Program-made: the position numbers and the translations under genes | In this document: piece after piece, positions 1 to 64,000 of the stretch | Numbering within the stretch: position 1 is the stretch's first letter | Layout of the letters: each line of letters begins with the position of its first letter | Notes under the pieces: model-generated | Told to the model about the DNA's origin: nothing | Database searches by the model: none | What the model saw: only the letters and a program-made list of their open reading frames with translations | Origin: Candidatus Saccharimonadota bacterium | GTDB lineage: Bacteria; Patescibacteriota; Saccharimonadia; Saccharimonadales; Saccharimonadaceae | Direction: 5' to 3' | DNA: 64,000 bases | NCBI GenBank assembly: GCA_016866755.1 | Contig: VGLK01000001.1 | Location: 124,001 to 188,000, forward strand

Positions 1-45
1 AATTTTATCATTATAGTTGCAAAGGCTCAAGCTAAAGTGCGTGTA

Positions 46-54
46 TGGTACAAT
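46..54 (+). promoter_or_regulatory. extended -10 box of gltS, leaderless start
   Basis: TGGTACAAT is an extended -10 element ending six bases before the ATG at 61. Transcription would begin about at that ATG, and no Shine-Dalgarno sequence is visible. Confidence 0.55.
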
Positions 55-60
55 ATCGGT

Positions 61-1434
61 ATGTATCAGGCTTATGTTTATGCAGTGGCGCTTTTAGCGC
101 TTGCAGTTTTAGTGGGTTTTGCAGTTGTGCGCTTGCCGCTTTTACGAAAAATATTTTTACCTACCGCAGTAGCCGCAGGAATATTTTTACTGCTTATGGG
201 GCCAGAGGTGGTAGGGAAGCATTTACCAGAATGGTCATTCCCGCGCGAGGTGTACGCGGTGTGGTCGGAGCTGCCGCATTTACTTATTAACATTGTGTTT
301 GCAACGCTATTTTTAGGTAAACCATTAATAAAAATAAAAGACATGTGGCAGCTTGCAGGCCCGCAAGTTGCATTTGGACAAATGATAGCATGGGGACAAT
401 ACGCACTGGGTGGACTGCTCGTTCTTCTTTTTCTTGGGCCGCTATTCCAGTTTCCGGCCATTGGTGCAGCGCTGCTAGAAATAAGCTTTGAAGGCGGTCA
501 TGGTACTGTTGCAGGGCTTTCGCGCGTTTTTGATGAACTTGAGTTTAGTGAAGGTCGCGATATTGCCGTAGGGCTTGCTACTGCGAGTTTAGTGTCTGCG
601 CTACTGCTAGGTATAGTAATAATAAATGTGGGGCGTAAATTAGGACTACTTCATGAATCTGTAGGCGTGGTTTCTACAGTGCGTAACAAGGTTTATACGC
701 AGCATATCTTGCACGAAATAAGAGAAAAAGGTGTTCGCGTAAGGCAATACATTACGCCGTGGAACTTAGCCCACCATGGTTTACTTATTGGTGTTGGTGT
801 AGCGACTGGATGGTTAATTCATAGAATTCTTCTTATGATTGAAATGGCCACATGGGCTAATTCTGGTGTGATTATTATGGGTTATCTGCCAATTTTTCCA
901 ATTTGTATGTTTGGTGGTATGTTGGCGCAAATTTTATGGCATCGAATGGGTTTTACTATCTCGCGCGAAATTGTAAATCTCTATAGTTCATCTGCGCTAC
1001 TTGTGTTAATTGCTACGGCAATTGGAACAATGTCGCTTGAGTTTTTAACCAATAGCGCCGTAGTATTCGCTACACTGTATTTGGCTGGCGTTCTGTGGAT
1101 TATATTTGCGTTTGTGTTTTTAGCGAAGCGAATGTTTACGCAGTACTGGTTTGAGAATGCAATTGTAAGTTTTGGTCAAGGCATGGGCATGACTGCTACC
1201 GGTCTATTGTTCGCTCAAATGACTGATCCTAAAAATAAAACTGGTGCTGTTGAAGGTTTTGGGTATAAGCAACTTATGTTCGAGCCATTTATGGGAGGCG
1301 GTATTGTAACTGCACTTTCTATGCCGATAATTTTAGCCATTGGTTTGCCATTATTTACGTTTATATGCGGTTCGCTATGTTTAGGTTGGATGATATTTGG
1401 ACTGCATCAATTTAGGCCAGTTAAGCGTTTATAA
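61..1434 (+). CDS. gltS: Sodium/glutamate symporter family protein (GltS/ESS)
   Basis: Integral membrane carrier of the ESS family, predicted to import glutamate or a related anion with sodium. The 457-residue protein is mostly hydrophobic, with about ten or more membrane segments. The family motif GGHGT is at about residues 145-149, and a second glycine-rich stretch (SFGQGMGMTATG) lies in the C-terminal half, as expected for the two inverted halves of GltS. I chose ATG 61 over an in-frame GTG at 37 because the extended -10 box at 46-54 lies between them, so GTG 37 would be outside the transcript. It is somewhat longer than the roughly 400 residues of E. coli GltS. Substrate is inferred from family only. 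Confidence 0.8.
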   Translation: MYQAYVYAVALLALAVLVGFAVVRLPLLRKIFLPTAVAAGIFLLLMGPEVVGKHLPEWSFPREVYAVWSELPHLLINIVFATLFLGKPLIKIKDMWQLAGPQVAFGQMIAWGQYALGGLLVLLFLGPLFQFPAIGAALLEISFEGGHGTVAGLSRVFDELEFSEGRDIAVGLATASLVSALLLGIVIINVGRKLGLLHESVGVVSTVRNKVYTQHILHEIREKGVRVRQYITPWNLAHHGLLIGVGVATGWLIHRILLMIEMATWANSGVIIMGYLPIFPICMFGGMLAQILWHRMGFTISREIVNLYSSSALLVLIATAIGTMSLEFLTNSAVVFATLYLAGVLWIIFAFVFLAKRMFTQYWFENAIVSFGQGMGMTATGLLFAQMTDPKNKTGAVEGFGYKQLMFEPFMGGGIVTALSMPIILAIGLPLFTFICGSLCLGWMIFGLHQFRPVKRL

Positions 1435-1487
1435 TGTGTCAAATCTGCGTTGCAAAAACTACTTTCTTTTCACGGCTGTAGGCAAGA

Positions 1488-1520
1488 TATACTTATAGTA
1501 TAAGCACTATAACGCTTATA
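1488..1520 (+). promoter_or_regulatory. promoter with inverted repeat at the start of the transcript
   Basis: TATACT at 1488-1493 is a -10 box. TATAAGC (1499-1505) and GCTTATA (1514-1520) form an inverted repeat with an 8-base spacer that begins at the expected transcription start. It could be an operator or a 5' hairpin. A strong SD (AAGGGGG) follows at 1521-1527. Confidence 0.45.
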
Positions 1521-1534
1521 AAGGGGGCAAGTTT

Positions 1535-1861
1535 ATGAAATTAGCAACCAAAACAATTGCATCGCTCTATAGCACTATTGCGTCGGCATTAAAGCCTGGA
1601 GTAGAGCTTCACAAAACTACGTGGCAACGATGTAAAAAAATTATTCACAAACACGACCGCAAAGCAGAGCTACGCGCCAGTTTGCTTGGTGTTAAACCAG
1701 AAGATTTTCGAGAACAAGAGCGCAAAGGTAGACTCGCAAACTACCTTGAAAAATTTGGCTTTAAAAACGAGCAAAGTTTTTATGTAGCCCTACTGGGTAA
1801 ATTACGCCATGAATTACGGCAACGCGGCTGGAGCGCTCATAAAATTGCTGCTATCGCGTAA
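1535..1861 (+). CDS. Small basic protein of unknown function
   Basis: A 108-residue, lysine- and arginine-rich soluble protein with no signal peptide or membrane segment. I do not recognise the family. The second half (about residues 50-105) reads as amphipathic helices and contains aromatic and charged residues that suggest a folded domain. The high net positive charge would suit nucleic-acid binding, but that is only a guess. The start is supported by a strong SD (AAGGGGG) eight bases before ATG 1535. It has its own promoter and stands alone between two unrelated membrane-protein genes. Confidence 0.6.
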   Translation: MKLATKTIASLYSTIASALKPGVELHKTTWQRCKKIIHKHDRKAELRASLLGVKPEDFREQERKGRLANYLEKFGFKNEQSFYVALLGKLRHELRQRGWSAHKIAAIA

Positions 1862-1949
1862 TGTTTTGTAATAGTTTTGCAAATTTCACAATAATGCGGT
1901 AAAATACTGCTAGATACGTTTTCTAGTTAATTAACCGGAGTTTTGAGTT

Positions 1950-2549
1950 ATGCAGAACGATAATAAAAATCAGCCATCAAGCCCTATTGCGCCACCGCCA
2001 CCGCCGCCAATTCCTCCGCAGGCTCCGTATAGCGCGCCGCCAACCCAAGGTTACGATACAGCGTCGGCACCTCAGGCGCCACCACAGTCGTCTCAGGCAA
2101 CTGTATATACAACGCCTAAGCATTTTATTTTTGCAGCGCTTATAGGACTCGTGATGGGTGCGATTGCTTGGGGTATTATGATGCTACTAGATCGTTTTGT
2201 TATTACTCCGCTGTTTTGTAACAACATTGAAAACTTTACGGTATGCGCAAATTCAACGCGACTAAGTGCACATAGTGCCACTATTTTAGCAGCACTTGCT
2301 GGTATGTTTGGATTACTGGCTGCAGGTATTGTTCGTCCGCTGCTTATTGCTGGTGCGGCGGCTGTGGCGCTATGGGGCGCACAAGCTTGGATTCAGTCTT
2401 CTTGGTGGGAAAGTTTACTTACAACCGTTGTATTGTATGGACTTTTGTATCTTGCGCTATTTTGGTTGTCTCGCTTTAAAAAGGCACTTGTGGCAATTAT
2501 TTTAGTTGTAATTTTGGTAGTACTTACCAAGTTACCGCTTATGCTCTAG
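1950..2549 (+). CDS. Proline-rich membrane protein of unknown function
   Basis: The first 50 residues are rich in proline, alanine and glutamine, with a run of prolines near residue 12, and are probably a disordered cytoplasmic tail. Four or five hydrophobic segments follow (about residues 55-75, 108-130, 133-147, 152-172 and 178-195). Two cysteines between the first two segments (in LFCNNIENFTVCAN) could form a disulfide in an external loop. An SD (CCGGAG) precedes ATG 1950 by about nine bases. No function can be assigned. The next gene, rmuC, has its own -10 box, so the two need not be co-transcribed. Confidence 0.65.
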   Translation: MQNDNKNQPSSPIAPPPPPPIPPQAPYSAPPTQGYDTASAPQAPPQSSQATVYTTPKHFIFAALIGLVMGAIAWGIMMLLDRFVITPLFCNNIENFTVCANSTRLSAHSATILAALAGMFGLLAAGIVRPLLIAGAAAVALWGAQAWIQSSWWESLLTTVVLYGLLYLALFWLSRFKKALVAIILVVILVVLTKLPLML

Positions 2550-2558
2550 TGCTATACT
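2550..2558 (+). promoter_or_regulatory. extended -10 box of rmuC, leaderless start
   Basis: TGCTATACT ends six bases before ATG 2565 and overlaps the end of the upstream gene (stop at 2547-2549). There is no SD. Confidence 0.65.
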
Positions 2559-2564
2559 AGAGGT

Positions 2565-3623
2565 ATGCAAGAATTTTATATTTGGCTACTTGTTGGCATT
2601 GGTGGAGTTATTATTTTTGCGATTTTAATTAAAAATCGTAAGCAAACTTCTAATAGTGCAATAAGCATGCTTAAGTCAGACGTAACTGAACTTACGCGTT
2701 CGGTTACGTTGCTGCAAAACGCTTTAACAGATAAAATTGATCGTAATAATACGACTATGCAATCATCAATGCAGCGTCAACTTAGTGAAAGTTCACGGCT
2801 AATTGCCGATGTATCGCATCGTTTAACCAAGCTAGACGATACAAATAGGCGCGTGGTAGATGTGGCCGACGAGCTAAAAACGCTACAAAATGTACTCCAA
2901 AATCCTAAACAACGCGGCGTATTTGGCGAGTATTACCTTGAAAGTGTACTGCAAAATATTTTACCTCCTGGGCAGTTTCAAATGCAATATAAGTTTAGCG
3001 ATGGTGAAATTGCAGACGCAGTGGTGTTTTTAGATAAAGGCCAGGTGCTTGCAGTTGATAGCAAGTTTAGTTTAGAAAACTATAACCGCATGGTTGCCGC
3101 TAAAGACAAGACTGAGCGCGAACATTGGTACGGTAAAGTAAGAGCCGATTTAAAAGGGCGCATAGACGAAACAAGTAAATATGTTCGTCGATCTGAAAAT
3201 ACAATGGAATTTGCGTTTATGTTTATTCCGAGTGAGGCGGTGTACTATGATTTGTTAATAAATACCGTAGGCACTGGTGCTGGCGCACGAGATTTAATTG
3301 AGTACGCCTTTAGAGACAAGAAAGTTATTATTGTTAGCCCAACAAGTTTTATGGCGTACTTACAAACTGTGCTTCAGGGCCTTCGCAGTTTGCAAATTGA
3401 AGAACAAGCGAAGGATATTCAGGTTCGTGTAGGAAAATTAAGTACGCATATTGCACGGTACGAAGAGTATATGCAGAAGCTGGGTAATTCGCTAGGTGCG
3501 ACCGTTAATCATTACAATGCAGCGCATAAAGAGTTTAAAAAGGTAGATAAAGACGTTGTGAAAATAGCGCAAACCACCGAAGTAGTTGAGCCACTTGAGG
3601 TTGATAAGCCTCAAAAAGATTAA
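2565..3623 (+). CDS. rmuC: RmuC-family DNA recombination protein
   Basis: RmuC proteins limit recombination at inverted repeats and carry a restriction-endonuclease-like core. Residues 1-22 form an N-terminal membrane anchor, and about residues 30-110 are a coiled coil. The conserved core follows, including RGVFGEYYLESVL, then DAVVFLDKGQVLAVDSKF, which corresponds to the nuclease-fold acidic and lysine positions. At 352 residues it is typical of shorter RmuC proteins. The leaderless promoter sets ATG 2565 as the start. A strong hairpin terminator follows directly. Confidence 0.88.
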   Translation: MQEFYIWLLVGIGGVIIFAILIKNRKQTSNSAISMLKSDVTELTRSVTLLQNALTDKIDRNNTTMQSSMQRQLSESSRLIADVSHRLTKLDDTNRRVVDVADELKTLQNVLQNPKQRGVFGEYYLESVLQNILPPGQFQMQYKFSDGEIADAVVFLDKGQVLAVDSKFSLENYNRMVAAKDKTEREHWYGKVRADLKGRIDETSKYVRRSENTMEFAFMFIPSEAVYYDLLINTVGTGAGARDLIEYAFRDKKVIIVSPTSFMAYLQTVLQGLRSLQIEEQAKDIQVRVGKLSTHIARYEEYMQKLGNSLGATVNHYNAAHKEFKKVDKDVVKIAQTTEVVEPLEVDKPQKD

Positions 3624-3658
3624 TAAAAAACTCCGCCACTATGGGCGGAGATTTTTTA
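3624..3658. terminator. bidirectional terminator between rmuC and the aquaporin-like gene
   Basis: AAAAAACTCCGCC - ACTAT - GGGCGGAGATTTTTT is a GC-rich stem with A and T tracts on both flanks, so it can end both convergent transcripts. It is the only clear terminator between convergent protein genes in the window. Confidence 0.85.
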
Positions 3659-3679
3659 TGGTTTTTAAATATTTAAATA

Positions 3680-4675
3680 TTATAAAACTGGGCGTACTGG
3701 AGCAACTTCGCTGTCAGGAGTCTGTCGTGCTTTACGTGAGACAAGCAGATACAGGTTACCACCAAGTGCTGCACCGAGCAGTGTACCTAGGATTGTCTCA
3801 AGTCCAAGTCGGCTATCACGTTCTTCGCCGCTAGCTGCCGCTCCGGCACCTTGAATTTCAGCATCGGTTTTTTCGCTAGCTGCAAGTGCAACAGCTGGGT
3901 TAGCGGTTACATCCTTTACGCGTAGTTCGTGAGGGTATTCTTCGATTGAGGTAATTTGACTTTGGTCGACACCAGCTTGAACTTGATAGAGAAGTGCGCC
4001 ACCTACCAAAATACCTGCCATGTATGCCAGGCCTACGCCAAGGCCTTTACCGGCATTTGAAATGTCACGGCGAGAGGTAACTGCTGCAATACCAAACATA
4101 AATACCGCCATTGCGAATAGCTCTGCAAATAGAATTGGCCAGCTAATATCGGCAAAGTTTCCATAGCTTAGTGCAAGTTGACCGTTTGAAAGCAGATTTA
4201 TTACAACTACTGCTGCCATTGCACCAAGGAATTGAGCGATCCAGTAAAATGGTAATGCTATTGATGGTAGTCGTCGCATAGCCCAAAGACCAAATGTTAC
4301 GGCTGGGTTAACATGGGCACCTGAAACGTAGTTAATTCCAAGGTAAATTGCTGCCACTGTTAGGCCGGCATATAACGGTGAAAGAATTCCAGCCGCGTAA
4401 AGTAGTACAGATGTAAGTACAAATGTACCAAGTAGTTCTGCTAGCACAACATAAATCATGTTATTTGGTAGTTTGCTCGTAGTAGCGTTACTTGTACGTA
4501 CGCTCTCTTCGGCTGGTTCTGTAACTGGCTTTGCTACTGTAGTGTGTGAAACGGCAGTTCGCTTAGGTGATTTTGTTGCTTCTGCGGCACTAATTGTGCG
4601 CACTTTAGTTTCTGCAGTTTTAGTCGCCTTTGGAGCGGACTTTGCCTTGACTGCGGATTTCTTTGTCGATGCCAT
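3680..4675 (-). CDS. Aquaporin-like (MIP family) channel with a histone-H1-like N-terminal tail
   Basis: Predicted membrane channel for water or small neutral solutes. Residues 1-70 are Lys/Ala/Thr/Ser-rich and resemble histone H1 tails. Six hydrophobic segments follow from about residue 73. The first MIP motif is intact (GAHVNPAV, NPA at 123-125). The second half-helix appears as ANPAVALA (NPA at 259-261) but lacks the arginine that usually follows the second NPA, and it is surrounded by a long hydrophilic insert (about 236-288) that separates it from the last membrane segment. The arginine normally forms the selectivity filter, so the pore may be atypical. An SD (AAGGAG) precedes ATG 4675, with a -10 box at 4710-4718. 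Confidence 0.75.
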   Translation of the reverse strand: MASTKKSAVKAKSAPKATKTAETKVRTISAAEATKSPKRTAVSHTTVAKPVTEPAEESVRTSNATTSKLPNNMIYVVLAELLGTFVLTSVLLYAAGILSPLYAGLTVAAIYLGINYVSGAHVNPAVTFGLWAMRRLPSIALPFYWIAQFLGAMAAVVVINLLSNGQLALSYGNFADISWPILFAELFAMAVFMFGIAAVTSRRDISNAGKGLGVGLAYMAGILVGGALLYQVQAGVDQSQITSIEEYPHELRVKDVTANPAVALAASEKTDAEIQGAGAAASGEERDSRLGLETILGTLLGAALGGNLYLLVSRKARQTPDSEVAPVRPVL

Positions 4676-4709
4676 AATAATGTAGGGCTCCTTTTTTAAT
4701 GATAGTTTT

Positions 4710-4718
4710 ATTGTAGCA
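4710..4718 (-). promoter_or_regulatory. extended -10 box of the aquaporin-like gene
   Basis: On the minus strand this reads TGCTACAAT. It gives a leader of about 28 bases that contains the SD AAGGAG. Confidence 0.55.
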
Positions 4719-4742
4719 CAACTGTTATTAGCGTAAACAAGA

Positions 4743-4751
4743 TGGTATAGT
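4743..4751 (+). promoter_or_regulatory. extended -10 box, leaderless start
   Basis: TGGTATAGT ends eight bases before ATG 4760, and there is no SD. Confidence 0.6.
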
Positions 4752-4759
4752 AAAAATAT

Positions 4760-5002
4760 ATGGGTTTATATCTTCAGCAAAAGAACGATCGAAGCAAATT
4801 GCAAGAACGCATTACGGCCGAGCTTAGAGAAAAAGCTGCGCGACAAGGTTTGGGTACCGATGCGCTTATAAACGACGGCGTAGAAGACTCGCGTTACGTT
4901 GAAAATACGAAAAAAACTACCAGCCTTGCATGGGTGTGGGTGGTGATTGGTGTTTTTGCGGCTGCAATCGTAATTTTCTTTATAAGTCAAACCTCTGCAT
5001 AA
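4760..5002 (+). CDS. Small tail-anchored membrane protein of unknown function
   Basis: An 80-residue protein. Residues 1-52 are charged and probably helical and cytoplasmic. A single hydrophobic segment at about 55-76 lies at the C-terminus, leaving only a few residues beyond it, which is the layout of a tail-anchored protein. I do not recognise the family. Upstream lies a leaderless-type promoter. The downstream pheS gene has its own promoter 35 bases later, so the two may be expressed separately. Confidence 0.6.
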   Translation: MGLYLQQKNDRSKLQERITAELREKAARQGLGTDALINDGVEDSRYVENTKKTTSLAWVWVVIGVFAAAIVIFFISQTSA

Positions 5003-5037
5003 TCAACAAACTCTGCGCGTCTTACTCTTTAGTGTTG

Positions 5038-5048
5038 TATACTATAAT
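5038..5048 (+). promoter_or_regulatory. overlapping -10 boxes of pheST
   Basis: TATACT (5038-5043) and TATAAT (5043-5048) overlap and lie ten and five bases before ATG 5054. No SD is present, so the pheS mRNA is probably leaderless. Confidence 0.65.
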
Positions 5049-5053
5049 AAGTT

Positions 5054-6097
5054 ATGAGTATTAAACTAACAGATCTAAAAAGTACACTATTTGCACAACT
5101 CGAAGCGCTCGAGCAGCCTCGTGACGTTCTAAAATCGCCGCAACTAAAAGAGGCATATGCGGCTATTCCTACGTTGTCCCCAGGGGAGCGCTCGACGTTT
5201 GGTCGAGATTTAAATGGGCTAAAAAAAGAACTTATGTTAGCGATTGAGTCGCGTGAAACATTAATGCAACAGGCAGACCTGCCTCCAATAGATGTCACCG
5301 CGCCATGGGACGTGAATAAGTCTCCCGCCTCGCTATTACCAGTTAATAGCGGCTCACTTCACCCGCTTATGAAAGAAAAAGCTCGCATAAGTGATATTTT
5401 TGCTCGTATGGGATTTGTAGTAGAAGAGTCGCGTGAGATTGACGACCAGTTACATATGTTCGAGACACTTAACTTTCCTAAAGGTCACCCAGCGCGCGAT
5501 GATTACGATACCTTTATGACCACTCAGGTAGATGCGAATGGTGAAGCGCTGATTGCGCCGGCACACACCAGCACCATGCAGCACCGAATGTTAAAAAAAT
5601 ATAAATCAAACTTAGAAACTAAAAATGGCTCAATTGCAGTTGTAGTGCCCGATAGAGTTTTTCGTAATGAAGATTTAGACGCGCGTCATGAGCATACGTT
5701 TTACCAAGTAGAAGGTATTTTTGTTGCTAAAGGCGTGCACGCCGGTATGCTCATTGCAACATTAAAAGAGTTTTTGCAAACATATTATGCACAAGAACTT
5801 GACGTCCGTGTTAATCCGTTTTACTTTCCGTTCACCGAGCCAAGCTTTGAATTTGCGCTAAGCTGTCCATTTTGTGAAAAGAAAGGCTGCTCAGTGTGTA
5901 GTCAAGAGGGTTGGATTGAACTGCTTGGCTGCGGTATGATTCACCCGAATGTGCTTAAAAGTGCAGGCATAGACCCTGCTGAATATACAGGATTTGCTTT
6001 TGGTTGCGGTATTGATCGCTTAGTAATGATGAAATATCAAATTGAAGACATACGCCATTTTCATGGTGGTAAACTAAATTTTTTGAGGCAGTTTTAA
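5054..6097 (+). CDS. pheS: Phenylalanine-tRNA ligase alpha subunit
   Basis: Catalytic subunit of the PheS2PheT2 synthetase that charges tRNA-Phe in the cytoplasm. Residues 1-80 form the N-terminal coiled coil that grips tRNA. The class II core follows, with motif 2 around HEHTFYQVEG and motif 3 as GFAFGCGIDRLVMMKYQI near the end. A cysteine-rich insert (CPFCEKKGCSVCSQEGW) could bind zinc and occurs in a number of bacterial PheS proteins. Length is normal at 347 residues. The stop overlaps the pheT start (TAATG), implying translational coupling. Confidence 0.96.
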   Translation: MSIKLTDLKSTLFAQLEALEQPRDVLKSPQLKEAYAAIPTLSPGERSTFGRDLNGLKKELMLAIESRETLMQQADLPPIDVTAPWDVNKSPASLLPVNSGSLHPLMKEKARISDIFARMGFVVEESREIDDQLHMFETLNFPKGHPARDDYDTFMTTQVDANGEALIAPAHTSTMQHRMLKKYKSNLETKNGSIAVVVPDRVFRNEDLDARHEHTFYQVEGIFVAKGVHAGMLIATLKEFLQTYYAQELDVRVNPFYFPFTEPSFEFALSCPFCEKKGCSVCSQEGWIELLGCGMIHPNVLKSAGIDPAEYTGFAFGCGIDRLVMMKYQIEDIRHFHGGKLNFLRQF

Positions 6098-8616
6098 TGA
6101 GAGTAAGTCTGAACACGGTTGCACAATATACCCATATTACTGCAGTTAAAGAAGAGTTGATTGATAAAATTAATCGCCAGCTTGGTAGCGTAGAACAAGT
6201 GATAAATTTGGCGGAGCGTTTTACTGCACCAACAATAGTGCGGGTGGTATCAGCCCAAAAACACCCAGATGCAGACAGGTTGCAGGTATGTTTAATTGAC
6301 GACGGTGGAGTAACGGAGGGGGTTGAAAGAACCGAAGAAGGTTACGTGCAGGTTGTGTGTGGCGCACCAAATGCCCGCAATGACATTTTAGCTGTATGGT
6401 TGCCACCAAATAGCGTTGTACCTGCCTCGTACGATGAGGACGAACTTTTTACGCTATCATCTAGAAAACTTCGCGGTGTTATGAGTCATGGTATGTTGGC
6501 GGCTGCCGATGAACTGGGTATTGGCAGCGACCATGCCGGAATTGTTGAAATTAGCGACGACGACGTACTGGCGCACGACACTGTTGTAAAACCTGGCGAT
6601 AATTTTGCACAAGTTTTTGGACTCGACGACACGCTGATTGATATTGAAAACAAAATGTTTACTCATCGCCCCGATTTGTTTGGCCAAATTGGTGTTGCGC
6701 GCGAATTTGCCGGTATAACAGGCCAACAGTTTTCTAGTCCAGAGTGGTACACGCACCCGGCACCGCAAATAATTGAAGCTACAAAAAATACTGCAACCTA
6801 TCCTCGCAACAAAGCTACAGATGTAGTGTACGGGTTAATGACAGCAGAGATAAAAGGTGTTTATGTTGCAAAAAGTCCGCTGTGGCTGCAGTGCGCGCTG
6901 TATCGTCTTGGTGCAAAATCAATCAACAATATAGTAGATATTACTAATCTTGTTATGCTTTTAACGGCTCAGCCCGTGCATGCCTACGATAGGGCGGCTG
7001 TACAGGGTGGTGCGCTAATTGCGCGTCGGGCAAAAAGTGATGGTGAATCTATTGAGCTTTTGAATGGAAAAACAATCAAACTGCATAACGATGATATTGT
7101 AATTGCCGACGCTCAGTCGCCAATTTCGCTTGCAGGGGTTATGGGCGGCAAGCAAAGTGAGGTTTCGGCATCTACGACTGATATCGTGCTTGAGGTGGCA
7201 ACGTTTGATATGTATACAATTCGCAAAACAAGTATGCGACACGGCTTATTTACAGATGCCGTTACGCGGTTTAATAAGGGGCAATCGCCGCTTCAAGCTG
7301 GTGCTGTAATGAATCTGCTAGTGGCATTAATTGAACGTTATGTTGGTGGTTCGCTTAGCTATATTGAAAATGCAAACAGCGAGCCAGTCGACTCTAAAGC
7401 GGCAAATATTATCACTACGGCAAGCTACATTAATCAGCGCCTTGGCTTGTCTTTAAAAAATAATGAAATTCAGCGTCTGTTAGGTTTGACTGAAATCTCG
7501 GTTAACATAACAGACGATTCGCTAATTGTCACCCCGCCGTTTTGGCGTACCGATTTAGAGTTAGCTGAAGATGTCGTTGAAGAGGTTGGTCGTTTGGTTG
7601 GGTTTGATACGTTACCTCAGCAATTGCCGCTTCGTCACATTGCGGCACCGCGGCAATTACCAATGATTGGGTTAGTTCAAACGCTTCGCTCAGAACTGGC
7701 GCATGCTGGTGCAAACGAAACGCTTAACTATAGCTTTGTGCACGAAAAAACCATTAAAAACGCCGGGCAATCAATCAATGATGCGTATAAAATTTCGAAC
7801 GCCTTAAGCCCCGAGCTTCAGTATTACCGACTTAGTTTGCTGCCGAGTTTACTAGAAAAAGTTTACCCAAATATTAAAGCTGGACATGACTCGTTTGTGT
7901 TATTTGAGATCGGTAAAACACATAGAATATCTAATGGAAATGAAAAAGGTTTGCCGCGTGAACCTCGTATGCTTGAGCTTGTGTACGCAGCCAAAGAGGC
8001 TACTTCGGCTGGCGCAGCCTACTATATGGCGCGCGCGTACGCTGATCAAATTGCGGTTGTTACCGGACGCACGTTCGATTACCAAGCTATCGACAGTGCC
8101 TCGAGTACAATTGCAGAGGCCATAATTGCGCCATACGAACCTTCTCGATCGGCTGTAATCATCGACAAGGCAAGTGGGCGAGATGTAGGTATTGTAGGCG
8201 AATTACGCCAGAATGTTCGAAACAGCTTTAAGCTACACGGGTTTACTGCGGGTGTGTCGATTCTCGCCGACACATTAGTCGAGTTGTATAATCCGAACGA
8301 GGTGCAATATGCGCCACTTTCGCGCTATCCTTCAACGCTTCGTGATGTTTGTTTTGCAGCACCCGATACCGTAGCTTACGGAACTATCACCTTAGCACTC
8401 GAGACGAGCCTGGAAGATCAGACCAAGGATGGTGAGCTAAACATTACATATAAACCGATTGATGTGTATCAGGCTGCAGATTCATCGGTGCGTAATACAA
8501 CTTACCGATTAGAAATTTCGTCACCACTCGCCACGCTAACTGCCGATCAAATACAAACTATCGTTAGCCACATTGCTAGCGATGTAAAGCGTGACTGTGC
8601 TGCCGAGCTCGTATAA
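6097..8616 (+). CDS. pheT: Phenylalanine-tRNA ligase beta subunit
   Basis: Structural, editing and tRNA-binding subunit of phenylalanyl-tRNA synthetase. Domain order is normal for 839 residues: an EMAP-type tRNA-binding domain (about 45-165, with KHPDADRLQVC), the B3/B4 editing domain (about 225-400, with NIVDITNLVM), the B5 domain (about 435-515), the catalytic-like core, and a C-terminal anticodon-binding FDX-ACB domain (about 745-838, starting near YAPLSRYPSTLRDVCF). The start overlaps the pheS stop by one base and there is no SD, so translation probably depends on coupling. The ABC exporter gene starts three bases after the stop. Confidence 0.96.
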   Translation: MRVSLNTVAQYTHITAVKEELIDKINRQLGSVEQVINLAERFTAPTIVRVVSAQKHPDADRLQVCLIDDGGVTEGVERTEEGYVQVVCGAPNARNDILAVWLPPNSVVPASYDEDELFTLSSRKLRGVMSHGMLAAADELGIGSDHAGIVEISDDDVLAHDTVVKPGDNFAQVFGLDDTLIDIENKMFTHRPDLFGQIGVAREFAGITGQQFSSPEWYTHPAPQIIEATKNTATYPRNKATDVVYGLMTAEIKGVYVAKSPLWLQCALYRLGAKSINNIVDITNLVMLLTAQPVHAYDRAAVQGGALIARRAKSDGESIELLNGKTIKLHNDDIVIADAQSPISLAGVMGGKQSEVSASTTDIVLEVATFDMYTIRKTSMRHGLFTDAVTRFNKGQSPLQAGAVMNLLVALIERYVGGSLSYIENANSEPVDSKAANIITTASYINQRLGLSLKNNEIQRLLGLTEISVNITDDSLIVTPPFWRTDLELAEDVVEEVGRLVGFDTLPQQLPLRHIAAPRQLPMIGLVQTLRSELAHAGANETLNYSFVHEKTIKNAGQSINDAYKISNALSPELQYYRLSLLPSLLEKVYPNIKAGHDSFVLFEIGKTHRISNGNEKGLPREPRMLELVYAAKEATSAGAAYYMARAYADQIAVVTGRTFDYQAIDSASSTIAEAIIAPYEPSRSAVIIDKASGRDVGIVGELRQNVRNSFKLHGFTAGVSILADTLVELYNPNEVQYAPLSRYPSTLRDVCFAAPDTVAYGTITLALETSLEDQTKDGELNITYKPIDVYQAADSSVRNTTYRLEISSPLATLTADQIQTIVSHIASDVKRDCAAELV

Positions 8617-8619
8617 AAT

Positions 8620-10404
8620 ATGCATGCAATTTTTCGAACGCTTAGTTTTGCGCCGCACCTTTGGCCGTACTACGTAGGTATTGTAATTGCCTCGGTGCTT
8701 GTGGCGCTTACCGGGGTGGCGGTGCCATTTGTAATTGCCGCTGCAACCGAATTGATGGTTGGTGTAGTTAACGGCGATACGGTGAATTTACAACAGCCTC
8801 TTTTATTGGCGGGTTTGCTGTTTGTGTTCGATGCGGCCAATACTGTAATACGAAACGTTGGTGGTTATTACGGTGATATTATGGCGTCAAAATTAAAGTC
8901 TCAGTTGTCTTATCAGTATTACCGCCATCTCTTATCGTTGCCGCAAAGTTATTACGACGACGAGCTGACCGGTACAATAATCAACCGCCTTAATCGTGCC
9001 ATCACCGAGGTAACAAACTTTTTAAATATTTTTGCAAATAACTTTTTGCAAATGTTACTCACCACATTTATTTCGCTCGGTGTTATATTGTTTTACAGTG
9101 TAGAACTGGCGATTATGGTGGCCATTATTTACCCATTATTTATGTGGCTAACTGCAATAACTAGTCGTACTTGGCAAGGGTATCAAGAAAAAAAGAATGC
9201 CCAAACTGACATTGCAAGTGGTCGTTTTGCCGAAGTTGTGACGCAAATGAAAGTTGTTAAAAGCTACACGCAAGAAACATTAGAACTGCGTCATTTTAAG
9301 CGACACTACGATTCGTATATTAGCGATACCTACAAGCAATCTCGTTACTGGCATAAAATGGATATTGTACGCGGTGGTGTACTGGCGGTGATATTTTTTG
9401 GTATTTTTGCGTTTATTTTTGCCTCGACGGCGAGCGGGCGATTTAGTGTCGCAGAAATGGTACTGCTTATTACGCTAATTAACGCCCTTAGGTTGCCAAT
9501 ATTTTCAATGAGCTTTATTGTTGATAATTTTCAGCGCGCTAAAAGTGGTAGCAAAGACTTTGTAGCGGCCATGGAGATTAAAGCGGCCATTGCCAACGAA
9601 CCGGGTGCTCGAACGGTGGATTTTTCAGAAGCCTCAATCACTTATAACCGAGTACATTTTGGCTATAACGTAAAAAAACCGATACTTAAAAATATAAGCT
9701 TTACAGTAAATGCAGGAGAAAAAGTAGCGCTAGTGGGTGAAAGTGGCGAAGGTAAAACGACTATTACAAATTTACTTATGCGTCTATACGACACCACGGA
9801 TGGTGAAATCACCATAAATAACCAGAGCATTAAAAAGCTTACTCTCAAAAGTTTACGAAAGCATATTGCGACAGTGTTTCAGGAGCCAGCGTTGTTTAGC
9901 GGTACGATCCGTGAGAATATTGCCTATTCGCATGCCAGTGCTACGCACGAGCAGGTAGAAGAAAGTGCTCGTGCTGCAAATGCCCATGATTTTATTTCAA
10001 AACTGCCAAATGGCTATGATACTGAAATTGGCGAGCGCGGCATGAAACTGAGTGGCGGGCAAAAGCAGCGCATTGCTATTGCTCGGGCAATTTTAAAAGA
10101 CGCTCCCATTTTAGTTTTAGATGAAGCGACAAGTAGTCTTGATAGTCGTTCGGAACACTTGGTGCAAGAAGCCCTCGACAGGCTAATGCATGGTCGGACA
10201 ACGTTAATTATTGCCCACAGGCTTAGTACTATTGCCGAAGTTGATAAAATTGTAACGCTAAAAAACGGTACGGTAGATGAGATTGGTACGCCAGAGGAAT
10301 TGGCACAGAGCGACGGTTTGTATCAACGACTGCTGGAGTTACAGTCGGCCGGCACAACTACACGAACCAAAAAAGCGCTGAAGCGGTTCGAAATTAGTTC
10401 ATAA
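8620..10404 (+). CDS. ABC exporter, fused membrane and ATPase domains (MsbA/MdlB type)
   Basis: A half-transporter of 594 residues that would act as a homodimer in the membrane, exporting a lipid, peptide or drug; the substrate is unknown. The first 310 residues hold six membrane segments (ABC_membrane domain). The ATPase domain carries Walker A (GESGEGKTT, about 373-381), a Q-loop in VFQEPALFSG, the signature LSGGQ (about 477-481), Walker B with the catalytic glutamate (ILVLDEA, about 497) and the switch histidine in IIAHRLST. It lies three bases after pheT without an SD, so it is probably read on the same mRNA. Confidence 0.92.
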   Translation: MHAIFRTLSFAPHLWPYYVGIVIASVLVALTGVAVPFVIAAATELMVGVVNGDTVNLQQPLLLAGLLFVFDAANTVIRNVGGYYGDIMASKLKSQLSYQYYRHLLSLPQSYYDDELTGTIINRLNRAITEVTNFLNIFANNFLQMLLTTFISLGVILFYSVELAIMVAIIYPLFMWLTAITSRTWQGYQEKKNAQTDIASGRFAEVVTQMKVVKSYTQETLELRHFKRHYDSYISDTYKQSRYWHKMDIVRGGVLAVIFFGIFAFIFASTASGRFSVAEMVLLITLINALRLPIFSMSFIVDNFQRAKSGSKDFVAAMEIKAAIANEPGARTVDFSEASITYNRVHFGYNVKKPILKNISFTVNAGEKVALVGESGEGKTTITNLLMRLYDTTDGEITINNQSIKKLTLKSLRKHIATVFQEPALFSGTIRENIAYSHASATHEQVEESARAANAHDFISKLPNGYDTEIGERGMKLSGGQKQRIAIARAILKDAPILVLDEATSSLDSRSEHLVQEALDRLMHGRTTLIIAHRLSTIAEVDKIVTLKNGTVDEIGTPEELAQSDGLYQRLLELQSAGTTTRTKKALKRFEISS

Positions 10405-10406
10405 TT

Positions 10407-10415
10407 TGCTATACT
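10407..10415 (+). promoter_or_regulatory. extended -10 box of the FKBP gene
   Basis: TGCTATACT is followed by a leader of about 20 bases with SD AGGGGAG (10433-10439) before ATG 10443. Confidence 0.65.
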
Positions 10416-10442
10416 TAAACAAGATAAAGAATAGGGGAGAAT

Positions 10443-11096
10443 ATGGCTACATCGACAGCGCAGCGAGTTGGTATTTGGGTAATTACAGGAGCGCTTGTAC
10501 TCGGTACATTGGGCGGATTTTTAGCAATGATTTTAGTTCCGCGTAATCAGGCTGCAGATCAAGCAGAAATTACACGTATTTCAAATGAATATCAAAAAGA
10601 ATACGAAGTTTACAACCAGCGCATGCAAGCTCAAGCCGATGAGTTATCAACACGCTATTACGATGAATTTTCGCCGTATCAATCTAGGGTTTCATCGTTC
10701 AATAAAGATGAGGTAGCAGAACTAGCGACAGAAGATTTAAAAATTGGCGAAACTGGCGAAGCGCTTACTGAAGAAAGTACATTTACCGCTTATTATCTTG
10801 GTTGGACACCTGACGGAAATGTATTTGATGGATCGATTGAGGGTGAGAAACTAACGAGTCCGATTACTGTACAGCCTGGTATGGTTATTTCTGGTTGGAC
10901 AGAGGGCGTAGTGGGAATGAAAGTTGGTGGCGTGCGTGAGCTTACAATTCCAGCCGACAAAGCCTATGGCGATCAGGGTTCGGGCGATACTATTCCGGCC
11001 AATACACCTCTTAAATTTGTAATTATGATTATCGAATCGCCTGAGGTTATTGAACAGCCACAGATTCCACAGGAGCTCTTAGATGCCTACCAGTAA
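10443..11096 (+). CDS. Membrane-anchored FKBP-type peptidyl-prolyl isomerase
   Basis: Folding catalyst predicted to face outside the membrane. Residues 10-32 form a signal anchor. About residues 38-90 are a charged coiled-coil linker. The FKBP domain takes up the C-terminal 120 residues, with a recognisable core: TVQPGMVISGWTEGVVGMKVGG, then RELTIPADKAYGD and a terminal strand PANTPLKFVIMII (quoted in parts). Aromatic residues expected in the binding pocket (Tyr, Phe, Trp) are present. SD and promoter are clear. The last 14 bases overlap trxB, which suggests coupled expression of two redox/folding functions. Confidence 0.88.
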   Translation: MATSTAQRVGIWVITGALVLGTLGGFLAMILVPRNQAADQAEITRISNEYQKEYEVYNQRMQAQADELSTRYYDEFSPYQSRVSSFNKDEVAELATEDLKIGETGEALTEESTFTAYYLGWTPDGNVFDGSIEGEKLTSPITVQPGMVISGWTEGVVGMKVGGVRELTIPADKAYGDQGSGDTIPANTPLKFVIMIIESPEVIEQPQIPQELLDAYQ

Positions 11097-12024
11097 GCCG
11101 GTTGTTCGTGACGTAGTAATGATTGGTGCCGGACCAAGTGCTCTAACGGCTGCAATTTATACTACCAGAGAAGATATTGATACGGTATTGTACGAAAAGG
11201 CGGTAATTGGCGGACTTGCTGCTACAACCGATTGGGTTGATAACTACCCTGGTTTTAGTGAGGGGATTGAGGGTATGCGTCTAGCCAAGCAGCTTGAAAT
11301 GCAAGCTGAACGATTTGGCGCACATATTGAATTTGGTGATGCGTCGGCCATTACCCTAAACAAAGACGGTACAAAAACTGTACTTATAGATGGCGAACCA
11401 GTTTTTGCTAAAACCGTACTTATTGCCACAGGTAGTGACTACAAACGCCTTGGTGTACCCGGAGAGAAAGAATTTTATGCCCGCGGGGTGCACTACTGTG
11501 CTACATGCGACGGTGCGTTTTACCGCGAAAAGCGCTTGGCGGTTGTTGGTGGTGGCAACTCGGCTGTGCAAGAGGCAATGTTTTTGACAAAGTTTTCGGC
11601 GCACATTGATTTACTAGTGCGAAGTACAATTAAGGCTAGTGATGTTTTGCAGCATGAGTTACAAAAGTTTGTTGATGAGGGTAAAATTTCAATTCACCTA
11701 CAAACCGATACAAAAGAAATTACCGCAACCGATGGCAAAGTTGATGGTGTGATAATTAAAGAGGATGGTGAAGAGAAAAAACTATTTGTTGACGGGGTGT
11801 TTGTGCTTATAGGCCTCTTACCAAATACAGAATTTTTAAAGACTAGCGACGTTGAGCTCGACGAAATTGGGCTTGTTAAAACCGACTTAAAACTTGAAAC
11901 ATCAATGCCGGGTGTCTTTGCCTCTGGTGATGTGAGAAGCGGCGCTACTATGCAAATTGCTAGTGCGGTTGGCGAGGGGGCATCGGCTGCTCTTTCGATT
12001 CGTCAACATCTTGAACAGCACTAA
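11083..12024 (+). CDS. trxB: Thioredoxin reductase (NADPH/FAD)
   Basis: Cytoplasmic flavoenzyme that reduces thioredoxin with NADPH. The FAD-binding Rossmann motif is near the N-terminus (GAGPSALTAAIY), the redox-active pair is CATC at about 139-142, and the second dinucleotide motif is GGGNSAVQEA (about 157). The C-terminal FAD motif ends in FASGDVRSG. Length (313) fits low-molecular-weight bacterial TrxB. The start lies inside the end of the FKBP gene. The stop shares four bases (CTAA) with the convergent gdpD-like gene. Confidence 0.93.
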   Translation: MPTSKPVVRDVVMIGAGPSALTAAIYTTREDIDTVLYEKAVIGGLAATTDWVDNYPGFSEGIEGMRLAKQLEMQAERFGAHIEFGDASAITLNKDGTKTVLIDGEPVFAKTVLIATGSDYKRLGVPGEKEFYARGVHYCATCDGAFYREKRLAVVGGGNSAVQEAMFLTKFSAHIDLLVRSTIKASDVLQHELQKFVDEGKISIHLQTDTKEITATDGKVDGVIIKEDGEEKKLFVDGVFVLIGLLPNTEFLKTSDVELDEIGLVKTDLKLETSMPGVFASGDVRSGATMQIASAVGEGASAALSIRQHLEQH

Positions 12025-12710
12025 GTATTGCTAACTGAAGAAAATTTATCAGGAAAATCGGTGACTATGCCATCAACGCCCGCTCGGGCATGGAGGAGTG
12101 CGGCGTGCGGCCGGTTGACGGTGTAGACGTACACAAATAGGCCGAGTCGTTTAGCTATTTCGGTGGCAAGTGGTTGCGTATAAAGGCGGTGAAAACCTAG
12201 CGCGCTAAAGTGTAGTCGTCGGTGATAGGCGATAAAAACAAACGGATTGCGATTGTGAAGCATTGCAAGCTGTACGTGCGATGACTCGTGGCGAGCATGA
12301 CGTAATTCTTTTGGTTTGAATGATGAGAGGAAGCAATTTTCCCAGTCTAACTCTTGCTGTATGTAGCCATCGTTTAATAGTTTTGTAACCGCGCGACCAG
12401 TGCCAGAACCTTTTAGTTCAATATTTAGTAGTATTTTGCCCCAGTAAATATTTAATACTTGCGCTAGTGTGGGTATTGGCTGGTGCACGGTAATTTTTTG
12501 AAGGTCTTCTAGCGAGAACTCTCTTACGTTTTTTTTGATTGCGTGAATACGACGAAGCGTTGCGTCGTGTATAAGTACCGGAATATGGTCTTTTGTTAAA
12601 TGTACGTCAAACTCAACTGCTTCAGCGCCCCGTTTAAGCGCCTCTTCAATTGATTGGAGTGTATTTTCGGGCGCATAGCCAGCGGCGCCTCGGTGACCAA
12701 TAATCAGCAT
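12021..12710 (-). CDS. Glycerophosphodiester phosphodiesterase family protein
   Basis: Hydrolyses glycerophosphodiesters to an alcohol and glycerol 3-phosphate. The family core is at the N-terminus: HRGAAGYAPENTL with catalytic His6 and Arg7, then EFDVHLTKDHIPVLIHD with the metal-binding Glu/Asp and second catalytic His. The TIM-barrel end shows VYTVNRP and GVDGIVTDFPD. At 229 residues it is a compact cytoplasmic member with no signal peptide. A -10 box ten bases upstream makes a leaderless or very short leader likely. It overlaps trxB tail to tail by four bases. Confidence 0.9.
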   Translation of the reverse strand: MLIIGHRGAAGYAPENTLQSIEEALKRGAEAVEFDVHLTKDHIPVLIHDATLRRIHAIKKNVREFSLEDLQKITVHQPIPTLAQVLNIYWGKILLNIELKGSGTGRAVTKLLNDGYIQQELDWENCFLSSFKPKELRHARHESSHVQLAMLHNRNPFVFIAYHRRLHFSALGFHRLYTQPLATEIAKRLGLFVYVYTVNRPHAALLHARAGVDGIVTDFPDKFSSVSNT

Positions 12711-12720
12711 CGTTGCCTCT

Positions 12721-12742
12721 ACTATAGCAGATTTGGTATAGT
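12721..12742. promoter_or_regulatory. divergent -10 boxes for the GDPD gene and ppa
   Basis: Minus strand: TATAGT at 12721-12726, preceded by TGC (extended -10), ten bases from the GDPD start at 12710. Plus strand: TATAGT at 12737-12742, serving ppa with a leader of about 30 bases that carries an SD. Confidence 0.6.
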
Positions 12743-12778
12743 AACAGGAGAAAACATACTACTAAACAGGAGATGCAC

Positions 12779-13312
12779 GTGGCTGACTTTAACGAAATAC
12801 TTAATCCGGGTGACTACATAAATGGCGTGGTAAACGTGGTAATAGAAATTCCGGCAGGCTCAAACCATAAAATTGAGTGGAACCGGCACCAGGCGTATAT
12901 GCAGCTTGATCGCGTGGAGCCAAGTATTTTTGCTAAACCAACTAATTATGGTTTTATTCCGCAGACACTCGATGAAGACGGTGACGAATTAGATGTGCTT
13001 GTTGTAACTTCGCAGCCACTTCCAACTGGTGTGGTGCTAGAAGGCCGTATAATTGGTGTAATGAAATTTGTTGACGATGGAGAGATTGACGATAAAATTG
13101 TGGTGGTTCCAGATGACGATCGTGAAACGGGCAACGCCATTACCTCGCTAAACGATCTGCCTAAGCAGCTATTAAAGCAAATCGAATTTCACTTTAATCA
13201 CTATAAAGATTTAAAAAAGCCAGGCTCAACTGTAGTTGAAAAATGGGGTGATATTGAGGAGGCGAAAAAGGTAATTACTGATTCGGCTGCTCGTTGGAGA
13301 GAGAAAATTTAG
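12779..13312 (+). CDS. ppa: Inorganic pyrophosphatase (soluble family I)
   Basis: Hydrolyses pyrophosphate released by polymerases and ligases. Key residues are visible: KIEWNRHQAYMQLDR near residue 30-45, YGFIPQTLDEDGDELDVLV with the metal-binding aspartate cluster at about 60-72, and KFVDDGEIDDKIV with the third acidic cluster. The SD CAGGAG at 12767-12772 touches an upstream ATG at 12773 but is six bases from GTG 12779, so I place the start at GTG 12779 (177 residues). The last 38 bases overlap the convergent EEP-family gene. Confidence 0.93.
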   Translation: MADFNEILNPGDYINGVVNVVIEIPAGSNHKIEWNRHQAYMQLDRVEPSIFAKPTNYGFIPQTLDEDGDELDVLVVTSQPLPTGVVLEGRIIGVMKFVDDGEIDDKIVVVPDDDRETGNAITSLNDLPKQLLKQIEFHFNHYKDLKKPGSTVVEKWGDIEEAKKVITDSAARWREKI

Positions 13313-13988
13313 CCAAAATAGGCAAATGATCTGACACACCGCGAGGTAAGGTTTTAACGGGCGCTATGGTAATGTTGCTTGAAGTAACAAAGTCATAGTG
13401 CCCTTTAAGCCATCTGGCGTAAGTGTGGCTATCGCTACGCGAAAGAACGTAGCCATTTTTTTCAAGATTTTTAGTAAGTTTTTTTTGAAAAAGCGGATAA
13501 TTATAATCCCCAGCCATAATAGAGGCCGATTGTTTTTTGTTATCATTCGCGCCGAACGTGTTTAATATGGCATGCGCGGCATCTATCTGCTTGCGTCGTA
13601 CGCCATTTCGCGCCGAGAGCGGTGAAGCATGAAATGAGGCGGCGACAAAAGTTTGTTTGGTGTGCGGATCGCTAAATTTAGCCGCAAGCAAACGTTCATG
13701 CGCGGGTGAAAGAAAATGATCGTGCAGTGATTTATTAAGTGCAAAAGAACAAATATCCTCAAGATGAAGATTGTATGGATTGTAATAAATGGCAAGACCA
13801 AGTCGATTCATTTTTGTAGAATCAGCAAGGCGTAGCTCATTAATTTCAGAGGGTAAAATTGCGGTGTTAGATTCTTGAAGACATAAGATGTCTGGTGTGT
13901 AGCGCCGCGAAAGCTCAGAGAGTTCGTGTGTGGCACGATCTTCCCAAAGGTTGTAGCTGAGTAACGTGTAATGATGTTTAGCGGGCAT
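13275..13988 (-). CDS. Endonuclease/exonuclease/phosphatase (EEP) family protein
   Basis: A metal-dependent hydrolase of the DNase I-like fold; the substrate (DNA, RNA or a phosphoester) cannot be fixed. Family signatures are LLSYNLWED near the N-terminus (conserved Asn), DILCLQES (catalytic Glu), a central SFHASPLSA, IMAGDYNYPLF (the GDxN motif) and the C-terminal GVSDHLPILAKF (catalytic Asp-His). The longest frame begins at 14102, but I choose ATG 13988 because homology begins there and -10-like sequences (TATTAT, TATAAT) lie just upstream. It is 237 residues long and overlaps ppa tail to tail by 38 bases. Confidence 0.8.
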   Translation of the reverse strand: MPAKHHYTLLSYNLWEDRATHELSELSRRYTPDILCLQESNTAILPSEINELRLADSTKMNRLGLAIYYNPYNLHLEDICSFALNKSLHDHFLSPAHERLLAAKFSDPHTKQTFVAASFHASPLSARNGVRRKQIDAAHAILNTFGANDNKKQSASIMAGDYNYPLFQKKLTKNLEKNGYVLSRSDSHTYARWLKGHYDFVTSSNITIAPVKTLPRGVSDHLPILAKFSLSNEQPNQ

Positions 13989-14037
13989 AATTATATCTCT
14001 ATAATACATAGCTACCATAAGCCTTAACAAGTGTTTA

Positions 14038-14106
14038 ATAAAAAACAGCCACTGGCGGCCACAATTATGTATCTGGGGAGAATGCATATTGTGGCTCACC
14101 AAGTGG
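14038..14106 (-). terminator. terminator of the XRE regulator gene
   Basis: On the minus strand a long imperfect stem (CCACTTGGTGAGCCACAAT against ATTGTGGCCGCCAGTGG, loop of about 20 bases) is followed by CTGTTTTTTATT. It begins 15 bases after the stop of the regulator gene. Confidence 0.75.
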
Positions 14107-14120
14107 CGTAAGCGCGGCGG

Positions 14121-14459
14121 CTAGGCAGCCATGTCGCAGGCGAAACACGTTACGGTTCGCCAATGAATGATGCCGTGGTCATTGCAGACCGTCTCTCTTG
14201 GGTCGATTAGCTGCAGCGGGCCGATTGGTCGGCCAGTAGCGGCGGGGCGGCCAAGATGAGAAAGTTCTCGCTTATCGAACAGGTCGCTCACTTTCATGTA
14301 TAGTGCATCTGCCAGTCGCTCGGCAACTGAAATTTGCGTGAAAAAGTCAGACGATCCATTCTCTAGGTCGCGCAGTGTAGCTTCAGCTACCTCTGCCATC
14401 TCGGCAAGCTCTTTTCTGCTGAGACCTTCGGCTTCGCGCTTAATTTGTACTTTATGCAT
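14121..14459 (-). CDS. XRE-family helix-turn-helix regulator with a Cys/His C-terminus
   Basis: DNA-binding regulator of 112 residues. The HTH_3 domain takes up about residues 3-62, with LSRKELAEMAEVAEATLRDLENG as the helix-turn-helix (quoted across its two helices). The C-terminal part is unusual: a proline- and arginine-rich linker ends in VCNDHGIIHW...CFAC, four potential zinc ligands (Cys-x-x-His, then Cys-x-x-Cys). The start at ATG 14459 has the SD AAGGAGC; the longer frame back to 14732 would run through the divergent glycosylase gene. The promoter at 14506-14514 is framed by an inverted repeat, suggesting autorepression. Confidence 0.82.
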   Translation of the reverse strand: MHKVQIKREAEGLSRKELAEMAEVAEATLRDLENGSSDFFTQISVAERLADALYMKVSDLFDKRELSHLGRPAATGRPIGPLQLIDPRETVCNDHGIIHWRTVTCFACDMAA

Positions 14460-14499
14460 GCTGCTCCTTATAACGTAGGGTAAAACAGGACGGTCGTAC

Positions 14500-14521
14500 G
14501 TACTTTTTATAGCATAAGTAC
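14500..14521 (-). promoter_or_regulatory. -10 box of the XRE gene inside an inverted repeat (probable operator)
   Basis: GTACTT (14500-14505) and AAGTAC (14516-14521) form a perfect inverted repeat with a 10-base spacer. The spacer contains the minus-strand -10 box TATAAA (14506-14511), extended by TGC. A repressor dimer bound here would block the promoter. Confidence 0.5.
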
Positions 14522-14563
14522 AAATAAAAATCAAGTCACTCAACTTGTGTACTGATTGTGTCG

Positions 14564-14569
14564 TATAGT
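14564..14569 (+). promoter_or_regulatory. -10 box of the AAG glycosylase gene, leaderless start
   Basis: TATAGT ends six bases before ATG 14576. There is no SD. An earlier in-frame ATG at 14558 lies upstream of this box and is unlikely to be used. Confidence 0.6.
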
Positions 14570-14575
14570 AATAAT

Positions 14576-15157
14576 ATGAGCCTAAATAACCTTTGCGACG
14601 TTTTAAATAATAGGGCACCATGGTGTGCCGAGCGACTTTTAGGGTGTGAACTTGTGCGTATATTGCCAAACGAAAAAGTTGTGCGAGTGAGAATTGTTGA
14701 AACTGAAGCGTATTGTCAATCGGATGCAGCAAGCCACAGTTACAAGGGTAAGACGCCTCGAACAGATGTAATGTTCGGCCCTGCGGGCTTTGCGTATGTA
14801 TATTTTACCTATGGCATGCACTACTGTATGAATGTTGTGGTGGGAAATGAGGGTGAAGGAGCGGCGGTGTTAGTAAGGGCGGTCGAAGTTCTTGAAGGCG
14901 AGCGAGAAGTGGCGCACAACAGACCGAAATCTTTAGGGGCTCAGATGACAAACGGTCCAGCAAAGTTATGTCAGGCACTATGTATAAATCGCGACTTTAA
15001 TGGCCATGATTTATCGCAGCATCCACTTAGGCTTATTATTAAGCCGCCGCTTAAAAAGACCGCTATTGTACAGACGACGCGGGTGGGAATTTCAAAAGCA
15101 AAAGACGTTAAGTGGAGATGGTATATACGTAATAATGTGCACGTGTCGCGTCGATAG
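14576..15157 (+). CDS. DNA-3-methyladenine glycosylase (AAG/MPG family)
   Basis: Base-excision repair enzyme that removes alkylated purines such as 3-methyladenine. The 193-residue protein contains the catalytic region RIVETEAYCQSDAASHSYKG (catalytic Glu in VETEAY), the hallmark FGPAGFAYVYFTYGMHYCMN that carries the DNA-intercalating tyrosine region, and NGPAKLCQAL near the C-terminus. The length matches bacterial AAG homologues. The start ATG 14576 is set by the -10 box at 14564. It is divergent from the XRE regulator. The C-terminal end (KWRWYIRNNVHVSRR) closes the fold normally. Confidence 0.92.
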   Translation: MSLNNLCDVLNNRAPWCAERLLGCELVRILPNEKVVRVRIVETEAYCQSDAASHSYKGKTPRTDVMFGPAGFAYVYFTYGMHYCMNVVVGNEGEGAAVLVRAVEVLEGEREVAHNRPKSLGAQMTNGPAKLCQALCINRDFNGHDLSQHPLRLIIKPPLKKTAIVQTTRVGISKAKDVKWRWYIRNNVHVSRR

Positions 15158-15178
15158 CTAGACACGCTTAACCTTTTG

Positions 15179-15337
15179 TGCTACAATTAACCCATTAGCA
15201 TCGATGAATGTCGAGTCTCTTTTTCTAAGAGCATGGTGCGGTACAAACTGATACATGCCTTTAACAGATGCCTTCTCGCTGTTCAACAACTTGGTACACG
15301 CTAAAAATATTAGTACCGAACGAAAGGGTTTTATACC
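15179..15337 (+). promoter_or_regulatory. promoter and long structured leader of the DEAD-box helicase mRNA
   Basis: Extended -10 TGCTACAAT at 15179-15187 predicts a start near 15194 and a leader of about 140 bases, much longer than others here. TTGGTAC (15291-15297) can pair with GTACCGA (15313-15319), ending two bases before the SD GAAAGGG (15322-15328). A 15-codon reading frame (15204-15251, MNVESLFLRAWCGTN) is present but ends in the rarely used TGA, so its reality is doubtful. Confidence 0.45.
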
Positions 15338-16585
15338 ATGCCATACCAATCAAATCGACCACGACGTGGTTCATCACCAGCACGCGGTGGCGTACGTAGC
15401 GTAGGTAGCTACGGTCGCAGTAATAGTGGACGCCGTAGCGGTGGAAAAAAGGGATCGAAACAATTTATTCATCCTTCTAAGTTTATTAACAAAGCAACGG
15501 CTTACGAGGCAGTTGCCTACGAAGCGACACACACCTTTAACGATTTTGGTTTTTCTAATCCGTTAATGGAGAATATTAATCGAAAAGGCTACACTATTCC
15601 AAGTGCTATTCAGGATCAATCTATTGCGCACGTGCTTGAGGGCCGCGACGTGATAGGCCTTGCCAATACCGGAACCGGTAAAACGGCCGCATTCCTGCTG
15701 CCAATTATCGAAAAAATTTTGAAATCAAACAAGCAGTCTAAGGCGCTAATTATTGCTCCAACTCGCGAGTTAGCGCAGCAAATTAATGCCGAGTTTTTAT
15801 CGTTTGCTAAAGGGTTAAAAATCTTTTCTGCCACACTGGTTGGTGGTGCAAATATTAACTATCAGATTCGTGATCTTCAGCGTCGCCCAAACGTTATTAT
15901 TGGTACACCGGGCCGTATGAAAGATATGATTGAGCGTAAGCTTGTAAAACTTGATACGATTGACACTTTAGTATTAGACGAGGCTGATCGTATGCTTGAC
16001 ATGGGATTTTTGCCAGATATTCGCTCTATTATTGAAAGCCTTCCTGAGTCGAAGCAAACGCTTTTCTTTAGCGCTACGATTACGCCCGAAATCGAAAAGC
16101 TTACCCGATCATTTATGCAAAATCCGCACACCGTTTCGGTTCGTACGGGAGAAACAAGTGATCACGTAGAGCAAGGTGTGGTTGAGTTTCATGACAAAAT
16201 GCACAAGATTGAAGTGCTGACGCAAATGTTAAGCGAAGAAGAGTTTGAAAAAGTGTTAGTGTTTGGTGAAACAAAGTTTGGTGTACAGCGCCTGAGTGAT
16301 CATCTTACTAAAATTGGTATTCCATCTGAAGCTATTCACGGTAACAAGTCGCAATCACAGCGTGAACGAGCACTTAGAAATTTCAAAAACAAAAAGGTAA
16401 AAGTTTTGGTTGCAACCGACGTTGCGGCGCGTGGACTTGATATTCCGAATGTTTCGCACGTAATTAACTTTGATACACCGCAAACTTACGACGATTATGT
16501 TCACCGTATTGGGCGTACTGGTCGTGGTGGGGCTAGTGGCCAAGCACATACCTTTATTGAGTCGAAGCAACTATCGCATCGCTAA
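15338..16585 (+). CDS. DEAD-box ATP-dependent RNA helicase
   Basis: Unwinds RNA duplexes, probably in ribosome assembly or cold adaptation. Residues 1-40 form an Arg/Gly/Ser-rich basic tail. The Q motif lies around IPSAIQDQSI. Walker A is ANTGTGKT (about 109-116), motif Ia PTRELAQQ, motif II DEAD (about 214-217), motif III SAT, and in domain 2 VATDVAARGLD and HRIGRTGR (motifs V and VI). At 415 residues it is a RhlE-like core with a basic N-terminus instead of the usual C-terminal tail. SD GAAAGGG and a long leader precede the start. Confidence 0.94.
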   Translation: MPYQSNRPRRGSSPARGGVRSVGSYGRSNSGRRSGGKKGSKQFIHPSKFINKATAYEAVAYEATHTFNDFGFSNPLMENINRKGYTIPSAIQDQSIAHVLEGRDVIGLANTGTGKTAAFLLPIIEKILKSNKQSKALIIAPTRELAQQINAEFLSFAKGLKIFSATLVGGANINYQIRDLQRRPNVIIGTPGRMKDMIERKLVKLDTIDTLVLDEADRMLDMGFLPDIRSIIESLPESKQTLFFSATITPEIEKLTRSFMQNPHTVSVRTGETSDHVEQGVVEFHDKMHKIEVLTQMLSEEEFEKVLVFGETKFGVQRLSDHLTKIGIPSEAIHGNKSQSQRERALRNFKNKKVKVLVATDVAARGLDIPNVSHVINFDTPQTYDDYVHRIGRTGRGGASGQAHTFIESKQLSHR

Positions 16586-16615
16586 AGACCACTTCACACC
16601 ACAGCCGTAGCGCGC

Positions 16616-16621
16616 TATACT
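16616..16621 (+). promoter_or_regulatory. -10 box of the YihY-family gene
   Basis: TATACT ends nine bases before ATG 16631, with no SD between them. Confidence 0.55.
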
Positions 16622-16630
16622 AATGACACT

Positions 16631-17590
16631 ATGTCATTATTCAAGAAGAAAAAATCCAGCACATCTCCAGCCAAAGTGGTGAATGCTATAAAAGACAAAT
16701 TTCGTACTCTTACAAAAAAAGAACCAGCCGCATCGCCGCGTCAGCTATCTAGTTTAAGTTGGCGTGAAGCGATAAAACAAGTGCTTGGATCGTTTAAGCA
16801 AAAAAAGCTTTCTACACTCGCGGCTAGTGTAGCGTATTATGGCGTTCAGGCGTTTTTTCCGGCGGTGGCTGCAGCAGTAGCAATTGCAGGTTTTGTTATT
16901 AACCCGTCGCAACTTTTAGAGATTGCTGAAGCGATGGCAGCCTATTTACCGCGCGACATAGCGAATTTATTTATTACTCAGCTTGAGGGAGCGGCAGCAG
17001 GTAACGGCAGTAATATTGCGGTCGCCGCAGTAGCTATTGGATTGTCGATTTTTTCAGTTTCGGGGGCAGTGCAAAGTCTTGTTCAGGCGCTTAATGTTGC
17101 CTACGACGTTGAAGAAACGCGGAACCCAATTCAGCTTCGCCTGCGGAGTATGCTTTTAACCGCATGTGGACTGTTGGCAGTGCTAATTATTGTGCCAATA
17201 TTGTTTTCGGGTGATGGCATACTACGCTGGATTGGCTTAAACGAGACAGCGATTGCAGTGTTTAACATACTACGATGGCCGCTGCTTGTTGTGGCAGTTT
17301 CAATTGCATTGGCGCTATTCTATCGCTTTGGGCCTAATCGCGAAGCACCAAAATGGCAATGGGTAAGCTGGGGGGCGTCGATTGCGACCATACTATGGCT
17401 AATCGTGAGCGCGTTATTCTTTATCTATCTGCAGCATTTTGCAAATCTTAGCGATTCATACAGTCTATTTGCCGGTATTATTGCGTTAATGATTTGGCTT
17501 AATCTATCAAGCGTGGCAGCGCTACTTGGCGCAGAAATTAATCGCCAGCTAGAATATAAGACACTTTTACCGACTAAAAAATCTAAGTAA
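16631..17590 (+). CDS. YihY/BrkB family integral membrane protein
   Basis: Polytopic membrane protein of the family once misnamed ribonuclease BN; its function is unknown. The first 55 residues are basic and cytoplasmic. Six hydrophobic segments follow, starting with LAASVAYYGVQAFFPAVAAAVA (in parts), which matches the family's first segment. The family stretch SVSGAVQSLVQALNVAYDVEETRN and the C-terminal WLNLSSVAALLGAEINRQLE are clear. Length (319) is typical. The stop overlaps the rel stop by eight bases in a tail-to-tail arrangement. Confidence 0.9.
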   Translation: MSLFKKKKSSTSPAKVVNAIKDKFRTLTKKEPAASPRQLSSLSWREAIKQVLGSFKQKKLSTLAASVAYYGVQAFFPAVAAAVAIAGFVINPSQLLEIAEAMAAYLPRDIANLFITQLEGAAAGNGSNIAVAAVAIGLSIFSVSGAVQSLVQALNVAYDVEETRNPIQLRLRSMLLTACGLLAVLIIVPILFSGDGILRWIGLNETAIAVFNILRWPLLVVAVSIALALFYRFGPNREAPKWQWVSWGASIATILWLIVSALFFIYLQHFANLSDSYSLFAGIIALMIWLNLSSVAALLGAEINRQLEYKTLLPTKKSK

Positions 17591-19070
17591 ACAAGCCGCG
17601 TTTTTTTAACTGCGCGCGCAACTTTTCTTTAGAGTGAGTAGTGCGTACAAGGTTTACCCAAGTTGGCTTTACTTGCGGCATTTTACGAGTTACTATTTCT
17701 ACCATGTTGCCATTTTCTAGTGGCTTATCGAATGCATGAATGTTGCCATTTACCTTAAAGCTATAGGCGTGCTTAGCTAAATCACTGTGCACCAAGTACG
17801 CAAAATCAAGCGGCAACGCTCCTTCAGGTAAGTTATAAATATCGCCCTTAGGAGAATAAACGAAGATACGTGATCCAAAAAGGTCGATCGCAAGTTGATC
17901 GGTACTAATTTCATCGCCATTTTGCAGGCGAGCAGCGATTTCTTGCAATTCGGTAATCCACTGTAGGTGTGCGGGTAGGGCTGTTTTTGCGCGCGGTTTT
18001 TTGGCAGTATAGCTTTTTGAACTTTTTTGTTCGTGATAGTGAAAGCTGGCCGCTAACCCACGTTCGGCATATTCGTGCATTTCTTGGGTGCGAATTTGAA
18101 ATTCAACAATTTGTTTGCTTGGCGTTATAACAGTAGTATGCAGGCTTTGGTAGCCATTTGGTTTGGGTGCTGCAATGTAATCTTTAATGCGGGCTAACAT
18201 TGGCTGATATAGCGAATGAAGTACGCCTAAAACTCGATAGCAATCGTCTTTTGTAGCGACAATTACCCTAAGCGCCATAAGGTCGTAAATGTCATCAATA
18301 TTATTTTCAACCTTAACAAGTTTTTTATGTAGACTGTAAATACTTTTTACGCGTCCATTTATCTCAAAAGAGATACGTTGCGCAGTCAGGGCCCGTTCAA
18401 CTTCAACGCGCACGGCGCCAAGTTTTCTGGTGCTGCGGCCAAGGCGCTGACGCATAAGTTTTTGTAAACGAGTATACTCATTCGTATCAAGGTATCGAAA
18501 AGCCATTTCCTCGAGTTGCATACGTACTTTTCCCATACCAAGTCGATCGGCCATTGGGGCAAAAACTTCAAGCGTTTCGCGAGAGATTTTTTGTTGCTTA
18601 TCAGGTTTCATGTGCTGTAGCGTTTGCATGTTATGCGTTCTGTCGGCAAGTTTTATAATAATCACTCGCACATCTTGGCCAACGGCGATAAGTAGTTTAG
18701 AAAGGTTGTCTTTAGTTTGTGGTAAATAACTTGAAAGGTCGCGCATTCCGGCTCGCGCCTGCGACACTTTTGTAACGCCGTCAATCAAAAAAGCTACGTC
18801 GCGTCCAAACTGTGCCTCAATTTCTTCTAGCGTAGCATCGGTGTCTTCGACTGTATCGTGCAAAATGCCAGCTAAAATGGTATCGCTATCCATGCCCCAA
18901 TCTGCTAGCAAATTTGCCACCGCAAGTGGGTGGGTAATGTATGGCTCGCCACTTTTGCGCTTTTGTCCATTGTGCTTTTTTGTGGCGTACTTAATGGCAA
19001 GACGAATATCAAGAAGCTCGTCCTCGTTGTATAGGTGCTGCAAAGATGTTAGTAGGTCGCGCTCGTACAT
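17583..19070 (-). CDS. rel: Bifunctional (p)ppGpp synthetase/hydrolase, truncated Rel
   Basis: Makes and degrades the alarmone (p)ppGpp. The N-terminal HD hydrolase domain is intact (THPLAVA, HDTVEDT at about 44-75). The synthetase domain carries ARIKDYIAAPKPNGYQSLHT; the RxKD form is typical of bifunctional enzymes rather than RelA-type synthetase-only ones. A TGS domain follows (about 405-470: VYSPKGDIYNLP, DFAYLVH). The protein stops at 495 residues, where typical Rel continues with helical, zinc-finger and ACT domains, so the ribosome-sensing and ACT regulatory C-terminus is missing. A leaderless-type -10 lies at 19083-19088. Confidence 0.93.
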   Translation of the reverse strand: MYERDLLTSLQHLYNEDELLDIRLAIKYATKKHNGQKRKSGEPYITHPLAVANLLADWGMDSDTILAGILHDTVEDTDATLEEIEAQFGRDVAFLIDGVTKVSQARAGMRDLSSYLPQTKDNLSKLLIAVGQDVRVIIIKLADRTHNMQTLQHMKPDKQQKISRETLEVFAPMADRLGMGKVRMQLEEMAFRYLDTNEYTRLQKLMRQRLGRSTRKLGAVRVEVERALTAQRISFEINGRVKSIYSLHKKLVKVENNIDDIYDLMALRVIVATKDDCYRVLGVLHSLYQPMLARIKDYIAAPKPNGYQSLHTTVITPSKQIVEFQIRTQEMHEYAERGLAASFHYHEQKSSKSYTAKKPRAKTALPAHLQWITELQEIAARLQNGDEISTDQLAIDLFGSRIFVYSPKGDIYNLPEGALPLDFAYLVHSDLAKHAYSFKVNGNIHAFDKPLENGNMVEIVTRKMPQVKPTWVNLVRTTHSKEKLRAQLKKRGLFT

Positions 19071-19082
19071 GGTTATAGGGTT

Positions 19083-19088
19083 AGTATA
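19083..19088 (-). promoter_or_regulatory. -10 box of rel
   Basis: On the minus strand TATACT ends twelve bases before ATG 19070. The expected leader is at most about six bases, without an SD. Confidence 0.55.
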
Positions 19089-19126
19089 TACGAGATGCGC
19101 TGCTAGTGAAATTGTTTAGTGAGTGG

Positions 19127-19134
19127 TGTATACT
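19127..19134 (+). promoter_or_regulatory. -10 box of gapA
   Basis: TGTATACT gives a leader of about 40 bases before ATG 19181. A G-run (GGGGG, about 19162-19166) is the only SD-like sequence and lies rather far from the start. Confidence 0.5.
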
Positions 19135-19180
19135 TATTTACAGCAGAAAACACTAATGTTTATGGGGGCTAAAAATTAGT

Positions 19181-20197
19181 ATGAGTCAGAAAAAAATTGC
19201 AATTAATGGATTTGGACGTATTGGACGAAATGCGTTTAAGATTGCTTTTGAACGAAATGATATTGAAATTGTTGCGATTAACGATTTAACCGACACTAAA
19301 ACGTTGGCGTATTTATTAAAACACGACAGTAACTATGGGGCCTACCAACACGACGTAAGCGCTGGTGAATCTGAAATTATTGTAAACGGTAAAACTATTA
19401 AGGTGCTTGCCGAGCGCGATCCAGCGAGCTTGCCGTGGCGTGATCTCGGCGTAGACGTAGTGATTGAATCGACTGGTTTCTTTACTAAAAAAGAAGATGC
19501 CTCTAAACACCTAGAGGCGGGCGCAAAGCGAGTAGTAATTAGCGGCCCTACTAAGAGCGACGGGGTAGATACTATTGTACTTGGCACAAATGATGAAAAG
19601 ATTGACTCGTCAACTCCGGTAGTTTCGAATGCCAGTTGTACAACAAATTCGCTTGGTGTAGTGATGGCAATTTTAGATGCTGAATTTGGCGTGGAGAAAT
19701 CTATGCTAACGACCATTCATAGCTACACGGCGTCTCAAGCGCTGCAAGATGCACCAAAAAGTGATGTTCGCGAAGGGCGAAATGCTGCCGAAAATATGGT
19801 GCCAACCAGTACTGGTGCGGCAATTGCGGTTACAAAAACTTTACCGCAGCTTGAGGGTAAATTCGACGGCTTAAGTGTACGCGTACCAACTCCGGTAGTA
19901 TCTATTAGTGACGTGACAGTACTGCTTTCGCGTGATGTAACCCCTAGCCAAATAAATGAAGTGTTTACAAAAGCCGCAGCCGAGCCATTTTACCAAGGTA
20001 TATTGGGCGTAAGTAACGAGCCACTGGTGAGTCGTGACTATATTGGCAATAGCCATTCTGGGGTGGTTGATCTTGCATTAACTAAAGTTGTAGGTGGCAA
20101 CCTAGCAAAAATTATGGTGTGGTACGACAACGAGTGGGGTTATTCAAATCGACTTGTTGAGTTGGTGGCTGATATCGCTCGATCAACGCGTGAATAA
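19181..20197 (+). CDS. gapA: Glyceraldehyde-3-phosphate dehydrogenase
   Basis: Glycolytic enzyme that oxidises glyceraldehyde 3-phosphate to 1,3-bisphosphoglycerate. The NAD-binding motif is INGFGRIGRNAFK at residues 7-19. The catalytic loop SNASCTTNSLG places the active cysteine at about residue 153, and the partner histidine is in TTIHSYTASQ. The terminal WYDNEWGYSNRLVEL is classical. Length (338) is normal. It is transcribed alone: a strong terminator follows and the next genes have their own promoter. Confidence 0.97.
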   Translation: MSQKKIAINGFGRIGRNAFKIAFERNDIEIVAINDLTDTKTLAYLLKHDSNYGAYQHDVSAGESEIIVNGKTIKVLAERDPASLPWRDLGVDVVIESTGFFTKKEDASKHLEAGAKRVVISGPTKSDGVDTIVLGTNDEKIDSSTPVVSNASCTTNSLGVVMAILDAEFGVEKSMLTTIHSYTASQALQDAPKSDVREGRNAAENMVPTSTGAAIAVTKTLPQLEGKFDGLSVRVPTPVVSISDVTVLLSRDVTPSQINEVFTKAAAEPFYQGILGVSNEPLVSRDYIGNSHSGVVDLALTKVVGGNLAKIMVWYDNEWGYSNRLVELVADIARSTRE

Positions 20198-20212
20198 TAA
20201 TTAAGTGTAAAA

Positions 20213-20255
20213 AATTAAATTACCCATTCGCGTATAAAGAATGGGTAATTTTATA
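20213..20255 (+). terminator. terminator after gapA
   Basis: A perfect 13-base stem (AAATTACCCATTC, 20217-20229, with GAATGGGTAATTT, 20239-20251) has a 9-base loop and continues into TTATAT. The A-rich 5' flank would let it work weakly in the other direction too. Confidence 0.8.
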
Positions 20256-20311
20256 TACAAATATATAATTTAGGCAAATCTCCATCAGTTGCAATGTAGT
20301 TATATTCGGCT

Positions 20312-20317
20312 TATACT
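20312..20317 (+). promoter_or_regulatory. -10 box of rpiB, leaderless start
   Basis: TATACT ends seven bases before ATG 20325. It excludes the upstream in-frame start at 20289. No SD is present. Confidence 0.65.
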
Positions 20318-20324
20318 AATCTAT

Positions 20325-20774
20325 ATGAATATTTATCTTGGTGCCGACCATAACGGGTTTCATTTAAAGGAACAGGTACACGCCTACTTAGCTAAGCGCG
20401 GGTACTGGGTAGAAGACGTAGGTGATCGTGAACTTGACCCTGACGACGATTTTACTGATTTTGCTCAAATGACTGCTCTTAAAGTTATTGGCGATGATAG
20501 TAAAGATCCTCGAGCTATTTTAATTTGTGGCGGTGGTCAGGGTATGTGTATGGCGGCTAATCGCTTTCGTGGTGTGCGGGCTAGCGTAATCTGGGACGCG
20601 TACGAGGCAAAAATGACTAGAAACGATAACGATAGCAATGTGCTGTGTTTGCCGGCGCGTATTTTAGAAAAAGATCCTGAAGAGTGGAAAGATATCGTAG
20701 ATACATGGCTTAAAACACCTTTTGCAGATGCGCCTCGATTTCGTCGACGTAATGCTCAGATGGATGAGATTTAG
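20325..20774 (+). CDS. rpiB: Ribose-5-phosphate isomerase B / RpiB-LacAB family
   Basis: Interconverts ribulose 5-phosphate and ribose 5-phosphate. The 149-residue protein begins MNIYLGADHNGFHLKEQ, the standard RpiB N-terminus. The active-site loop is CGGGQGMCMAANRFRGVRA, where the usual cysteine of CGTG is followed by a Gly-rich variant; the conserved NDSNVLCLPAR region is DNDSNVLCLPARI. It opens a run of carbon-metabolism genes, and rpe follows nine bases later with an SD. Confidence 0.9.
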   Translation: MNIYLGADHNGFHLKEQVHAYLAKRGYWVEDVGDRELDPDDDFTDFAQMTALKVIGDDSKDPRAILICGGGQGMCMAANRFRGVRASVIWDAYEAKMTRNDNDSNVLCLPARILEKDPEEWKDIVDTWLKTPFADAPRFRRRNAQMDEI

Positions 20775-20782
20775 GAGAAATT

Positions 20783-21427
20783 ATGTCTGTTATATCCCCG
20801 GCAATTTTAGCCGAAAACGAAGTTGATTATAATAACCAAGTTGAAAAAATCGCTTCGTTTTGTGAGCGACTGCATATAGACGTAAGCGATGGCGAGTTTG
20901 CGCCGCGGCTTACGGTGTCACTTAATCAAGTGTGGTGGCCAGAGACTGTAAAGGCCGACATTCATATGATGGTGCAGCGCCCCGCCGAACATTTGGAATG
21001 GCTATTAAAATTACGACCACACCTTGTACTGTTTCATGCCGAAGCAGAGGGAGATATTGTATCGGTAATAAAGCAATTGCAATCGTCGGGTATAAAGGCT
21101 GGTGTGGTGTTGCAGCGAAAAACAGTACCCGCAACCGTTGCCCCGCTTATCGAAGCTTCAGATCACGTTATGATATTTAGCGGTGAGCTTGGTCAGTTTG
21201 GCGGCACGGCGAGTCTTATGCAGTTAGAGAAGGTGCGACTTATTCATCGTATTAAAGCTGGTGTAGAAATAGGCTGGGACGGCGGTGTTTCGACAGCTAA
21301 TATTTACAGTCTTGTGCACGGCGGCGTTCAGGTGTTGGCGGTTGGTGGTGCCTTGCAAAAATCTCACGATGCTCAAGTTGCTTACAACGAGCTGTTAAAA
21401 GAGGCCACCAAACAGGGAATTTTATAA
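20783..21427 (+). CDS. rpe: Ribulose-phosphate 3-epimerase family protein
   Basis: TIM-barrel enzyme converting ribulose 5-phosphate and xylulose 5-phosphate. Visible motifs are SPAILAEN at the start, HIDVSDGEFAP (metal His and catalytic Asp), ADIHMMVQRP (second His-Met-Met group), HAEAEGD, and VEIGWDGGVSTANI with the second catalytic Asp in the phosphate-binding end. VLQRKTVPATVAPL replaces the more usual NPxTP loop, so the sequence is divergent. SD AGGAG precedes ATG 20783, and the gene is co-transcribed with rpiB. Confidence 0.85.
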   Translation: MSVISPAILAENEVDYNNQVEKIASFCERLHIDVSDGEFAPRLTVSLNQVWWPETVKADIHMMVQRPAEHLEWLLKLRPHLVLFHAEAEGDIVSVIKQLQSSGIKAGVVLQRKTVPATVAPLIEASDHVMIFSGELGQFGGTASLMQLEKVRLIHRIKAGVEIGWDGGVSTANIYSLVHGGVQVLAVGGALQKSHDAQVAYNELLKEATKQGIL

Positions 21428-21452
21428 AGTCGGCTTTTCTTAATGGTGCTTA

Positions 21453-21461
21453 TGCTATACT
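21453..21461 (+). promoter_or_regulatory. extended -10 box of the transketolase operon
   Basis: TGCTATACT ends nine bases before ATG 21471, with no SD. This start would drive tktN, tktC, fba, both pfkB genes and the SLOG gene, since their spacing is 0-16 bases. Confidence 0.65.
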
Positions 21462-21470
21462 AATGCATAT

Positions 21471-22334
21471 ATGAGTGGACAATTAACGATACCTCAGCTA
21501 GAGAAAAAAGCACTGGCAATTCGTCGTGATATCATCTCTATGCTTGAGCATGCAGGAAGCGGGCATAGCGCTGGGCCGCTCGGCATGGCAGACATTATAA
21601 CAGCACTGTTTTTCTCAATTTTAAAAATCGATCCGCAAAATCCTGAATGGAACGAGCGAGATTATTTTATATTAAGTAACGGCCATACGGTGCCAGTAGT
21701 GTATGCCGCCATGGCAGAGCGTGGTTTTTTTGATGTGACAGAACTTTCAACGTTGCGCCAATTAGGATCGCGCCTGCAAGGTCATCCGGAGCGCACTAAA
21801 CTGCCAGGTATTGAAACGACGAGCGGACCCTTAGGTGAAGGGCTGTCTCAGGCGGCGGGAATTGCCTATAGCTTGCAATATCTTGATAAAAATCCGCACC
21901 GATTTGTGTATACCATGCTGGGCGACGGAGAGCTTAACGAAGGTAATATTTGGGAAGCGGCCATGTTTGCCGGTAAATATAAATTATCGCAACTGGTATG
22001 TTTTATTGATCGGAATAATATTCAAATTGATGGCTCAACTGAAGATGTTATGCCACTTGAAAATTTACGGGCTAAGTGGGAAAGTTTTGGCTGGCATGTA
22101 CAAGAGATTGATGGGCATAATATGGAAAGTATTATTGAGTCTGCCAGCATGGGTCGAGCGATTTCTAATAAACCCTCTATGGTTATTGCACACACTATTC
22201 CTGGTAAAGGTGTAGATTTTATGGAATATGATTACAAGTGGCACGGTGTGCCGCCAAACAAAGAGCAGGCAAAAGACGCGCTTAAAAAACTGCGAACACT
22301 CAATGGTAAAATTACACACGAGGGTATGGCATAA
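21471..22334 (+). CDS. Transketolase, N-terminal (ThDP-binding) subunit
   Basis: First half of a split transketolase, which transfers two-carbon units between pentose, triose and tetrose phosphates. The 287-residue subunit holds the ThDP-binding domain: GHSAGPLGMADI, HPERTKLPGIETTSGPLGEGLSQAAGIA (in parts), and the GDGELNEGNIWEA motif with the metal-binding DRNNIQIDG. Split transketolases are common in archaea and many reduced bacteria. The stop overlaps the start of the C-terminal subunit gene by one base (TAATG), which should keep the subunits equimolar. Confidence 0.94.
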   Translation: MSGQLTIPQLEKKALAIRRDIISMLEHAGSGHSAGPLGMADIITALFFSILKIDPQNPEWNERDYFILSNGHTVPVVYAAMAERGFFDVTELSTLRQLGSRLQGHPERTKLPGIETTSGPLGEGLSQAAGIAYSLQYLDKNPHRFVYTMLGDGELNEGNIWEAAMFAGKYKLSQLVCFIDRNNIQIDGSTEDVMPLENLRAKWESFGWHVQEIDGHNMESIIESASMGRAISNKPSMVIAHTIPGKGVDFMEYDYKWHGVPPNKEQAKDALKKLRTLNGKITHEGMA

Positions 22335-23326
22335 TGCAATTTTATTTACGTGATAATATTTTAAACGACGATGTAGAAAAGGAGCCAATTCGAGCTGGCT
22401 TTGGACGTGGTTTAAAAGCGGCAGGCGATAAAGATGAAAATATTGTAGCCCTATGTGCCGACTTAACCGAAAGTACGCAAATGCATTTATTTAAAAATGC
22501 GCACCCAAATCGGTTTATTGAAACTGGCATTGCCGAGCAAAACCTTGTAACAGTGGCGGCTGGTTTAGCTAGAACAGGAAAGATACCATTTACCTCAAGT
22601 TATGCAGCATTTAGCCCTGGTAGAAATTGGGAGCAAATTCGTACTACAGCTTGTCTGAATGAAATGCCGGTAAAAATAATTGGTAGCCACGCGGGCATTA
22701 GCGTAGGCCCTGATGGTGCGACACATCAAATGCTTGAAGACATTGCCCTTATGCGTGTGTTGCCGCACATGGTAGTAATTGCACCGGGCGATAGTATAGA
22801 GGCTGAAAAAGCTACACAGGCAATTGCCGAAAACAATTCTCCTTCATATCTTCGATTAGCACGTGATAAAACTCCTATCTTTTCAACCGAAAAATCACCG
22901 TTTGAAATTGGCAAAGCTTATGTGCTGCGAAAAGGTCATGATGTTGCACTTTTTGGTACGGGCGCAATGACGTATGAACTACTAAGGGCCGCGCAGATTC
23001 TTGCTGATAATTTTGCAATTGAAGCCGAAGTGGTGCACGTACCAACAATTAAGCCGCTCGATACGGAGACACTGCTAGAATCGGCGAGGCGTTGCGGCCG
23101 AGTGGTAACCGCCGAAGAGGCGCAGATTGCCGGTGGATTTGGTAGTGCGGTCGCCGAACTTTTGAGTGAGCAATTGCCGATGCCTTTAAAGCGATTAGGT
23201 ATGAACGATCGCTTTGGTGAAAGTGGTCAGCCGGCGCAACTTATGGATCACTTTGGCCTTACTGGCGAAAAAATGGCAAAACAAATTGTACAGTTTGTGC
23301 AAAATTCATATCAGTATCATCAGTAA
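22334..23326 (+). CDS. Transketolase, C-terminal subunit
   Basis: Second half of the split transketolase, 330 residues. It contains the pyrimidine-binding domain with the catalytic glutamate in FIETGIAEQNLVTVAAGLA (in parts), SSYAAFSPGRNWEQIR, and HAGISVGPDGATHQMLEDIA, followed by the C-terminal transketolase domain from about residue 190 (VALFGTGAMTYE, VTAEEAQIAGGFGSAV). With the N-terminal subunit it reconstitutes the entire enzyme. The aldolase gene follows after 16 bases with an SD-like AAAGGT. Confidence 0.94.
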   Translation: MQFYLRDNILNDDVEKEPIRAGFGRGLKAAGDKDENIVALCADLTESTQMHLFKNAHPNRFIETGIAEQNLVTVAAGLARTGKIPFTSSYAAFSPGRNWEQIRTTACLNEMPVKIIGSHAGISVGPDGATHQMLEDIALMRVLPHMVVIAPGDSIEAEKATQAIAENNSPSYLRLARDKTPIFSTEKSPFEIGKAYVLRKGHDVALFGTGAMTYELLRAAQILADNFAIEAEVVHVPTIKPLDTETLLESARRCGRVVTAEEAQIAGGFGSAVAELLSEQLPMPLKRLGMNDRFGESGQPAQLMDHFGLTGEKMAKQIVQFVQNSYQYHQ

Positions 23327-23342
23327 TCAAAAAAGGTAAAAT

Positions 23343-24254
23343 ATGGGACTTACAATTAAAGAAATCAGACACAATACAACTCGTGCACGACATTTGTACC
23401 AGCGTACTGCTTCGCAAAAATTTGCTGTTGGAGCGTTCAATATCGACAACCAAGAGACACTTATTGCAATCGCTCGTGCAGCCCAAAAATTACAGGCACC
23501 AGTGCTCGTAGAGGTGAGCGCTGGCGAAGTTGAGGCGATGGGTCTAGAGAATGTGCGTGATATGGTTGATAATTATAAAGTTGAGTATGGTATAGAAATG
23601 TACCTCAACCTTGATCATAGCCCAAGTGTCGAGGATTGTAAGCGCGCAATTGATGCTGGGTATGAGTTTATTCATATTGATATTTCACAGGCAAATCACG
23701 ACGCAAGCGAAGAAGAAATTATTGCAAAAACCCGTGAAGTTGTAGAGTACGCCAGCTTTACAGGGGCTCTTGTAGAAAGCGAGCCGCATTATTTTGGCGG
23801 CTCGTCAAATGTACATGACGAAGCGATTGATTACGATGCAATCAAAAAGACTTTTTCTACCCCTGAGGGTGCACGGTCATTCGTACAGGCCACTGGAATT
23901 GATACGTTTGCCGCTGCAATTGGGAACTTGCACGGTAAATATCCAGTTCCGAAAGTACTCGACCTAGAGTTGCTTAAACAAATTTCTGAAGCTGTCGATT
24001 GTCGCATTAGTTTGCATGGTGGCAGTGGTACACCGCTTCACTATTTTGAAGAAGCGTCTAAGCTTGGTGTGTCAAAAATTAACATTAATAGCGACATGCG
24101 GTATGCGTTTAGAAAAACTTTAGAAAAAGTTTTAGCTGATAACCCAGACCAGTACGCAATTGTTAAACTTATGCCAGAAGTGTACGAGGCGGTTCAGGAA
24201 GTAGTTGAAGAAAAAATTAAGGCGTTCGGAAGCGTTGGCAAGGCGGTAGTGTAG
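23343..24254 (+). CDS. fba: Class II fructose-bisphosphate aldolase
   Basis: Zinc-dependent aldolase that cleaves fructose 1,6-bisphosphate, and in some organisms sedoheptulose 1,7-bisphosphate. Zinc ligands are seen in LNLDHSPSVEDC, in GNLHGKYPVP and in ISLHGGSGTP; the phosphate-binding INSDMRYAF motif follows. FAVGAFNIDNQET is the family start. At 303 residues it is of normal length. It lies between transketolase and two PfkB kinases in one operon, which is relevant to which bisphosphate it splits. Confidence 0.92.
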   Translation: MGLTIKEIRHNTTRARHLYQRTASQKFAVGAFNIDNQETLIAIARAAQKLQAPVLVEVSAGEVEAMGLENVRDMVDNYKVEYGIEMYLNLDHSPSVEDCKRAIDAGYEFIHIDISQANHDASEEEIIAKTREVVEYASFTGALVESEPHYFGGSSNVHDEAIDYDAIKKTFSTPEGARSFVQATGIDTFAAAIGNLHGKYPVPKVLDLELLKQISEAVDCRISLHGGSGTPLHYFEEASKLGVSKININSDMRYAFRKTLEKVLADNPDQYAIVKLMPEVYEAVQEVVEEKIKAFGSVGKAVV

Positions 24255-24259
24255 GGGGT

Positions 24260-25222
24260 ATGGCTAAGATTGCTACGATAGGTGCGGCGGTTCAAGATGT
24301 ATTTTTAAGCCATAGCGATGAGTTTAAGCCGGTATGTGTTAATCCGCATGATTGTTTTATGAAACTTGAGCTTGGCGCAAAAGCCGATGTTAACTCGATA
24401 AACTTTAGCACGGGTGGTGGCGCAACAAACGCTGCCGTAACCTTTACGCGCCAAGGGTTGGCGGCGGCCTTTTACGGTGTTGTAGGTAAAGATCCAGCAG
24501 GTGAAGCTGTACTACAAGATCTTGATAAGGAAGGTGTTGATACAACGCATGTGCGCTATTCGGACAAATACAACACGGGATACTCCGTGTTGTTGTTGGC
24601 GCCAAATGGCGAGCGAACCATTCTTACGTATCGCGGTGCGTCGACACACTATCATCCGGGTGATTTTGATCTCTCAGCGATTGACGCCGACTGGCTGTAT
24701 GTCTCGAGCATGGCAGGCAGTATGGAGGCGCTTGATAAAATTTTTTCACAGGCTAAAAAACGTGGCGTTAAAATATTTTTTAATCCTGGCAAGGGTGAGC
24801 TTGCGCAAGGCGCAAAACTTAAAGGTTTACTCGAAGATGTTGACGTACTTTCGGTAAATAGAGAAGAAATGGCAACAATTGTTGAGGGCGATACCATTGA
24901 GGAACTGGTGCGACATGGACTCCATTACGTACCAACCGTAATTGTAAGCGATGGACCAAACGGAGTGACGGCGAGTGACGGAAAAAATATTGTGTCGGCG
25001 GGAATGTACGAAGACGTGCCGGTTAAAGACAGGACGGGAGCTGGTGATGCGTTTGGCTCTGGTTTTTTGAGTAAATGGGCTGTAGGTGCAAGCCTAAAAG
25101 ATGCCATTGTATTTGCAAGTGCCAACTCGACGTCGGTAGTGCAGCATATTGGAGCAAAAACTGGCATACTACATGGTAGCGCCTCGCTTCATAGTATGCC
25201 AATAGAGGAAAGGAAGATATAA
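24260..25222 (+). CDS. PfkB-family carbohydrate kinase, canonical copy
   Basis: Ribokinase-fold sugar or sugar-phosphate kinase, 320 residues. The first signature is intact (STGGGATNAAVTFTRQG, about residues 50-66), and the second is DRTGAGDAF with the catalytic Asp263 and anion-hole GAGD. The C-terminus shares NSTSVVQHIGA with the next gene (NSMNVVQHIGA), pointing to an old tandem duplication. It starts five bases after fba. The position suggests a sugar phosphate as substrate (fructose 6-phosphate or sedoheptulose 7-phosphate), but sequence alone cannot settle this; ribokinase or fructokinase activity is possible. Confidence 0.85.
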   Translation: MAKIATIGAAVQDVFLSHSDEFKPVCVNPHDCFMKLELGAKADVNSINFSTGGGATNAAVTFTRQGLAAAFYGVVGKDPAGEAVLQDLDKEGVDTTHVRYSDKYNTGYSVLLLAPNGERTILTYRGASTHYHPGDFDLSAIDADWLYVSSMAGSMEALDKIFSQAKKRGVKIFFNPGKGELAQGAKLKGLLEDVDVLSVNREEMATIVEGDTIEELVRHGLHYVPTVIVSDGPNGVTASDGKNIVSAGMYEDVPVKDRTGAGDAFGSGFLSKWAVGASLKDAIVFASANSTSVVQHIGAKTGILHGSASLHSMPIEERKI

Positions 25223-25223
25223 T

Positions 25224-26723
25224 ATGGCAAAAAAGTTAGAGCGTTTACTGGCACCAGTAAGTCCATTGTTCTCTCAGGCGATTCATCAGTTAGAACGGCA
25301 AACTAGCGATAGTGTTGATGTACGACTAATTGCCGATGTATCGGCTAAGGCGCACGAGATTATTCGAGCCCTAAAGTTAGACCTACAAGACACGACGGCC
25401 ATAGAACTATATCAAGCATTAAATGCGGCTGTGCCAACTGGCTTGGCCGAGCGATTACTTGATGATGCTGACTATATTTTATACGAACACGAGAGCGGCG
25501 AAGTTATATCTTTTAATTTACTAGATGTAATTGAAAACGCACATCACGAGTTTCCGTTTGAGGAACGCCGCGTAATTGCGGCTCGGCGAGCATTACGTGG
25601 CGAGCTTGCGGGGCGCTACATTGCGCATACCGAAGTAGATTCTAGCCATGCTGAATCGGTGTTAAAGCAGGCTGAAATTGTACATCACGACGATGTAGAT
25701 ATTGCGCCGCGCGTGCGTAGTGACAAGCAAGCGCCTTACATTTTGGCAATTGGCGATATTTTTACCGATGCCTTTATTAAACTGCGCGAAGACAAGGCGA
25801 AGGTTTCGACAGACGAAAATGGCGATCGTTGGTTGAGTGTGCCATTTGGCTCTAAGCCGCCGTACGAGCGGGTTGATATCGTACAAGCGGTAGGTCCATC
25901 ACCAAACGCAGCTGTATCGTTTAGTCGCTTAGGTGTGCAGTCGGGACTAATGGCGTATCTTGGCGACGACCAACCAGGTAGAGAATCGTTAGCCTATTTG
26001 CGCGAGCAAGGAATTGATACATCGACAATATCGGTGCAGTCTGGTGTCGCCTCAAATTACTATTACGTGTTGCGTTACGGTGCAGAGCGGACGATTTTAG
26101 TTAAAAATGAATCTTATAATTATCAGTGGCAAAGCCCACCACGCGAGCCAGATTGGCTGTACCTGTCGCTACTTAGTGCGGATTCATGGCAGTTGCATCA
26201 AGACATGCTGGCATATCTAGAGGAGCATCCCCACACTAAGCTAGCCTTTCAGCCGGGTACATTTCATTTTGATTGGGGAGTAGAAAAGTTACGCGATGTG
26301 TATGAACGGTCGTTTCTTGTTGTAATGAATAAGGAAGAGGCGATTGAAGTAACCGGACAGAGTAATAGTGCCGAGATTCGTACGCTATGCGATGGGCTGC
26401 ATGCACTTGGGCCGAAAATTGTTGTTATAACCGACGGGCCGAACGGTTCGTTCGCAAGCGATGGCGCAAAACTTATTTCGGTACCCAACTATCCCGACCC
26501 TCAAGATCCACTTGATAGAACGGGCGCGGGTGATGCGTTTGCCTCAACGATTACTGCAGCATTGGCGCTTGGCCATTCATTAGAGACGGCGCTAACGTGG
26601 GCACCAATTAACTCTATGAATGTTGTGCAGCATATTGGTGCGCAGGCTGGCCTGCTGCCAAGTAAAAAAATTGATGAATATTTAAGTGCCGCACCCGACT
26701 GGTACAAATTGGAGGAAATATAA
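25224..26723 (+). CDS. PfkB-family kinase paralogue with a 165-residue N-terminal extension
   Basis: A 499-residue protein. About residues 1-165 are an acidic, helix-rich extension that I do not recognise. The kinase domain starts near YILAIGDIFTDAFIK and ends with DRTGAGDAF (catalytic Asp about 437). The first signature GGGATNAAV of the neighbour is VGPSPNAAV here (about 223-231), losing the glycine run that contacts the sugar. It could therefore be a regulatory subunit, have a different substrate, or be a catalytic partner in a heterodimer with the upstream kinase, whose stop is one base before this start. Confidence 0.82.
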   Translation: MAKKLERLLAPVSPLFSQAIHQLERQTSDSVDVRLIADVSAKAHEIIRALKLDLQDTTAIELYQALNAAVPTGLAERLLDDADYILYEHESGEVISFNLLDVIENAHHEFPFEERRVIAARRALRGELAGRYIAHTEVDSSHAESVLKQAEIVHHDDVDIAPRVRSDKQAPYILAIGDIFTDAFIKLREDKAKVSTDENGDRWLSVPFGSKPPYERVDIVQAVGPSPNAAVSFSRLGVQSGLMAYLGDDQPGRESLAYLREQGIDTSTISVQSGVASNYYYVLRYGAERTILVKNESYNYQWQSPPREPDWLYLSLLSADSWQLHQDMLAYLEEHPHTKLAFQPGTFHFDWGVEKLRDVYERSFLVVMNKEEAIEVTGQSNSAEIRTLCDGLHALGPKIVVITDGPNGSFASDGAKLISVPNYPDPQDPLDRTGAGDAFASTITAALALGHSLETALTWAPINSMNVVQHIGAQAGLLPSKKIDEYLSAAPDWYKLEEI

Positions 26724-26724
26724 A

Positions 26725-27333
26725 GTGAAATATCAAATTTGTGTATCAGGTGCCGCAAGCGGTGATACGGTGCGCGCATCGCACGATCTAGCGTTTCAGC
26801 TTGGTAAAGCGATAGCTCGCTCTGGTAAAACTCTTACTACCGGAGCGACAGTGGGATTGCCACACTATGCAGCCATGGGGGCATTTAGTATTAAAGGTAA
26901 GCGCGGTGTATCGGTTGGATTTTCACCAGCTAGCTCATTTCGTGAACATGTGGCGGTTTACAAACTGCCAACTAAAGAGTTTGACTATATTAATTTTACC
27001 GGCATGGCGTACGTTGGACGAGACGTGCACTTAGTACGTAGTAGTGATGCTATCATTACTGTTGGCGGTCGCATGGGCAGTTTACATGAACTCTCTACGG
27101 CCTTAGAAAGTCGCAAAGTGTGCGGCGTACTACTGGGAAGTGGTGGCTTAGCAGACTATACACCAACCCTGCTTGACAATATTGAAGCGCCAGGGGCTAA
27201 CGACATTATTTACGATACAGACCCCGAGCGTTTGGTAGAAAAAGTTATTGCTGCACTTGATGAAAAGTACGGTGATTTTGAGCACGACGGAACGGATTCC
27301 CACTTATCGGATCGCCGAGCCGGCCGTGGTTAA
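26725..27333 (+). CDS. SLOG/LOG-like nucleotide-binding protein (TIGR00725 type)
   Basis: A 202-residue Rossmann-like protein. GTG 26725 is preferred as the start because GGAGG lies nine bases upstream and homology starts at MKYQICVSG. Features are GAASGDT near the N-terminus, TTGATVGLPHYAAMGA, and IITVGGRMGSLHELSTALE, the position of the PGGxGTxxE motif of LOG phosphoribohydrolases. That motif is altered (VGGRMGSLHE), so classical cytokinin-type nucleotide hydrolysis is not assured. It closes the carbon-metabolism operon; a ligand-sensing role is conceivable but unproven. Confidence 0.75.
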   Translation: MKYQICVSGAASGDTVRASHDLAFQLGKAIARSGKTLTTGATVGLPHYAAMGAFSIKGKRGVSVGFSPASSFREHVAVYKLPTKEFDYINFTGMAYVGRDVHLVRSSDAIITVGGRMGSLHELSTALESRKVCGVLLGSGGLADYTPTLLDNIEAPGANDIIYDTDPERLVEKVIAALDEKYGDFEHDGTDSHLSDRRAGRG

Positions 27334-27378
27334 ATAGTTTGACAGTTTATTGTAGTGGCACAATTAAGGTTTGCTCGT

Positions 27379-27384
27379 TATACT
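27379..27384 (+). promoter_or_regulatory. -10 box of uvrB, leaderless start
   Basis: TATACT ends eight bases before ATG 27393, without an SD. Confidence 0.65.
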
Positions 27385-27392
27385 AAGATATA

Positions 27393-29372
27393 ATGAGTAT
27401 GTTTAAGCTTGCTGCCGAATATACGCCAACCGGCGATCAGCCATCGGCGATTAGTGCCCTTAACAAAGGTCTTAAAAAAAATATTCGCGAACAAACCCTG
27501 CTTGGCGTAACAGGTTCTGGTAAAACATTTACAATGGCAAACATTATTGCGGAACAGAATGTGCCAACGTTGGTGCTTGCTCATAACAAAACCTTAGCCG
27601 CGCAACTATTTAGTGAATTTAAAGCGTTTTTTCCTGATAATGAAGTACATTACTTTGTAAGCTATTTTGATTACTATCAGCCCGAAGCGTATGTAGCGAG
27701 TAGTGACACCTACATTGAAAAAGATTCTCGAATTAATGAAGAGATCGACCGCCTTCGACATGCGGCAACTTCGGCGCTACTTACTCGGCGTGACACAATT
27801 ATTGTGGCAAGTGTAAGTTGTATTTACGGCATTGGCTCGCCAGACGACTACATGGAAATGTCGCTTAACGTGGTACGAGGTGAGCGTCGGCAGCAAGACA
27901 AGTTTATCCGTCACCTTACGGATATTCAGTATCATCGCAACGATATGGATTTTCAGCGCGGCACCTTTAGGGTAAAGGGAGATGTGGTAGATGTATTTCC
28001 GGCTGGGCATGATACCGCCTACAGAGTAGAATTTTTTGGCGACGAAATTGATCGTATTACTCAAATTGATCCGCTTACTGGCGAAATACTGTCAGAACCA
28101 GCTAGCGTGTCAATCTTTCCTAGCAGTCACTATGTGACGCCTAAGCAAAAATTGGCACGCGCCATTGATGGTATTCGAAAAGAGTTTGATGAGCGTTTGG
28201 CGTGGTTTGAGCGTAATAACATGCTGCTAGAGGCGCAACGTCTAATGCAGCGCACAAAATTTGATCTTGAAATGCTTGAAGAAACAGGCTTTGTAAAGGG
28301 AATTGAAAATTATTCGCGTTATTTGAGTAATCGCGAGCCGGGACAGCAGCCAGCTACGCTGATGGATTATTTTCCAGACGATTTTTTGCTGTTTGTTGAT
28401 GAAAGCCACATGACACTACCGCAAGTTAGGGGTATGTTTAACGGCGATCGAGCACGTAAACAGGTGCTAGTGGATCATGGTTTTAGGCTGCCAAGCGCGC
28501 TCGATAACCGTCCACTTACTTTTGATGAATTTGATAGCCACATTAACAAGGCTATTTATGTTTCGGCCACGCCAGCTTCTTATGAATTAGAGCGCAGCCC
28601 TGAGCCCGCCCAGCAGGTAATTCGCCCGACCGGCCTGCTCGATCCGGTAATTGAACTACGGCCCACCGACGGACAGATTGACGATTTAATTAATGAAATT
28701 AGAGAGCGAATTACTAAGTCTCAGCGCGTGCTAGTAACGACGTTAACTAAGCGTATGGCTGAAGATTTAAGCCAATATTTAATTGATTTAAATATTAAAA
28801 CTGCTTATATTCATAGCGAAGTCGATACGCTAGAGCGTGGTGATATTTTACGCGATTTACGCCTTGGCGTGTACGATGTGCTGGTAGGAATTAACTTGCT
28901 GCGTGAAGGTATTGATTTACCAGAGGTAAGTATGGTGGCGATTATGGACGCCGATAAAGAAGGGTTTTTGCGGAGTGAAAGTGCCTTAGTGCAAATAATA
29001 GGCCGCGCAGCCCGACACGAGAACGGAACCGTATACATGTATGGTGATCGGATTACCGATTCAATGCGTAAAGCGATTGACGAAACTAAACGCCGACGAG
29101 GCATTCAAGAAGCCTACAATGCTAAGCACGGTATTACGCCGCGCAGTGTGGCTAAAGAAATTGGTCAAGGGTTGCGCGCAATTATTCCTCAAAAAGAGGA
29201 CGCAGATGTAACAAAGTTAGACTTTAAGCGCATACCGAAAGATGAATATAAAAATCTTCTTAAAGATTTGACGGCCCAGATGGAACTTGCTAGCGCCAAC
29301 TTGGAATTTGAACGTGCGGCCGATCTACGCGACGCGATAAACGAAATAAAGCAAAAAATGGCAACAAACTAA
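27393..29372 (+). CDS. uvrB: Excinuclease ABC subunit B
   Basis: Damage-verifying helicase of nucleotide excision repair, acting with UvrA and UvrC (not in this window). Walker A is [10 protein letters not shown] (about 39-48), the beta-hairpin region is [15 protein letters not shown], the second helicase domain has [16 protein letters not shown] and [10 protein letters not shown], and the C-terminus carries the UVR coiled coil ([18 protein letters not shown]) that contacts UvrC. At 659 residues it is complete. It has its own leaderless promoter. Confidence 0.97.
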
Positions 29373-29396
29373 CTTTTGTAGGGTTGTTTTGTAGCG

Positions 29397-29402
29397 TATA
29401 AT
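29397..29402 (+). promoter_or_regulatory. -10 box of the gatC operon, leaderless start
   Basis: A perfect TATAAT ends seven bases before ATG 29410. No SD is present. Confidence 0.7.
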
Positions 29403-29409
29403 AAAACGT

Positions 29410-29700
29410 ATGACCAAAATTACACGGGAAGATGTACTTCACCTTGCTAAGCTTAGTAGCCTGGAGTTAACCGATGACGAAGTGACAGCGATGCAGGATG
29501 AACTGACTGAAATTACTGACTATATTGCAATGCTTGGCGGGCTTACTACTGAAGGCGTAGAGCCGAAGTATCAGGTGAGTGGCCTTGAAAACATATACCG
29601 CGAAGATGAGCCGCAAACATCCAGTGTGTCTCGCGAAGATTTGCTCGCGCTCTCGTATGCTACAAGCGATGACCAGGTGAAAGTGCCAAAGGTGTTATAG
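29410..29700 (+). CDS. gatC: Asp-tRNA(Asn)/Glu-tRNA(Gln) amidotransferase subunit C
   Basis: Small assembly subunit of GatCAB, which converts mischarged Glu-tRNA(Gln) or Asp-tRNA(Asn). The 96-residue sequence shows the family pattern: REDVLHLAKLSSLELTDDE at the N-terminus, MLGGLTTEGVEP in the middle and a C-terminal RED(...)VPKVL that ends the tail wrapped between A and B. Its stop overlaps the GTG start of gatA by one base. Confidence 0.93.
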   Translation: MTKITREDVLHLAKLSSLELTDDEVTAMQDELTEITDYIAMLGGLTTEGVEPKYQVSGLENIYREDEPQTSSVSREDLLALSYATSDDQVKVPKVL

Positions 29701-31085
29701 TGAAGACGATTACAGAATATCTACAAAGCGGCCTAAGTGCCACCGAAATGGTTAAACAGGCACTTGCAAGGGCTAAGCAAGTGGCAGATTACAATTCCTT
29801 TCTGTCGTTAACCGAAGAACGGGCATTAAAACGTGCCGCACAGATTGATAGTGGCGAAATAAGTGGTAAGCTTGCTGGTGTTCCATTTGTGGTAAAAGAT
29901 AACATGCTAGCCTTTGGCGCGCCTACTACGGCCGCAAGTGTAATGTTGAAAGACTTTCATGCACCGCTTCAGGCTACGGCAGTTGAAAAACTAGAGGCTG
30001 AAGGAGCGATCTGCATTGGCAAATCTAATCTAGACGCGTTTGCGCATGGCGGAAGTACCGAAAATTCTGCCTATGGCGTTACAAAAAATGCCCACGACAC
30101 AAAACGGGTTGCAGGCGGTTCGAGCGGTGGATCGGCAGTTATTACTGCCCTCGACGTAGTACCGTTTGCCCTTGGAACCGATACCGGTGGCTCTATTCGT
30201 CAGCCGGCGAGTTTTAATGGCGTAGTTGGTATTAAGCCAACTTATGGCACTGTTAGTCGGTATGGTGTGGTGGCTATGGCAAGTAGTACCGATACGATTG
30301 GCTGCTTCACGCACACCGCAGCTGACGCCGATGTGGTAATGGGCATTATGGCTGGTCGAGATGCAAACGACATGACCACGTTGCCAAATTTTTGGAACGA
30401 AAAATCCAACAGCGTGAAAAAATCACTACAAATTGGTTTAATTAAAGAGACTATGGGCGACGGCATTGATACTGAGGTGCAAGCTGCAGTGTATGAATAT
30501 GCAGAACGCCTAAAAGGCGCTGGCCACACTGTTAGGGAAGTTTCTATGCCAACGATTTCTTATAGTTTAGGAATGTACTATGTAATTGTACCGGCAGAAA
30601 TTTCGAGTAACCTTGCGCGATACGACGGCGTACGTTACGGCTACCGTAGTCAGAACGCTACATCGCTTGAGGAGTTATATGGCCAAAGTCGTGACCAAGG
30701 ATTTGAAATGGAGAACAAGCGTCGCATAATGATTGGCAGTTTTGTGCTTTCGAGTGGCTTTTTTGATGCTTATTATCAGCAAGCGCAAAAAGCTCGGGCA
30801 TTGCTTTGTAGTGAGTTTGATGAATTATTTGCATCATACGATTTGCTCTTGTCGCCAGTATCACCAACACCGGCCTTTGCTATTGGGCAAAAAACGAATG
30901 ACCCAATACAAATGTATAAAGCAGACATTATGACGGTACCAGCCAGCTTAGCCGGGCTTCCAGCTGTAAGTGTGCCGGCTGGCGTAAGTAGTACCGGCCT
31001 TCCAGTTGGTGCGCAGCTAATAGGGCCGCAAAAGTCGGATCGCTTGTTGCTAAGGCTTGCGGCACAGTTAGAGAAAGGGGCGTAG
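29700..31085 (+). CDS. gatA: Asp-tRNA(Asn)/Glu-tRNA(Gln) amidotransferase subunit A
   Basis: Amidase subunit that releases ammonia from glutamine. The Ser-cisSer-Lys triad is visible: catalytic Lys in FVVKDNM, the Gly/Ser-rich segment RVAGGSSGGSAV and the nucleophile region GTDTGGSIRQPASFNG. The start is GTG 29700, overlapping the gatC stop. At 461 residues it is slightly shorter than typical GatA (about 485). A small membrane-protein gene starts one base after its stop and separates it from gatB. Confidence 0.95.
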   Translation: MKTITEYLQSGLSATEMVKQALARAKQVADYNSFLSLTEERALKRAAQIDSGEISGKLAGVPFVVKDNMLAFGAPTTAASVMLKDFHAPLQATAVEKLEAEGAICIGKSNLDAFAHGGSTENSAYGVTKNAHDTKRVAGGSSGGSAVITALDVVPFALGTDTGGSIRQPASFNGVVGIKPTYGTVSRYGVVAMASSTDTIGCFTHTAADADVVMGIMAGRDANDMTTLPNFWNEKSNSVKKSLQIGLIKETMGDGIDTEVQAAVYEYAERLKGAGHTVREVSMPTISYSLGMYYVIVPAEISSNLARYDGVRYGYRSQNATSLEELYGQSRDQGFEMENKRRIMIGSFVLSSGFFDAYYQQAQKARALLCSEFDELFASYDLLLSPVSPTPAFAIGQKTNDPIQMYKADIMTVPASLAGLPAVSVPAGVSSTGLPVGAQLIGPQKSDRLLLRLAAQLEKGA

Positions 31086-31086
31086 T

Positions 31087-31506
31087 ATGGATAGCACAAT
31101 GATTTTATTTGTGGCGGCAATTTTAATAGTTGGTGGGTTACTGTATGCGGTGGTAAGTTTCACGCGTCATGCTGGGGATCGAGCGCTAAACACTGACAAA
31201 TATCGTAGTAAGTGGTTACAAATTCAAAAACTACTTGAGCAAGGCGATCATGGTCGCCAAATGGCTATTCTTCAAGCTGATAAGTTACTTGATCAAGCGC
31301 TACGTGAACGTAATTTTAGGGGAGAAACGATGGGTGAACGCATGAAATCTGCTTCGAAAAGCTGGAGTAATGCCGGTGCGGTATGGTCGGCTCATAAGCT
31401 GCGAAACCAAATTGCTCACGAAACTGAGGTAAACTTATCGTCCTCTATGGCTAATCAGGCGCTTGCAAGTTTTAAGCAGGCCTTAAAAGATGTAGGGGCT
31501 ATCTAA
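31087..31506 (+). CDS. Membrane-anchored protein with a HEPN-like RNxxxH motif, between gatA and gatB
   Basis: A 139-residue protein with an N-terminal membrane segment (about 4-25) and a helical cytoplasmic domain. The sequence WSAHKLRNQIAHETEV (R106 to H111) fits the Rx4H motif of HEPN domains, many of which are RNases or nucleotide-binding helical bundles. This is motif-level similarity only. The gene is locked into the gatCAB operon, one base after gatA and one base before gatB, so it is co-expressed with the tRNA amidotransferase. No known GatCAB function needs such a protein. Confidence 0.6.
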   Translation: MDSTMILFVAAILIVGGLLYAVVSFTRHAGDRALNTDKYRSKWLQIQKLLEQGDHGRQMAILQADKLLDQALRERNFRGETMGERMKSASKSWSNAGAVWSAHKLRNQIAHETEVNLSSSMANQALASFKQALKDVGAI

Positions 31507-31507
31507 T

Positions 31508-32965
31508 ATGACACAGCAGCTACCTCATCCTTATAGTCAATATAAAATGACCATTGGAATTGAGTGCCATGTTCAACTTGCGACACGTACAAAGCTTTTT
31601 AGTGCTGCCGATAACGATGCGCGAGAAGCAACTCCAAACTCAAAAATTGTACCGATTGATTTTGGTTTACCTGGCATGTTGCCGGTATTGAATCGACGAG
31701 CGGTTGAGTTAGCCGTAAAGGCAGCTAAAGCTTTAAATGCTGACGTAGCGCTTGAGAGTCGGTTTGATCGTAAACACTACTTTTACCCTGACTTACCAAA
31801 AGGCTATCAAATATCGCAAATGTACCAGCCAATTATTTTAGCGGGATATTTAGACGCGCCGCTTGAGTCTGGCGAGACTGTACGCGTACGCATTCACCAT
31901 GCTCATCTTGAAGAAGATGCCGGTAAGCTAACGCACAAAGATGGCTATAGTTTAGTTGACTTAAACCGTGCAGGCACGCCATTAATTGAAATTGTTTCGG
32001 AACCGGATATTCATTCGGCGTCTGCGGCTAAGGCTTATGCAAGTGAGCTTCATAAGCTAATGATTTACGCCGGTGTCTCGCGAGGAGACTTGTACCATGG
32101 TAATATGCGATTTGATGTAAATATCTCGGTTGCTAAACACGAGGCTAAAGCACTCGGTACTCGGGCTGAAGTAAAAAACCTCAATTCGTTTAAAAGTGTT
32201 GAAAAGGCGGCCGAATATGAATTTAAGCGTCAGGTAGATTTGTTAGAATCTGGTGGGCGTGTAGTGCAGGAAACCAGAGGTTGGGACGACACAAAGCTTA
32301 TTACTATTTCGCAGCGAAGTAAAGAAGATGCTCAAGATTATCGCTATATGCCCGACGCTGATATTCCGCCAATTCGTCTTACAAGCGAACAGGTAAATGA
32401 AATCCAAGCAAATGTGCCAATGCTTCCTTTTGAATATAGAAATAGCTGGAAAGAGTTAGAACTAGATATATCGGTGATAGAAGCGCTACTCTCAAATCAA
32501 TCGTATGCCAAGTTAGTAGATGAGATTAAGCAAACTTCAACTAACGCCCACGCGCGACGTGTAGCCCATTGGTTTGCCAGTGCAATCCGCCCAGAGGACG
32601 ATGTAACGGTGCAGCAACTTTCGGCCTTAAAACCGGCTGGATTTATTGAATTAGCCGACATGGTAGAGGCTGACGAATTATCGTCGACAGCCGCTAAAGA
32701 GGTATTTTCGGAACTACTTGTAAGTGATCATACAGCACGAGAGATTGCCGAACAGCGTAATTTAATACAGAATAGTGACGAAGACGAGATTGCGACGATT
32801 GTTGATGCGGTATTAAGCGATCCTGCGAGCGCGCGCTCGATAGAGGATATCAAAGCTGGTAAAGATAAGGCTATTGGTTACCTGGTTGGTCAGATTATGA
32901 AATTATCAGCTGGTAAGGCTAACCCAGCGTTGGCACAAAAATTATTACGCGAGCGACTGCGATAA
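31508..32965 (+). CDS. gatB: Asp-tRNA(Asn)/Glu-tRNA(Gln) amidotransferase subunit B
   Basis: Kinase and tRNA-binding subunit of GatCAB. The cradle domain opens with IGIECHVQL and contains the FDRKHYFYPDLPKGYQIS signature and LVDLNRAGTPLIEIVSEPD. The C-terminal helical and YqeY-like tail domain takes up about residues 330-485 and ends in GQIMKLSAGKANPALAQKLL. Length (485) is normal. The Nudix pseudogene starts on its stop codon (TAATG). Confidence 0.96.
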   Translation: MTQQLPHPYSQYKMTIGIECHVQLATRTKLFSAADNDAREATPNSKIVPIDFGLPGMLPVLNRRAVELAVKAAKALNADVALESRFDRKHYFYPDLPKGYQISQMYQPIILAGYLDAPLESGETVRVRIHHAHLEEDAGKLTHKDGYSLVDLNRAGTPLIEIVSEPDIHSASAAKAYASELHKLMIYAGVSRGDLYHGNMRFDVNISVAKHEAKALGTRAEVKNLNSFKSVEKAAEYEFKRQVDLLESGGRVVQETRGWDDTKLITISQRSKEDAQDYRYMPDADIPPIRLTSEQVNEIQANVPMLPFEYRNSWKELELDISVIEALLSNQSYAKLVDEIKQTSTNAHARRVAHWFASAIRPEDDVTVQQLSALKPAGFIELADMVEADELSSTAAKEVFSELLVSDHTAREIAEQRNLIQNSDEDEIATIVDAVLSDPASARSIEDIKAGKDKAIGYLVGQIMKLSAGKANPALAQKLLRERLR

Positions 32966-33533
32966 TGGAGGCTTGGGAGCGAGCAAAGAGTGACGAGCAA
33001 ACTAAGGTTGGCTGGCGTACTATCACTACTAAATATTTTGTAACGCCAGATGGCGAGACGGCTGCTTATGATACTTTTGGAAAAGTTGATGGAAGGAGCG
33101 GTGCAGTAATTGCACTTACCAAGGATAATAAGGTTATTTTAGCTCGATAGTTTAGGCCTGGACCAGAGGCAATTATGCATGAATTACCGGGCGGAGGTAT
33201 ATATACAAAGACGAAGACCCAAAACAGGCGGTGTGTCGTGAATTGCTTGAGGAGACGGGTTATACAGCTGGCGACGTGCGTGAGCTGGGTGTGGCAACTG
33301 GCGACGCTTATACTAATGGACGCTGGTTTTACTACATTGCGACCGACTGCGTGAAGACTTCGGGTCAGCAGCTTGACGATGGCGAATACGTAGATGTTGA
33401 GCTTGTATCAGTTTCGCAATTGCTTGAATATGCAAAACGCAGCGAAATGACCGATACGGCGGCAGTTCTTATGGCGTACGATGAGCTTATTGCGCTAAGT
33501 GCTCTTGAGGGTATGGTTGGCGACCAAAAATAA
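32965..33533 (+). pseudogene. Nudix hydrolase gene broken by a stop codon and a frameshift
   Basis: Two separate lesions interrupt what would be one Nudix protein of about 189 residues. The first part (32965-33147) ends at TAG 33148-33150, exactly where the family has glutamine (R-Q-FRPGPE), as expected from CAG to TAG. Reading then continues as FRPGPEAIMHELPGGGIY until a (TA)4 tract at 33198-33205; two extra bases there shift the frame. The Nudix box is complete once the frames are joined (GGGIYKDEDPKQAVCREL then LEETGY). Downstream sequence to TAA 33531-33533 is intact, so decay appears recent, or one of the lesions is a sequencing error. The family resembles ADP-ribose pyrophosphatases. 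Confidence 0.85.
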
Positions 33534-33589
33534 ACCTATGTTTGGGTGTAGATGTCCGACTAGCGATTGATTGCTGCCGCCATACTCGC

Positions 33590-33595
33590 TATACT
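33590..33595 (+). promoter_or_regulatory. -10 box upstream of two small membrane-protein genes
   Basis: TATACT is followed by a leader of about 23 bases with a strong SD (GGAGAGGGG, 33610-33618) before GTG 33626. Confidence 0.6.
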
Positions 33596-33625
33596 AAAAA
33601 GAGAAAATAGGAGAGGGGTAGAATT

Positions 33626-33868
33626 GTGGCAGAAATTATCGTCGGTATCTTACTTGTATTAGCGTTAGTTTTTATAGGCGTATTTGTAGGTCTAGTTATT
33701 ACACTAGTAAAAACCGCCCGTAAACTACAAGAAACTGGTCATAAGGTAGAGCGCACCACCACGCTTACAAAAGACCGGCTTTCTAAGTGGCAAAACGCAG
33801 CCACACTGATTGGTGGCGCTAAGGGCGCATTGAGTGCAATCAGAGAGGGAAAGGCAACTAAAAAATGA
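33626..33868 (+). CDS. Small membrane protein of unknown function
   Basis: An 80-residue protein with one N-terminal membrane segment (about 3-28) followed by a basic, amphipathic cytoplasmic helix. GTG 33626 is the start, preceded by GAGGGG. It ends in TGA, the only TGA stop among 54 intact genes here, and that TGA overlaps the next start as ATGA. The arrangement resembles YtxH/DUF948-type stress-related pairs in Firmicutes, where a membrane-anchored protein precedes a YtxH protein, but the match is weak. Confidence 0.6.
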   Translation: MAEIIVGILLVLALVFIGVFVGLVITLVKTARKLQETGHKVERTTTLTKDRLSKWQNAATLIGGAKGALSAIREGKATKK

Positions 33869-34074
33869 AACAATTTCATAAAATAGCACTTAGCACGGTT
33901 GTAGGAGCGGTTGCGGGCGTGGTGGCTGGTTATCTTACTGCTCCGCAAAGCGGCGCGTCTACACGCACAAGCATTAAAGATCGTGCGCGTTCATTGAAAA
34001 AAAACGGGGCACAAAAAGTTAATGCTGCACGCTCTAGCGTAGATAAAAAAGTTCAGAGTACTCGAAAAAAATAA
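33865..34074 (+). CDS. YtxH-like small membrane protein
   Basis: A 69-residue protein. The N-terminal hydrophobic segment (about 7-25) ends in GYLTAPQSGASTR, which matches the Gly-x-Leu-x-AP-x-SG-x-x-T-R pattern of YtxH proteins. The remaining 45 residues are strongly basic and helical. YtxH members are general-stress proteins of unknown mechanism. Translation is coupled to the upstream gene by a four-base overlap (ATGA). The dnaE start follows 19 bases after the stop. Confidence 0.7.
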   Translation: MKQFHKIALSTVVGAVAGVVAGYLTAPQSGASTRTSIKDRARSLKKNGAQKVNAARSSVDKKVQSTRKK

Positions 34075-34092
34075 GAAACATAAGTTATTGTT

Positions 34093-37000
34093 ATGGATAC
34101 CGCTACGCAGTCAACGCCTCTAGTAGAGTTAGCGCCACAATTGATGGCGTCTGATTATGTGCACCTTCATAACCATACCCATCATTCGCTACTTGATGGT
34201 TTGACAAAAATTCCAGCACTCGTTAATCGCGTAAAAGAACTTGGTATGAATGCGGTGGCTATTACTGACCACGGAACAATGAGCGGCACGATTGAGATGC
34301 TAAAGGCCGCACAAGATGCGGATGTAAAGCCCATTTTTGGCATGGAAGCATACGTAGCAGCGCGTTCGCGTCATGACCGCGACCCTCAAAAAGACAAAGC
34401 GCGTTACCACCTTATTATTTTGGCAATGAATAATACTGGCTATAGTAATCTTATGCAACTTTCAACTAAGGCTAATCTTGAAGGTATGTACTATAAGCCG
34501 CGTATTGATCGTGAATTACTTGAACAGTATAACGAGGGCTTAATTATTTTAAGTGCTTGTGCCAGCGGAGAGTTAGGCGAGCAACTACGCAACAATAATT
34601 ATGAAGAGGCTAAAAAAATTGCCAGCTGGTACAAGGGCGTGTTTGGCGATCGGTACTACTTAGAGCTTCAAGATCATGGTCATCCGGAATGTCCGGCAAA
34701 ATGGGACGTGCAAGTAGGCATTAATGCGGGGCTAGAGCGATTGTCGGCTGAGCTTGATATTCCGTGTGTAGTAACAAGCGACGGCCACTATCTCGATCAC
34801 GACGATCAAGATTCACACGAAATTTTGCTGTGTGTTGGCACTGGTGCGTATCTTTCAGATGAAAAGCGCATGAGTCTGAAAGATTTTGAGTTACACGTAA
34901 CCGACCCCAAAGAAATTATTGAACGCTGGAGTAAAACGCACCCAGAGGCCATACGTAATACTAAGCGTATTGCCGATCGTTGCCATGTAGAAATCGAGTT
35001 AGGTAAAATTTTAATTCCAGAATTTCCTGTGCCAGAAGGTATGACCGAAAAAACCTTTCTCGACAAACTTGTATATGAAGGTATGGCGTTTCGCTATTTA
35101 GGTGAAAGGCCAGAATCGGCTAAAGAGATGACGAACGAAGAAATTCGTAGTCGTCTGACCGACGCCCAAGTTGAGCGCCTTGATATGGAGTTTGGCGTAC
35201 TCGATAAAATGGGTTACAACGGCTACTTTTTAATTGTGCAAGATTTTATTAACTGGGGGAAGGGTCAGGGGATTATTTTTGGGCCAGGTCGAGGCAGCGC
35301 TGCTGGATCGATTATTGCCTATGCGCTTAATATAACCGATTTAGATCCGCTTAAATACGATCTTCTGTTTGAGCGTTTTCTTAACCCAGACCGTATTTCT
35401 ATGCCAGATATTGACATTGATATTCAAGACACGCGCCGTGGTGAGGTGATTGAGTATTGCGCTGAAAAATACGGGCGCGAGCGGGTTACGAACATTGGCA
35501 CCTTTGGAACTATGGCGGCACGCGCAGCCGTACGTGATGTGGCTCGAGTGCTACAGGTACCGTATGCCGAGAGTGATCGTTTGGCTAAGTTGGTTCCACC
35601 GCCTGTACAGGGGCGACACATTCCGCTTTCTATTAGCGTAAAAGATGATCCTGATCTTAAGAAAGAATATGAAAATAGTCCTACCGCCAAAGAGGTGTTT
35701 GATTTTGCAATGAGACTAGAGGGTACTATGCGCTCGCATGGCGTACATGCTGCCGGTGTGGTTATTGCGCCCGACGATGTAGTTAAATATGTACCACTCG
35801 AAATGGCACAAAAAGGTGTGGTAGCTACGCAGTTTCCAATGGGCCCGGTTGAAGAGTTGGGGCTACTAAAAATGGATTTTCTTGGCCTCTCAAATTTAAC
35901 AATTATTAATAACGCACTGCGAATTATTAAGCGTGTGTACGGTGATGATATCGACTTATCAAAACTACCACTCGACGACGAAGAAACCTATAAGCTTTTT
36001 CAACGTGGTGATACAACAGGGGTATTTCAGCTTGAATCGGCTGGTATGAAGCGTTATTTGCGCGCTTTAAAACCAAACGTGTTCGAAGATATTATCGCCA
36101 TGGTGGCGTTGTATCGTCCGGGGCCAATGCAGTTTATCGATAGTTTTATTCGCCGCAAACATGGTGAAGAAGAAATTACCTATTTGCACTCAGGTATGGA
36201 AAACTCGCTTAAAAATACGTATGGAATTTTAGTCTACCAAGAGCAGTTTATGCAGATATCTAAAGAGTGGTGTGGCTTTACTGGCGGCCAGGCAGATACA
36301 TTGCGAAAGGCGGTAGGTAAAAAGAAAATTGATCTTATGCGTAAAGTTAAGGTTGAGTTTGTTGAGGGCGCCATGAAGGTGAGTGGCGCCAAAAAAGAAA
36401 CTGCCGAGACATTTTGGGATCAGCTGGAAGAATTTGCAAACTACTGTTTTAATAAGTCGCACGCCGCATGTTACGGATTGATTTCGTATTGGACGGCGTA
36501 TTTAAAGGCGCACTACCCAGATGCTTTTATGGCGGCGCTTATGACGAGTGACCGTGACGATACGGAACGTTTAGCTATTGAAATTTCAGAATGTAAACAT
36601 ATGGGCATTGATGTGCTAGCGCCAGATGTGAACGAGTCGTTTAATGAATTTGCTGTGGTGCCGGGAAAAAATCAGATTAGATTTGGTATGGCGGCGGTAA
36701 AAGGTGTGGGCGAGGCGGCAGTAGAAGAGGTAATTCGTGCGCGCGAAGCAAACGGAAAATTTCAAACAATTGAGAATTTTGCCCGTACGGTAGCCACCTC
36801 AAAGTTTAACCGAAAAGCATGGGATTCGCTCATTAAATCTGGCGGGTTTGATGCACTTGGAGATCGATCCGACCTACTATTTAACCTTGAGACAATTACC
36901 GGATTCGCATCTAAAATTCAAAAAGAAGCGGCTAGCGGGCAAACCGATATTTTTGGTATGCTTGGGGCTGAGTCGAGTGTTGCAGTGCAGTCGCAGTTGC

Positions 37001-37845
37001 AACTGCAAGCCGCTCCAGCGAAACACACCGATAAAGAGCGACTAACTTGGGAGCGCGAATTGCTTGGGCTGTATGTGTCTGCGCATCCGCTCGACAACTA
37101 CGATACTTATTTTCAGGAGCAATCAGTTCCGTTGTCGCGGGTAACGGCAGATATTGACGGGCGAAATATTACGATTGGCGGGTTAGTATCGACGGTTCGA
37201 ACGATTATCACTAAATCTGGCACAAAAATGGCGTTTGTAAAACTAGAAGACAAGACAAACGAAGCCGAAATAGTAGTGTTTCCTAATTTATTCGAGCAAG
37301 TAGGCGCGCGTTTGCAGCAAGATACGGTGTTGCGAGTGAATGGCAAAGTGAATGCTCGTGATCGCGAAGGTAATTTGCGCGATGAGGCGAGTATTATAGC
37401 GAACGAAATTATTGAAGTAACTGATGAAGAGTTGCGAAATTATGAATCAACCGGCCGTAAAATGGATGCTCCAAAAATGAGTGGCAAAGTAAAAGCCATG
37501 AAGGTTGCAGAGTATAAAGCAGCAAAATTGGGTAAACCGCTTGCAAAAAAAACCGCACCACGATCTGAAGCCGAAACTAAAGTAGACGAGACACCGCGTC
37601 CGGCACCCATTCAGGATATTGCGCCACCAAAAATTGTGTATGTGCGCATTGTAAACCCTGAAGACGTTGTCATGCTCGAGGGTTTAAAGCAGCACTGCAC
37701 GCAGCACAGCGGTGGACTAGAAATAATTTTAGTGGTTGGGGGGAATAAATCGGCTATGCGTTTACCGTTTAAGGTAGACGGAAGCGATGAGTTGGTTGCA
37801 AAATTAGTTAAGCTTTGCGGTGAAGATGCGGTGGTTGTAAAGTAG
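34093..37845 (+). CDS. dnaE: DNA polymerase III alpha subunit
   Basis: Replicative DNA polymerase, 1250 residues. The PHP domain opens with HLHNHTHHSLLDG and includes AITDHGTMSG. The palm has GPGRGSAAGSIIAYAL and the catalytic PDIDIDIQD; fingers and tandem HhH regions follow (LYRPGPMQFID, YQEQFMQISKEWCGF, SHAACYGLISYWTAYLKAHYP in parts). An OB-fold domain lies near 1020-1100. The C-terminal 120 residues hold a basic linker and a final domain (VMLEGLKQHC to the end). No intein is present. It abuts the convergent SpoU gene with no spacer (TAG then CTA). Confidence 0.96.
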   Translation: MDTATQSTPLVELAPQLMASDYVHLHNHTHHSLLDGLTKIPALVNRVKELGMNAVAITDHGTMSGTIEMLKAAQDADVKPIFGMEAYVAARSRHDRDPQKDKARYHLIILAMNNTGYSNLMQLSTKANLEGMYYKPRIDRELLEQYNEGLIILSACASGELGEQLRNNNYEEAKKIASWYKGVFGDRYYLELQDHGHPECPAKWDVQVGINAGLERLSAELDIPCVVTSDGHYLDHDDQDSHEILLCVGTGAYLSDEKRMSLKDFELHVTDPKEIIERWSKTHPEAIRNTKRIADRCHVEIELGKILIPEFPVPEGMTEKTFLDKLVYEGMAFRYLGERPESAKEMTNEEIRSRLTDAQVERLDMEFGVLDKMGYNGYFLIVQDFINWGKGQGIIFGPGRGSAAGSIIAYALNITDLDPLKYDLLFERFLNPDRISMPDIDIDIQDTRRGEVIEYCAEKYGRERVTNIGTFGTMAARAAVRDVARVLQVPYAESDRLAKLVPPPVQGRHIPLSISVKDDPDLKKEYENSPTAKEVFDFAMRLEGTMRSHGVHAAGVVIAPDDVVKYVPLEMAQKGVVATQFPMGPVEELGLLKMDFLGLSNLTIINNALRIIKRVYGDDIDLSKLPLDDEETYKLFQRGDTTGVFQLESAGMKRYLRALKPNVFEDIIAMVALYRPGPMQFIDSFIRRKHGEEEITYLHSGMENSLKNTYGILVYQEQFMQISKEWCGFTGGQADTLRKAVGKKKIDLMRKVKVEFVEGAMKVSGAKKETAETFWDQLEEFANYCFNKSHAACYGLISYWTAYLKAHYPDAFMAALMTSDRDDTERLAIEISECKHMGIDVLAPDVNESFNEFAVVPGKNQIRFGMAAVKGVGEAAVEEVIRAREANGKFQTIENFARTVATSKFNRKAWDSLIKSGGFDALGDRSDLLFNLETITGFASKIQKEAASGQTDIFGMLGAESSVAVQSQLQLQAAPAKHTDKERLTWERELLGLYVSAHPLDNYDTYFQEQSVPLSRVTADIDGRNITIGGLVSTVRTIITKSGTKMAFVKLEDKTNEAEIVVFPNLFEQVGARLQQDTVLRVNGKVNARDREGNLRDEASIIANEIIEVTDEELRNYESTGRKMDAPKMSGKVKAMKVAEYKAAKLGKPLAKKTAPRSEAETKVDETPRPAPIQDIAPPKIVYVRIVNPEDVVMLEGLKQHCTQHSGGLEIILVVGGNKSAMRLPFKVDGSDELVAKLVKLCGEDAVVVK

Positions 37846-38340
37846 CTAAAGTTCGATGGCTAGTTTGTAGAGCGCGATGCCAGCGGCAACACTTACGTTA
37901 AACGATTCTTTTTGGCCTTTCATTGGTATTTCAACTAGCGTGTCGCATAATTCAAGGTGTTCAGCGCTAATACCGTTAACTTCTTCTCCCAGTAGGAGCG
38001 CTACAGTAGATGAGGGTTTAAGGTTTGAGAGTGGTACACTGTTTTCATTTAGCTCAAGACCAATAAGCTGAGTTGAGGGGTGAGCGAGTCGCCACTCTTC
38101 TAGTGATTCGTAATGAGATATAGTAATGAGTTTTTCTGCGCCGAGTGCAGTTTTATGAATTTGCAATGTAAGTTTATTAGCAATATGGGGCAAACGTTTA
38201 TCGCCCGCAGCTAAAAGCGGATACGGTGTGTAGCCACTACATATAAGTTCGCTTACACCAAACCCTTCGCAGGTGCGAATAATCGACCCAATATTATGAG
38301 TTGAACGGATATTGTGAGCGATTACGGTGATATTCGGCAT
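37846..38340 (-). CDS. SpoU/TrmH-family RNA 2'-O-methyltransferase
   Basis: A 164-residue SPOUT methyltransferase, catalytic domain only. Motif 1 is VIAHNIRSTHNIGSIIRTCEGFG with the conserved Asn and Arg, motif 2 is VALLLGEEVNGIS, and motif 3 is VEIPMKGQKESFNVSVAAGIALY, forming the S-adenosylmethionine knot. The precise tRNA or rRNA target cannot be told; it lacks the N-terminal substrate-binding domain of RlmB. An extended -10 ten bases upstream suggests a leaderless mRNA divergent from pilB. Confidence 0.9.
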   Translation of the reverse strand: MPNITVIAHNIRSTHNIGSIIRTCEGFGVSELICSGYTPYPLLAAGDKRLPHIANKLTLQIHKTALGAEKLITISHYESLEEWRLAHPSTQLIGLELNENSVPLSNLKPSSTVALLLGEEVNGISAEHLELCDTLVEIPMKGQKESFNVSVAAGIALYKLAIEL

Positions 38341-38350
38341 TGCATGTTTA

Positions 38351-38390
38351 AGTATATCACTGCATGGTGCTTATGTTTTTGTGCTATAGT
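38351..38390. promoter_or_regulatory. divergent leaderless promoters of the SpoU gene and pilB
   Basis: Minus strand: TGATATACT (38351-38359) ends ten bases before ATG 38340. Plus strand: TGCTATAGT (38382-38390) ends eleven bases before ATG 38402. Neither has an SD. Confidence 0.6.
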
Positions 38391-38401
38391 AAACATAAGT
38401 T

Positions 38402-40024
38402 ATGGACGAACAAAAAATCCAATCTCGCCGCCGCGATGGCGATGAACAGGCTACTCAAAAGCGCGCTGGTATTTTAGGGCTACAATATATTGATATGCGT
38501 GGCATTGAGGAGACACTGCCTCTAGTGGTCAATCTTGTAGCGGTTGAAGATATGTACAAACATAAAATGGTGCCGCTGATTGAAGGAGGTGGTAGTGAAC
38601 CTTTTCAATTTGGTGTAACATCGCAAACACCACGATCTGTTTTAGAACAGATGAGTAAAGAATACTCAGATAGCGGAAAGCAGATTGCGTTTTATCTAAT
38701 TTCGCTTAGTGCTTTCCGTGCCATGATGTTGCGCTTTGATCCGCCGAAAAAAATTGTGTACGACGACATTGTAGTGGCTCAAGATGGCGCAAGCGATACG
38801 ATTGCCGCCGTAAGCGCCACACTAAACTCGGTGGGAAGCGATGAGGTTTTCGAATATTTAATTGATCAAGCCGATAGACTTGGTGCGAGCGATATTCATA
38901 TTGAAAACCAACGGACACAAATTCGGGTTAGAATGCGTATCGACGGTGCGCTGCACGAGGTGGCGGAGCTACACAAAGAACGTTACCGAGTAATTATGGC
39001 GACAATTGGTAGCCGAGCAAATATTTCTACGGCTGCAAAAACACCGCAATCTGGTCATATGCAGCAAGATATTCATCGCTCGGGTGCTTCGCATCTTCTA
39101 AATATCCGCATAGAAACGGTGCCAACTATGTACGGCCAAGACGCTGTAATGCGTTTGTTTAATTTCGATGAAAGTCTGCTACAGCTAGATGTGCTTGGTA
39201 TTGGAGAAAATGAGCGTAAACAAATTGATGAAATTATTTCTCACCCCCGCGGTATGGTGCTGATGGTGGGCCCAACAGGAAGTGGTAAATCGACAACGCT
39301 TTATAGTATGCTGAACGCACTTAATACGTCGGATAGAAAAATTATTACCCTAGAAGATCCTGTTGAATACGGCATTACGGGCGTAACGCAAATCCCGATC
39401 GATACCACCGGAGGCCAAACTTTTGCCGATGGCCTCAGGAGCGTGCTGCGCCTTGACCCAGACGTAGTGATGGTTGGTGAGGTGCGCGATAAAGAGACGG
39501 CAAAAACTGCGATTCAAGCCTCTATTACGGGGCATCTGGTACTTTCGAGTTTCCATGCTAATTCAACAGCTACGGCGTTTAGTCGAATGATTGATCTTAT
39601 TGGTGTAAACCCAATTTTTAGTTCAGCTATTCGGCTTGTTATTGCACAACGGCTGGTTCGCCGATTACACAACCCAACTAAGCAGGCCTACTCGCCTGAT
39701 GACGCAACGGTTGCCTGGATTAAATCTGCACTTAAAGATTTACCAGATCATATAGCACAACCTGATTATGAAAATATGCAACTTTGGAAACCGATTCCTT
39801 CTGATGATGCACCGTTCGGCTATAAGGGGCGAGTGGTTATTATGGAGCAAATGGTAGTAAATGAGTCGATCCAAAAGTACTTGCGTGGTGAAATTATTGA
39901 TGTGCACAGTGAAACAATTGAAGCGCAGGCTAAGAAAGATGGCATGGTAACACTTTTACAAGCGGGCGTGCTCGCGGCACTGCGCGGCGAAACCACTATC
40001 GAAGAGATAAACAGAGTTATATAA
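38402..40024 (+). CDS. Type IV pilus assembly ATPase (GspE/PilB family)
   Basis: Hexameric ATPase that powers pilin polymerisation at the inner membrane. The N-terminal 140 residues form a divergent MshEN-like region. The motor domain has QADRLGASDIHIEN, Walker A GPTGSGKST (about 290-298), the Asp box EDPVEYGI, Walker B region LDPDVVMVGEVRD and the His box TGHLVLSSFHANST. The C-terminus lacks the zinc-binding tetracysteine usual in PilB/GspE (LVRRLHNPTKQAYSP appears at that site). No other pilus gene is adjacent. In Saccharibacteria such pili have been linked to attachment and motility. Confidence 0.9.
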   Translation: MDEQKIQSRRRDGDEQATQKRAGILGLQYIDMRGIEETLPLVVNLVAVEDMYKHKMVPLIEGGGSEPFQFGVTSQTPRSVLEQMSKEYSDSGKQIAFYLISLSAFRAMMLRFDPPKKIVYDDIVVAQDGASDTIAAVSATLNSVGSDEVFEYLIDQADRLGASDIHIENQRTQIRVRMRIDGALHEVAELHKERYRVIMATIGSRANISTAAKTPQSGHMQQDIHRSGASHLLNIRIETVPTMYGQDAVMRLFNFDESLLQLDVLGIGENERKQIDEIISHPRGMVLMVGPTGSGKSTTLYSMLNALNTSDRKIITLEDPVEYGITGVTQIPIDTTGGQTFADGLRSVLRLDPDVVMVGEVRDKETAKTAIQASITGHLVLSSFHANSTATAFSRMIDLIGVNPIFSSAIRLVIAQRLVRRLHNPTKQAYSPDDATVAWIKSALKDLPDHIAQPDYENMQLWKPIPSDDAPFGYKGRVVIMEQMVVNESIQKYLRGEIIDVHSETIEAQAKKDGMVTLLQAGVLAALRGETTIEEINRVI

Positions 40025-40133
40025 GTTTCACCCAATCTTAGATACTGGCCTTGGCCTGTAGCCTTTCAATAATTACAAAAGTATGCTAAAGTAAGTAACT
40101 GATTGTATATATAAAAGATAAGCGAGAGATAAG

Positions 40134-40565
40134 ATGAGTTTTGCATTAATTCAAAAAGTAAACGACGAGCAGAAAAAACACGATGTAGTTGCCGTTCGCA
40201 GCGGTGATACTGTTCGGGTTCACCAAAAAATTAAAGAAGGCAACAAAGAGCGTGTGCAGGTATTTGAAGGCGTGGTTATTCGAACCGACAACAAACAATC
40301 GCACACTTCACGAATTACTGTTCGTAAGATTGCTAGCGGTGTTGGTGTTGAGAAAAGCTTTTTACTTCATAGCCCGCTCGTAGAAAAAGTAGAAGTTGTT
40401 CGACGTTCAAAAGTTCGCCGTAACTACCTGTCGTTCCTTCGTAACCGTAGCGGTAAAAGCGCCCGCCTTGCAGCTGTTAAGTTTGATCGCGAGGCGATTA
40501 ACACAGTAAAAGAAGCGCCGGTAGCTAAACAAAAGACAGAAGAGTCTACTGACGAAGCTAAGTAG
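40134..40565 (+). CDS. rplS: Ribosomal protein bL19
   Basis: Large-subunit protein at the interface with the small subunit. The conserved core covers residues 1-110: RSGDTVRVHQKIKEGNKERVQVFEG then VIRTDNKQSHTSRITVRKIASGVGVEKSF and the final SKVRRNYLSFLRNRSGKSARL (all in parts). About 33 extra C-terminal residues (Ala/Lys/Glu-rich) extend beyond the standard length. SD GCGAGAGATAAG precedes ATG 40134, and a terminator follows directly. Confidence 0.95.
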   Translation: MSFALIQKVNDEQKKHDVVAVRSGDTVRVHQKIKEGNKERVQVFEGVVIRTDNKQSHTSRITVRKIASGVGVEKSFLLHSPLVEKVEVVRRSKVRRNYLSFLRNRSGKSARLAAVKFDREAINTVKEAPVAKQKTEESTDEAK

Positions 40566-40581
40566 TTTCGTAAAACTATAC

Positions 40582-40611
40582 AAAAAATCCGCATCATAGC
40601 GGATTTTTTAT
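40582..40611. terminator. terminator after rplS
   Basis: AAAAAATCCGC - ATCATA - GCGGATTTTTTA is a symmetrical stem with A and T tracts, 16 bases after the rplS stop. Confidence 0.85.
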
Positions 40612-40714
40612 TTGCTGATGCTATTAACACGGAACTTAATATGACTAATAAATTTATGTAAATAAAGCCGTCGAGTCACGAAATTGCAAATATAACGGCA
40701 CCACAACACAGCAC

Positions 40715-40723
40715 TGCTATAAT
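40715..40723 (+). promoter_or_regulatory. extended -10 box of the rnhB-yraN gene, leaderless start
   Basis: TGCTATAAT, a perfect extended -10, ends six bases before ATG 40730. An in-frame TTG at 40724 is too close to be used. Confidence 0.7.
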
Positions 40724-40729
40724 TTGTAT

Positions 40730-41677
40730 ATGATATTAGGCATAGACGAAGTTGGGCGTGGGCCGTGGGCGGGGCCGTTGGTAATTGGTGCGGTTGTTTT
40801 GGGCAGCACTGAGATTGATGGGCTAACGGATAGTAAAAAGCTGTCTATGAAACGACGAGAGCTGTTGTGTGATGAAATTTATAGTAAAGCATCTGCCGTA
40901 GGCTTGGGATGGGTTTCAGCAGCAGAAATTGATGAGATTGGTTTAAGCACCAGTCTCGCTTTGGCTACTCGGCGAGCGGTTGAACAAATAACACAGCCGT
41001 ATCATGAAATTATTATTGACGGTACGATTAACTTTTTGCGTGACACAGCTAAAGGTCCGTACGTTACGACGCTTAAAAAGGCTGACCTACTTATTCCAAG
41101 CGTAAGTGCCGCCTCGATAGTAGCAAAGGTGGCGCGCGATAGATACATGGCGGAACAGGGTAAACTGTATCCAGAATACGGTTTTGATGCCCATGTTGGC
41201 TATGGCACGGCTGCGCACCGAGCTGCCATAGAAATGTATGGTGTAACGCCGCTACATAGGCTTAGCTTTGCGCCTTTGCAAAAGTATAGAACTTCAAGCA
41301 AAAGCGAGCCTGTTTCTGGCAAAGATACTTATTGGCACACTACAGAAGCTGGGCAGCGCGGTGAGGCGGCGGTTGTCTCTTTTCTTGAGATAAGCGGACA
41401 TACAATTTTAGCAAAAAATTGGAAAACCAAGTACTGTGAAATTGATATTATTTCGCGACTAGAGTCGACCATATATTTTACGGAAGTAAAATATCGTCGA
41501 ACACATAAACAGGGCGATGGATTGGCGGCAATTACACCAAGTAAAGTACGCCAAATGAAATTTGCTACTACGGTGTATATGCAGCGCTACGGATTGAATG
41601 CTAGCAATTTACGTCTTGCGGTTGCAAGTGTAACGGGTGAAAATTATGCGGTTGAAACGTGGTTTGCGCTCGACTAG
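40730..41677 (+). CDS. rnhB: Ribonuclease HII fused to a YraN/UPF0102 nuclease-like domain
   Basis: The first 190 residues are RNase HII, which removes ribonucleotides and RNA primers from DNA. Its acidic residues are Asp6-Glu7 (GIDEVGRG), Asp97 (IIIDG) and Asp119 (KKADLLIPSVSAASIVAKV). A short linker leads to a YraN domain (about 200-315) with the endonuclease-like pattern GQRGE (Glu212), CEIDII (Asp239) and FTEVKYRR (Glu252, Lys254). In many bacteria rnhB and yraN are neighbours; here they form one chain of 315 residues without stop or frameshift. The stop shares CTAG with the convergent tsaC. Confidence 0.92.
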   Translation: MILGIDEVGRGPWAGPLVIGAVVLGSTEIDGLTDSKKLSMKRRELLCDEIYSKASAVGLGWVSAAEIDEIGLSTSLALATRRAVEQITQPYHEIIIDGTINFLRDTAKGPYVTTLKKADLLIPSVSAASIVAKVARDRYMAEQGKLYPEYGFDAHVGYGTAAHRAAIEMYGVTPLHRLSFAPLQKYRTSSKSEPVSGKDTYWHTTEAGQRGEAAVVSFLEISGHTILAKNWKTKYCEIDIISRLESTIYFTEVKYRRTHKQGDGLAAITPSKVRQMKFATTVYMQRYGLNASNLRLAVASVTGENYAVETWFALD

Positions 41678-42240
41678 CGTAAGCGTTCAGTTTTGTGTGC
41701 TAGTGTGTCGTAGCGAATTAGTTGTGATGGCGGAGTGTTTAGTGGTACTTCGCCGCCGTCTATGTAAAAATCAACTAAGTCGCCAAAATAGGTATGAGCC
41801 TCATTGATAGAATGGGCGGGTGTTAATCCTTCTGGGTTTGCGCTGGGTGCGATGAGGGGACCAGTTTTGTCGATAAGTTGACATAACAAAGGGGAATTTG
41901 GTAGTCGATAAGCTACAGACATATTGCCGCGCTGCAGCCACTGTGGCGCGTTAACGCTCGGTAAAATAACACTTACTGCAGCAGGCCACACGCTACTAAG
42001 GTAGGCGATTGTATCCGCGTCATAATAATCATACAGCTGCCCGAGCGATGATATAAGTATGATTGGAGACTTTGTTGGCGTGCGACCTTTTACTGTGTAG
42101 ACACGCTCTACTGCTAGGTTGTCACTTGCTTTCGCTACTACACCATAGAGTGTGTCGGTGCGAAGAACGCCAATACCACCTGGCTTGTTTAAAAAGCCTA
42201 TGGCATCGTTTTGGCTTGTTAATATAGGTGCAGTAGACAT
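41674..42240 (-). CDS. tsaC: L-threonylcarbamoyladenylate synthase (Sua5/YrdC/TsaC)
   Basis: Makes threonylcarbamoyl-AMP for the t6A modification at position 37 of ANN-decoding tRNAs. The 188-residue YrdC domain shows RTDTLYGVVAKA, the KGRTPTKSPIILI motif (lysines and arginine that bind carbonate and nucleotide), SVAYRLPNSPLL and GPLIAPSANPEG. It lies ten bases after pepN and is probably co-transcribed with it. Its end overlaps the rnhB-yraN gene tail to tail by four bases. Confidence 0.92.
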   Translation of the reverse strand: MSTAPILTSQNDAIGFLNKPGGIGVLRTDTLYGVVAKASDNLAVERVYTVKGRTPTKSPIILISSLGQLYDYYDADTIAYLSSVWPAAVSVILPSVNAPQWLQRGNMSVAYRLPNSPLLCQLIDKTGPLIAPSANPEGLTPAHSINEAHTYFGDLVDFYIDGGEVPLNTPPSQLIRYDTLAHKTERLR

Positions 42241-42249
42241 GGTCTTACA

Positions 42250-44763
42250 TTACACCTCACTTAAATATGCGTCGACCGCTGGTTTGTCGCGAGCAATTAG
42301 TTCTATGCGCCCGTCAATATCACTTATACCCATTTGAATGGTGCGGCGAAGTGACGGGTCACTGAGCATAGGAGTGAAGAACGCTACGAATTCATCTCGT
42401 TGGGCTGAGGTTGACAGGGTAGAGCCAGCAAAACGCGGATAGTTATCAAAACTTTTATCGCCAGCAAAAGTTTCAAGTATCCATGGCCAGTTTTCTTGAA
42501 GCCATTGCCACGTTGCGGTGCGGCTTTCGCGACTGCGTAACAGATAGGCGATCCAGCGTGCTGCATCTTGTGGTCGTACTGTTTTAGTATCTTTTACGCT
42601 GCTAAGTAACAGAGTATGTGAAGCTGGGTGCCTTGTGCTCGTAATACCAGCGAGTAGGTCATCGCGAATTTCAGCAGAAGAGGCAGTTTTATATTCACGC
42701 AAAAGCGATTCAACAATCTCTTTATTGCCGTGGCGAACAACTGAACTTAGTATAAGTGGGCGTAATTCGGGGTTGAGCGAAGCAAGTGGCGTGGTTTCGT
42801 AGCGAGACGATGCTTCTTTAAGGGCTGTTGAATCTTCAGAATATAGCATTAATCCAATAATGGTTGGTCGCAACAAACTGTCCGACTCTGGCTCGTCTGT
42901 ACGCGCTTCCCAGCCGAGTCGTTCGTATTGGTCGCGGGCTATACGACCAGCAATCTTCTTTAGGCCTGCTTCACTTTCGCTGTCTGTGTCAACAAAAATT
43001 TTTAATTCGCCAAGTACGCTTGCCATTACACCCCATACCTGTTCGTTGGTCTCGTGGGAGTATGCTTCAAGAAGGGGAAGCAAATCGGCCGACGGAATAT
43101 AATCACCGCGCGCCAACAACGCTGCTTCGCTAAGTAGTCGCATTCGATCAATCGGGTTTCGAATCTCCCTGTCGCTAATTCGCGAAGTAAGCTCGACCAT
43201 TAAGCGTGGGTCATAGTGTGTAATAAAATGTGCGTTTGAGCTTTCATTAAGCATAAAATCGTCGCTCGTGTCGCATTCTACCGTTGGTGTGTCGAGAAGT
43301 TCGGGGAGATTGATATTTTGAGAGCCAAGCGGAATAGGCCATACGTTTTCGGAGTGCTGGTGTGGTCCAATGTAAAAGCGCTGCTGCGCGAGCGTTAGTC
43401 GATCTTCTTTTTCGGTTACATGAACTACCGGAAATCCTGGCGTCGAAATCCATTCATTCATAAGGCGGGCAACCGGCTTGTCGGTGTGTGACTCAATGGC
43501 GCGCCATAAATCTTCGCCGGTGGTATTGCTGTATGCATGATCGTTAAAGTACTGCCTAAGACCGGCTCTAAACGCATCTGTACCTACAAAAGATTGCATC
43601 ATTCGAAGCAAGCGCGCACCTTTGGCGTAAACTATTGCGCCGTCAAACAATGTAGAAATTTCGTCTGGGTGATTGACGTCCATTTTAACAGACTGTACGC
43701 CTTCAATCGCATCACGCTTTAGCGCATAGGGAACCTCGCCACTAGCAAAATCTAGCCATATATTCCAGTCGGGTTCTATTGCGTCAACGCAGATATATTC
43801 CATTACTGTGGCGAAACTTTCGTTTAACCAAAGGTCGTCCCACCACTTCATTGTTACGAGATTGCCAAACCACTGATGAGCGAGCTCGTGAGCGATAACG
43901 GTTGCAATATAGCGTTTTGACGTAATGCTTGACGAGGCTGGGTCGGCAAGTAGAGCAACTTCACGGTAAGTAATTAACCCCCAGTTTTCCATGGCGCCAC
44001 TTGAAAAATCTGGAAGCGCAACGTGATCAGACTTTGGTAGCGGGTAGTCAATTCCAAAATAATCGTTGTAAAACTCGATTGAGCGAACAGCAATATCGAG
44101 TGCAAAATTAAGGCTATCGGCCGGTTGGGCATGTGTGGCATAAATATTTACTTCAACGCCACCTTTAGTGTGCGCAGTAGCGCGCTGCAAATCTCCTACT
44201 ACAAACGCTAGTAAGTAGGTACTCATTCGCGGTGATGCTTCGAAAGTAGTTGTCGTAAGGTTACCGTTTTGTTTCTTGTGCGCTACCGGCATGTTGCCAA
44301 GCACCTGCACGCCGGTTTCGGTTGTGAGCGCAAGGTTAAAAATCGCCTTAGCCTCTGGTTCGTCTACGCACGGAAACACTTCACGCGCGTGATGGCTTTC
44401 AAATTGTGTCGCCAGTAATTCTCTCGTCTCACCTTCGTACTCAAAGTAGCATGGGTAAAGCCCGTGCATGGCATCGGTAATTTGGCCAGTATATTTGATG
44501 GTTACAATATGCGAACCAGCATCTAATGATTCGTGCGTGGCATAAATTTCATCATTTTCGCCATAAGTAACTTCTGCTTTTTGGCCGTCGATAGTAATTT
44601 GGCTGATGGTTAATTCTTTGGCGTGCAGTGCAACTTGCGATGAAGACGTGGTGCCGTGAATAGTTGCTGTCCCCTCAAATGTGCGCGCCAAGCGGTTAAG
44701 CGTTAATGAGAGATCGTAAGTGTGAGGCAGAAACTGCTCAATAAGGTGAGAAACTTTAGTCAT
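42250..44763 (-). CDS. M1-family aminopeptidase
   Basis: Zinc aminopeptidase of 837 residues that trims peptides to free amino acids, useful for a cell that imports nutrients from a host. The N-terminal beta domain takes up about 1-195. The catalytic domain has GAMENWGLITYRE (substrate recognition) and HELAHQWFGNLVTMKWWDDLWLNESFA in parts (zinc ligands His-His-Glu and the catalytic Glu, about 290-320). Tyr in the FDGAIVYAKGARLLRM region stabilises the transition state. The C-terminal ERAP-like helical domain is complete. There is no signal peptide, so it is cytoplasmic. A leaderless -10 overlaps that of the divergent HNH gene. Confidence 0.94.
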   Translation of the reverse strand: MTKVSHLIEQFLPHTYDLSLTLNRLARTFEGTATIHGTTSSSQVALHAKELTISQITIDGQKAEVTYGENDEIYATHESLDAGSHIVTIKYTGQITDAMHGLYPCYFEYEGETRELLATQFESHHAREVFPCVDEPEAKAIFNLALTTETGVQVLGNMPVAHKKQNGNLTTTTFEASPRMSTYLLAFVVGDLQRATAHTKGGVEVNIYATHAQPADSLNFALDIAVRSIEFYNDYFGIDYPLPKSDHVALPDFSSGAMENWGLITYREVALLADPASSSITSKRYIATVIAHELAHQWFGNLVTMKWWDDLWLNESFATVMEYICVDAIEPDWNIWLDFASGEVPYALKRDAIEGVQSVKMDVNHPDEISTLFDGAIVYAKGARLLRMMQSFVGTDAFRAGLRQYFNDHAYSNTTGEDLWRAIESHTDKPVARLMNEWISTPGFPVVHVTEKEDRLTLAQQRFYIGPHQHSENVWPIPLGSQNINLPELLDTPTVECDTSDDFMLNESSNAHFITHYDPRLMVELTSRISDREIRNPIDRMRLLSEAALLARGDYIPSADLLPLLEAYSHETNEQVWGVMASVLGELKIFVDTDSESEAGLKKIAGRIARDQYERLGWEARTDEPESDSLLRPTIIGLMLYSEDSTALKEASSRYETTPLASLNPELRPLILSSVVRHGNKEIVESLLREYKTASSAEIRDDLLAGITSTRHPASHTLLLSSVKDTKTVRPQDAARWIAYLLRSRESRTATWQWLQENWPWILETFAGDKSFDNYPRFAGSTLSTSAQRDEFVAFFTPMLSDPSLRRTIQMGISDIDGRIELIARDKPAVDAYLSEV

Positions 44764-44769
44764 AACTAT

Positions 44770-44777
44770 ATTATACT
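44770..44777. promoter_or_regulatory. overlapping divergent -10 boxes of the aminopeptidase and HNH genes
   Basis: Minus strand TATAAT occupies 44770-44775 and ends six bases before ATG 44763. Plus strand TATACT occupies 44772-44777 and ends nine bases before ATG 44787. The boxes share four base pairs, so polymerase can occupy only one at a time. Confidence 0.65.
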
Positions 44778-44786
44778 AGGTTTATA

Positions 44787-45503
44787 ATGTGGGGGCGAAA
44801 AAACTATAGAAAACGTCGTTTAATTGGGTTGATATTATTTGTTGCGGCTGGTGCGCTGCTTGCAGGTACGAACTATGGTGGTGTTGAGGATATAGCGCAA
44901 AATAATTCAGCACCAAAAGTACAAGAGACTACAGATACATCGAGATTAGCACGCTCGGCGCTTAATGAGTTGCCCGCAAAAGGTAGAGCTGCGAAAACTG
45001 GATATAACCGTGAGAACTTTTCTGATGGATGGGGTGAGCTGGCAGGCTGCGGTATGCGTGATGTGATTTTAAATCGTGATTTGCGTGACGTGCAGATAAA
45101 TATAGAATGCCAAGTGGTGAGCGGTGTGCTCAATGATCCGTATACAGGCAAGCAAATTGTATTTAAGCGCGGACCGGAAAGTAGCCAGATGGTACAAATT
45201 GATCACGTGGTGGCGCTTTCTAATGCTTGGCAAACTGGGGCGCAGCAACTGCCGCAGGTTCGGCGTTATGCGTTCTCTAACGATCCGCTTAATCTACTTG
45301 CAGTAGATGGCGAAACCAATAATCAAAAGGGTTCCAGCGACGCTGCCTCGTGGTTGCCGCCGCATAAGCCATTTCGCTGTCAATATGTTGCTCGGCAGAT
45401 TGCTGTAAAACAACGCTACAATTTATGGGTTACTCCAGCTGAAAAGCAAGCAATGGAAAAAGTGTTATCGCAACCCGAATGTAGCAACCAAACATTGCCA
45501 TAA
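44787..45503 (+). CDS. Exported HNH-family endonuclease (DUF1524-like)
   Basis: A 238-residue protein with a basic N-terminus and one membrane segment (about 11-28), then an extracytoplasmic domain. The HNH core is MVQIDHVVALSNAWQTGA (His140 and Asp139), NDPLNLLAVDGETNNQKG and the WLPPHKPFRCQYVARQ end. Four cysteines outside the membrane (about 88, 108, 198 and 234) could form two disulfides, supporting export. Related secreted HNH proteins degrade external DNA, so roles in nucleotide scavenging or DNA uptake are plausible. The promoter is leaderless and overlaps that of the aminopeptidase gene. Confidence 0.82.
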   Translation: MWGRKNYRKRRLIGLILFVAAGALLAGTNYGGVEDIAQNNSAPKVQETTDTSRLARSALNELPAKGRAAKTGYNRENFSDGWGELAGCGMRDVILNRDLRDVQINIECQVVSGVLNDPYTGKQIVFKRGPESSQMVQIDHVVALSNAWQTGAQQLPQVRRYAFSNDPLNLLAVDGETNNQKGSSDAASWLPPHKPFRCQYVARQIAVKQRYNLWVTPAEKQAMEKVLSQPECSNQTLP

Positions 45504-45515
45504 TATGAATAAATC

Positions 45516-45544
45516 TTGCTTAAATACACTAGGGAGGGTATAGT
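45516..45544 (+). promoter_or_regulatory. nusA promoter
   Basis: TTGCTT (45516-45521), a 17-base spacer and TATAGT (45539-45544) make a standard sigma-70-type promoter. Transcription should begin at about 45551. Confidence 0.7.
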
Positions 45545-45551
45545 AAAAGAA

Positions 45552-45581
45552 GTAGCCGGCCCCAAAGGGTCGGACTTTTTT
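45552..45581 (+). terminator. intrinsic terminator in the nusA leader (candidate attenuator)
   Basis: CCGGCCC (45556-45562) pairs with GGGTCGG (45567-45573, one G-U pair) around the loop CAAA, and TTTTTT follows at 45576-45581. It lies between the promoter at 45516-45544 and the SD AAGGAAC of nusA, so every transcript from that promoter must pass it. It could also serve as the end of the upstream HNH transcript. Confidence 0.7.
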
Positions 45582-45599
45582 ATAAGAAAGGAACTTTAT

Positions 45600-46727
45600 A
45601 TGGAAGATTTGAACATTAAACAACTTACACTTGCTGTACGTACAATTGCTGAAGAGAAAAACTTGCCAGAAGAAACAGTAATGTCGGTAATTGAACAGGC
45701 AATTGCCGCTGCTTGGCGCCGCGACAACGGTGAGCGCGAGCAAGAGGTTCGCGCAAAACTAAATGTAAACGACGGCACGGCAGAAGTATATGTTGCACGC
45801 GAAGTGGTGGAAGATCCGCTGAACGACGCAATTGAGCTAGGGGTTGATGAGGCTCGTACGCTAAAAGCTGATGCTGAAATTGGTGATATTATTGAGGAGA
45901 AATTTGAGGTTACTCAGTTTGGTCGCGTGGCTGCGCAAACTGCAAAACAAGTAGTCTTGCAACGTCTTCGCGAGGCTGAGCGTGAAGTTGTGCTGGCGGA
46001 GTTTGAGGATAAAATTGGTACGGTTATAACTGGTGTGGTGCAGCGGGTTGATCCGCGAGTGGTACGCGTAGAAATTGGTAAAGCTACCGGTATTCTGCCA
46101 CAGAGTGAGCAAATTCAGGGTGAATACTACTCAATTGGTAGCCGAATTAAAGTATTGATTAAAGATATTGAGCGCGAAAATCGTGGACCACAACTTATTT
46201 TAAGCCGCGGTAGCGAATACTTTGTGGAATACCTCTTTCGCCAAGAAGTTCCAGAAATGGAAACTGGTGCAGTAGAAATTAAGTCGATTGCTCGAGAAGC
46301 TGGTCGTCGCACTAAATTAGCAGTTCATTCGGCACTGCCTGGTGTCGATCCGGTTGGTACTTTTGTGGGCGGCCACGGAACACGTGTACAATCGGTAATG
46401 AACGAAATTGGTGACCAAGAAAAAATTGACATCGTAACATATAGCGACAACCCAAGCGACTTTATTATTAATGCCATGAGTCCGGCTGATGTAATTAGAG
46501 TTGAAGTTGACGAGACGGCGAAGCGCGCAAAAGTTATCGTAAGCGAAGACCAGCAGTCGATAGCGATTGGACGAGCCGGACAAAACGTGCGTCTTGCAAG
46601 CCGCTTAACCGGTTACGAACTCGATATTGAAACTGGGTCATCAACCCCAGAACCAACCAAAGAAACGCCAAAAAAGAACGTTGAAGATAGTTTATTCTCT
46701 GCGCTTAATGAATCCGACGAGCAGTAG
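45600..46727 (+). CDS. nusA: Transcription termination/antitermination factor NusA
   Basis: RNA polymerase-binding factor that affects pausing, termination and antitermination. ATG 45600 has SD AAGGAAC nine bases upstream; the longer frame from 45516 starts before the leader terminator. Residues 1-125 are the N-terminal polymerase-binding domain, about 130-200 the S1 domain (GTVITGVVQRVDPRVV), then KH1 (VGTFVGGHGTRVQSVMNEI) and KH2 (QQSIAIGRAGQNVRLASRLTG in parts). It ends soon after KH2 with a short Pro/Glu/Lys tail and has no C-terminal acidic repeats. Length (375) fits the short NusA form. Confidence 0.95.
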   Translation: MEDLNIKQLTLAVRTIAEEKNLPEETVMSVIEQAIAAAWRRDNGEREQEVRAKLNVNDGTAEVYVAREVVEDPLNDAIELGVDEARTLKADAEIGDIIEEKFEVTQFGRVAAQTAKQVVLQRLREAEREVVLAEFEDKIGTVITGVVQRVDPRVVRVEIGKATGILPQSEQIQGEYYSIGSRIKVLIKDIERENRGPQLILSRGSEYFVEYLFRQEVPEMETGAVEIKSIAREAGRRTKLAVHSALPGVDPVGTFVGGHGTRVQSVMNEIGDQEKIDIVTYSDNPSDFIINAMSPADVIRVEVDETAKRAKVIVSEDQQSIAIGRAGQNVRLASRLTGYELDIETGSSTPEPTKETPKKNVEDSLFSALNESDEQ

Positions 46728-46748
46728 ATAGACCAAACAATATAGTAA

Positions 46749-46775
46749 TTAGCACTCTTTACTAAGGAGTGCTAA
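46749..46775 (+). promoter_or_regulatory. CIRCE operator (HrcA binding site) upstream of clpC
   Basis: TTAGCACTC - nine bases - GAGTGCTAA is a perfect match to the CIRCE consensus. It overlaps the expected -35 (46758-46763) of a promoter whose -10 is TATTCT at 46781-46786, so bound HrcA would block polymerase until heat stress. hrcA itself is not in the window. Confidence 0.93.
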
Positions 46776-46819
46776 TTTGTTATTCTAGAGTAAGAGATAA
46801 AAAGAAATCGCGGGGGAAT

Positions 46820-49285
46820 ATGCCAGAGGATTTTCAAGAGTTTGCACCACGACTTACCGACAATGCACGAGTAAGTTTGCAGCATGCTGAAGCAATTGCA
46901 CGCTCAAGCGGCAGTGCGTATATTGGCACAGAGCATGTATTGCTCGGTGTACTCGCGCAAGGTTCATCTGTTGCGGCAAAATTTTTAGCCGACATTGGTA
47001 TTACACTTGATAGAGCCGAGCTTGCGCTTAATCTAACGCCACGTTCTCTTGTGGTAAGTACGGGATCTAAGGGTTTGTCTGAAACTGCTAAGCTTACGCT
47101 ACGTATGAGCTGGGAGCTTGCAAAAGAGTTTCAGCAAGATTACTTGGGTACGGAACACATATTGTATAGTATTTTGGTACAAAAAAATGCGCGTGCTACG
47201 GTACTGTTAAAAGATATGAGTGTAGATATTGATGAATTAAAAGGAGACATTGAACAGTTTTTTGATCGCCAGCGCAGTGAAATTGAAGCTGATATGCAAG
47301 AACCGAGTACCCAGCGACGTAAACGTAGCGGAGTACTTGCTGCATTTAGTGTTGATTTAACCGAAAAAGCCCGCGCCCAACAACTCGATCCGGTGATTGG
47401 ACGCGATGAGCAGATTGAACGAATAATTTCGGTACTAAGTAGGCGTACAAAAAACAATCCAGTGCTTTTAGGCGACCCTGGCGTAGGAAAGACGGCTGTC
47501 GTAGAAGGCTTAGCTCAGCGAATTGTAGCTGAAGACGTGCCCGATCATCTGCTTGATGTTCGGCTGCTAGAGCTTGATTTAACGGCAATGATTGCCGGAA
47601 CAAAATATCGCGGTGAATTTGAAGAGCGACTCAAAAAAGTAATTGATGAAGTCCAGCAGTCTCCGCATACAGTATTATTTATTGATGAAATTCATAGTCT
47701 TATGGGGGCTGGTGCCGCCGAGGGGGCTTTAGATGCGGCAAATATTCTTAAGCCAGCTTTAGCAAGGGGCGAGATTCGTGTGATTGGCGCGACGACACAA
47801 GATGAATATCGTAAATCTATAGAAAAAGACGCAGCTTTAGAGCGTCGCTTTCAAGTGGTGCGCGTTCCCGAACCTTCAAAAGAACTAACAGTGCGAATTA
47901 TCAAAGGCTTGCGCCTCCATTACGAAGATTACCATAGGGTTACCTTTGACGACGAGGCGATTGAACTCGCGGTTCATTTAGCCGATAAATATATTGCTGA
48001 TCGGTTTATGCCCGACAAGGCACTTGACGTAATTGACGAGGCTGCCGCGCTACTTAGGGTGAAATCTGGTCGACGACCAAGTAGAGAGCGTGATTTAAAA
48101 AAGCAGCTTTTACATCTTGAGGCGAAAATGAATGAAGCTGTAACGGCTGAAGATTATGAGCGGGCGGCGCTATATAAAATGCGCATGAGTCGTTTGCAAG
48201 AGAAACTCGACGAGGCTACACATACAAATAAGCAACCGGTGCCGCTTACACTCGATGAGCCAGCGATTGCGAGAGCCATTACTATAATGACCGGTATACC
48301 ACTTGATAGAATAAAGAAAGATGAAGCACGACAATTGCTGCGGCTTGAAAAAACTTTGGCTTCACACATTATTGGTCAGGAGGAGGCGGTAGCTCAGGTA
48401 GCAAAAGCGTTACGTCGTAACCGAAGTGGAGTTTCTGATGAGAAGCGACCAATTGGCTCGTTTATTTTTATGGGTCCAACGGGTGTTGGGAAAACACAGC
48501 TTGCAAAAGTTCTCGCACGAGAAGTGTTCGGTGATGAGAATAGTCTTATCAAAATAGACATGAGTGAGTTTAGCGAAAAGCATACCGCGGCTCGGTTGGT
48601 AGGAGCGCCCGCAGGATATGTTGGGTATGAAGATGGTGGTAAATTAACCGAAGCAGTGCGACGAAAACCGTATAGCGTACTGCTATTTGATGAGGTTGAA
48701 AAAGCGCACCGAGATATATTTAATATTTTGCTGCAAATTTTAGAGGATGGCACGCTAACAGATGCAAAAGGTCGTACGGTAAAATTTAATAACACCATTA
48801 TTATTCTTACGAGTAATTTGGGTGCCGAACGAATGCAAAAAGAAGCGTCGCTAGGGTTCGAGGCGTCAACGCGTGACGAAAAGCAGGCTGTGGAAGCGTT
48901 ACATGTGCAGAATGCTCGCCATGCGCGTGAAGCGCTAGAGAAAATGATGAGACCTGAGCTGATTAATCGGTTTGATTCAGTTGTTACATTTCATAGCCTA
49001 TCGAGGCGTCAGGTTTCGCGCGTGCTTACGATTTTACTAAACGAATTGCAGAGTAGACTTGCTCGTCAAGGGGTTCGCCTAGTGCTAACGCCGGGGGCGC
49101 GAAAAGTACTCATTACTCGTGGTTACGACAGAAAATATGGTGCGCGGCACATGCGCCAGGTTCTGCAAGATTCGTTAGAGCATTTAGTCGCAGAAGCATT
49201 GCTTAGTGGTACACTAGAGACAGGGACAGTTGCAACTATTTCGGCGAAAAAGGGTGAACTACAGCTACATGAAACACGAGAATAG
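46820..49285 (+). CDS. clpC: ATP-dependent Clp protease ATPase subunit, ClpC type
   Basis: AAA+ unfoldase that feeds proteins to ClpP or refolds aggregates. ATG 46820 follows SD GGGGGAA; the longer frame from 46769 starts inside the operator. The Clp_N repeats take up about 1-150. AAA-1 has Walker A GDPGVGKT (about 218) and [12 protein letters not shown]. The middle region holds a UVR-like coiled coil ([21 protein letters not shown] in parts), which favours ClpC over ClpB. AAA-2 has Walker A GPTGVGKT (about 552) and [11 protein letters not shown]. Length (821) is typical. The perfect CIRCE element marks it as a heat-shock gene. Confidence 0.95.
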
Positions 49286-50273
49286 AAGTAAGGTGCAGTA
49301 CGGTGGCGCACTGGCGCGCGGTATAGTTTTTGCTGTATTTGTGATTTTGGCACTTGGCGTAATAATTTTTCATCAGAAAATATGGGACACCATACGCTAT
49401 TATTCGTATCAACCAAGTGCTGAAATAGAGCAAATTGTTAAAACCGCGGGTCTTGTGGGCGATGGTAAATTTTATTTTTATACTTCTCAGCCTAAATTGC
49501 AGCCTGCCAAAGAGTTTAATGCTTCTTGCGCTCAACACGAAGAGCAAAGTGCAATCTTAGGATGTTATAATGGCTTAACGATTGCAATTTACGACATAGA
49601 CGACGAACGCTTAAGTGGCGTTAAAGAAGTGACTGCTGCACACGAGATGCTTCATGCGGCATGGGATCGATTGTCAGCCGATGAGCAGAAGCGGCTAAGT
49701 GAGCAGTTAGAGGCGGTGTATGAACAGCACAAAACGGATAAGTTAGAGGAGCGAATGGAATATTACGCTCGTACGCAACCAGGAGAACGAGCTAACGAAC
49801 TGCACTCTATCTTAGGCACAGAGCTACGGGAAATTTCGCCAGAATTAGAGCAATACTATGCTAAATATTTTAATGACCGACAGCAGGTTGTGAATTTATT
49901 TTACCAGTACGAGTCGGTGTTCGAGGAGGTAACGAATCGTCTGCAAACGCTGTCGCAGACACTTACTGGGCAAGCAGCCTCTATTAATCAAAAAACTGCC
50001 GATTATAATGCGCAGGCTGCAACGTTAATGCGTGATATTGAACAGTTTAATTTACGCGCACAGCGTGGTGAGTTTGATTCGCAGTCGCAGTTTAACGCTG
50101 AGCGCGCTCGTTTAGTGACACGTAGCGAAGCGCTTGAGTCGTCGCGTCGGTCACTTGAGATTGAACAGCAAGCTTATAATGCGACAGTCGAAGAATATAA
50201 TCAGACAGCCGATGAGTCTAATCAACTTAATAAAATATTAAATTCCCAGCTATCCGAGGCACCGGCAATTTAA
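49269..50273 (+). CDS. Membrane-anchored HExxH putative metalloprotease with coiled coil
   Basis: A 334-residue protein of a family I do not know by name. A basic N-terminus and one membrane segment (about 17-34) place the rest outside the cytoplasm, where Cys87 and Cys99 may pair. The zinc-protease motif is AAHEMLHAAWDRL (His125, Glu126, His129). A downstream ERANELHSILGTELR could supply the third zinc ligand. From about residue 195 a long coiled coil runs to the end. The start at ATG 49269 lies inside the end of clpC (17-base overlap), so it should share CIRCE control. Activity is inferred from the motif only. Confidence 0.72.
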   Translation: MKHENRSKVQYGGALARGIVFAVFVILALGVIIFHQKIWDTIRYYSYQPSAEIEQIVKTAGLVGDGKFYFYTSQPKLQPAKEFNASCAQHEEQSAILGCYNGLTIAIYDIDDERLSGVKEVTAAHEMLHAAWDRLSADEQKRLSEQLEAVYEQHKTDKLEERMEYYARTQPGERANELHSILGTELREISPELEQYYAKYFNDRQQVVNLFYQYESVFEEVTNRLQTLSQTLTGQAASINQKTADYNAQAATLMRDIEQFNLRAQRGEFDSQSQFNAERARLVTRSEALESSRRSLEIEQQAYNATVEEYNQTADESNQLNKILNSQLSEAPAI

Positions 50274-50274
50274 T

Positions 50275-51621
50275 ATGGCAAAATCACGCAGTCAGTATGT
50301 ATGCCAAAACTGTGCCGCTAGCTATTCTAAGTGGAGCGGACGATGTGAACAGTGTGGTGAATGGAATACACTGGTTGAGCAAACGCCAATAGCGAGTGGC
50401 AGTTCGGCACTCGACCGCAGTATGCAATCTGGTAAAGTATTGACGGCGCAGCAGTTTAGTGAAATAAAAACCGAATCTGCAGTGTCTCGTCTTAAAACCG
50501 AATTTAAGGATTTAGACGAAGTGCTGGGCGGTGGTATTGTTCCAAGCGGCGTGGTGCTACTAGCTGGGCAGCCTGGAATTGGTAAAAGTACTCTACTTTT
50601 ACAAGTTACTGCAAATATCGCAACGTCACGCCGAGTGCTGTATGTAAGCGGTGAGGAATCGGCATCACAGGTAAAGCTGCGCGCTGAACGTTTGGGCGCC
50701 AATGAATCAATGCATCTTGCTTTTGCTGCCTCAACTAGCGCCGATGATATTGCTGCAACTATTCGTGGCGAGTCGTACGACTTGGTGGTGATTGATTCAA
50801 TTCAAACCATGAGCCTAAATGATATTACCTCTGCTCCTGGAACGGTTAGTCAAATTACTAACGCTAGCAATGCAATTATTCGTGCCGCTAAACAATCGCA
50901 GGCGGCAGTTATATTAGTTGGGCATGTTACAAAAGAGGGCAGTATTGCTGGACCAAAAATATTAGAACATTTAGTAGATGTAGTGCTGCAATTTGAAGGT
51001 GATCGCTATGGCGGTTTTAAAGTTGTTCGTGCGGTAAAAAATCGCTATGGCTCAACTAATGAAGCTGCCTTATTTGAAATGGGAGAACGTGGATTAAAAC
51101 TGGTTGAAAATCCGTCGGCAGCACTACTTTCGGAACGTCAGAATGCTGACGGCTCAATTGTGCTGGCAACGCTTGAAGGCACTCGCCCGCTGCTTGTAGA
51201 AATTCAAGCGCTTGTAAATTCAACTAATTTCGGCTATCCTAAGCGTACGGCAAGTGGATTCGATATAAATCGACTTAATCTACTTATTGCGGTCTTAGAA
51301 AAACGAACCAAACTGCAGCTGTCGGATAAAGACGTATATGTAAATGTAGTGGGCGGACTTAAACTACAAGATCCGGCTGCCGATATGGCGGTAGCAATGG
51401 CAATTGCAAGTGCCGCGGCGGGTAAGCGTTTAGATGATGACTGTGTAGTGTTCGGCGAACTTGGTTTAGGTGGCGAAATCCGTTCCGCGCAGAGTGCAGA
51501 GCGTCGTACGGCCGAGGCGCGTAAACTTGGTTTTAAATATGCAATTGGACCAAAATCGTCGGATAAATTTATTAAAAGCGTGCAAGATTTAAGATCGGCA
51601 CTGACAACATATCTTCAATAA
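50275..51621 (+). CDS. radA: DNA repair protein RadA/Sms
   Basis: Recombination helicase acting on branched DNA during repair and transformation. The N-terminal zinc finger is CQNC - CEQC (about residues 10-28). The RecA-like core has Walker A GQPGIGKST (about 99-107), Walker B LVVIDSIQT and the RadA-specific KNRYG motif (KNRYGSTNE). The C-terminal Lon-like domain follows (DVYVNVVGGLKLQDPAADMA in parts). At 448 residues it is complete. It starts one base after the HExxH gene stop. clpC followed by radA recalls the Firmicutes clpC-radA order. Confidence 0.96.
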   Translation: MAKSRSQYVCQNCAASYSKWSGRCEQCGEWNTLVEQTPIASGSSALDRSMQSGKVLTAQQFSEIKTESAVSRLKTEFKDLDEVLGGGIVPSGVVLLAGQPGIGKSTLLLQVTANIATSRRVLYVSGEESASQVKLRAERLGANESMHLAFAASTSADDIAATIRGESYDLVVIDSIQTMSLNDITSAPGTVSQITNASNAIIRAAKQSQAAVILVGHVTKEGSIAGPKILEHLVDVVLQFEGDRYGGFKVVRAVKNRYGSTNEAALFEMGERGLKLVENPSAALLSERQNADGSIVLATLEGTRPLLVEIQALVNSTNFGYPKRTASGFDINRLNLLIAVLEKRTKLQLSDKDVYVNVVGGLKLQDPAADMAVAMAIASAAAGKRLDDDCVVFGELGLGGEIRSAQSAERRTAEARKLGFKYAIGPKSSDKFIKSVQDLRSALTTYLQ

Positions 51622-51647
51622 ATAGTATTGAAAGAAAAAAGGAAATT

Positions 51648-52772
51648 ATGGAAATTATATTACAACTACTTACAGTAGGCTTACTCGTGCTAATTGGTGT
51701 GCGTCTTGAGGCGCTACGGCCAAGAGGAACATTTCGTTCACGTAATGTAGGTAAAGGGGAAAAAACAGTGTTTGTTGATACTTCGGCACTTATGGACGGC
51801 AGGATTGCTCATGTAGCGAAAGCCGGTTTTATGCCCGGATTGCTAGCAATACCACGTAGCGTTGTTGCCGAACTGCAGATGTTAGCGGACAACGGTGACA
51901 GCAGCAAACGGGCACGTGCCCGCTACGGTTTAGACCTCATTAAAGAACTGCAAAATATGCCGGACAGTCGAGTGTCAATTATCTCTGATGGGATCGCAAA
52001 AGAAGGGGTAGACAATCGGCTGCTTGAACTGGCGCGAAATAATGATGGTATAATTTGCACGCTCGATTATAACCTCAATAAAGTGGCGGCAGTAGAGAAT
52101 ATTAAAATACTTAATATAAATGAGTTAGCTCAGTCGCTTCGTATGGCTCATATGCCAGGTGAAATTTTTGAGCTGGAACTTAAAACAAAAGGTCAAGATT
52201 CGCATCAGGCGGTCGGTCATCTTTCTGACGGCACGATGGTAGTCGTTGAGCATGCAAGTAAGTATATCGGAAAAACTAAACCGGTGGAAGTGATTCGCAG
52301 TTTGCAAACCGAAGCTGGAAAAATGATGTTTGCTCGAATTTCTCCCTTATATGAGATTAAGAATGGCGAATCTGTGGCTGCAACTAAACCAAGCCAAAAT
52401 TCTACAACAGAAAAACCTGAAGCGACAAAAAAAGCATCAAAAAGGCCACAGGGTCGAAAGCCGCGCGATGAGCAAAAAATGCTTGAACAGTCAGAGGTGG
52501 CTATTACTACTAAAGATCAGAACGAACCCTCACCTAAGGGCAGGGTTCGAGCCTATCATGCAATTCCCGCGCCAAGCAAGGCAGTTAAAAAGGCTGCTAG
52601 TAATGCACGTACTAGTAACACCGATGAGCCAAAACGGCGCACTGGTGTGGTGAAAACGCAATTAGCTAACGAACCTAGTAAGGTAGCTAAGTTGTCTAAG
52701 CGTCCTAAAACACAGGCTCAACGCGAGGCGTCATTTATAGCGCTTATTGACGAGACGAACGGTAATGACTAA
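51648..52772 (+). CDS. PIN-TRAM domain protein (YacL-like)
   Basis: A 374-residue protein with a short N-terminal membrane segment (about 2-22) instead of the four found in B. subtilis YacL. The PIN domain (about 40-150) has VFVDTSALMDGRI with the first acidic pair, RSVVAELQ and the NDGIICTLDYNLNK metal-binding end. A TRAM domain (about 170-230) may bind RNA. The last 140 residues are Lys/Arg/Pro-rich and disordered, which is unusual. It lies after radA as in the Firmicutes clpC-radA-disA-yacL order, although disA is absent. A short SD (AAAGGAAA) precedes ATG 51648. It overlaps the convergent PBP gene by four bases. Confidence 0.85.
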   Translation: MEIILQLLTVGLLVLIGVRLEALRPRGTFRSRNVGKGEKTVFVDTSALMDGRIAHVAKAGFMPGLLAIPRSVVAELQMLADNGDSSKRARARYGLDLIKELQNMPDSRVSIISDGIAKEGVDNRLLELARNNDGIICTLDYNLNKVAAVENIKILNINELAQSLRMAHMPGEIFELELKTKGQDSHQAVGHLSDGTMVVVEHASKYIGKTKPVEVIRSLQTEAGKMMFARISPLYEIKNGESVAATKPSQNSTTEKPEATKKASKRPQGRKPRDEQKMLEQSEVAITTKDQNEPSPKGRVRAYHAIPAPSKAVKKAASNARTSNTDEPKRRTGVVKTQLANEPSKVAKLSKRPKTQAQREASFIALIDETNGND

Positions 52773-55465
52773 TCGTCGTTGCGATTATTGCCGCGACCCG
52801 AGTTTGATGAGTTTTCGGTAGAAGACGATGATACGGTAAGTGTGCTTGAGCCGCTTGCGGTATAATAGGCGCTGTCACGTATGTTAACGGTAATATTTTT
52901 TGTACCAGGTGATGATGCAGTATACGTTGCTGTTTGAACGCCGCTACCAGATATCGAACTACTCTTAACTGATTCGCCATCAACTAAAATATCAATTGTC
53001 TCTAGTCCGTGTGTACCTTGTTGAACGGTGGCACGAATCGTATACTCATTGCCACGATTACTCACCGCAATTGATCCGATAGATGGTTTAGCGTCGTCAC
53101 ATTTATGAAGTTCATCTCTGTTGGCCGCGTCGTAGCCATTGGTATTTGTAAAAACTTCACGCTTTGTTACTGGGTCGGTCGATTTTGTAACGTCAATTTC
53201 TATTCGAGCCGCCTCAGGGGTGCAGTCTGTAGCCAGCTTTTTCGAAACGCGATCGAATGTAAGTTTTGCATTTGATTGTCCTTGACGGCGATTCCACCAT
53301 GATGGATAAAGCTCTTTACCTTGCTGCTGTATGCCTTCGGGCCTGTCAAACCAAGCATTGCTATTCCATTTACCTTCGGGCGCATATACTTCTTTATGTG
53401 CAAATTCTAGCACCGGCCGCACAATACGGTTACCCATGGCAGAGTTTGAAGACGAAATGTTGCGAGTGTCGTTATTGCCAAGCCACACGCCCATTGAAAG
53501 AGCCGGACTGTAGGTCATAAGCCATAGGTCTTTTGGTTTTTTATTAATATCGGAAGTACCGGTTTTAGAGGCGGTGCGTACACCAGGTACGGTAAGTGCG
53601 TTGCTACCATGCAGTGGTGTGCTAGCGGCTTGATCTCCAAGAATATCACTAATAATGTAAGCAATTTGCGGATCAAGTACCTGTTTGCTTTCTTCTTTCC
53701 ATTTTTTTAATGTATCACCCTGAGAGTTTTTAACTTCTAATACGGTTGAAGTTGGCCGGTAAGTGCCATTACGCGCCAAAGTGGCATAGGCGTTTACCAT
53801 TTGAGTCTGTTTAACAGTACAGGCACCAATAGCCGCCGATAAACCAACACCTGCTGCTTCTTCTTGTGTGCAGTAATTTGTAGCACCGGCATCGCGAATT
53901 GTCTTGATTGATTGTTCTACGCCTGTAATTTCCATGGCTTTTACCGCAGGTACGTTTCGCGATAGCGCTAATCCTTGACGAATATTAATATTACCCATAA
54001 AACGACCGTCGTGGTTTTGCAGCGGTGCGCCATAAATGGAATCGATATTTTCATCGCGCAATATACTGCCGCTACCAAAGTTAGTTTGGTTTGAGCCTTT
54101 ATCTTTAAAAAGCTCAGCAAATACAAATGGCTTTACGGTGGAGCCGGGTTGAATAAATGATTCAGCGGCGTTCGTTTGGCCAAAGCCGGTATAGCTGTAG
54201 TCGCGGCTGCCAACCATGGCTACAATTTGCCCAGTTGCAGTATCTTCAACAGTCGCTGCGGCATTGCTAATGCCAAATGATTCTGGCGTGCCGCTTGCAA
54301 AAAATGCACCGACTTGCTCTTGTAATTTGTCTTGGATACGCTTGTCCAGTGTGGTGGTTACAGAGAGTCCGCCTTGACCGACAGTTGCTTTACCAAGCTC
54401 GCGTTCAAGCTGTGAACGAACCGATAGCACAAAATGTGGAGCGCTAATGTCGGCACCATCGGTTACCAGTGGCTGAATGGTGTCGAGAATTGCATAAGCC
54501 TTGGCGTCATCTGCTTCTTGGCGTGTAATAAAGTTTTGACTTACCATTTTATCAAGTACGTTATGCTGACGAGTGATTAACGCAGTGTGTCCAGCCTCAT
54601 TGTACGGGTCGTATAATCCAGGTTGATTAGGAATGGCGGCAAGCATGGCAGATTCTGGTAGATTTAGCTCTAGCGCTGGCTTGCCAAAGTAAGTTTGCGC
54701 TGCGGACTCGGCGCCATTTCGGCGGCCACCATACGGCGACTCGTTAAGGTAAAGTGCCAAAATATCATTCTTGTCATACATACGCTCAACTTCGATTGCT
54801 AGAATAATCTCTTTTATTTTTCGCGGAATACCTCCAAAGCCGCGATCGCTTGCTTCATCGGCAAAGAATACCTGCTTTACAAGTTGCTGGGTAAGGGTAG
54901 AGCCACCTTGAGTGGAGTTGCCGCGTGCGTTTGAGACGGTAGCACGAACAATGCCAGTCGGGCTAACTCCGTGATGATCATAAAAATCTTGATCCTCAAT
55001 GGCAATGGTAGCCTCTTTAAGAAGCGGACTAATCTGATCGCTCTCAACTACAAGTTTGTAGTTGCCGTCGCCCTTATCTTCGTAAAGCAGTTGACCATTG
55101 CGGTCATAATATTTTGTAACAGTGGTTTGAACACGCTTTGCAATTTCGCTTGGGCGAATTTGGTCAACGTCTTTACGATAGTAGGCAAAAAGACCACCAG
55201 TAAATAATACACCTGCAAGTAACACTACGGCACCAACTTTTAATAGCGCCAGCGCGCCAGCTTTAGAGAACCAGTAACCAGCAACACGCTTTGGGTGCAA
55301 ACGATACAACGCCCGCTTAACTGGGTGCTTTGGCAGTGTCGCTAAATATTCGGCCCTACGGCGTGATGCAGCATCTTTTTTGGTTTTACGCTTATGCGTT
55401 AAGTTGGAATACACGCTCATACGGCGTGAATTTGATGATTTCTTACCCACACTAAATTTCCTCAT
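52769..55465 (-). CDS. Bifunctional penicillin-binding protein 1A
   Basis: Cell-wall synthase of 898 residues. A basic cytoplasmic tail (1-65) and one membrane segment (about 70-92) precede the GT51 glycosyltransferase domain, with EDQDFYDHHGVSPTGIVRA (catalytic Glu) and GGSTLTQQLVKQ. The transpeptidase domain shows PGSTVKPF (SxxK nucleophile), an SRN motif in LALSRNVPAVKA, and KTGTSDINKKPKDLWLM. After it comes a region with an Ig-like fold (about 800-880) and a Ser/Asn-rich end. The extended -10 at 55481-55489 gives a leader of only about eight bases. Confidence 0.94.
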   Translation of the reverse strand: MRKFSVGKKSSNSRRMSVYSNLTHKRKTKKDAASRRRAEYLATLPKHPVKRALYRLHPKRVAGYWFSKAGALALLKVGAVVLLAGVLFTGGLFAYYRKDVDQIRPSEIAKRVQTTVTKYYDRNGQLLYEDKGDGNYKLVVESDQISPLLKEATIAIEDQDFYDHHGVSPTGIVRATVSNARGNSTQGGSTLTQQLVKQVFFADEASDRGFGGIPRKIKEIILAIEVERMYDKNDILALYLNESPYGGRRNGAESAAQTYFGKPALELNLPESAMLAAIPNQPGLYDPYNEAGHTALITRQHNVLDKMVSQNFITRQEADDAKAYAILDTIQPLVTDGADISAPHFVLSVRSQLERELGKATVGQGGLSVTTTLDKRIQDKLQEQVGAFFASGTPESFGISNAAATVEDTATGQIVAMVGSRDYSYTGFGQTNAAESFIQPGSTVKPFVFAELFKDKGSNQTNFGSGSILRDENIDSIYGAPLQNHDGRFMGNINIRQGLALSRNVPAVKAMEITGVEQSIKTIRDAGATNYCTQEEAAGVGLSAAIGACTVKQTQMVNAYATLARNGTYRPTSTVLEVKNSQGDTLKKWKEESKQVLDPQIAYIISDILGDQAASTPLHGSNALTVPGVRTASKTGTSDINKKPKDLWLMTYSPALSMGVWLGNNDTRNISSSNSAMGNRIVRPVLEFAHKEVYAPEGKWNSNAWFDRPEGIQQQGKELYPSWWNRRQGQSNAKLTFDRVSKKLATDCTPEAARIEIDVTKSTDPVTKREVFTNTNGYDAANRDELHKCDDAKPSIGSIAVSNRGNEYTIRATVQQGTHGLETIDILVDGESVKSSSISGSGVQTATYTASSPGTKNITVNIRDSAYYTASGSSTLTVSSSSTENSSNSGRGNNRNDD

Positions 55466-55480
55466 ACAATGTTACCTCTT

Positions 55481-55489
55481 AGTATAGCA
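55481..55489 (-). promoter_or_regulatory. extended -10 box of the PBP1A gene
   Basis: On the minus strand TGCTATACT ends 15 bases before ATG 55465, and the bases between include GAGG, a weak SD. Confidence 0.6.
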
Positions 55490-55520
55490 CTTTTTGCATT
55501 AATAAAAGTCTCTATTCTGC

Positions 55521-55526
55521 TATACT
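55521..55526 (+). promoter_or_regulatory. -10 box of tyrS
   Basis: TATACT, extended by TGC, gives a leader of about 27 bases with SD AAAGGGAG (55548-55555) before ATG 55560. Confidence 0.65.
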
Positions 55527-55559
55527 TTTATAGAGAACAACCAAGGTAAAGGGAGCAGT

Positions 55560-56792
55560 ATGAAATTATCCGAAGAACTAGTGTGGCGTGGTTTTTACAA
55601 CCAGACAACATTTGGGTCAATCGAAGAGGTTGACGAACGAACCTACACGCTCTATCTTGGTGCCGATCCAACCGGTGATAGTCTGCATGTTGGCCATTTG
55701 GCGGTTTATATGCTGGTTCGGCAATTTTTGCAGCGAGGACACAAGGTTGTGCTACTAATTGGCGGTGGCACGGCGGTAGTTGGAGACCCGGGTGGTCGTG
55801 TTGATGAGCGCAAAATTTCTTCACTAGAAGAGGTTGCCCATAATGCATCTGCACTTAGCGAGCAGGTAAGCAAACTGTTTAGTAATCGCGATTTTACGCT
55901 TGTAAATAATTTTGATTGGTTAAAAGATGTGTCAGTCTTAGATTTCTTGCGCGATGTAGGTAAGCACTTTAGCGTGACACAACTTGTACAGCGAGATTTT
56001 ATTGCTAGCCGAATAGGCGAAGGTGGTTCTGGCATTAGTTACGCCGAATTCAGCTACACACTTTTACAAGGCTATGATTTTTGGCACCTTCATAAAAAAT
56101 ACGGCGTTAATTTACAGATTGGTGGCGCTGATCAATGGGGCAACATAATTTCTGGAATTGAACTTATTCGTAAAAAAGAAGCCCATGACACATATGGTAT
56201 GACAGCGCCACTGGTGATTAACAAGTCGACTGGTCGTAAATTTGGCAAATCGGAAGGTGGAGCTGTTTGGCTATCGGCAGAAAAAACCAGCCCATATAAG
56301 TTTTATCAGTTCTGGCTTAATACCGACGATGAAAGTGTTATAGATTTCTTAAAAATTTTTACCACGTTACCAAAAGAAGAAATCGATGCCATTAGTGAAA
56401 ATCATGCAATCAATCCTGGTGCGCGATCGGCCCAAAAAATGCTAGCGCGAGCCGTAACCGATTTAGTTCATGGAGAATCTAGGCGTTATGCGGTAGAAAA
56501 AGTTACAGAAGTGTTATTTGGTGATGGTCGTATGGTACGAGATTTAGACGAGGTGGAAGAAGCAATGCTGGCTCAAGAGATTCCAGCAATTTCGTTAGGA
56601 GGCGCAAACACTTTTACGGTGGTTACCGCTCTTGTAACAAATGGTTTGGCTGCAAGTAATGGCGAGGCTCGTCGGCTGCTTATGGGTGGTGCTATAAAGT
56701 GTGACGGCGAAAAAATTACCGAAGATATTACTCTTGCACCGCACACCTTGCTTAAAAAAGGCAAGAATAGTTTTATTCTTGTACGCGAGTAA
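55560..56792 (+). CDS. tyrS: Tyrosine-tRNA ligase
   Basis: Class I synthetase charging tRNA-Tyr. The HIGH-like motif is in YLGADPTGDSLHVGHL (about 38-53), the tyrosine-binding segment is SYAEFSYTLLQGYDFWHL, and QIGGADQWGNI and KFGKSEGG (KMSKS equivalent, about 227-234) follow. A C-terminal S4 RNA-binding domain takes up about 345-410 (SNGEARRLLMGGAIKCDGEK). Length (410) is normal. It has its own promoter and SD, and the YibE/F gene begins five bases or a little more after its stop. Confidence 0.97.
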   Translation: MKLSEELVWRGFYNQTTFGSIEEVDERTYTLYLGADPTGDSLHVGHLAVYMLVRQFLQRGHKVVLLIGGGTAVVGDPGGRVDERKISSLEEVAHNASALSEQVSKLFSNRDFTLVNNFDWLKDVSVLDFLRDVGKHFSVTQLVQRDFIASRIGEGGSGISYAEFSYTLLQGYDFWHLHKKYGVNLQIGGADQWGNIISGIELIRKKEAHDTYGMTAPLVINKSTGRKFGKSEGGAVWLSAEKTSPYKFYQFWLNTDDESVIDFLKIFTTLPKEEIDAISENHAINPGARSAQKMLARAVTDLVHGESRRYAVEKVTEVLFGDGRMVRDLDEVEEAMLAQEIPAISLGGANTFTVVTALVTNGLAASNGEARRLLMGGAIKCDGEKITEDITLAPHTLLKKGKNSFILVRE

Positions 56793-56797
56793 TTTGG

Positions 56798-57949
56798 TTG
56801 TATGCCCATTACGGCAATAAATTTCAATTTACTAAAGCTGTGGCGCGCAAAATCGTGGGTGCACGCTTAGTAATAGGTAGCGTAGTTTGTGTATTTTTAG
56901 CGCTACTGGCTCAAGTTTTTCTTTCGCCATATGTGCCACAAAATAACAACTTTGATACACCATTTTACACTTTAAATAACGCTGGTGCAGGTACGCAATA
57001 TCGCGGCGAGATAGTAGAAACTCGGCATGACGTAATTGCACACGTAAGGCTTCTTGATGGGCCGAATAAAAATTCAGTGGTGCAAGTTGAACTTGTTGAT
57101 ACCGTTTATGATCGTTCGCCCGGTTCGCCAGTTTTAGTAAGCGAATATAGCGATCCGGCAGGTGAGCGACTTGGCGTGAGTGACAATTGGCGGCTGCCTC
57201 AAGTATTTTTACTCGCAGCTGTATTCTTTGCTTTAACGTATATAGTAGCGGGTAAACGCGGTGCCCGAAGTATTGGTGCCTTGCTTGCTACGGTTAGCGT
57301 GCTAACTCTTGGTGTGGTACCGGCATTGTTAACGGGCGTATCACCGGTAGTAGCGTGTCTTGTCGGTGCGCTAGTAATAGCAATTTTATCGATATTTATT
57401 ACACAAGGATTCTCTAAGCAAAGTGTAATTGCATTAATATGTGTAAGCATAACGTTAGTTATTGCTGCCGTAGCGTCAACGCTTGCGCTAAAGTTTAGCT
57501 ATCTTTTTGGCATGCTAGACGAAGCAAGTAGTTTTGTGCTTGGCTCAGGCAATATTGACACTCGCGGTTTGTTAGCAGGAAGTGTAGTATTAGTAACCTT
57601 AGGCGTAGTAGACGACGTTGTGGTTACTCAAGTTGGTGCGGTTAGGGCGGTCCGTAAACTTGGGGCAAATAGTAGCGAAGCTTTTGCATCGGCAATGCAG
57701 ATTGGTCGTGAACATATTGGCGCAATTGTAAACACTCTGGTGCTAGCGTATGTAGGTGTAAGTTTGCCGTTACTTGTTGCAGTGGCATCAACTAGCGAAA
57801 CGGGTGCGGGAATTTTATCACTACTTAATTCGCCATTTATAGCACAAGAAATTGTACGAACAATAGTTTCGAGCATTGTGCTGGTTGCTGCCGTGCCGCT
57901 TAGTTCGTGGGCGGCGGTGCGCTTTTTAACTCCACCAAAAAACAGTTAA
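56798..57949 (+). CDS. YibE/F-like membrane protein
   Basis: Multi-pass membrane protein of unknown function, 383 residues in the longest form. After one N-terminal membrane segment comes an extracytoplasmic beta-rich domain (about 65-120), then seven or so hydrophobic segments. The family signature is VTLGVVDDVVVTQ followed by MQIGREHIGAIVNTLVLAYVG (in parts). The start is uncertain: no in-frame ATG exists near the beginning, and TTG 56798 or GTG 56840 are the candidates; no convincing SD is visible. It probably depends on tyrS transcription. It overlaps the convergent phosphohexomutase gene by four bases. Confidence 0.82.
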   Translation: MYAHYGNKFQFTKAVARKIVGARLVIGSVVCVFLALLAQVFLSPYVPQNNNFDTPFYTLNNAGAGTQYRGEIVETRHDVIAHVRLLDGPNKNSVVQVELVDTVYDRSPGSPVLVSEYSDPAGERLGVSDNWRLPQVFLLAAVFFALTYIVAGKRGARSIGALLATVSVLTLGVVPALLTGVSPVVACLVGALVIAILSIFITQGFSKQSVIALICVSITLVIAAVASTLALKFSYLFGMLDEASSFVLGSGNIDTRGLLAGSVVLVTLGVVDDVVVTQVGAVRAVRKLGANSSEAFASAMQIGREHIGAIVNTLVLAYVGVSLPLLVAVASTSETGAGILSLLNSPFIAQEIVRTIVSSIVLVAAVPLSSWAAVRFLTPPKNS

Positions 57950-59502
57950 GCTAAATCTTGATTAAGAGCGGCTTCCATTTGGCGATAAATACCGTGCGGT
58001 TCGGCAAGTGCAAGACTTACAATTTCATCGGCGCGCGCTTGATTGTTGGCAACGCCGTAAATTCGTAATTGTGGCGCATTACCAGATGGGCGAATATGCG
58101 CAATATCGCCATTTGAAAAATAGAGACGTATGCCGTCGAGTGAGTTTATTTTTTCTATGGCACCAAAACCAAGCTCGTTCGTAAAAAATTTTGTTGCAAA
58201 ACCTTTGGCTACGTCTTCAGGGCCGCTAAGGTGCGAAATAATAGACTGCGAAATATCTTGCGGAAAATTATCTATTAGACCTGCCTGCGTGGCGCGTGGC
58301 GGTAGGGCTGTAAATAATTTTGAGACCGAAGAATTATTATTCGCAGCATGCGCAAGAGTGATACAAATTGGTAAGAAGGCGTCACGCGTAGGCAGGGCGC
58401 GCAAAGTTCCGTCGCCGTAAGAAATGTCGTTATAGGTTAAAAAGCCACCGTTCACTTCCCAGCCAACGATTTTTTTAAAACCATCATCTGCTGCTGATTT
58501 CATAGCCACAATAACATGTGGTGATCCAATTTTTGTATGCACGTATTGGCGAGCAAGCTGAGCGAAATACGTATCAAGTGCGTCGCTAGAGCTAATTGGG
58601 TAGGCGCTAAAATCTGCCTCGAGAGCAGTTGCTACTACGGCGCCAAGCTCATCGCCGCGATGAAACAGACCATTTTCGTCGATAACAAACGGGCGGTCGC
58701 TGTCGCCATCAGTCGAGACAATAGCAAAGGCATGCGGGTATTTTTGAGCGAGAGACGTAAAATAAGCCTGATCGGCGGCAGTTACGTTTTCGGTATCAAT
58801 CGGCACGAACTCATCGGAACGTCCTTCGGTAATTACGATTGCGCCAAGTGATTGAAGTAGCGCTACTAGCAAATCACGACCTACGGCTGAATGCTGATAG
58901 ACGACAACTGTTTTACCCTCAAGAGTAGAAGTGGATAGTGCCTGTGTAAATCGATCAAGGTATTGGGCGCTTATATCGCGAGTTGTAAAAGATTCAGGAG
59001 TAGAGGTAGTTTTAAACGAACCATCTGTGCTAAACTGTGATTTTGCTTCCTCTAGGGCGTATAATTCGCGACGTATGTCAGCTACGGCCGCTTTTATCCC
59101 AGCTTCATCAGCCTTTAGTACTTCGCCGTCGTGTCGGTAAAATTTAATCCCATTTCTGTCGGCGGGAATATGACTGCCGGTTACCATAATGCAGGCGGTA
59201 TTGGCCTCTTGTGCGGCATAGGCTAGGGCTGGTGTTGGTATAAAACCGCAATCTACCGGTGTGTAGTTGGCATCGTGAACAGCTTTGGCGACTGCGTACT
59301 TAATGCGTGGTGTGCTATCGCGGAGGTCGCCAGCAATAAGTATTTCGCGTCCATTAAATCCTTGGCTAGTTAAATATTTAAGAAACCCTGTTGTATTGAT
59401 ATAGCATTCAAGGTCGGTCATATCTTCAATAAGGCCGCGCAAACCCGAGGTGCCAAAACTTAGCTCGACAGGAGAGTAGGTGAGTGCTGATAGTAAATCC
59501 AT
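57946..59502 (-). CDS. Phosphohexomutase (phosphoglucomutase/phosphomannomutase family)
   Basis: Interconverts hexose 1- and 6-phosphates, feeding nucleotide-sugar and cell-envelope synthesis. The phosphoserine loop is VTGSHIPADRNGIKFY (about 105-120), the metal loop is STDGDSDRPFVID (Asp-x-Asp-x-Asp, with Ser in place of the usual Gly), the sugar-binding loop is WEVNGGFL, and the phosphate loop is RPSGNAPQLRIYG. Length (518) fits the family. Glucose or mannose preference cannot be told. SD GGAG and a -10 TGATATACT (minus strand, 59539-59547) precede ATG 59502. Confidence 0.92.
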   Translation of the reverse strand: MDLLSALTYSPVELSFGTSGLRGLIEDMTDLECYINTTGFLKYLTSQGFNGREILIAGDLRDSTPRIKYAVAKAVHDANYTPVDCGFIPTPALAYAAQEANTACIMVTGSHIPADRNGIKFYRHDGEVLKADEAGIKAAVADIRRELYALEEAKSQFSTDGSFKTTSTPESFTTRDISAQYLDRFTQALSTSTLEGKTVVVYQHSAVGRDLLVALLQSLGAIVITEGRSDEFVPIDTENVTAADQAYFTSLAQKYPHAFAIVSTDGDSDRPFVIDENGLFHRGDELGAVVATALEADFSAYPISSSDALDTYFAQLARQYVHTKIGSPHVIVAMKSAADDGFKKIVGWEVNGGFLTYNDISYGDGTLRALPTRDAFLPICITLAHAANNNSSVSKLFTALPPRATQAGLIDNFPQDISQSIISHLSGPEDVAKGFATKFFTNELGFGAIEKINSLDGIRLYFSNGDIAHIRPSGNAPQLRIYGVANNQARADEIVSLALAEPHGIYRQMEAALNQDLA

Positions 59503-59538
59503 AAGTGTATGCTCCAGTTTAAGGGTCGTTATAGCTTA

Positions 59539-59547
59539 AGTATATCA
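59539..59547 (-). promoter_or_regulatory. extended -10 box of the phosphohexomutase gene
   Basis: On the minus strand TGATATACT gives a leader of about 30 bases, with GGAG nine bases before ATG 59502. Confidence 0.6.
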
Positions 59548-59585
59548 CCAAAATTTATACCGCGCAGCGAGGGTGTAATGTGCGG

Positions 59586-59591
59586 TATGAT
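59586..59591 (+). promoter_or_regulatory. -10 box of recG, leaderless start
   Basis: TATGAT ends seven bases before ATG 59599, without an SD. Confidence 0.5.
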
Positions 59592-59598
59592 GTAAGAG

Positions 59599-61629
59599 AT
59601 GAGACTTGATACTTCGTTAGAACAAATTAAAGGCGTGGGGCCGGTGGCGTCGCAGCAGTTTGCGGCGGCCGGACTACATACGGTGGGTGATTTAATTACT
59701 TTTTTGCCATTTCGCCACGAAGATTACTCTCACGTTGCGTTAATCGATTCGCTTGAGCCGGGGAAGGCTACGATAAAGGGTGTGGTAGAAAAAGTGGCGA
59801 CTCGCCAGGTAAAGCGTGGTATGCGAGTAACCACCGCCACTATTGCCGACAGTAGCGGTAAGGTTCAGGCGGTGTGGTTTAATCAGCCGTATCGTCAGGC
59901 TCAGCTTGAAACTCATGAAGAGTTTTTATTTTCTGGTGAATTTGAATTTCGCTATAATCGCTACCAACTTACTAATTCGAGTGTTGAGAAACCAAAAGAG
60001 TTACAGGCTCACACAGGTCGCGTGTTGCCGGTGTATCATCAAATTAAAGGTTTAAAAAATCAATTACTCCGTAAAATACTTCGCGAGGTGTACCCAATTT
60101 TTGAGTTTTTACCCGAAACTTTGCCTAGGGAACTTGTTGAGCGAGAAGGGTTAGTCTCTTACGGTGAGGCGTTACGTGCCATGCACTTTCCAAGTGGTGG
60201 TGATGACATTGCACGGGCTCGCGAGCGATTGGCGTTTGAAGAGCTATTTGGTTTGCTACTTGCGTCGGCTTTTAATAAAAACGAGCAAACTAAGTTAAAA
60301 TCAGAAGCTATTAATTTTGATGCGCAGTACATTAAATCGGTGGTCGAATCTTTACCGTTCAAGTTAACGAATGCGCAACGACGCGCAGCGTGGGACATTT
60401 TTCAGGATTTGGAGCGTGATACGCCGATGAATCGTTTGGTGCAAGGAGATGTGGGTTCTGGTAAAACCGTGGTGGCAAGTTTAGCTGCCTGTTTGGCACG
60501 GTACCGCGGGTATCAATCGGCGATTATGGCACCGACCGAAATTTTAGCGTCTCAGCATGCCGAGACACTAGCCAAATTATTAACGCCCTTTAACATTAGC
60601 GTTGGACTACTCTCTTCGCGTGTAAAAGGTTTGGCACGCAAGGAGTTGTACGCTCAAATAGAAACGGGTTCGGTAGACGTGGTTGTTGGAACGCACGCGC
60701 TAATTCAAGAGTCGGTACGCTTTAAGCGTTTAGGATTAGCGGTGATAGATGAACAGCATAGGTTTGGCGTTGCTCAGCGACAATTGCTGCTCGATAAAGC
60801 CAAATTTATGCCGCACTTGTTAGCGCTCACTGCAACGCCTATTCCTCGCAGTCTGGCGCTTACGCTGTACGGCGAGCTGGATAGTAGTATTATTAACGAA
60901 CGTCCGGCCGGACGCAAAGAAATAATCTCTAAAATTTGGAGCCCAATTTCGGCTAAAAATTTATACGAGCAGGTAGATAGAGAATTTAACGCTGGTAGGC
61001 AAGGCTATGTTATTTGTCCGCTGATTGATGATAATCCCGATAACGATAAAAAAAGCGTCGAGGCCGAATATAAACGGTTAAAAAGTACGATATTTACGCA
61101 CCGTTCAATTGGCTTGCTGCATGGAAAAATGAAACCAGAAGAAAAACAGGAAGTAATGGAGCAGTTTAGTCGTGGGGAAATTACGCTACTGGTTTCTACA
61201 ACAGTGGTGGAGGTGGGTGTAGATGTGCCGAATGCCACCGTAATGATTATCGAAAACGCCGATCATTTTGGCCTTAGCCAGCTGCACCAATTGCGTGGCC
61301 GAGTAGGTCGCGGCGTACATCAAAGCTACTGTTATTTTGTGTTGAGTGATAGCAAAAAACCGAGCGAACGGCTTAAAGAGCTGGAGCGTTCTAATGATGG
61401 GTTTTATTTGGCGGAAGTAGACTTACGGCTGCGTGGACCGGGTGAAATTTACGGTCGTATGCAGCATGGCGCTTTAAATTTAAAAGTTGCAACCCTTCAC
61501 GACGCCGAACTAATTGCCCGAGCGCAAAAAGCTGCCAAGTGGTTTATGGAAAGCACGCATAATGTGCTAGACTATAATCAGTTACATGCAGCTGTAGCAA
61601 AATACCAGCGCATTACTACATTAAATTAA
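59599..61629 (+). CDS. recG: ATP-dependent DNA helicase RecG
   Basis: Branch-migration helicase that remodels stalled forks and Holliday junctions. The N-terminal wedge domain has an OB fold (about 50-150: TIKGVVEKVATRQ and VWFNQPYRQAQL). Walker A is GDVGSGKT (about 283-290), motif II DEQH (about 384), motif III TATPIPRSL, and in domain 2 STTVVEVGVDVPNAT and HQLRGRVGRG. The C-terminal RecG hallmark RLRGPGEIYG is present. Length (676) is complete. rsmD follows four bases later. Confidence 0.97.
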   Translation: MRLDTSLEQIKGVGPVASQQFAAAGLHTVGDLITFLPFRHEDYSHVALIDSLEPGKATIKGVVEKVATRQVKRGMRVTTATIADSSGKVQAVWFNQPYRQAQLETHEEFLFSGEFEFRYNRYQLTNSSVEKPKELQAHTGRVLPVYHQIKGLKNQLLRKILREVYPIFEFLPETLPRELVEREGLVSYGEALRAMHFPSGGDDIARARERLAFEELFGLLLASAFNKNEQTKLKSEAINFDAQYIKSVVESLPFKLTNAQRRAAWDIFQDLERDTPMNRLVQGDVGSGKTVVASLAACLARYRGYQSAIMAPTEILASQHAETLAKLLTPFNISVGLLSSRVKGLARKELYAQIETGSVDVVVGTHALIQESVRFKRLGLAVIDEQHRFGVAQRQLLLDKAKFMPHLLALTATPIPRSLALTLYGELDSSIINERPAGRKEIISKIWSPISAKNLYEQVDREFNAGRQGYVICPLIDDNPDNDKKSVEAEYKRLKSTIFTHRSIGLLHGKMKPEEKQEVMEQFSRGEITLLVSTTVVEVGVDVPNATVMIIENADHFGLSQLHQLRGRVGRGVHQSYCYFVLSDSKKPSERLKELERSNDGFYLAEVDLRLRGPGEIYGRMQHGALNLKVATLHDAELIARAQKAAKWFMESTHNVLDYNQLHAAVAKYQRITTLN

Positions 61630-61632
61630 TCT

Positions 61633-62184
61633 ATGCACATACGACTTATAGCAGGATCACTAAAGGGCCGTAGAATCGCCGCGCCTGATAATTCTCGCAC
61701 CCATCCTATGAGCGAGCGGATTCGAAACGCGGTATTTAACAGTATTGGCGTAGAGGTGCAAAATGCCCGAATATTAGACGCCTTTGCTGGTACGGGTGCA
61801 GTTGGATTTGAAGCAATTAGCCGTGGCGCCCAAAGCGTATTGTTTATTGAAAAAGATCGAGTCGCGCAAAAAATACTGAATGAAAATATTGATACGCTTG
61901 AGCTTAAAAATACTAAGCTGGTTCGCGCCAGCGTGGCAGGTTGGTGCGACACCTATAAAGGTGAGCCATTCGACATAATTTTCGCCGATCCTCCGTATCA
62001 TGATCCGCAGTTTTCCACAGTTATAAAACTATTTGCTCTACTCAAACCGGGTGCGCTTATGGTATTATCACATCCAGGTAAAGGTGAGGTTCCAATCCAA
62101 ACGGGAGTTGTTGTGGTGGACAATCGTAGTTATGGGAATGCGGTCCTCACCTATTACCGTCGTGAGCACGAAAAAATCGCCTAA
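61633..62184 (+). CDS. rsmD: 16S rRNA (guanine(966)-N2)-methyltransferase RsmD
   Basis: Methylates G966 of 16S rRNA near the P site. The 183-residue protein begins with IRLIAGSLKGRRIAAP and RTHPMSERIRNAVFN, characteristic of RsmD. The S-adenosylmethionine motif is ILDAFAGTGAVGFEAISRGA and the catalytic motif IV is IIFADPPYHD. It is probably co-transcribed with recG, whose stop is three bases upstream, and a terminator overlaps its end. Confidence 0.94.
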   Translation: MHIRLIAGSLKGRRIAAPDNSRTHPMSERIRNAVFNSIGVEVQNARILDAFAGTGAVGFEAISRGAQSVLFIEKDRVAQKILNENIDTLELKNTKLVRASVAGWCDTYKGEPFDIIFADPPYHDPQFSTVIKLFALLKPGALMVLSHPGKGEVPIQTGVVVVDNRSYGNAVLTYYRREHEKIA

Positions 62185-62199
62185 TAAGGCGTTTTTTTA
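62170..62199 (+). terminator. terminator after rsmD
   Basis: AAAAAATCGCC - TAATAA - GGCGTTTTTTT; the stem includes the rsmD stop codon in its loop. Confidence 0.75.
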
Positions 62200-62216
62200 A
62201 TCGTATTTTTATTTAA

Positions 62217-62242
62217 CAAAAAACCTCAAATAAATTGAGGCC
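62217..62242 (-). terminator. terminator of tRNA-Leu
   Basis: On the minus strand GCCTCAA - TTTAT - TTGAGG is followed by TTTTTTG. It begins about eight bases after the tRNA CCA end. Confidence 0.8.
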
Positions 62243-62249
62243 TATTGCT

Positions 62250-62334
62250 TGGTACGCGAGAAAGGACTTGAACCTTCACGCCCGGAGGCACTAGCTCCTA
62301 AGGCTAGCGTGTCTACCAATTCCACCACTCGCGC
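62250..62334 (-). tRNA. tRNA-Leu (anticodon UAG)
   Basis: On the minus strand the 85-base gene folds into a full cloverleaf. The acceptor stem is GCGCGAG with CTCGCGT (one G-U pair), the D-loop contains TTGGTAGA, the anticodon stem CTAGC/GCTAG encloses CTTAGGA with anticodon TAG, a short variable arm follows, and the T-loop is TTCAAGT. The CCA end is encoded. A strong promoter lies at 62412-62440 and a terminator just downstream. Confidence 0.95.
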
Positions 62335-62343
62335 TTATTGTTG

Positions 62344-62400
62344 TTTGTACGCTCGGCGTGTCTACGATAAACTTTCGTTTTACGAAGCCACCACCTGCGC
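62344..62400 (-). pseudogene. probable degenerate tRNA-Leu remnant in the precursor leader
   Basis: Three blocks match the downstream tRNA-Leu in the same order: GCGCAGGTGGTGG (62388-62400, 11 of 13 positions), GTAGACACGC (62356-62365, identical) and GCGTACAA (62345-62352, 7 of 8). A hairpin-forming insert (TTCGTAAAACGAA) interrupts the D-arm, and the anticodon and T arms are missing. It would be transcribed ahead of the intact tRNA. Confidence 0.45.
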
Positions 62401-62411
62401 TTACATAAAAG

Positions 62412-62440
62412 AGTATAGATTATTTTGCAGACTATGTAAA
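62412..62440 (-). promoter_or_regulatory. tRNA-Leu promoter
   Basis: On the minus strand TTTACA (62440-62435), a 17-base spacer and TATACT (62417-62412) form a near-consensus sigma-70-type promoter. Initiation near 62405 leaves about 70 bases of 5' leader. Confidence 0.75.
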
Positions 62441-62458
62441 GTCATTTGATAACGCTTG

Positions 62459-62467
62459 TGGTATACT
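62459..62467 (+). promoter_or_regulatory. extended -10 box of the FAD-linked oxidase gene
   Basis: TGGTATACT gives a leader of about 33 bases with SD GGGGAG (62495-62500). Confidence 0.6.
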
Positions 62468-62506
62468 AACGGGTAGTACGAGCACTGTTATAGCGGGGAG
62501 ATGAAA

Positions 62507-64000
62507 ATGAACAAAGCTGCGGCATACTTAAATCAGCACCTAAACGGCGAAGCCTTAATTTCTAAAGCGGCGACCCAGCGCTATTCATACGACGCGAGTA
62601 TGCTAAAAAGCGAGCCGGAAATTGTAGTAATGCCGCGCACGCTTGATGATGTGCGAAAAGTAATGCGCTTTGCGTGGCAATTAGCCGAAAAAGGTCACAG
62701 TTTACCTGTTACGGTTCGTGGAATAGCTAGCGATACGACCGGTGGTGCGCTGGCGAGTGAGGGTGGTGTTAGTGTAGACTCTGCGGTTCATCTAAACAAA
62801 TTATTAGAAACGGATTTAAAAAAGCGTCTTGTGCGCGTACAGCCCGGATGTACTATTTTGCAACTTAATAATTATTTAGACCAGCATGGTCTTACGTGGC
62901 CAGTTGCAGGCGCCGGAACGATTGGTGGTGCAATTGCCGGAAACAAGTTTAGCTACTCAAATGATGCTAGTAGCTATGTAGAGCGATTAGAAGTAGTGCT
63001 GTCGTCTGGTGAAGTTCTTGAAACAGGTAGAATTTCGCGCCGTGAAGTTGAGCATAAAAAAGGACTTACTACGTTTGAAGGTGAAATTTACCGCACGATT
63101 GATTCGTTATGTGATGATTATGCCGACGTAATTACGACAATTTCTAATCGCCAATTGCCGTCGGGTGCTGGCTACGAGGGCATTATAAATGTACGCGACG
63201 GTAAAGGTGCAATCGATCTTACGCCGCTTTTTGTTGGTAGTCAGGGTACGCTTGGTGTTATTTCAGAGGCTATTGTACAAGTGAGTATGAACGAACAATC
63301 TTCGCTTACAGTATTTTTACGCTACCCAACCGTTGCCGCGGCTCGCGATAGCGTAGATGAATTGCTAAACTTAAAGCCCAATAATCTATCTCTTCGAACG
63401 GGCAATATGTTTACTCAAACGGTAGACACTGGACGCATACCGGAATGGCTAAACGAAATAGACGAACACGGTGCACTGGTAGAAATAAAATGGAGTGATA
63501 TTGCGCCACGACAAGCAAAACGTTTAGTAAAAAAGTTGCAAAAAAAACTTGTGGAATCTTCGGTTGAAATGACTGTGGTAGGTAGTGGTGACGACCAGCG
63601 TGATGTGCAGAGGATTAGGTCTACTGCTGCCATTTTGCGGCACGGCTTTAATGATGGTCGTGTTGTACCAGCGTTTTTTTCAAACATGGCAATATCAACA
63701 CTAGTGAGCGATAAATTTTGCAAACAACTTGCCGCAGTAGAAGCAAAACACGAGATCGTGTTACCTTACAGACTTGATATGATTAGCGGAGAGCTGCACT
63801 TTTATCCACGCTTCGACGCCACAAAAGTTGGCGGCCGGCAAGCGATGATGAAAACATTTGCTGATGTCGCTGAGCTAGTATGCGCTTGTGGCGGTACGGT
63901 GGTAGCGAGCGGTGGTGAAGGCCGAATTAAATCGGGCGAAGTGTATGCGCGAATGGACACAAAAGAGTTGGCGCTGTACGAAGCCATTCAAACCCTTTTT
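62507..64000 (+). CDS. FAD-binding oxidoreductase (GlcD/FAD_binding_4 type), cut by the window end
   Basis: Flavoprotein of the family that includes D-lactate and glycolate dehydrogenases; the substrate is unknown. The open frame runs to the last base of the window, so at least 498 residues are present and the C-terminus is missing. The FAD-binding PP-loop reads TVRGIASDTTGGALASEGGVSVD (in parts), followed by RVQPGCTILQLNNYLDQHG, GAGTIGGAIAGNKFS and the FVGSQGTLGVISEAIVQV segment. The SD GGGGAG directly abuts an ATG at 62501, so ATG 62507, six bases after it, is the better start. Whether an iron-sulfur domain follows, as in GlpC-type fusions, cannot be seen. Confidence 0.88.
   Translation, partial: MNKAAAYLNQHLNGEALISKAATQRYSYDASMLKSEPEIVVMPRTLDDVRKVMRFAWQLAEKGHSLPVTVRGIASDTTGGALASEGGVSVDSAVHLNKLLETDLKKRLVRVQPGCTILQLNNYLDQHGLTWPVAGAGTIGGAIAGNKFSYSNDASSYVERLEVVLSSGEVLETGRISRREVEHKKGLTTFEGEIYRTIDSLCDDYADVITTISNRQLPSGAGYEGIINVRDGKGAIDLTPLFVGSQGTLGVISEAIVQVSMNEQSSLTVFLRYPTVAAARDSVDELLNLKPNNLSLRTGNMFTQTVDTGRIPEWLNEIDEHGALVEIKWSDIAPRQAKRLVKKLQKKLVESSVEMTVVGSGDDQRDVQRIRSTAAILRHGFNDGRVVPAFFSNMAISTLVSDKFCKQLAAVEAKHEIVLPYRLDMISGELHFYPRFDATKVGGRQAMMKTFADVAELVCACGGTVVASGGEGRIKSGEVYARMDTKELALYEAIQTLF

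Follow-up and report, generated by a model that had tools for sequence, protein, structure and literature searches.

Why does a predicted intrinsic terminator stand between the predicted promoter and the start codon of nusA in the DNA analysed here, a 64,000-nucleotide stretch (the window) of an 848-kb Saccharimonadota genome? The preliminary description of the site had reported a promoter, a hairpin, a T-tract, a Shine-Dalgarno sequence and an ATG ahead of nusA, and a check of the sequence bears out each of these elements, position for position (Table 1). The gene product is identified as NusA by a curated profile (TIGR01953, 366.9 bits against a cut-off of 253.4), and a protein search places its nusA relatives in the Saccharibacteria. 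Specifically, the hairpin lies 11 nt past the −10 box and 26 nt ahead of nusA, and purine-rich sites like AAAGGA were seen, without being counted, in the nusA leaders of relatives. A frame open from the TTG at 45516 through the hairpin and on into nusA was considered as an N-terminal extension of NusA and dropped, the distance from hairpin to ATG varying freely among relatives. The product of the HNH-type gene upstream has a hydrophobic N-terminal stretch besides its GmrSD_C domain and is possibly a secreted nuclease.

Table 1. Features of the nusA locus in the window and the basis of each assignment
Feature	Coordinates	Strand	Basis and remarks
HNH-type gene with GmrSD_C domain	44787–45503	+	Domain match; upstream neighbour of nusA
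Predicted nusA promoter, TTGCTT-17-TATAGT	45516–45544 (−35, 45516–45521; −10, 45539–45544)	+	Sequence; start expected near 45551
GTAG, in the place of the GTAC/GTAG block usual before the hairpin, near the expected transcript 5′ end	45552–45555	+	Comparison with relatives
Predicted attenuator hairpin, CCGGCCC-CAAA-GGGTCGG	45556–45573	+	Folding and comparison; 7 pairs, 6 of them G-C
Six-T T-tract of the predicted intrinsic terminator	45576–45581	+	Sequence and comparison
Shine-Dalgarno-like AAAGGA of nusA	45587–45592	+	Sequence
nusA (375 aa)	45600–46727	+	TIGR01953; ATG at 45600; no rimP before, no infB after

Taken alone, the window makes a weak to modest case. The −35 hexamer matches TTGACA at 3 of 6 positions, with the result that the promoter is absent from the matches of a consensus scan, and 13.9% of shuffled upstream regions attain its promoter score of 8/12. 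A 3.5-kb region yields three terminator-like sites, compared with 3.7 in shuffles, and the fold z-score is −2.2.

We therefore rely on comparison with 81 nusA loci (the window and 80 named relatives), which were picked by NusA protein search and not by hairpin. All 81 have the G+C-rich hairpin leading directly into a T-tract that is expected of an intrinsic terminator. In particular, a CGGCC-loop-GGTCG hairpin with a T-tract lies within 300 nt upstream of nusA in every locus, a T-rich stretch (at least four T in 9 nt) follows the hairpin in every locus, and the longest T-run after it is at least 4 in 80 loci and at least 5 in 73. The mean identity between loci is 97.2% for the 12 core stem bases and 34.8%, near saturation, for fourfold-degenerate nusA sites. 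The hairpin loop comprises 4 nt in 75 of the 81 loci (range, 4 to 6 nt), and a terminal CA is likewise present in 75. The consensus leader comprises a −10 box, about 7 nt, (A)GTACATT, CCGGCC-GGCA-GGTCGG, an A, the T-tract, a purine-rich site and the ATG; GTAC or GTAG is present within 22 nt ahead of the hairpin in 71 of the 81 loci, and in 38 of those 71 it lies 7 nt past the −10 box. The window hairpin is a diverged copy, with letters that it has in common with one relative, L070.

In a class-level sample of 43 genomes, the exact motif is present in 33, and some hairpin with a T-tract lies within 170 nt of nusA in 42; L165 has none within that distance before nusA. The best-scoring hairpin of the class scan is not adjacent to nusA in nine rows (L107, L108, L115, L118, L120, L121, L129, L130 and L169) and lies further upstream; the CGGCC..GGTCG motif is additionally present in seven of these nine. 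The preliminary description had proposed, as a check, that a hairpin and U-tract should be kept before nusA in related genomes, and the 81 loci and the class sample confirm this very strongly.

Promoter-like sites, called by consensus only, were scored at the 79 loci with enough upstream sequence. The two-hexamer score is at least 9/12 in 59 of the 79 loci, compared with 4.2% of shuffles, and at least 10/12 in 34, compared with 0.6% of shuffles, while a −10 box with at least 5/6 matches ends 13–15 nt before the hairpin in 48, compared with 2.6% of shuffles. The commonest distance from −10 box to hairpin is 14 nt (35 of the 81 loci); a distance of 22 nt (11 loci) is found mostly in a variant group, in which the AGTACATTGCATTTCG-like block is longer. 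The predicted terminator is thus positioned between the predicted promoter and the start codon of nusA, as in an attenuator. Furthermore, the gap between hairpin and ATG is shorter than 36 nt in 54 of the 81 loci, including the window, which is too small for a promoter, so that transcription into nusA would have to cross the terminator there. Because the hairpin is present in every locus and promoter scores of at least 9 are this much more frequent than in shuffles, the comparison with relatives lifts the case far above chance. The original observation is correct, and the case is stronger than had been stated.

The element is also specific to nusA. A covariance model (R1) matches 29 of 41 relatives, always with a single match per genome, and all 20 matches that were fetched stand directly before nusA. 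Several of the 12 genomes with no R1 match still have a hairpin of diverged sequence before nusA; nusA itself was not found in 3 of the 41 Saccharibacteria genomes. In the window's own genome, the nusA site alone gives a low E-value; two more matches, considered as extra copies, were taken as chance (E 5.4 and 9.3). Among 356 ORF ends of the same loci we found 120 gene-end terminators, none of which contains the hairpin motif. The median length is 18 nt for the nusA hairpin and 31 nt for the gene-end terminators of −8 kcal/mol or lower, and the respective median energies are −11.6 and −14.45 kcal/mol. Comparison thus establishes a predicted promoter–hairpin–T-tract module that is conserved and dedicated to nusA. 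The exact hairpin pattern also occurs in two viral contigs that resemble each other, on the minus strand in both (L336:4994–5015 and L337:2112–2133), and no nusA match was found on either; these occurrences may reflect chance or a borrowed element.

Two alignments, which overlap in that some genomes are in both (e.g. L011 and L105), were used to examine the stem. Alignment A1 comprises 76 of the 81 loci, leaving out L015 and L033 (cut off just upstream) and L050, L065 and L068 (near-copies); alignment A2 comprises the window and 37 of the 43 class genomes, leaving out L117, L120, L129, L165, L167 and L171, which have no alignable motif. Across the 75 distinct rows of A1, pairing holds in 99.2% of cells. 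The outermost pair is U-A in 60 rows, G-C in 10, C-G in 1 and unpaired in 4; the second pair is C-G in 65, U-G in 6 and U-A in 4; and the five inner pairs, including one G-U, are invariant. In the 36 distinct rows of A2, the inner G-U is replaced by A-U in two and by G-C in one and is unpaired in one, and the outer pairs covary too, the outermost being unpaired in 6 rows; slid controls for A2 have at most 52.4% of cells paired. Both alignments surpass alignment-shuffle controls for paired cells, double-change cells and covariation score, but neither for how many pairs show a double change nor for how many pair types occur. From the aligned leaders, an RNA helix is well supported, and the core stem letters are evidently held by something beyond pairing.

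A similar layout extends across the Patescibacteria. We surveyed 128 of 129 more distant genomes with a nusA match (G160, a weak match, was left out), using a hairpin criterion of −7 kcal/mol or lower with a T-tract. As controls we used 46 of 60 recA/secA loci, having dropped 7 recA loci because their frame was ambiguous and a further 7, from secA, in which the match starts inside the protein; five fetched recA control loci belong to the window's own order. A hairpin lies within 150 nt of nusA in 90 of the 128 leaders, compared with 7 of the 46 controls (Fisher p = 7e-11) and 48 of 384 shuffles, and within 75 nt of the start in 73 of the 128, compared with 2 of the 46. Just upstream of 33 of those 73 near hairpins there is a promoter score of at least 10, compared with 1.4% of shuffles. 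In 38 of the 128 leaders no hairpin was detected within 150 nt at the threshold used. The hairpin sequence differs between lineages: a GTGRG..CYCAC stem is present in 17 of the 73 near hairpins and 0 of 48 shuffle hairpins, and GGG..CCC arms in 11 of the 73 and 5 of the 48. The GTGRG..CYCAC stems only recall the GGGc..gCCC of the rimP leader. Different hairpins thus occupy the same layout across the phylum, indicating that the anatomy outlasts the sequence. One nusA leader (L227:213–326) matches the leader model of ribosomal protein L20 (L20_leader), though below the gathering threshold (31.7 bits, E 0.0044, gathering threshold 58.7).

On these comparisons, the element is probably a minimal transcription attenuator of nusA, most probably one that serves negative feedback by NusA. 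nusA would be transcribed from its own promoter, the start lying a few bases short of the hairpin, and RNA polymerase would reach a weak intrinsic terminator about 25–30 nt after the start, releasing a transcript of about 30 nt; any transcript entering nusA would have to read through this terminator. NusA would stabilise the hairpin as it sits in the RNA exit channel and thereby increase termination, such that abundant NusA would silence its own gene and scarce NusA would let it be transcribed. Because there is no space 5′ of the hairpin for an antiterminator, a leader peptide or a riboswitch aptamer, control would have to act via the polymerase or the hairpin itself. We infer that NusA is the natural candidate effector; NusG or another factor is possible. 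Several points count against this reading: the window's own promoter is weak by consensus; the 38 leaders of other lineages and L165 in the window's own class show no hairpin; the near-invariant stem and CA-ending loop exceed the needs of a plain terminator; and the S1-KH part of NusA may find too little upstream RNA to hold on a transcript of about 30 nt. A bolder proposal, which we advance tentatively and regard as rather doubtful, is that the near-invariant stem and NNCA loop near the 5′ end form a sequence-specific sensor read by NusA and RNA polymerase together, perhaps the smallest protein-sensing attenuator. Such a sensor would have persisted beside nusA in much of the Patescibacteria after rimP had gone, its stem changing between classes as NusA changed.

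The preliminary description had allowed that the hairpin might serve only to end transcripts of the HNH gene upstream; on this rival reading, the terminator of that GmrSD_C-like gene would insulate nusA. An HNH gene is indeed the nearest upstream ORF, on the same strand, in 38 of 79 loci including the window, where the gap is 52 nt. In 18 of the 79 loci, however, the nearest upstream ORF (at least 140 aa) is divergent, and 9 of the 10 divergent genes tested have Pfam domains (peptidase M1, aldolase, TGT, QueA-type and DnaJ among them), so that the hairpin is not merely the terminator of an upstream gene. The hairpin stays with nusA where the neighbour gene differs, it is preceded by a promoter-like site, and its motif is foreign to the gene-end terminators of the same loci. 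Together with the 54 loci that have no room for a downstream promoter, the divergent neighbours refute termination of the HNH gene as the sole role in the family, and we regard it as very improbable here, although the hairpin in the window may still end HNH transcripts. A DNA operator for a repressor, hairpin-like by coincidence, would fit letters that hardly vary around the expected start, but we give this next to no credence in view of the compensatory changes in the outer pairs, the replacement of G-U by A-U and G-C in distant relatives, the loops of varying length, the T-tract, and the unrelated hairpins of other classes.

The remaining alternatives accept the hairpin in the RNA and differ in what it does there. 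An mRNA is known to be stabilised by a hairpin placed within a few bases of its 5′ end, and no antiterminator is visible; the element could accordingly protect the mRNA 5′ end, or act as a constitutive terminator that tunes nusA down, in either case with no feedback. A stabiliser needs no T-tract, however, and the T-rich stretch is present in all 81 loci and, with unrelated hairpins, phylum-wide; we put the chance of this explanation as slim. An attenuator that answers to NusG, nucleotide supply, transcription rate or an unknown stem-reading protein would fit stem and loop letters conserved beyond pairing, and PMC8060035 describes NusG as an intrinsic termination factor of B. subtilis. We consider a signal other than NusA unlikely, since the element is tied to nusA alone, with one copy per matching genome, and since NusA negative feedback is reported for other bacteria in PMC12288461 and PMC2965389.

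Patescibacteria have tiny genomes and, to our knowledge, little is known about their gene regulation; the nusA leader would be a regulatory element predictable phylum-wide from sequence. In addition, the near-invariant stem offers a compact system for studying hairpin recognition by NusA at the RNA exit channel. Two other features of the window were noted. Downstream of nusA, the repeat TTAGCACTC-N9-GAGTGCTAA at 46749–46775, which the terminator scan lists as a hairpin, precedes a clpC-like gene at 46820. We take it to be a CIRCE operator, which suggests that HrcA controls Clp in this lineage. A single open frame at 40724–41677 encodes RNase HII followed by UPF0102 (YraN-like) domains and is apparently a gene fusion.

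A search for the RimP_N domain, in which 10 of 14 named controls were positive and which a very diverged RimP could escape, found it in none of 41 Saccharibacteria genomes and none of 145 Patescibacteria genomes; infB of the window's own genome lies on a separate contig (G000:C2). In this Patescibacterial lineage, the predicted attenuator thus accompanies nusA and not the rest of the classical operon. With RimP_N in none of the 145 genomes, there is little reason to see RimP as the signal. No match to the Rfam rimP-leader model was found in the window, in L008 or in 20 leaders of other classes (E up to 1), and Rfam searches near the site, in the window and relatives, gave chance-level matches only. 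We found no prior description of a Patescibacterial nusA attenuator in the literature searched.

Among known systems, E. coli nusA-infB belongs to a larger operon with a longer leader and is not known as a minimal promoter–hairpin arrangement. For B. subtilis, the primary paper on NusA autoregulation is reportedly Mondal 2016. PMC12288461 describes B. subtilis NusA as autoregulated via NusA-stimulated termination in its own 5′ leader; as there, a predicted terminator lies between the predicted promoter and nusA in our loci, with negative feedback in B. subtilis and a presumed NusA dependence here. PMC2965389 (Naville and Gautheret 2010) cites autoregulation of E. coli nusA-infB, in which NusA represses its own operon, and its survey finds the gene behind the rimP leader to be the one most often regulated by attenuation. 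As described there, the rimP leader is a terminator with conserved stem letters and a T-tract, 4–130 nt before the gene, whose general form, in most species, has no visible antiterminator; NusA is proposed as the best candidate effector, with RimP as the alternative. The Saccharibacterial element shares with it a short hairpin, a conserved stem, a T-tract, and nusA or the nusA operon downstream. On the same description, the rimP leader precedes rimP-nusA-infB and has the stem GGGc..gCCC, whereas the Saccharibacterial hairpin directly precedes a solitary nusA, with rimP undetected, and has the stem CCGGCC..GGTCGG, in the window as in its relatives. Furthermore, unlike the rimP leader, it lies a few bases past the expected start, in a leader of about 50 nt, compared with about 180 nt for the B. 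subtilis rimP transcripts in PMC2965389. The 2010 description left the choice between RimP and NusA undecided, and the lineage provides a natural deletion experiment: the apparent lack of RimP removes the main alternative effector, and an attenuator kept with no detectable RimP points to NusA as the signal. The element would thus be a form of the attenuation known for the nusA operon, here on a solitary nusA that has its own conserved stem and no detected rimP.
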